The notes under the pieces are model-generated. The model did no database searches. It was given only the letters and a program-made list of their open reading frames with translations, and was not told the DNA's origin. From contig JAEENZ010000143.1 in NCBI GenBank assembly GCA_016283985.1, positions 1 through 13,940 of the forward strand: a DNA stretch of 13,940 bases, in the 5' to 3' direction. Positions 1 through 13,940 of this stretch are shown piece by piece. The stretch comes from Bacteroidales bacterium (GTDB taxonomy: Bacteria; Bacteroidota; Bacteroidia; Bacteroidales; UBA932). The translations under genes were made by a program, and so were the position numbers. The stretch's first letter is position 1; each line of letters begins with the position of its first letter.

Positions 1-1
1 C

Positions 2-112
2 GGTGCCAACCGCAAGCTCCCGAACTACAGCCAGATCGCCAAGGTCGAGGTGGTCCTCGTGCCTTTCGAGAAGACTCCGAAGATGAGTATCAAACGCTTC
101 ATGTACAAATAG
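2..112 (+). CDS. 3' end of probable long-chain acyl-CoA ligase (AMP-binding family), partial
   Basis: Reading from base 2 there are 36 codons to a TAG at 110-112. The tail contains NRKLPNYSQIAKVEVV and ends PFEKTPKMSIKRFMYK. A closing KTPxxxIKR-type segment with the late catalytic Lys region is typical of the C-terminus of AMP-dependent synthetases of the long-chain fatty acid-CoA ligase type, which activate fatty acids to acyl-AMP and then acyl-CoA at the inner membrane or in the cytosol. Only the tail is visible, so the substrate cannot be judged, and another adenylate-forming ligase is possible. It is followed after about 46 nt by a hairpin terminator, which separates it from htpG. Confidence 0.65.
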   Translation, partial: GANRKLPNYSQIAKVEVVLVPFEKTPKMSIKRFMYK

Positions 113-158
113 ACTGACAATTTGGCGGGAAACTGCCAGTGGAACATAAATTGAAGAT

Positions 159-194
159 AATACCGGGACCTCTTGACGGAGCGTCCCGGTATTT
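159..194 (+). terminator. Hairpin terminator between the acyl-CoA ligase-like gene and htpG
   Basis: An 11-bp perfect inverted repeat (159-169 with 183-193, core ACCGGGAC/GTCCCGGT) encloses a 13-nt loop. It is preceded by A's and followed by a short TTT, so it could terminate the upstream gene. It ends only 17 nt before the htpG start codon, so the htpG promoter must overlap it or lie upstream and read through it. A weak -7-like TAAATTG at 196-202 is the only candidate promoter seen. Confidence 0.6.
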
Positions 195-211
195 GTAAAT
201 TGTCACGCATT

Positions 212-2062
212 ATGGAAAACAAAGGAAAAATAGGAGTAACCACCGAGAATATATTCCCGGTCATCAAGCAATTCCTTTATTCCGATCACGAGATCTTTCT
301 CCGTGAATTGGTGGCGAATGCGGTAGATGCGACCCGCAAGCTCCAGGTGCTCGCATCCAACGGCGAGTTCAAGGGCGAACTCGGCGACCTCAAGGTCGAG
401 ATAGAACTGGACGAGAAGAAAAAGACCCTCAAGGTCATCGACCACGGCATAGGCATGACAGCCGAAGAGGTCGACAAGTACATCAACCAGATCGCATTCT
501 CCTCCGCCGGGGAGTTTCTCGAGAAGTACAAGGACCAGAACATCATAGGCCATTTCGGTCTGGGATTCTATTCCGCCTTCATGGTGAGCGAGAAGGTCAC
601 CATTGACAGCCTTTCCTGGCAGGAGGGCGCAAAGGCCGTCAAATGGACCTGCGACGGATCTCCGGAATACAGCATGGAGGATGGCAAGAAGGCCGACCGT
701 GGCACTGTCATCACCCTTTATCTCGACAAGGACAGTGACGAATTCGCGGCCAAGGGCCGTATCTCCCAGCTCCTTGGCAAGTACTGCAAGTTCATGCCGG
801 TGCCGGTCGTTTTCGGCAAAAAGACCGAGTGGAAAGACGGTAAGGAAGTGGAGAAAGATGAAGACAACGTTATCAACAGCATTGATCCCATCTGGACCAA
901 GGCCCCTTCGGAGCTTAAGGATGAAGACTACAAGAACTTCTACAAGGCCCTCTATCCCTTCGAAGAGGAACCCATGTTCTGGATACACCTGAACGTGGAT
1001 TATCCCTTCAACCTCACCGGCGTTCTCTACTTCCCCAAGATCAAGGAGCGCATGGCCATCGACAAGAACAAGATACAGCTCTACTGCAACCAGATGTTCG
1101 TGACAGACCATGTAGACAACATAGTGCCGGACTTCCTCACCCTGCTTCACGGCGTGATTGATTCCCCGGACATCCCTCTGAATGTGAGCCGCAGCTATCT
1201 GCAGAGCGACGCCAATGTCAAGAAGATAAGCACCTACATCACCAAGAAGGTGGCCGACCGGCTGGAAGAGATATTCAAGGAGCAGCGCCAGCAGTTCGAA
1301 GAGAAGTGGGACAATCTGAAACTCTTCATCGAATACGGCATGCTGTCGGACGAGAAGTTCTGCGAGCGCGCGATGAACTTCGCCCTTCTGAAGAATACCG
1401 ACGGTAAGTACTTCAGCTTCGAGGATTACCGCAAGGGAATCGAGACCGAACAGACCGACAAGGACAAGAAAGTAGTCTACCTGTATGCCACGGACGTGGA
1501 GGCCCAGTACGGGCAGATAGAGGCAGCGAAGAAGTTAGGATACGATGTACTGCTTATGGACTGCGAGCTGGATTCCCACTTCGTGAACCTGCTTGAGCAG
1601 AAGCTGAAGGATGCGCGCTTCGCACGCGTAGACTCCGACTCCGTGGATAACCTTATTCCGAAGGAAGACAAGGTGAAACCCGAGATGAGCGAAGATGACA
1701 AGAAGGCTCTGGATGAACTCTTCAAGGCAGTGCTGCCCGCCGGGAACGAGTACTATGTCGAAGCCGAAAACCTCGGCGAGACATCCGCACCCGTGCTGAT
1801 CACCCGCAATGAATTCATGCGCCGCTACCGCGAGATGAGCGCCCTGGGCGGGGGCATGAACTTCTACGGCGAGATGCCGGAGTCGTTCAACATCAAGGTG
1901 AACATGGAGAATCCCCTGATTTCCAAGATCTGGGAAAGCAAGGACAAGGAATCCCCGCTGCTCCGTCAGGTGGTGGACCTGGCCCTTCTTTCCAACGGCA
2001 TGCTGAAGGGCAAGGCCCTTGCGGAATTCATCGCCAGAAGCGAAGAGTTGCTGCAACGTTAG
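212..2062 (+). CDS. htpG: Molecular chaperone HtpG (Hsp90 family)
   Basis: This is a 616-residue cytosolic Hsp90 homologue, an ATP-dependent homodimeric chaperone acting on partly folded clients. The N-terminal GHKL ATPase domain shows FLRELVANAVDA (residues 29-40, with the Mg/ATP-linked E32 and N36), DHGIGM (77-82) and the lid/glycine-rich IIGHFGLGFYSAFMVS (111-126). The middle domain contains RSYLQSD, matching the Hsp90 segment with the ATP-contacting Arg, and the dimerisation domain ends in LARSEELLQR-like helices. Length is normal for bacterial HtpG. The reading frame stays open upstream to 173, but the ATG at 212 gives the canonical short N-terminus and avoids reading through the terminator hairpin. 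Usual ISNASDA is replaced by VANAVDA, a mild variant. It appears monocistronic, with a terminator at 2169-2202, and has no evident link to the carbohydrate genes. Confidence 0.97.
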   Translation: MENKGKIGVTTENIFPVIKQFLYSDHEIFLRELVANAVDATRKLQVLASNGEFKGELGDLKVEIELDEKKKTLKVIDHGIGMTAEEVDKYINQIAFSSAGEFLEKYKDQNIIGHFGLGFYSAFMVSEKVTIDSLSWQEGAKAVKWTCDGSPEYSMEDGKKADRGTVITLYLDKDSDEFAAKGRISQLLGKYCKFMPVPVVFGKKTEWKDGKEVEKDEDNVINSIDPIWTKAPSELKDEDYKNFYKALYPFEEEPMFWIHLNVDYPFNLTGVLYFPKIKERMAIDKNKIQLYCNQMFVTDHVDNIVPDFLTLLHGVIDSPDIPLNVSRSYLQSDANVKKISTYITKKVADRLEEIFKEQRQQFEEKWDNLKLFIEYGMLSDEKFCERAMNFALLKNTDGKYFSFEDYRKGIETEQTDKDKKVVYLYATDVEAQYGQIEAAKKLGYDVLLMDCELDSHFVNLLEQKLKDARFARVDSDSVDNLIPKEDKVKPEMSEDDKKALDELFKAVLPAGNEYYVEAENLGETSAPVLITRNEFMRRYREMSALGGGMNFYGEMPESFNIKVNMENPLISKIWESKDKESPLLRQVVDLALLSNGMLKGKALAEFIARSEELLQR

Positions 2063-2109
2063 AGGCATGATCTGCATCTTCATAGTGGTTTATAACAAGG
2101 CAGTACACT

Positions 2110-2160
2110 ATGAAACGATTTCAGATCTTTTTAGCGGTGGTTTTATCGGCAATACTTTAG
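2110..2160 (+). other. 16-codon hydrophobic mini-ORF between htpG and its terminator
   Basis: ATG at 2110 opens a 16-codon frame, MKRFQIFLAVVLSAIL, closed by TAG at 2158-2160, eight bases before the terminator stem. It has the shape of a signal-peptide N-region plus hydrophobic core. It may be the relic of a lost secreted protein gene, a tiny membrane peptide or a leader peptide, or a chance frame. No ribosome-binding site or promoter of its own was recognised. Confidence 0.2.
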
Positions 2161-2168
2161 TTAACTAC

Positions 2169-2202
2169 AAAGCGGCGTCCCAGAAGGGCGCCGCTTTTTT
2201 TT
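2169..2202 (+). terminator. Strong intrinsic terminator after htpG
   Basis: AAAGCGGCG at 2169-2177 pairs perfectly with CGCCGCTTT at 2189-2197, extended inward by a G-U and two G-C pairs around the small loop CAGAA, and followed by an uninterrupted T tract to 2202. This is a textbook Rho-independent terminator and isolates htpG from the operon starting at 2245. Confidence 0.9.
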
Positions 2203-2217
2203 GTATGCCGAATTTCC

Positions 2218-2225
2218 TATATTTG
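2218..2225 (+). promoter_or_regulatory. Bacteroidetes -7 element for the ADP-ribosylglycohydrolase-fold/GH106 operon
   Basis: TATATTTG is a perfect match to the Bacteroidetes sigma(ABfr) -7 consensus TAnnTTTG. The nearest upstream TTTG is at 2200-2203 inside the terminator T tract, with a 14-nt spacer that is shorter than usual, so the -33 element is uncertain. Transcription would start near 2229-2232, leaving a leader of about 15 nt before the ATG at 2245. Confidence 0.6.
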
Positions 2226-2244
2226 TAGTATCAACACTGCAATT

Positions 2245-3810
2245 ATGAAAATACGCAATCTGATCCTTCTCCTTTCCGGCATCATGCTTCTTGCCGCCTC
2301 TGCCGGCGCAGATGCCAAATCTAAAAAGACCGTTATTCCCGCCGAAGTAAAAATGACCAAGCAGGTCCTCCAGGACAAGATCCGTGGGGCGTGGGCCGGG
2401 CAGGTCATAGGCTGCACATATGGAGGACCTACCGAATTCAAGTACTCCAACTTCATTCCGGATGAATATCCCATCGACTGGAATGAACATATAGTCAAGT
2501 GGTGGTATGATCATACCCCCGGTCTCTATGACGACGTGTACATGGACCTCACATTCGTCGAGGTTTTCGACCGTGAGGGACTCGATGCTCCAGTGGAATC
2601 CTTTGCGAAAGCATTCGCGAATGCAGGATATCCTCTCTGGCACGCCAATCTGCAGGCACGCTACAATATCCTGCAGGGCATCATGCCTCCGGAATCCGGT
2701 CATTGGAAGAACAATGCCCATTCCGATGATATCGACTTTCAGATAGAAGCGGATTATGCCGGCATCATGGCTCCCGGAATGATCAATGCGGCGGTCGGAT
2801 ACACCGATGATATTGGCCACATAATGAACTATGGCGACGGCTGGTACGGGGGAGTGTACGTGGCGGCTATGTATGCCCTGGCTTTCGTATCCAACGACAT
2901 CCCGTTCATCGTCAGCGAAGCACTCAAGACCATCCCTGCGCAGAGCAGGTACTACAAGTGCATGGCGGACGTTATCAAATGGTGGAAGCAGTATCCGGAC
3001 GACTGGCACATCACCTGGGCCCTTGCCAACGAGAAGTACGGCTACGACATAGGCTGCCCCAGTGGCTTCAGCTCCGCTTTCAATATCGACGCAGTCATCA
3101 ACAGCGCCTACATCATTATAGGTCTCCTCTACGGTAACGGCAACTTCTACCGCACCATCGACATATCCACCCGCTGCGGCTACGATTCCGACTGCAACCC
3201 TGCATCCGCCGGAGGCATCCTGGGCACCGTTCTCGGCTTCAACAAGATTCCCGCCTACTGGAAAACGCCCATCTACGAGGTTGAGGACATGGATTTCAAA
3301 TACACCGATATCTCCCTGAACCGTGTGTACAAGATGAGTTTCAAGCAGGCGCTCAAGGTGATCGAACTGAACGGCGGCAGCACCGAGGGCCCGAGCGTGA
3401 CCATCAAGACCCAGAAGCCTCAGGCAGTGCGTCTGGAGCAGGGCTTCGAAGGCCACTGGCCGGTATCCAAGACGGATATCAAGAAGACTCCCTGGCAGAT
3501 GGGAGATTATGCCTTCACCGGCAAGGGTGCCATCCTGACATATCATTTCACCCTGCCCAAGCCCTACAATGTGACGGACTACAAGGCAAACGTCGAGGTC
3601 TGGGTGGATGGCAAGCTCTACAAGACCGTCCAGCTGCCCACTGCCGGAAACGGCCAGACCCGCGAGATCTGCGGCATATGGGACCTCCCCATGGGCGAGC
3701 ACAAAGTGGCAGTAAAGTGGACCAACAAGCCCGGCGACATCAACATGGTAGTCGACTGCATCAACGTTTTCTCCGATAAACCAGCACCCGTAAAGCACGT
3801 AGACAAATGA
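2245..3810 (+). CDS. Secreted ADP-ribosylglycohydrolase-fold protein with C-terminal beta-sandwich
   Basis: The 521-residue product opens with a signal peptide (MKIRNLILLLSGIMLLAASA, probable cleavage after residues 22-24), so it is exported. Residues about 40-335 show the ADP-ribosylglycohydrolase (DraG/ARH-like, PF03747) pattern: a glycine-rich N-terminal segment GAWAGQVIGCTYGGPTEF (48-65), an acidic pair DDVYMD (96-101), HSDDIDFQIEADY (159-171) and the late metal-site motif RCGYDSDCNPASAGGILG (310-327), which corresponds to the GGDTDT-type motif of the family. These Asp residues normally bind two Mg ions. Residues about 395-512 look like a beta-sandwich with alternating strands. An exported copy tied by an ATGA overlap to a rhamnosidase is unlikely to process ADP-ribosylated protein. 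I infer a glycosidase-like role on plant glycan fragments, but the reaction is unknown. Confidence 0.85.
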   Translation: MKIRNLILLLSGIMLLAASAGADAKSKKTVIPAEVKMTKQVLQDKIRGAWAGQVIGCTYGGPTEFKYSNFIPDEYPIDWNEHIVKWWYDHTPGLYDDVYMDLTFVEVFDREGLDAPVESFAKAFANAGYPLWHANLQARYNILQGIMPPESGHWKNNAHSDDIDFQIEADYAGIMAPGMINAAVGYTDDIGHIMNYGDGWYGGVYVAAMYALAFVSNDIPFIVSEALKTIPAQSRYYKCMADVIKWWKQYPDDWHITWALANEKYGYDIGCPSGFSSAFNIDAVINSAYIIIGLLYGNGNFYRTIDISTRCGYDSDCNPASAGGILGTVLGFNKIPAYWKTPIYEVEDMDFKYTDISLNRVYKMSFKQALKVIELNGGSTEGPSVTIKTQKPQAVRLEQGFEGHWPVSKTDIKKTPWQMGDYAFTGKGAILTYHFTLPKPYNVTDYKANVEVWVDGKLYKTVQLPTAGNGQTREICGIWDLPMGEHKVAVKWTNKPGDINMVVDCINVFSDKPAPVKHVDK

Positions 3811-6623
3811 AAAGGATCCTATTAGCACTCGCTGCACTCGTTCTGGCGCTGCCCGCTTTCTCCATCAGTTCAAAGGCCGTATTCCAGGCCTTCCAGAACC
3901 CGTCGGATGCCTATCGGCCCTATGTGCGCTGGTGGTGGAACGGGGACCGCGTAGATGAGGCGGAGATCCGCCGGGAGCTGAATCTCCTGAAAGAAGCCGG
4001 AATCGCCGGCGTGGAGATCAATCCCATTTCCTTCCCCGGGCGTCCGGACGATGCCCTGGGCAAGAAATCCCTGGTCTGGCTCAGCGACGAGTGGATAGAC
4101 ATGCTCGGCGTGGCTTTCGACGAGGCGAAGAAGCTCGGCATGACCTGCGACCTTATTGTCGGTTCCGGCTGGCCTTTCGGCTCAGAAACCCTTCCGCGCG
4201 ATGAGCGCGCCTCAGTGATCCTGACCTACTGCGACAAGGCCATGGGCGGGGCGGTGTACGACAAATCCCTCTTCCATGTCTATAAGGAGCTGGATCCAAA
4301 GGTTTCCATCCCCAATCCCGGGCGTGTGCCTGAGTTGCTTAAGGTGCTGCTGGTGCCGGATCCTATAAACGACCTCTCCGAGGCCCAGGACATCACCGAC
4401 AAGGTGAAGAGGAACACCATCAAGATGAAGATTCCCGCCGGCAAGTGGCAGGTATATTATATGGTGAAGTACAACTCCTTCGCCAGCGTAATTAATGGCG
4501 CTCCCGGTGCCGCAGGCCCCATCCTGGACCATATGAACGCGGCCGCCGTGCGCAAGTATCTCGACCGCATGTCCGACCGCATCGAAGCTAAGCTGGGCCC
4601 TCTGTCCAACCACCTACGCGCCTTCTTTGTGGACAGCATGGAGCTCGAGGGAGCCAACTGGACGGGTGATTTCGCAGAACAGTTCAAGGCCCGCAGAGGC
4701 TACGACATCCTGCCCTGGCTGCCCTTCACCATGTTCAAACTCCGCCGCCTCGGCGAGGTCGAGGACTTCAACTACGGCTGCGCCAAGGGTGAGAAGTTCC
4801 AGAACCAGGTGAACCGCGCCCGCTACGACTTCGAGCTGACCAAGGCGGAACTCCTGGAAGAGCGCTTCTTCAAGGTTTACGAGCAGTGGGCTCGCGACCA
4901 TGGCGTGAAATCCCGCGCGCAGGGCTACGGATGCGGATTCTTCATCGAAGAAACCTCCATGGGCCTCGACATCCCCGAAGGCGAGTCCTGGACAACCAAC
5001 TGGCTGCGCCACGTGGTGGGCGAGGAGATGGGAGACGAAGACTACCGCCGTGGCCGCGGATATACCATGATAGACAAGTACGTATCTTCCGCCGCCCATC
5101 TTACCGGCAAGCGTCTGGTGAGCTGCGAGGAAATGACCAATACCTACAACGTGTTCTCCACCTCCCTGGAATACCTGAAGGTGGGCTCGGACATGAGCTG
5201 CATCTCCGGCATCACCCACTCGGTGTGGCACGGATTCAACTACTCACCCAAGGAAGCCCCCTTCCCTGGCTGGGTGCAGTACGGCAGCTACTATAACGAG
5301 AAGAACACCTGGTGGCCTTATTGGAAACTGCTGAACGACTACCGCGCCCGCATGGGTGCCCTGGTGCGCAACGCGGATATGTACACCGACATGGCCATCC
5401 TGCCCGCCAATGCCGACCTCTGGTCTACCATGGGCGTGCAGACAGAGCCCTTCCCGGTGAAGCTCAACATCCCCTATACCTCGCTGGTCTGGGAGGCCAT
5501 CCACAAGAATGGAGGCGGTGCTGACTATGTGTCCGAGAGTATCCTGGCAGGAGCCACAGTCAAGAATGGCAAACTATGCTACGGCCCCAAGAAGTACGGG
5601 GTGCTGTTCACCGTCGAGGTGCGCGGCACGACCGTCGAGGCCATGGAGAAGATACGCGAGTTCGTGCTCGGCGGCGGCCGTGTGTTCTGCATAGAGGCCT
5701 ATCCCGAGAAATCGGTTGGAATGCAGGATTTCGAGGCCCGTGATGCCCGCATCCAGGCAATCGTGGACGAACTCAAGAAGACCGGCCGCTTCATCCTTCT
5801 TCCCAAGCCGGAAGGGGACCACTTCCTGGAGTGGTACACGGATGTGGCTGCGAAGTACAATCTCCCTTCTTCTGTGAAGATTGGCACCCCCGACCGTTTC
5901 CTTCTCCAGAACCGCTATACCATGGATGACGGCAGCGATTTCTACTTCTTCGTGAATGCCAGCAGGCTCGAAGGCAAGTCCACCGACATTACCTTCCCCG
6001 CATCCATCACCAAGGGCCGTAAGGCGTGGATATACGACCCCGCCACAGGCAAGCGTCATCCGCTCAAACTGGATGCCTCCGGCAAGGTGCATTTCGACTT
6101 CGGCCCGTCCGAGAGCTTCGTATTCATGTTCAACAAGATGGGAGGCGAGGCTACTGCGTACAAGAAGCTTCCCGTATCTGGAGCAAAGCCTGTAGAAGTG
6201 AAGGACTGGGCGGTAACGCTGGTCAATCCTGAAGTTCCGGACGTGCCCGGAACCACCATGGAAAAGCTCGTGGACCTGAAGGATACCGAGGAGTATAAGA
6301 ACTTCATGGGAACCGCCACATACACGGCCAGGTTCACGGTCTCAGGCGCCCTTCCGAAGTATCTGAACCTTGGCAAGGTGGGCTATATCGCAGAAGTCAG
6401 CATTAACGGCAAGCCTGCAGGCCTGCATTGGTATGGTGACGCCGTGCTTCCGGTCGACGGCCTGGTGAAGGCTGGGGACAATACCATCGAGGTGAAGGTT
6501 ACGACTCTTATGAGTAACTATATGCAGACTCTCACCGAGAATCGCAATGCCCAGCGCTTCGTGCTCCGCCGGAATACGCCTCTCAAGCCCGCCGGCCTGA
6601 TCGGTCCGGTGGTACTCTACTGA
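3807..6623 (+). CDS. GH106-type alpha-L-rhamnosidase, secreted
   Basis: This 938-residue protein has a signal peptide (MKRILLALAALVLALPAFS, cleavage near residue 19). The N-terminal segment PYVRWWWNGDRVDEAEIRRE (38-57), continuing to GVEINPI near residue 74, is characteristic of GH106 proteins (PF17132), enzymes that release alpha-L-rhamnose from pectic and other glycans. Candidate acidic active-site regions are FVDSMELEG (274-282) and LVSCEEMTN (437-445). I did not assign the catalytic pair. A C-terminal galactose-binding-like domain (about 800-938) includes GYIAEVSINGKPAGLHW. It is slightly shorter than many GH106 enzymes (about 1000-1100 residues) but appears complete. Its ATG overlaps the TGA of the preceding gene (ATGA), implying translational coupling. 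A REP-like hairpin starts 15 nt after its stop. Confidence 0.88.
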   Translation: MKRILLALAALVLALPAFSISSKAVFQAFQNPSDAYRPYVRWWWNGDRVDEAEIRRELNLLKEAGIAGVEINPISFPGRPDDALGKKSLVWLSDEWIDMLGVAFDEAKKLGMTCDLIVGSGWPFGSETLPRDERASVILTYCDKAMGGAVYDKSLFHVYKELDPKVSIPNPGRVPELLKVLLVPDPINDLSEAQDITDKVKRNTIKMKIPAGKWQVYYMVKYNSFASVINGAPGAAGPILDHMNAAAVRKYLDRMSDRIEAKLGPLSNHLRAFFVDSMELEGANWTGDFAEQFKARRGYDILPWLPFTMFKLRRLGEVEDFNYGCAKGEKFQNQVNRARYDFELTKAELLEERFFKVYEQWARDHGVKSRAQGYGCGFFIEETSMGLDIPEGESWTTNWLRHVVGEEMGDEDYRRGRGYTMIDKYVSSAAHLTGKRLVSCEEMTNTYNVFSTSLEYLKVGSDMSCISGITHSVWHGFNYSPKEAPFPGWVQYGSYYNEKNTWWPYWKLLNDYRARMGALVRNADMYTDMAILPANADLWSTMGVQTEPFPVKLNIPYTSLVWEAIHKNGGGADYVSESILAGATVKNGKLCYGPKKYGVLFTVEVRGTTVEAMEKIREFVLGGGRVFCIEAYPEKSVGMQDFEARDARIQAIVDELKKTGRFILLPKPEGDHFLEWYTDVAAKYNLPSSVKIGTPDRFLLQNRYTMDDGSDFYFFVNASRLEGKSTDITFPASITKGRKAWIYDPATGKRHPLKLDASGKVHFDFGPSESFVFMFNKMGGEATAYKKLPVSGAKPVEVKDWAVTLVNPEVPDVPGTTMEKLVDLKDTEEYKNFMGTATYTARFTVSGALPKYLNLGKVGYIAEVSINGKPAGLHWYGDAVLPVDGLVKAGDNTIEVKVTTLMSNYMQTLTENRNAQRFVLRRNTPLKPAGLIGPVVLY

Positions 6624-6638
6624 TTCCGGTCTCTGATT

Positions 6639-6677
6639 GTGTCCGTGCGTGGAAAGCCGTATTTCACGCACGGACAC
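6639..6677. repeat. REP-like palindrome L1 (3' side of the RAYT gene)
   Basis: GTGTCCGTGCGTG (6639-6651) is the exact reverse complement of CACGCACGGACAC (6665-6677). A G-U and two A-T pairs extend the stem inward, leaving a loop of about 7 nt (6655-6661). It carries the shared core CCGTGCGT/ACGCACGG. It sits 15 nt after the GH106 stop and may also protect or terminate that transcript, but no T tract follows. Confidence 0.9.
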
Positions 6678-6692
6678 TGCTTTAATTGGCAT

Positions 6693-6726
6693 CCCGTGCG
6701 TAGAATAGGCTTGTTTACGCACCGGG
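6693..6726. repeat. REP-like palindrome L2 (between L1 and the RAYT stop)
   Basis: CCCGTGCGTA (6693-6702) pairs with TACGCACCGGG (6716-6726) over 10 bp with one bulged C. The 13-nt loop is 6703-6715. It is separated from L1 by the 15-nt spacer TGCTTTAATTGGCAT and ends 7 nt before the RAYT stop codon complement. The bulge is the only interruption in the arms. Confidence 0.85.
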
Positions 6727-6733
6727 TGTTTCG

Positions 6734-7663
6734 TCATTTCCCGAACAGTTCGGCAATTAGAGCTCTGTCCAACCTGAGCATACGCTGAATCTGTCCTTCC
6801 GATGCATTGTAATTCGAGCGAAGTATTTTTGCGAGAGATATTTTATCGTCTACAGGTAACATGGTAGGACGTACTCCTCCATAATTCTGTTTTGAAAGTA
6901 GAGTGAGAACTGCAAACATTTCTTCATCTGGTAAAACAACAGCATCTCCAAGACGTTTGGCTACCTCGGAATATGCTTCATAATTCTTGGTTAATAATGA
7001 GAAATAGTGATGGGCATCTCTAAACACTGCCATCCCTGTTTTAGAGCAATAGCAAGCTGGTGAGATAATATCTCCTGATACAATATAATCATCTGGTAAA
7101 GATGCTGCCCTCCCTTTGCAAATCATACGTTTTTTCAGGTCCGGCAAGTCTTTGTATTTTATGAAAGACGAAGGATCGAGGCTTTTCCCCCAATACAAGT
7201 CTCCGCTACCCCATGGGTATGAGTAAGGGGTGTAGGAATTATTGGCGACATATCCATTCCGGTTAACATAGCAAATCTCTATTCTGAGTGTCCGGAGGTC
7301 CAAAATAGGAATGGGTGTCGAACAGGTGAATCTGCTCAAGTCCACATATCGTCCCTGCGAAGAATAGTAGCGTTTCAATCGTTTTTTAATTGACTCGAAG
7401 AATAAAATGCAATCTTCTTCCGATCCCTTCAAGATAAAATGCAGGTGATTGCTCATCACCTCAAATGTGATTATCTTAACAGGGGAGACCGCAGCAACTA
7501 TAGCGATTGTATTCATGATGAAGCGATAATCATCGATAGTCTCAAACAATAGTTCTGTGAATTGGCCGGGTGTGCATAGGTGCCAGAAAGGACCTTCTCT
7601 CAAGAAGAGAGCTTCACATTTCCTCTCTATTTCAGAATAATTATACTCTCGTTTTACAATCAT
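6734..7663 (-). CDS. REP-associated tyrosine transposase (RAYT)-like HUH/Y1 protein with extra C-terminal domain
   Basis: The 309-residue protein carries the IS200/Y1 transposase signature (PF01797). The metal-binding HUH motif is H73-L-H75 in FEVMSNHLHFILKG (67-80). The segment IEICYVNRNGYV (128-139), followed by YSYPWGSGDLYW (147-158), matches the RAYT pattern Y-I-H-x-N-P-V ... Y-P-W-S-S. Y132 is the likely nucleophile for single-strand DNA cleavage. RAYTs nick and rejoin single-stranded DNA at REP hairpins. Residues about 160-309 exceed the usual catalytic core. The end (SLAKILRSNYNASEGQIQRM, 276-295, to ELF) looks like a helix-turn-helix. I chose ATG at 7663, preceded by the A/G-rich TAAAGAAAAAAC, over the in-frame ATG at 7762, whose extra 33 residues lie in repeat-derived DNA. 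The gene is AT-richer than its neighbours, suggesting transfer. REP-like hairpins flank both ends. Confidence 0.85.
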   Translation of the reverse strand: MIVKREYNYSEIERKCEALFLREGPFWHLCTPGQFTELLFETIDDYRFIMNTIAIVAAVSPVKIITFEVMSNHLHFILKGSEEDCILFFESIKKRLKRYYSSQGRYVDLSRFTCSTPIPILDLRTLRIEICYVNRNGYVANNSYTPYSYPWGSGDLYWGKSLDPSSFIKYKDLPDLKKRMICKGRAASLPDDYIVSGDIISPACYCSKTGMAVFRDAHHYFSLLTKNYEAYSEVAKRLGDAVVLPDEEMFAVLTLLSKQNYGGVRPTMLPVDDKISLAKILRSNYNASEGQIQRMLRLDRALIAELFGK

Positions 7664-7739
7664 TGTTTTTTCTTTAATCCCAAATACCAGAGACCCTCTG
7701 AATGTCCCAGTTTCCGCAGACACACTTGGTATTCCGGAT

Positions 7740-7754
7740 TCCACGGACACAATG
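7740..7754 (-). repeat. Degenerate REP-like half-site upstream of the RAYT gene
   Basis: On the - strand the sequence reads ATTGTGTCCGTGGAA, sharing the 12-base string ATTGTGTCCGTG with the left edge of L1 (6637 onwards). Further similarity continues into the L1 loop (GAATCCGGAATA against GAAAGCCGTATT). The matching right arm is not preserved. I read this as the remnant of an inverted, decayed palindrome, a tentative call. Confidence 0.4.
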
Positions 7755-7834
7755 GGTGACATTCAATGGCCAAGATAGAAACAATGACAGAAATAATGGG
7801 GGTACAACAGTAGGTAAAAACTAAAATATAAAGT

Positions 7835-7869
7835 TTCCGTGCGTGAAACATTAATATCTACGCACGGAA
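7835..7869. repeat. REP-like palindrome R1
   Basis: TTCCGTGCGT (7835-7844) is the exact reverse complement of ACGCACGGAA (7860-7869), with a 15-nt AT-rich loop (7845-7859). It carries the full core in both arms. It is the first of three palindromes spaced 17 nt apart. Confidence 0.9.
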
Positions 7870-7886
7870 GACGTAAATCCAAGCCC

Positions 7887-7919
7887 TCCGTGCGTAAAAA
7901 GTGGCCATTTGCGCACGGA
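7887..7919. repeat. REP-like palindrome R2
   Basis: TCCGTGCGTAAA (7887-7898) pairs with TTTGCGCACGGA (7908-7919), 12 bp with a single T-G wobble. The loop is the 9-nt AAGTGGCCA. The wobble keeps the stem pairable as single-stranded DNA or RNA despite the base change. Its right flank, GGACACCAC, resembles the right flank of L1. Confidence 0.88.
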
Positions 7920-7936
7920 CACCACTTAAATGACAT

Positions 7937-7969
7937 CCCGTGCGTGGGAAGCTGTATTTCACGCACGGG
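7937..7969. repeat. REP-like palindrome R3
   Basis: CCCGTGCGTG (7937-7946) is the exact reverse complement of CACGCACGGG (7960-7969). Two wobbles and an A-T pair extend it inward. The interior (GGAAGCTGTATTT) closely resembles that of L1 (GAAAGCCGTATTT). It follows R2 after a 17-nt gap that ends in ATGACAT. Confidence 0.9.
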
Positions 7970-7975
7970 AGTATA

Positions 7976-8030
7976 CTTTCGCGCAAGGAGACTGGCTTCT
8001 CGTTCCCGGGAATATTCTTTTGCGCTCGGG
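7976..8030. repeat. Probable decayed two-hairpin REP unit (R4)
   Basis: Aligned by eye with gaps, this segment follows the order of R2's right arm, spacer and R3: TTTCGCGCAAGGAGAC, then TTCCCGGGAA (a perfect 10-bp palindrome at 8003-8012), then TTTTGCGCTCGGG. GCGCAA (7981-7986) and TTGCGC (8020-8025) remain complementary. The intact core CCGTGCGT is gone. The assignment rests on order and partial identity only. Confidence 0.4.
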
Positions 8031-8040
8031 GCGCTTTGTA

Positions 8041-10203
8041 CTATAGCGCGAGTTTATGTGAGCCGGGGGAGAGGCGCTGGAGGCGGCCGCGAGTGTCGGT
8101 GACGACTGCGGTGGTGCCTTCGGGGACGGTGATGACGGCATTGATGCGGCGGCCGCGTCGATCCAGCGTAACTTCTATCATGCCGTAGACGGTCTCCAGG
8201 CCGCACTCGATATGCTTGAGGGAACCCATCCGGGGCCGTACGGTGAATTCCCTGAATCCGGGTTCAAGGGGCTCTATGCCAGCCAGGCGCTGGCTGCAGA
8301 GGATGATGCCGTGCCCGCTCCAAGCATGGTTGCTGGAATTCTTGAGTCCGCGGTGCTCCCACAAGGTGCTGTAGCCGTTCATCACCTGGGGGATGTATTC
8401 GCAGAGACGGGCCAGGGCGAGGTCGGGCCTGCCCATGACGAAGAATGCGTCGATCACATAGCGCATGAAATAGGTCTCCGCTTCCTTGCGTTCTGCGAGG
8501 ACTTTCAGGATTGCATCGTACTTGTCCGGTCCGGCTAAGCCCGAAACCACGGCGAGGGCTTGAACGCGGTCATCCGCGGGCCCGTCATAACCCGGGGTCT
8601 TGTAGCAGCTGCCGGTCCAGAAAAGCCGGTTGTAGGATTCTTTCAGGCGGTCCATCATTGCCTCGTCCGAGCCCACGTCATCTATTTTGCCCAGCTGCCC
8701 GGCCAGGTCCCTTTCGCCCTTCAGGGCAAGGTAGTACCACGGGTGCAGCAGGGCTACCCTGTCGATATCGCGGCCGGCATCGGCCCAGTTCCAGCCATTG
8801 GTTCGCTCCAGGGGCAGATCGTCGGAATCCACCACCCAACTCTCGTGGAGATACCTGTGCAGGGCGGGATATACCTCGGGGATGAAGGCATCGTCAGCAC
8901 TGTAGAACCAGTAATCGTGGAAGCCGTACCATCCGGCGGCGGCAAGGCTCTGCTGGGCGAGTTCCCTGTACCAGTTGGAGCATGGAACGGGAGCGTACAG
9001 GCCTCCGTCCGGGGCGGCCCAGTTCGCGAACTCGATGAAACCCTTGCGGGCCAGTTTCCAGGAAGACGGACTCAGTGCGTAGAACGCCTCCATCATCTCG
9101 TGGACCTCGTCTCCTATCCACTGTGCGCGTTCGCGGTCGGGGCAGTCCATCCAGGTGTCCCGCATGCAGATGTATGCCGTGCGCTGAGCCTTCTGCCAGT
9201 ATTCGTTAAGAAGGGGATCGTCGCAGCGGAACCATCCGCTGAAGGAGGTGTCGTAGCCGGTTTCGCGGAACTGCACTTTGCTGATGGTAACTCCCTGGGG
9301 GACAATGTAATACATGTACTCGCCATTCAGCCAGGGCAGATGCTCGTAGACCTGGGAACCCCCGCGGGTAACATACTCTCCACTCACGCATTTAGCCCCG
9401 CCAACGGCATCGTGGTCGGTGACCAGCCGGATGGTCTTGCCGGCGCTGGCATCCAGTTCCATATAGGGGGAGAACTGGGCGTTGTAGGGGAGATGGCAGA
9501 TGAGCGTGTCCCCGCTGCGGCGCACCTCGTCATAATCCTTCAGTCCATAGTCTTTCCAAAGGGGAATGGGGCGGGGGATGAGCTTTCCGAGCGGAGCCTT
9601 GCCGGGCTCGATGGCAAGTTCGAAAGCGCTGCCCATGCGTTTGGAAGTGCCCTTGAACCAATCGGGGTTGAACTTGCGGGCATCATAACGCACGTTGCTT
9701 TCGCTCAGGCGGTAGTTCGGGGCTTCGCCGGATGCGGAGCCATAGGCGAAGTGAACGCATGCATCCCAGCTGGAGTCGGAGAGTATCTCCACGCCGCCGC
9801 CCACAGCTTCGAATAATAGCGCGCAGATGCCGCTGCCCATGTGGCTGAAGCCGCTGCGTCCGAAATACCACACCAGGACGGAGATGACGTTCTCTCCCGT
9901 TTTAAGGTATGGAGCGATGTCCACTGTGTCGTAATAGCCGTCTCCTGGGGCCGGGCCGCGCTTGAGGCCGCCTTCGAGGACCACAGTTTCGCCGTTGATC
10001 CATAGCCAGTATTTACTGTCTGCGGCTATCCTGGCCGGCAGCTCGGCGGGAACGCTGCCGATGGTTACCTTCTTCTGGAAGGCGATCCAGGTGTTGGCAT
10101 CGCTGGGGCTGTAGGCGCGGGAAATCCAGCGTGCTTTCCATGTGTCTGCTGAAAGTTGCAGCGCTGCGAGGAGCAGCGCTGCAACCAAAATGAATCTTTT
10201 CAT
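8041..10203 (-). CDS. GH78 alpha-L-rhamnosidase, secreted
   Basis: This 720-residue protein has a signal peptide (MKRFILVAALLLAALQLSA, cleavage near residue 19). Residues about 20-320 form N-terminal beta-sandwich domains. The (alpha/alpha)6 catalytic domain contains DCPDRERAQWIGD (353-365). In the Bacillus RhaB numbering I recall, D353, E358 and D365 match rhamnose-contacting Asp567, Glu572 and Asp579. E616 in STLWEHRG matches Glu841, and N625-H626 follows in SSNHAWSG. The C-terminal beta domain has the usual AGIEPLEPGFREFTVRPR (641-658). GH78 enzymes invert configuration while removing terminal alpha-L-rhamnose. Its ATG follows the TAG of the preceding gene with no gap (TAGATG), so translation is probably coupled. 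It is the last enzyme gene of the - strand operon. It is shorter than many GH78 proteins but retains the key residues. Confidence 0.92.
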   Translation of the reverse strand: MKRFILVAALLLAALQLSADTWKARWISRAYSPSDANTWIAFQKKVTIGSVPAELPARIAADSKYWLWINGETVVLEGGLKRGPAPGDGYYDTVDIAPYLKTGENVISVLVWYFGRSGFSHMGSGICALLFEAVGGGVEILSDSSWDACVHFAYGSASGEAPNYRLSESNVRYDARKFNPDWFKGTSKRMGSAFELAIEPGKAPLGKLIPRPIPLWKDYGLKDYDEVRRSGDTLICHLPYNAQFSPYMELDASAGKTIRLVTDHDAVGGAKCVSGEYVTRGGSQVYEHLPWLNGEYMYYIVPQGVTISKVQFRETGYDTSFSGWFRCDDPLLNEYWQKAQRTAYICMRDTWMDCPDRERAQWIGDEVHEMMEAFYALSPSSWKLARKGFIEFANWAAPDGGLYAPVPCSNWYRELAQQSLAAAGWYGFHDYWFYSADDAFIPEVYPALHRYLHESWVVDSDDLPLERTNGWNWADAGRDIDRVALLHPWYYLALKGERDLAGQLGKIDDVGSDEAMMDRLKESYNRLFWTGSCYKTPGYDGPADDRVQALAVVSGLAGPDKYDAILKVLAERKEAETYFMRYVIDAFFVMGRPDLALARLCEYIPQVMNGYSTLWEHRGLKNSSNHAWSGHGIILCSQRLAGIEPLEPGFREFTVRPRMGSLKHIECGLETVYGMIEVTLDRRGRRINAVITVPEGTTAVVTDTRGRLQRLSPGSHKLAL

Positions 10204-10791
10204 CTATTCGCGGGTGTCGGTGAAGCAACCGTCATTCACCACTTCGCTGTTCACGGCTTCGTAGAACTTGCCGGGCGTGGCGGGGTTGCGGTACAGGACC
10301 TTGACGAGCTTGATGTTCTTGCAGTTCTCGAAATAGAACAGGGTGGGAACGGGTGTGCCCTCGGGGAGGTAGCCCTTGTCCTTCTGGTCTTTGTAGCTGG
10401 CGAGCACGAGATCCGCACGGCCGTCCACTACACCGTTTCCGCGGGTGGCGAAGATGCGCACGTTCTCAACGCCGATGGCATTGAAAATGGCCTTCTGGCC
10501 CTTGTAGCCGTAGATGCTGTCGGTGCCGATGATGTCGGCGGCCGCATCGAGACGGATGTTTACGCCGCTGCGGAGATTCACGGCTCCGGTGAGGTAACGT
10601 CCAACGCAGAAAGTGAGGGTTCCACCGCCTTTTTCGGCAATGAAATCGATTGCTTTCTGGATGCTGGTGGTATTGTCGATCAGACCGTTACTCTTGATGC
10701 CGAAATAAGAGGCATTCCATTCCTTATTGTTCTGTGCGAGCGCGCTCACGCACAGGAGAGCAGCTGCCGCTATTGCTATGATCTTTTTCAT
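10204..10791 (-). CDS. Short secreted beta-helix protein resembling the N-terminal part of GH28/pectate-lyase-like proteins
   Basis: The 195-residue product has a signal peptide (MKKIIAIAAAALLCVSALAQ). It then resembles the first third of the neighbouring GH28-like proteins: SYFGIKSNGLIDNTTSIQKA (28-47), GGGTLTFCVGRYLTGAVNLR (55-74), and GVENVRIFATRGNGVVDG (107-124). It stops before the region where the catalytic NxDG and DD motifs would appear, so it should not be an active GH28 enzyme by the usual mechanism. Its start overlaps the preceding stop by one base (TAATG), and its own TAG abuts the GH78 ATG, so there is no room for a lost 3' half. It may be a binding or scaffold beta-helix, a lyase of another type, or a fixed truncation product. 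Confidence 0.75.
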   Translation of the reverse strand: MKKIIAIAAAALLCVSALAQNNKEWNASYFGIKSNGLIDNTTSIQKAIDFIAEKGGGTLTFCVGRYLTGAVNLRSGVNIRLDAAADIIGTDSIYGYKGQKAIFNAIGVENVRIFATRGNGVVDGRADLVLASYKDQKDKGYLPEGTPVPTLFYFENCKNIKLVKVLYRNPATPGKFYEAVNSEVVNDGCFTDTRE

Positions 10792-12290
10792 TATTTCTTG
10801 TTCTTGAATTTCTTGACGTTGTTGGTGACGATCTGCTTCTTTTTCTTGTCGGCGCCGGGCTGATCGATCTTCACGCCCTGGAAGTTGAGGCCGACCACGT
10901 CATCCGCGACGATGGCGGGACGGTAATCCTCTCCGGCAACGCTGACCTTCACGTTCTTGAATGTCACGCCTTCTGCATGGCGGATATAGAATCCCCAGGC
11001 GGGAAGCTCCTTCCAGTTGGAGAACTCAGGATAGCTCTTTTCGAGTTCGGGAATGGCCTCGAGTTCGGCCTTGGAACTGCCGCGGTAGGCGTAGTCCTTA
11101 TCTGCCTGGCCGGGATATACTATCTCTATATTCTCGAGGGTGATGTTCTGGATAGGTATGCCTGGAATGCCCTGGATGCCGCTGGGGCACACGTTGCGGG
11201 GCAGATCCTCCACGGGGCCTTCATACATGTAACCGGCGTCCGGTTTGTCGAAAGGAACCTCGGCATACACGTTTTTGATGACGATATCCTTCATGTAAGG
11301 AGTCTGCTCCTGACGGCGGCGGGAACCGGTGCGGATGAAGATGGGGTTGCCGGTATGCAGGCTCTTGAGGCCGTCGATGACCACATCTTCGATCTGTGCT
11401 CCGTCCACGGTCGCTATGGTGATGGCTGAACGGTAGGTGTCTACGATCTCCATGTTATGGAAGCGGAAATGTTTGAACTTGCCGAGAGTGTAGGTGCCGA
11501 ACTTGATTCCGTTGGCACTGGACCGTCCCCAGCAGTTCTCCACGAGGATGTTCTCGGAGAGGCCGTCCTTGCTGTGGCTCTTGAAGCAGTACACGTCGTC
11601 CGCGGCATCGAACCTGCAGTTGCGGATGATAACGTCGGAGCAGTCCACGATGTCGATTCCGTCGTTGTTCCAATACGACTTGGCATCTACTGAAACACCG
11701 TCCACCAGGATGTTGCGGCACTTGTCGTACTGCTGGTTCCAGGATGCGGGGTCCTTGAGGGTGATGCCCGTGATGGTGATGTTCTCGCACTTATAAAAGT
11801 GGAGGTTCTCGGGCCGCTTGCCTTCCTGAAGGCGGTCCAGTTTGAGGGGATCGTCGATCAGGCCGAGATGGCAGTAGTCCACGCCCTTGGTGGCCACCAG
11901 GAAGCCGCGGCAGTTGATTTCACCCTTGCCGGTGATGCCTATGTTCTTCTGGCCGATGGAGAAGATCATCGAAGTCCACTTAGCTTCCGGATCCTTGATA
12001 TAGTCCCAGGGATTCAGGGATCCGAGGATTCGCGCACCCTCCTCGATGTGCAGGGTTACATCGTTCTTGATGTAGATGGTGCCGGTGACGAAATCGCCGC
12101 CCTTGAGTATGAGGCGTCCGCCTCCGTGGGTGGAGATGTAGTCGATTGCCGCCTGCAGGGCCGCCGTGTTAAGCGTTTCCCCGTCGGGCCTGGCACCGAA
12201 TTCGGTGGCAAGGTAATCCTTGGCGCCCGCCTGCACCGCGAATGCGGAGGCTAGGACCAGGACGGATACGATTCTGAGTAATTTCTTCAT
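10791..12290 (-). CDS. GH28-like right-handed beta-helix glycosidase (copy 2), secreted
   Basis: This is a 499-residue protein with a signal peptide ending near AVQAGA (18-23). The beta-helix starts with the GH28/pectate-lyase-like N-terminus YLATEFGARPDGETLNTAAL (26-45). GH28 acid residues are visible: D210 in WNNDGID (207-213) and D231-D232 in AADDVYCFKS (229-238). The usual GHG motif is replaced by SANG (258-261), and the RIK segment by RSAIT (287-291), so the canonical His and Lys are absent. GH28 enzymes hydrolyse galacturonan or rhamnogalacturonan backbones. The altered subsite residues suggest a different or exo-type substrate, which is inference. It is a tandem paralogue of the gene at 12297-13787, starting 6 nt after that stop. 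The tail is Lys-rich. Translation is coupled downstream by TAATG. Confidence 0.85.
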   Translation of the reverse strand: MKKLLRIVSVLVLASAFAVQAGAKDYLATEFGARPDGETLNTAALQAAIDYISTHGGGRLILKGGDFVTGTIYIKNDVTLHIEEGARILGSLNPWDYIKDPEAKWTSMIFSIGQKNIGITGKGEINCRGFLVATKGVDYCHLGLIDDPLKLDRLQEGKRPENLHFYKCENITITGITLKDPASWNQQYDKCRNILVDGVSVDAKSYWNNDGIDIVDCSDVIIRNCRFDAADDVYCFKSHSKDGLSENILVENCWGRSSANGIKFGTYTLGKFKHFRFHNMEIVDTYRSAITIATVDGAQIEDVVIDGLKSLHTGNPIFIRTGSRRRQEQTPYMKDIVIKNVYAEVPFDKPDAGYMYEGPVEDLPRNVCPSGIQGIPGIPIQNITLENIEIVYPGQADKDYAYRGSSKAELEAIPELEKSYPEFSNWKELPAWGFYIRHAEGVTFKNVKVSVAGEDYRPAIVADDVVGLNFQGVKIDQPGADKKKKQIVTNNVKKFKNKK

Positions 12291-12296
12291 CTTATG

Positions 12297-13787
12297 CTAT
12301 TTTAGTTTATAGATTTTTACTTTGTTGAAAACGGTCTGCTTCTTTCCCTTGGGAGCGCTCTTCTGGACTATCGTGAGACCCTTCAGGTCCAGCCCGTTCA
12401 CATCGTCCGCCACCAGGGCGGGGCGGTAGTCTTCGTCTTCCACCACTATCTTCACATTCTTGAAGGTGACGTTGTCGGCGTGGCGGATGTAGAATCCCCA
12501 TGCGGGAAGCTCCTTCCAGTTGGAGAACTCCGGATAGCTCTTCTCGAGCTCCGGGATGGCTTCCAACTCTGCCTTGGATGTTCCTCGGAAGGCATAATCC
12601 GGATCGGCCTTGCCGGGGTAGTGTATCTCCACATTTTCAAGCAGCACGTTTTCGATGCGGAGCCCGGGAATGCCCTGGATGCCGCTGGGGCACACGTTGC
12701 GGGGGAGATCCTCTACCGGGCCCTCGTACATGTAGCCCGCGTCCGGTTTGTCGAAGGGAACCTCGGCGTACATGTTGCGGATGGTGATGTTGCGCATGCA
12801 CGGGGCGGCTCCGGCATTACGGCAGCCGGTGCGGAGGAAGATGGGATTGCCGGTATTAATGCTCCGCAGGCCGTCCACCTCGATGTTCTCGATGGTGGCA
12901 CCGTCCACGCTCGCTATGGTGATGGCGGAGCGGAAGGTGTCGTAAATCTCGATATTCTTGAACTTGAAGTTTCGGAATGTGCCCCGGGTGACCGTGCCGA
13001 ACTTGATGCCGTTGGCGCTGGAACGGCCGCGGCAGTTCTCCACCAACACGTTTTCGCTCACTCCGTAGGCTACGTGGCTCTTGAAGCAGAAGACATCATC
13101 GGATGCATCGAAATCGCAGTCGCGGATGATCACGTCGGAGCAGTCCACCACATCGAGCCCGTCGTTGTTCCAGTAGCATTTGGAATCCACCTTCACGCGC
13201 TCGATGAGCAGGTTCCGGCACTGGTCGTACTGCTGGTTCCAGCTGGCCGGGTTCTTGATGGAAACATCCTGCACGGTAACGCCGTTGCAGCGGTAGAAGT
13301 GTATGTTCTCCGGGCGGATTTCCGCGCTCACGCGGTCCAGGCCTAGCCTGTCGTTAACCACGCCCTTGTGCACGTATTCCACTATCTTGGTGCCCACTTC
13401 GAAGCCCTGGCAATCGATGTCCCCGGAGCCCGTAAGTGCGATGTCATGCTGGTCTACGGCCAGCAGGAGGGCCGTCCATCGGGCGACGGGATCCCGCACG
13501 TAATCCCAAGGATTGGGGGATCCTAGCAGGCGCGCCCCGGCGCTGATATGGAGGTCTACGCCGGATTTCAGATAGAGGGATCCGGAGAGGAAATCTCCTC
13601 CGGAGAGGATGAGCCGGCCGCCTCCGTTTGCGGAGATATGATCAATGGCCGCCTGCAATGCGCAGGTGTTCAGGGTAGTGCCGTCGGCGCGGGCTCCGAA
13701 ATCCGTGGCGAGCCAGTCGCGGGCTCCTGCTGTGAAAGAAAGCAGCATCGCTGCCAGGGAGAGTGAAAATATGCGGCTTGTCTTCAT
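12297..13787 (-). CDS. GH28-like right-handed beta-helix glycosidase (copy 1), secreted
   Basis: The 496-residue protein is the first gene of the - strand operon. I take ATG at 13787, giving MKTSRIFSLSLAAMLLSFTAGA as a signal peptide. The in-frame ATG at 13826 would lie upstream of the promoter -7 element. GH28 acids are present as D209 in WNNDGLD (206-212) and D230-D231 in ASDD (228-231). As in copy 2, GHG is replaced by SANG (257-260) and RIK by RSAIT (286-290). Two blocks are identical to copy 2: 35 residues (341-375 here) and 34 residues (404-437 here). The rest diverges mainly at the N-terminal third and the tail. A role in cleaving rhamnose/galacturonate-containing pectin is inferred from family and operon. 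The predicted leader is only a few bases long. Confidence 0.85.
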   Translation of the reverse strand: MKTSRIFSLSLAAMLLSFTAGARDWLATDFGARADGTTLNTCALQAAIDHISANGGGRLILSGGDFLSGSLYLKSGVDLHISAGARLLGSPNPWDYVRDPVARWTALLLAVDQHDIALTGSGDIDCQGFEVGTKIVEYVHKGVVNDRLGLDRVSAEIRPENIHFYRCNGVTVQDVSIKNPASWNQQYDQCRNLLIERVKVDSKCYWNNDGLDVVDCSDVIIRDCDFDASDDVFCFKSHVAYGVSENVLVENCRGRSSANGIKFGTVTRGTFRNFKFKNIEIYDTFRSAITIASVDGATIENIEVDGLRSINTGNPIFLRTGCRNAGAAPCMRNITIRNMYAEVPFDKPDAGYMYEGPVEDLPRNVCPSGIQGIPGLRIENVLLENVEIHYPGKADPDYAFRGTSKAELEAIPELEKSYPEFSNWKELPAWGFYIRHADNVTFKNVKIVVEDEDYRPALVADDVNGLDLKGLTIVQKSAPKGKKQTVFNKVKIYKLK

Positions 13788-13795
13788 ACTTCCTA

Positions 13796-13827
13796 CAAAT
13801 TTAATCGCAAGCGGACAAAAAAGCAAA
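13796..13827 (-). promoter_or_regulatory. Promoter of the GH28-GH28-beta-helix-GH78 operon
   Basis: On the - strand, TAAATTTG (13803-13796) is a perfect TAnnTTTG -7 element. TTTG at 13827-13824 lies 20 nt upstream, giving a centre-to-centre distance of 26 as expected for -33/-7. The start codon at 13787 is only 8 nt beyond the -7 element, so the predicted 5' leader is about 4-5 nt. The spacer contains A/T-tract DNA. Confidence 0.75.
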
Positions 13828-13837
13828 AAAAATTAGG

Positions 13838-13845
13838 TAACTTTG
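13838..13845 (+). promoter_or_regulatory. -7 element of the divergent + strand gene
   Basis: TAACTTTG matches TAnnTTTG exactly, and the ATG at 13853 follows 7 nt later, again implying a nearly leaderless message. No TTTG at the expected -33 distance was seen. It lies 34 nt from the opposing promoter's -7 element, so the two promoters share an A-rich spacer and could be co-regulated. Confidence 0.5.
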
Positions 13846-13852
13846 GGGCAAG

Positions 13853-13940
13853 ATGATAACCGATCTTCCCTACATTTTGTCGTATCGTGAACAGCAGCAG
13901 CTGTTTTTGTTCGACTGGAACTATATTGCAGACATACTAT
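13853..13940 (+). CDS. 5' end of an unidentified gene, perhaps a DUF6057-like membrane protein, partial
   Basis: ATG at 13853 opens a frame that runs off the window after 29 codons: MITDLPYILSYREQQQLFLF followed by DWNYIADIL. A YxxQxQLFLF-type opening followed by an aromatic/acidic stretch reminds me of Bacteroidetes DUF6057 multi-pass membrane proteins, but the fragment is too short to be sure. It is transcribed divergently from the pectin operon, with a -7 element at 13838-13845. Nothing in the fragment indicates a carbohydrate function. Confidence 0.5.
   Translation, partial: MITDLPYILSYREQQQLFLFDWNYIADIL

Follow-up and report, generated by a model that had tools for sequence, protein, structure and literature searches.

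The stretch of Bacteroidales DNA analysed here (the window; 13,940 bases) carries a single RAYT-like HUH/Y1 gene on the minus strand (positions 6734–7663). The most likely start yields a protein of 309 amino acids, equal to the median length of 64 family members, and an alternative in-frame start at 7762 would extend the gene to 6734–7762 (342 amino acids). The HUH motif, N-H-L-H, falls at residues 72–75 (7439–7450, minus strand), and the presumed catalytic tyrosine, Tyr132 (Y132; 7268–7270, minus strand), to which we assign this role from the family, lies in the motif YVNRNG. His73 (H73), His75 (H75), Y132 and Asn136 (N136) are invariant in 47 family members. Among the 64 members, Y-V-N-R-N-G is the commonest reading of the Y-motif columns, and the second residue of the motif, four positions after the tyrosine, is Asn in every one. 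The structure predicted for the protein (pLDDT 92.5) has 4ER8, the fold of the Escherichia coli RAYT, as its best PDB match and is closer to it than to IS608; the C-terminal part is helical. The protein misses the cut-offs of both NCBIfam NF047646 (24.1 versus 80 bits) and Pfam PF01797 (13.5 versus 23 bits). The HUH motif, the catalytic tyrosine and the predicted fold back the RAYT-like HUH/Y1 identity proposed in an earlier note on this DNA, and the protein sequence and its model support membership of the RAYT/TnpAREP superfamily in the broad sense. The gene stands among genes for ADP-ribosylglycohydrolase, GH106, GH78-like and GH28 proteins (2245–13826), a set that looks like a rhamnogalacturonan-degrading cluster. 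Two tandem GH28-type genes (10791–12290 and 12297–13826) share repeated stretches that are 72–74% alike, and a frame of 195 amino acids beside them (10204–10791) has no Pfam match.

The RAYT-like gene is surrounded by hairpins, all of 31 bp. On its 3′ side lie hairpin 1 (6643–6673; exact core, no mismatch) and hairpin 2 (6694–6724; one mismatch, or, read alternatively as 6694–6726, one insertion instead), and on its 5′ side lie hairpins 3 (7837–7867; exact core, no mismatch), 4 (7888–7918; one mismatch) and 5 (7938–7968; exact core, no mismatch). A scan of the 13,940 bases for CCGTGCGT-N15-ACGCACGG at up to two mismatches returned exactly five places, compared with a mean of 0.01 in 200 shuffles. 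It agrees with the arrangement described earlier, two palindromes 3′ and three 5′ of a single gene with no further copy of the core in the window, and the earlier count of eight exact half-sites out of ten is reproduced, the remaining two being one base off each. The start-to-start steps are 51 bp (6643 to 6694), 51 bp (7837 to 7888) and 50 bp (7888 to 7938). As single-stranded DNA the hairpins fold at −8.9 to −17.8 kcal/mol (z −3.7 to −6.8). Beyond the 31 bp hairpins, the next four bases read GTGT, CATC, GTTT, CCCT and CATC on one strand, and inspection of these flanking bases by eye on both strands revealed no GT[AG]G foot.

Despite falling below the usual annotation cut-offs, the RAYT family has members in 335 of the 400 genomes searched from the genus of the nearest genome compared, which has 55% of the window's sampled 31-mers in common, and in 127 of 150 high-quality genomes of that genus. 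A first search had found homologues in 33 of 37 genus genomes versus 0 of 24 genomes from other families. Several divergent copies per genome are common, and the copies listed within one genome show a wide spread of match score and identity and are not near-identical. Named homologue records, reached by a second route, are mostly from rumen and gut Bacteroidales, including Candidatus Cryptobacteroides faecigallinarum; a few have titles that do not point to gut samples, and some are titled Rikenellaceae or Bacteroidaceae, so that the family extends beyond a single genus; the window's own genus is presumably Cryptobacteroides. Of 77 RAYT loci, 64 yielded a frame under the motif filter, and both flanks were present in 59 of these; in three of the 13 filtered-out loci, which were inspected, THxH replaces NHxH.

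Hairpins with the same 7-mer arms occur on both sides of the gene at 29 of the 59 loci, compared with 82 of 3422 mismatched pairs of 5′ and 3′ flanks and none of 1180 shuffles. A second locus set, which overlaps the first, gave a both-sided core at 34 of 70 loci (136 of 4830 mismatched pairs), and a further 20 of the 70 had a repeated core, none of them both-sided. An exact both-sided core is thus missing in about half of the loci (30/59 and 36/70). The cores are diverse between loci (GTGTGCA, TTTGTTCC, TGTATGCA, TCGTTCA, ACCGCAC and others). Cores are shared more often as protein identity increases, by nine of 1658 pairs of loci at identities below 40%, by six of 428 at 40–50%, by nine of 137 at 50–60% and by 17 of 55 at 60% or more; in the first, smaller set all 17 pairs at 60% or more share their core. 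Of the 38 pairs in this top range that do not share a core, 36 come from one clade (L174, L175, L180, L183, L184, L187, L190, L192, L194 and L195), in which the proteins are 60–86% identical and the cores differ. The closest homologue of the window's RAYT, in genome G070 (67% identical), has the window's core on both its sides, and the RAYT of G218 is only 41% identical to that of the window, yet its core is the one found in the window. The association of gene and hairpin is therefore real but not strict.

The standout feature of these loci is a common 51 bp register rather than the hairpin sequence. Merging the two locus sets and removing duplicates left 99 loci, 43 of which have hairpins of one core on either side of the gene. 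Spacing was measurable in 40 of the 43: 37 include a spacing of 50–52 bp, two have only spacings of about 102–104 bp and one has neither. The 121 individual spacings comprise 104 at 50–52 bp, 13 at 102–104 bp and four others (22, 40, 61 and 113 bp). Self-similarity of the flanks, a hairpin-free measure, peaks at lag 51 in the 43 both-sided loci (z 14.5) and also in the other 56 (z 10.5), followed by lag 102. By comparison, 282 windows taken away from the gene gave z 2.2 at lag 51, with several further multiples of three scoring at least as high, and the flanks of 27 ordinary Bacteroidales RAYTs, 20 of them with YIHxNP, gave z 1.3 at 51 and no register. Neighbouring TGTATGCA hairpins less than 150 bp apart, counted by hand, are exactly 51 bp apart in 32 of 33 cases and 102 bp apart in one; the listing came from single-hairpin queries and therefore has no bias toward pairs. 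Hairpins of four cores are 25, 29, 31 and 34 bp long, all with the 51 bp step, so that the spacer compensates for the differing lengths. The flanks of a RAYT that is more distant and has the motif YILRNP (L027, G017:C4) show a strong period of 74, not 51.

The earlier note had suggested that the hairpin family might be dispersed. The check for copies elsewhere, run on relatives, did find them, and the suggestion is supported for these genomes. The exact window core occurs in seven of 400 genus genomes, the reversed control in four of 400 at one place each. All seven core-bearing genomes possess a RAYT homologue, several of them without a close relative of the window's RAYT, and the split between RAYT-bearing and RAYT-free genomes (7/335 versus 0/65) is too small a difference to prove tracking of hairpins with RAYT presence. 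At up to two mismatches, the window core is found at 44 places on six contigs in G218 (reversed control 0), arranged in arrays with a period of about 50 bp, one of which adjoins its RAYT, and at ten places on five contigs in G070 (control 2). No close RAYT was found in G251 (seven places, control 2) or G198 (six places, control 1), both assemblies that are 67–80% complete. Numbers are near chance in G023 (three, control 1), G013 (two, control 2) and G229 (three, control 2), and 13 further genomes have two places or fewer each.

Tracking is much clearer for the sister core TTTGTTCC than for the window core. The seven genomes that contain its RAYT clade have eight to 32 places each; some of these belong to arrays adjoining the RAYT, as do all eight in G293. 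Among the remaining 393 genomes, the core is absent from 386, occurs once in each of six and is present as six hairpins in G124, a 67–80% complete assembly without that RAYT clade. The reversed control gave one or two places in 24 genomes (hand count). A third core, TGTATGCA, occurs at 33, 17, 16 and five places in G146, G198, G070 and G193, respectively, and among 40 chosen genomes it is found once each in G110 and G299 and is absent from 34; its control gave none. The highest copy number in any genome searched is 44 places, these counts being lower bounds since the assemblies are drafts; canonical GTAG REP families often exceed 100 copies.

One hairpin pair (L036, G070:C1:226107) starts about 10 bp after the stop of a frame that by eye resembles polynucleotide phosphorylase. 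A GC-rich repeated element, similar in three places, lies between hairpin arrays of G218 (L107, L108 and L110) and may be a further repeat family. Another dispersed repeat is a sequence of about 28–37 bases at approximately 1274–1310 of L214, which matches some 30 places in G001 and further ones in several relatives. Beside one hairpin doublet, G146:C95 and G070:C4 (L213 and L225) are 99% identical in the left flank and 85% in the right, which suggests recent exchange.

We fetched forty TTTGTTCC places, picked with doublet-containing queries, which favour doublets; they comprised 34 doublets, two triplets and six single matches, two of which were weak. Among 32 isolated doublets, the 16 of one type and orientation are conserved from about −5 to +86, and conservation is near zero outside; the conserved stretch thus consists of two hairpins and a 17 nt spacer, about 85–90 nt in total. 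The 32 doublets show mixed type patterns, and in the arrays of G218 the asymmetric hairpins form direct tandem repeats. One orthologous site has three units in G146 versus two in G198. The arrays beside six orthologous RAYTs contain two to five units per side and the regions around the TTTGTTCC-clade RAYTs are syntenic; unit number thus varies within a syntenic neighbourhood, indicating that in this clade the gene has been inherited in place.

The RAYT adjoins the GH78 gene both in the window and in G070, where GH106 is inverted. At the corresponding place G198 has two hairpins only, and the outer flanks of these match the left and right flanks of G070, so that the difference in RAYT content falls exactly between hairpins; recombination between hairpins could explain its absence from G198 equally well as excision. 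In G001, the nearest genome, the GH106–GH78 pair is present, the RAYT and these hairpins are absent, and a different palindrome lies between the two genes. This gap (L118, approximately 1340–1500) holds a GC-rich, long, imperfect palindrome unlike the window's hairpins. Among the compared loci of relatives, we found no clean empty site that would mark a recent insertion.

We regard the locus as probably a REPtron-like pair, that is, a gene for a RAYT-type HUH nuclease together with its own hairpin family in tandem units of about 51 bp, and we include in this assessment the proposed movement of the units. Direct support is provided by the family, the predicted fold, the two-sided hairpins, the RAYT-specific cores, the copies in relatives, the register and the differences by whole units. 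In the mechanism that we propose, the RAYT probably recognizes its cognate hairpin in single-stranded DNA and would cleave the strand beside it through Y132. It would move or duplicate units, a role suggested by the anatomy, co-variation and dispersal; the units would disperse across the genome in doublets and short arrays, and the gene itself would mostly stay put and be inherited vertically. The 51 nt step may reflect how the enzyme is built, for instance if a dimer occupied two adjacent hairpins. A tentative extension, which we would not yet call likely, is that these proteins form a separate RAYT branch in which length is the invariant: the enzyme, perhaps as such a dimer, would measure about 51 nt in single-stranded DNA and copy or insert units, and the cores would diversify with the proteins at a fixed register, with several specificities per genome.

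The register might also be a matter of inheritance only, an explanation with a real though less than even chance of being correct. Ancestral 51 bp arrays would have changed by slippage or recombination and had their cores substituted, the period being kept by inertia, with one hairpin needed and no ruler. Whole-unit duplication and copy-number change in syntenic arrays fit slippage or recombination, and the existence of periods of 50 and 52 means that small indels do happen. Nevertheless, the step stays within 50–52 bp even where proteins are less than 30% identical and cores unrelated, and it is kept at hairpin lengths of 25, 29, 31 and 34 bp and in dispersed copies. The register likewise bears on the very improbable notion that hairpins with ordinary host functions, for example as terminators or mRNA stabilizers, surround the gene by chance, since the lag-51 signal is absent from the 282 windows away from the gene; the same core stands on both sides of each gene, and TTTGTTCC tracks its RAYT clade. 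Some dispersed copies do begin about 10–25 bp after a long frame, such as the pnp-like one in G070, and a host role for these copies is possible.

Two further alternatives concern the gene and its hairpins as mobile elements. An insertion sequence of the IS200/IS605 type, in which the gene and its end hairpins are mobile as one unit, would explain why hairpins flank a Y1 gene on either side and why, at one site, the presence or absence of the RAYT is delimited exactly by hairpins. We consider it quite unlikely, because the RAYT copies listed per genome are divergent, with no near-identical cassettes seen at several sites, the neighbourhoods of the TTTGTTCC-clade RAYTs are syntenic and the RAYT has GH78 as its neighbour in the window as well as in G070; moreover, the Y motif is YxxRN, not Y---Q, and in fold the protein resembles 4ER8 more than IS608. 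A TIRtron, in which long terminal inverted repeats and not REP-like hairpins enclose the RAYT-like gene (PMC3733652), would be in keeping with a long protein that has a C-terminal extension, as described for the TIRYT-associated subclass in PMC6006769; the flanks, however, are tandem hairpin units and gene-free hairpin doublets are dispersed, which makes this the least probable of the explanations considered.

For the REPtron-like pair, comparison with known systems touches an open question of the field, namely how RAYTs spread REPs and what the mobile unit is. The many natural enzyme–hairpin pairs, with differing specificities and one step, make the unit, its edges and its specificity testable with short oligonucleotides. 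A literature search found no published description of the present RAYT family. PMC2817692 describes RAYTs flanked by REPs that co-evolve with them, and PMC8266576 the cleavage of REPs in vitro. Like these RAYT/REP REPtrons, the present system combines a Y1 HUH protein with a fold match to 4ER8, two-sided cognate hairpins, dispersed copies (here in relatives) and different specificities within one genome. Unlike classical RAYTs, the protein has 309 amino acids, a helical C-terminal part and the Y motif YxxRNG; the hairpins, unlike classical REPs, have no GT[AG]G foot and number tens of copies or fewer, not often hundreds, and a single 51 bp register is common to many families. REP doublets are termed REPINs and their spacing is group-specific (PMC3116915); the hairpin doublets here resemble them as the likely replicative unit. 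According to the same account, SBW25 REPIN doublets are mostly inverted, with common spacings of 71 bp (GI) and 110 bp (GII), whereas here a step of about 51 bp extends across many unrelated cores and the G218 hairpins are direct. Subclass 2.1, linked to TIRYTs, has longer Y1 proteins, and no REP-like hairpins were found for it according to PMC6006769; the present proteins are likewise longer, with an extra C-terminal part, but hairpin arrays are common beside them. The Bacteroidetes TnpAREP subclass 2.6 is described in PMC6006769 with atypical hairpins that lack GT[AG]G and have genomic copies elsewhere, a median length of 179 amino acids and the motif YIH[QN]NP. The host phylum, the atypical hairpins without GT[AG]G and the copies elsewhere in the genome, seen here in relatives, are shared with our system, so that of the distinct Bacteroidetes RAYT/REP system proposed in the earlier note the association itself is not new, going by that description; what sets the present family apart from subclass 2.6 is its median length of 309 amino acids, its Y-V-N-R-N-G motif and its 51 bp register.
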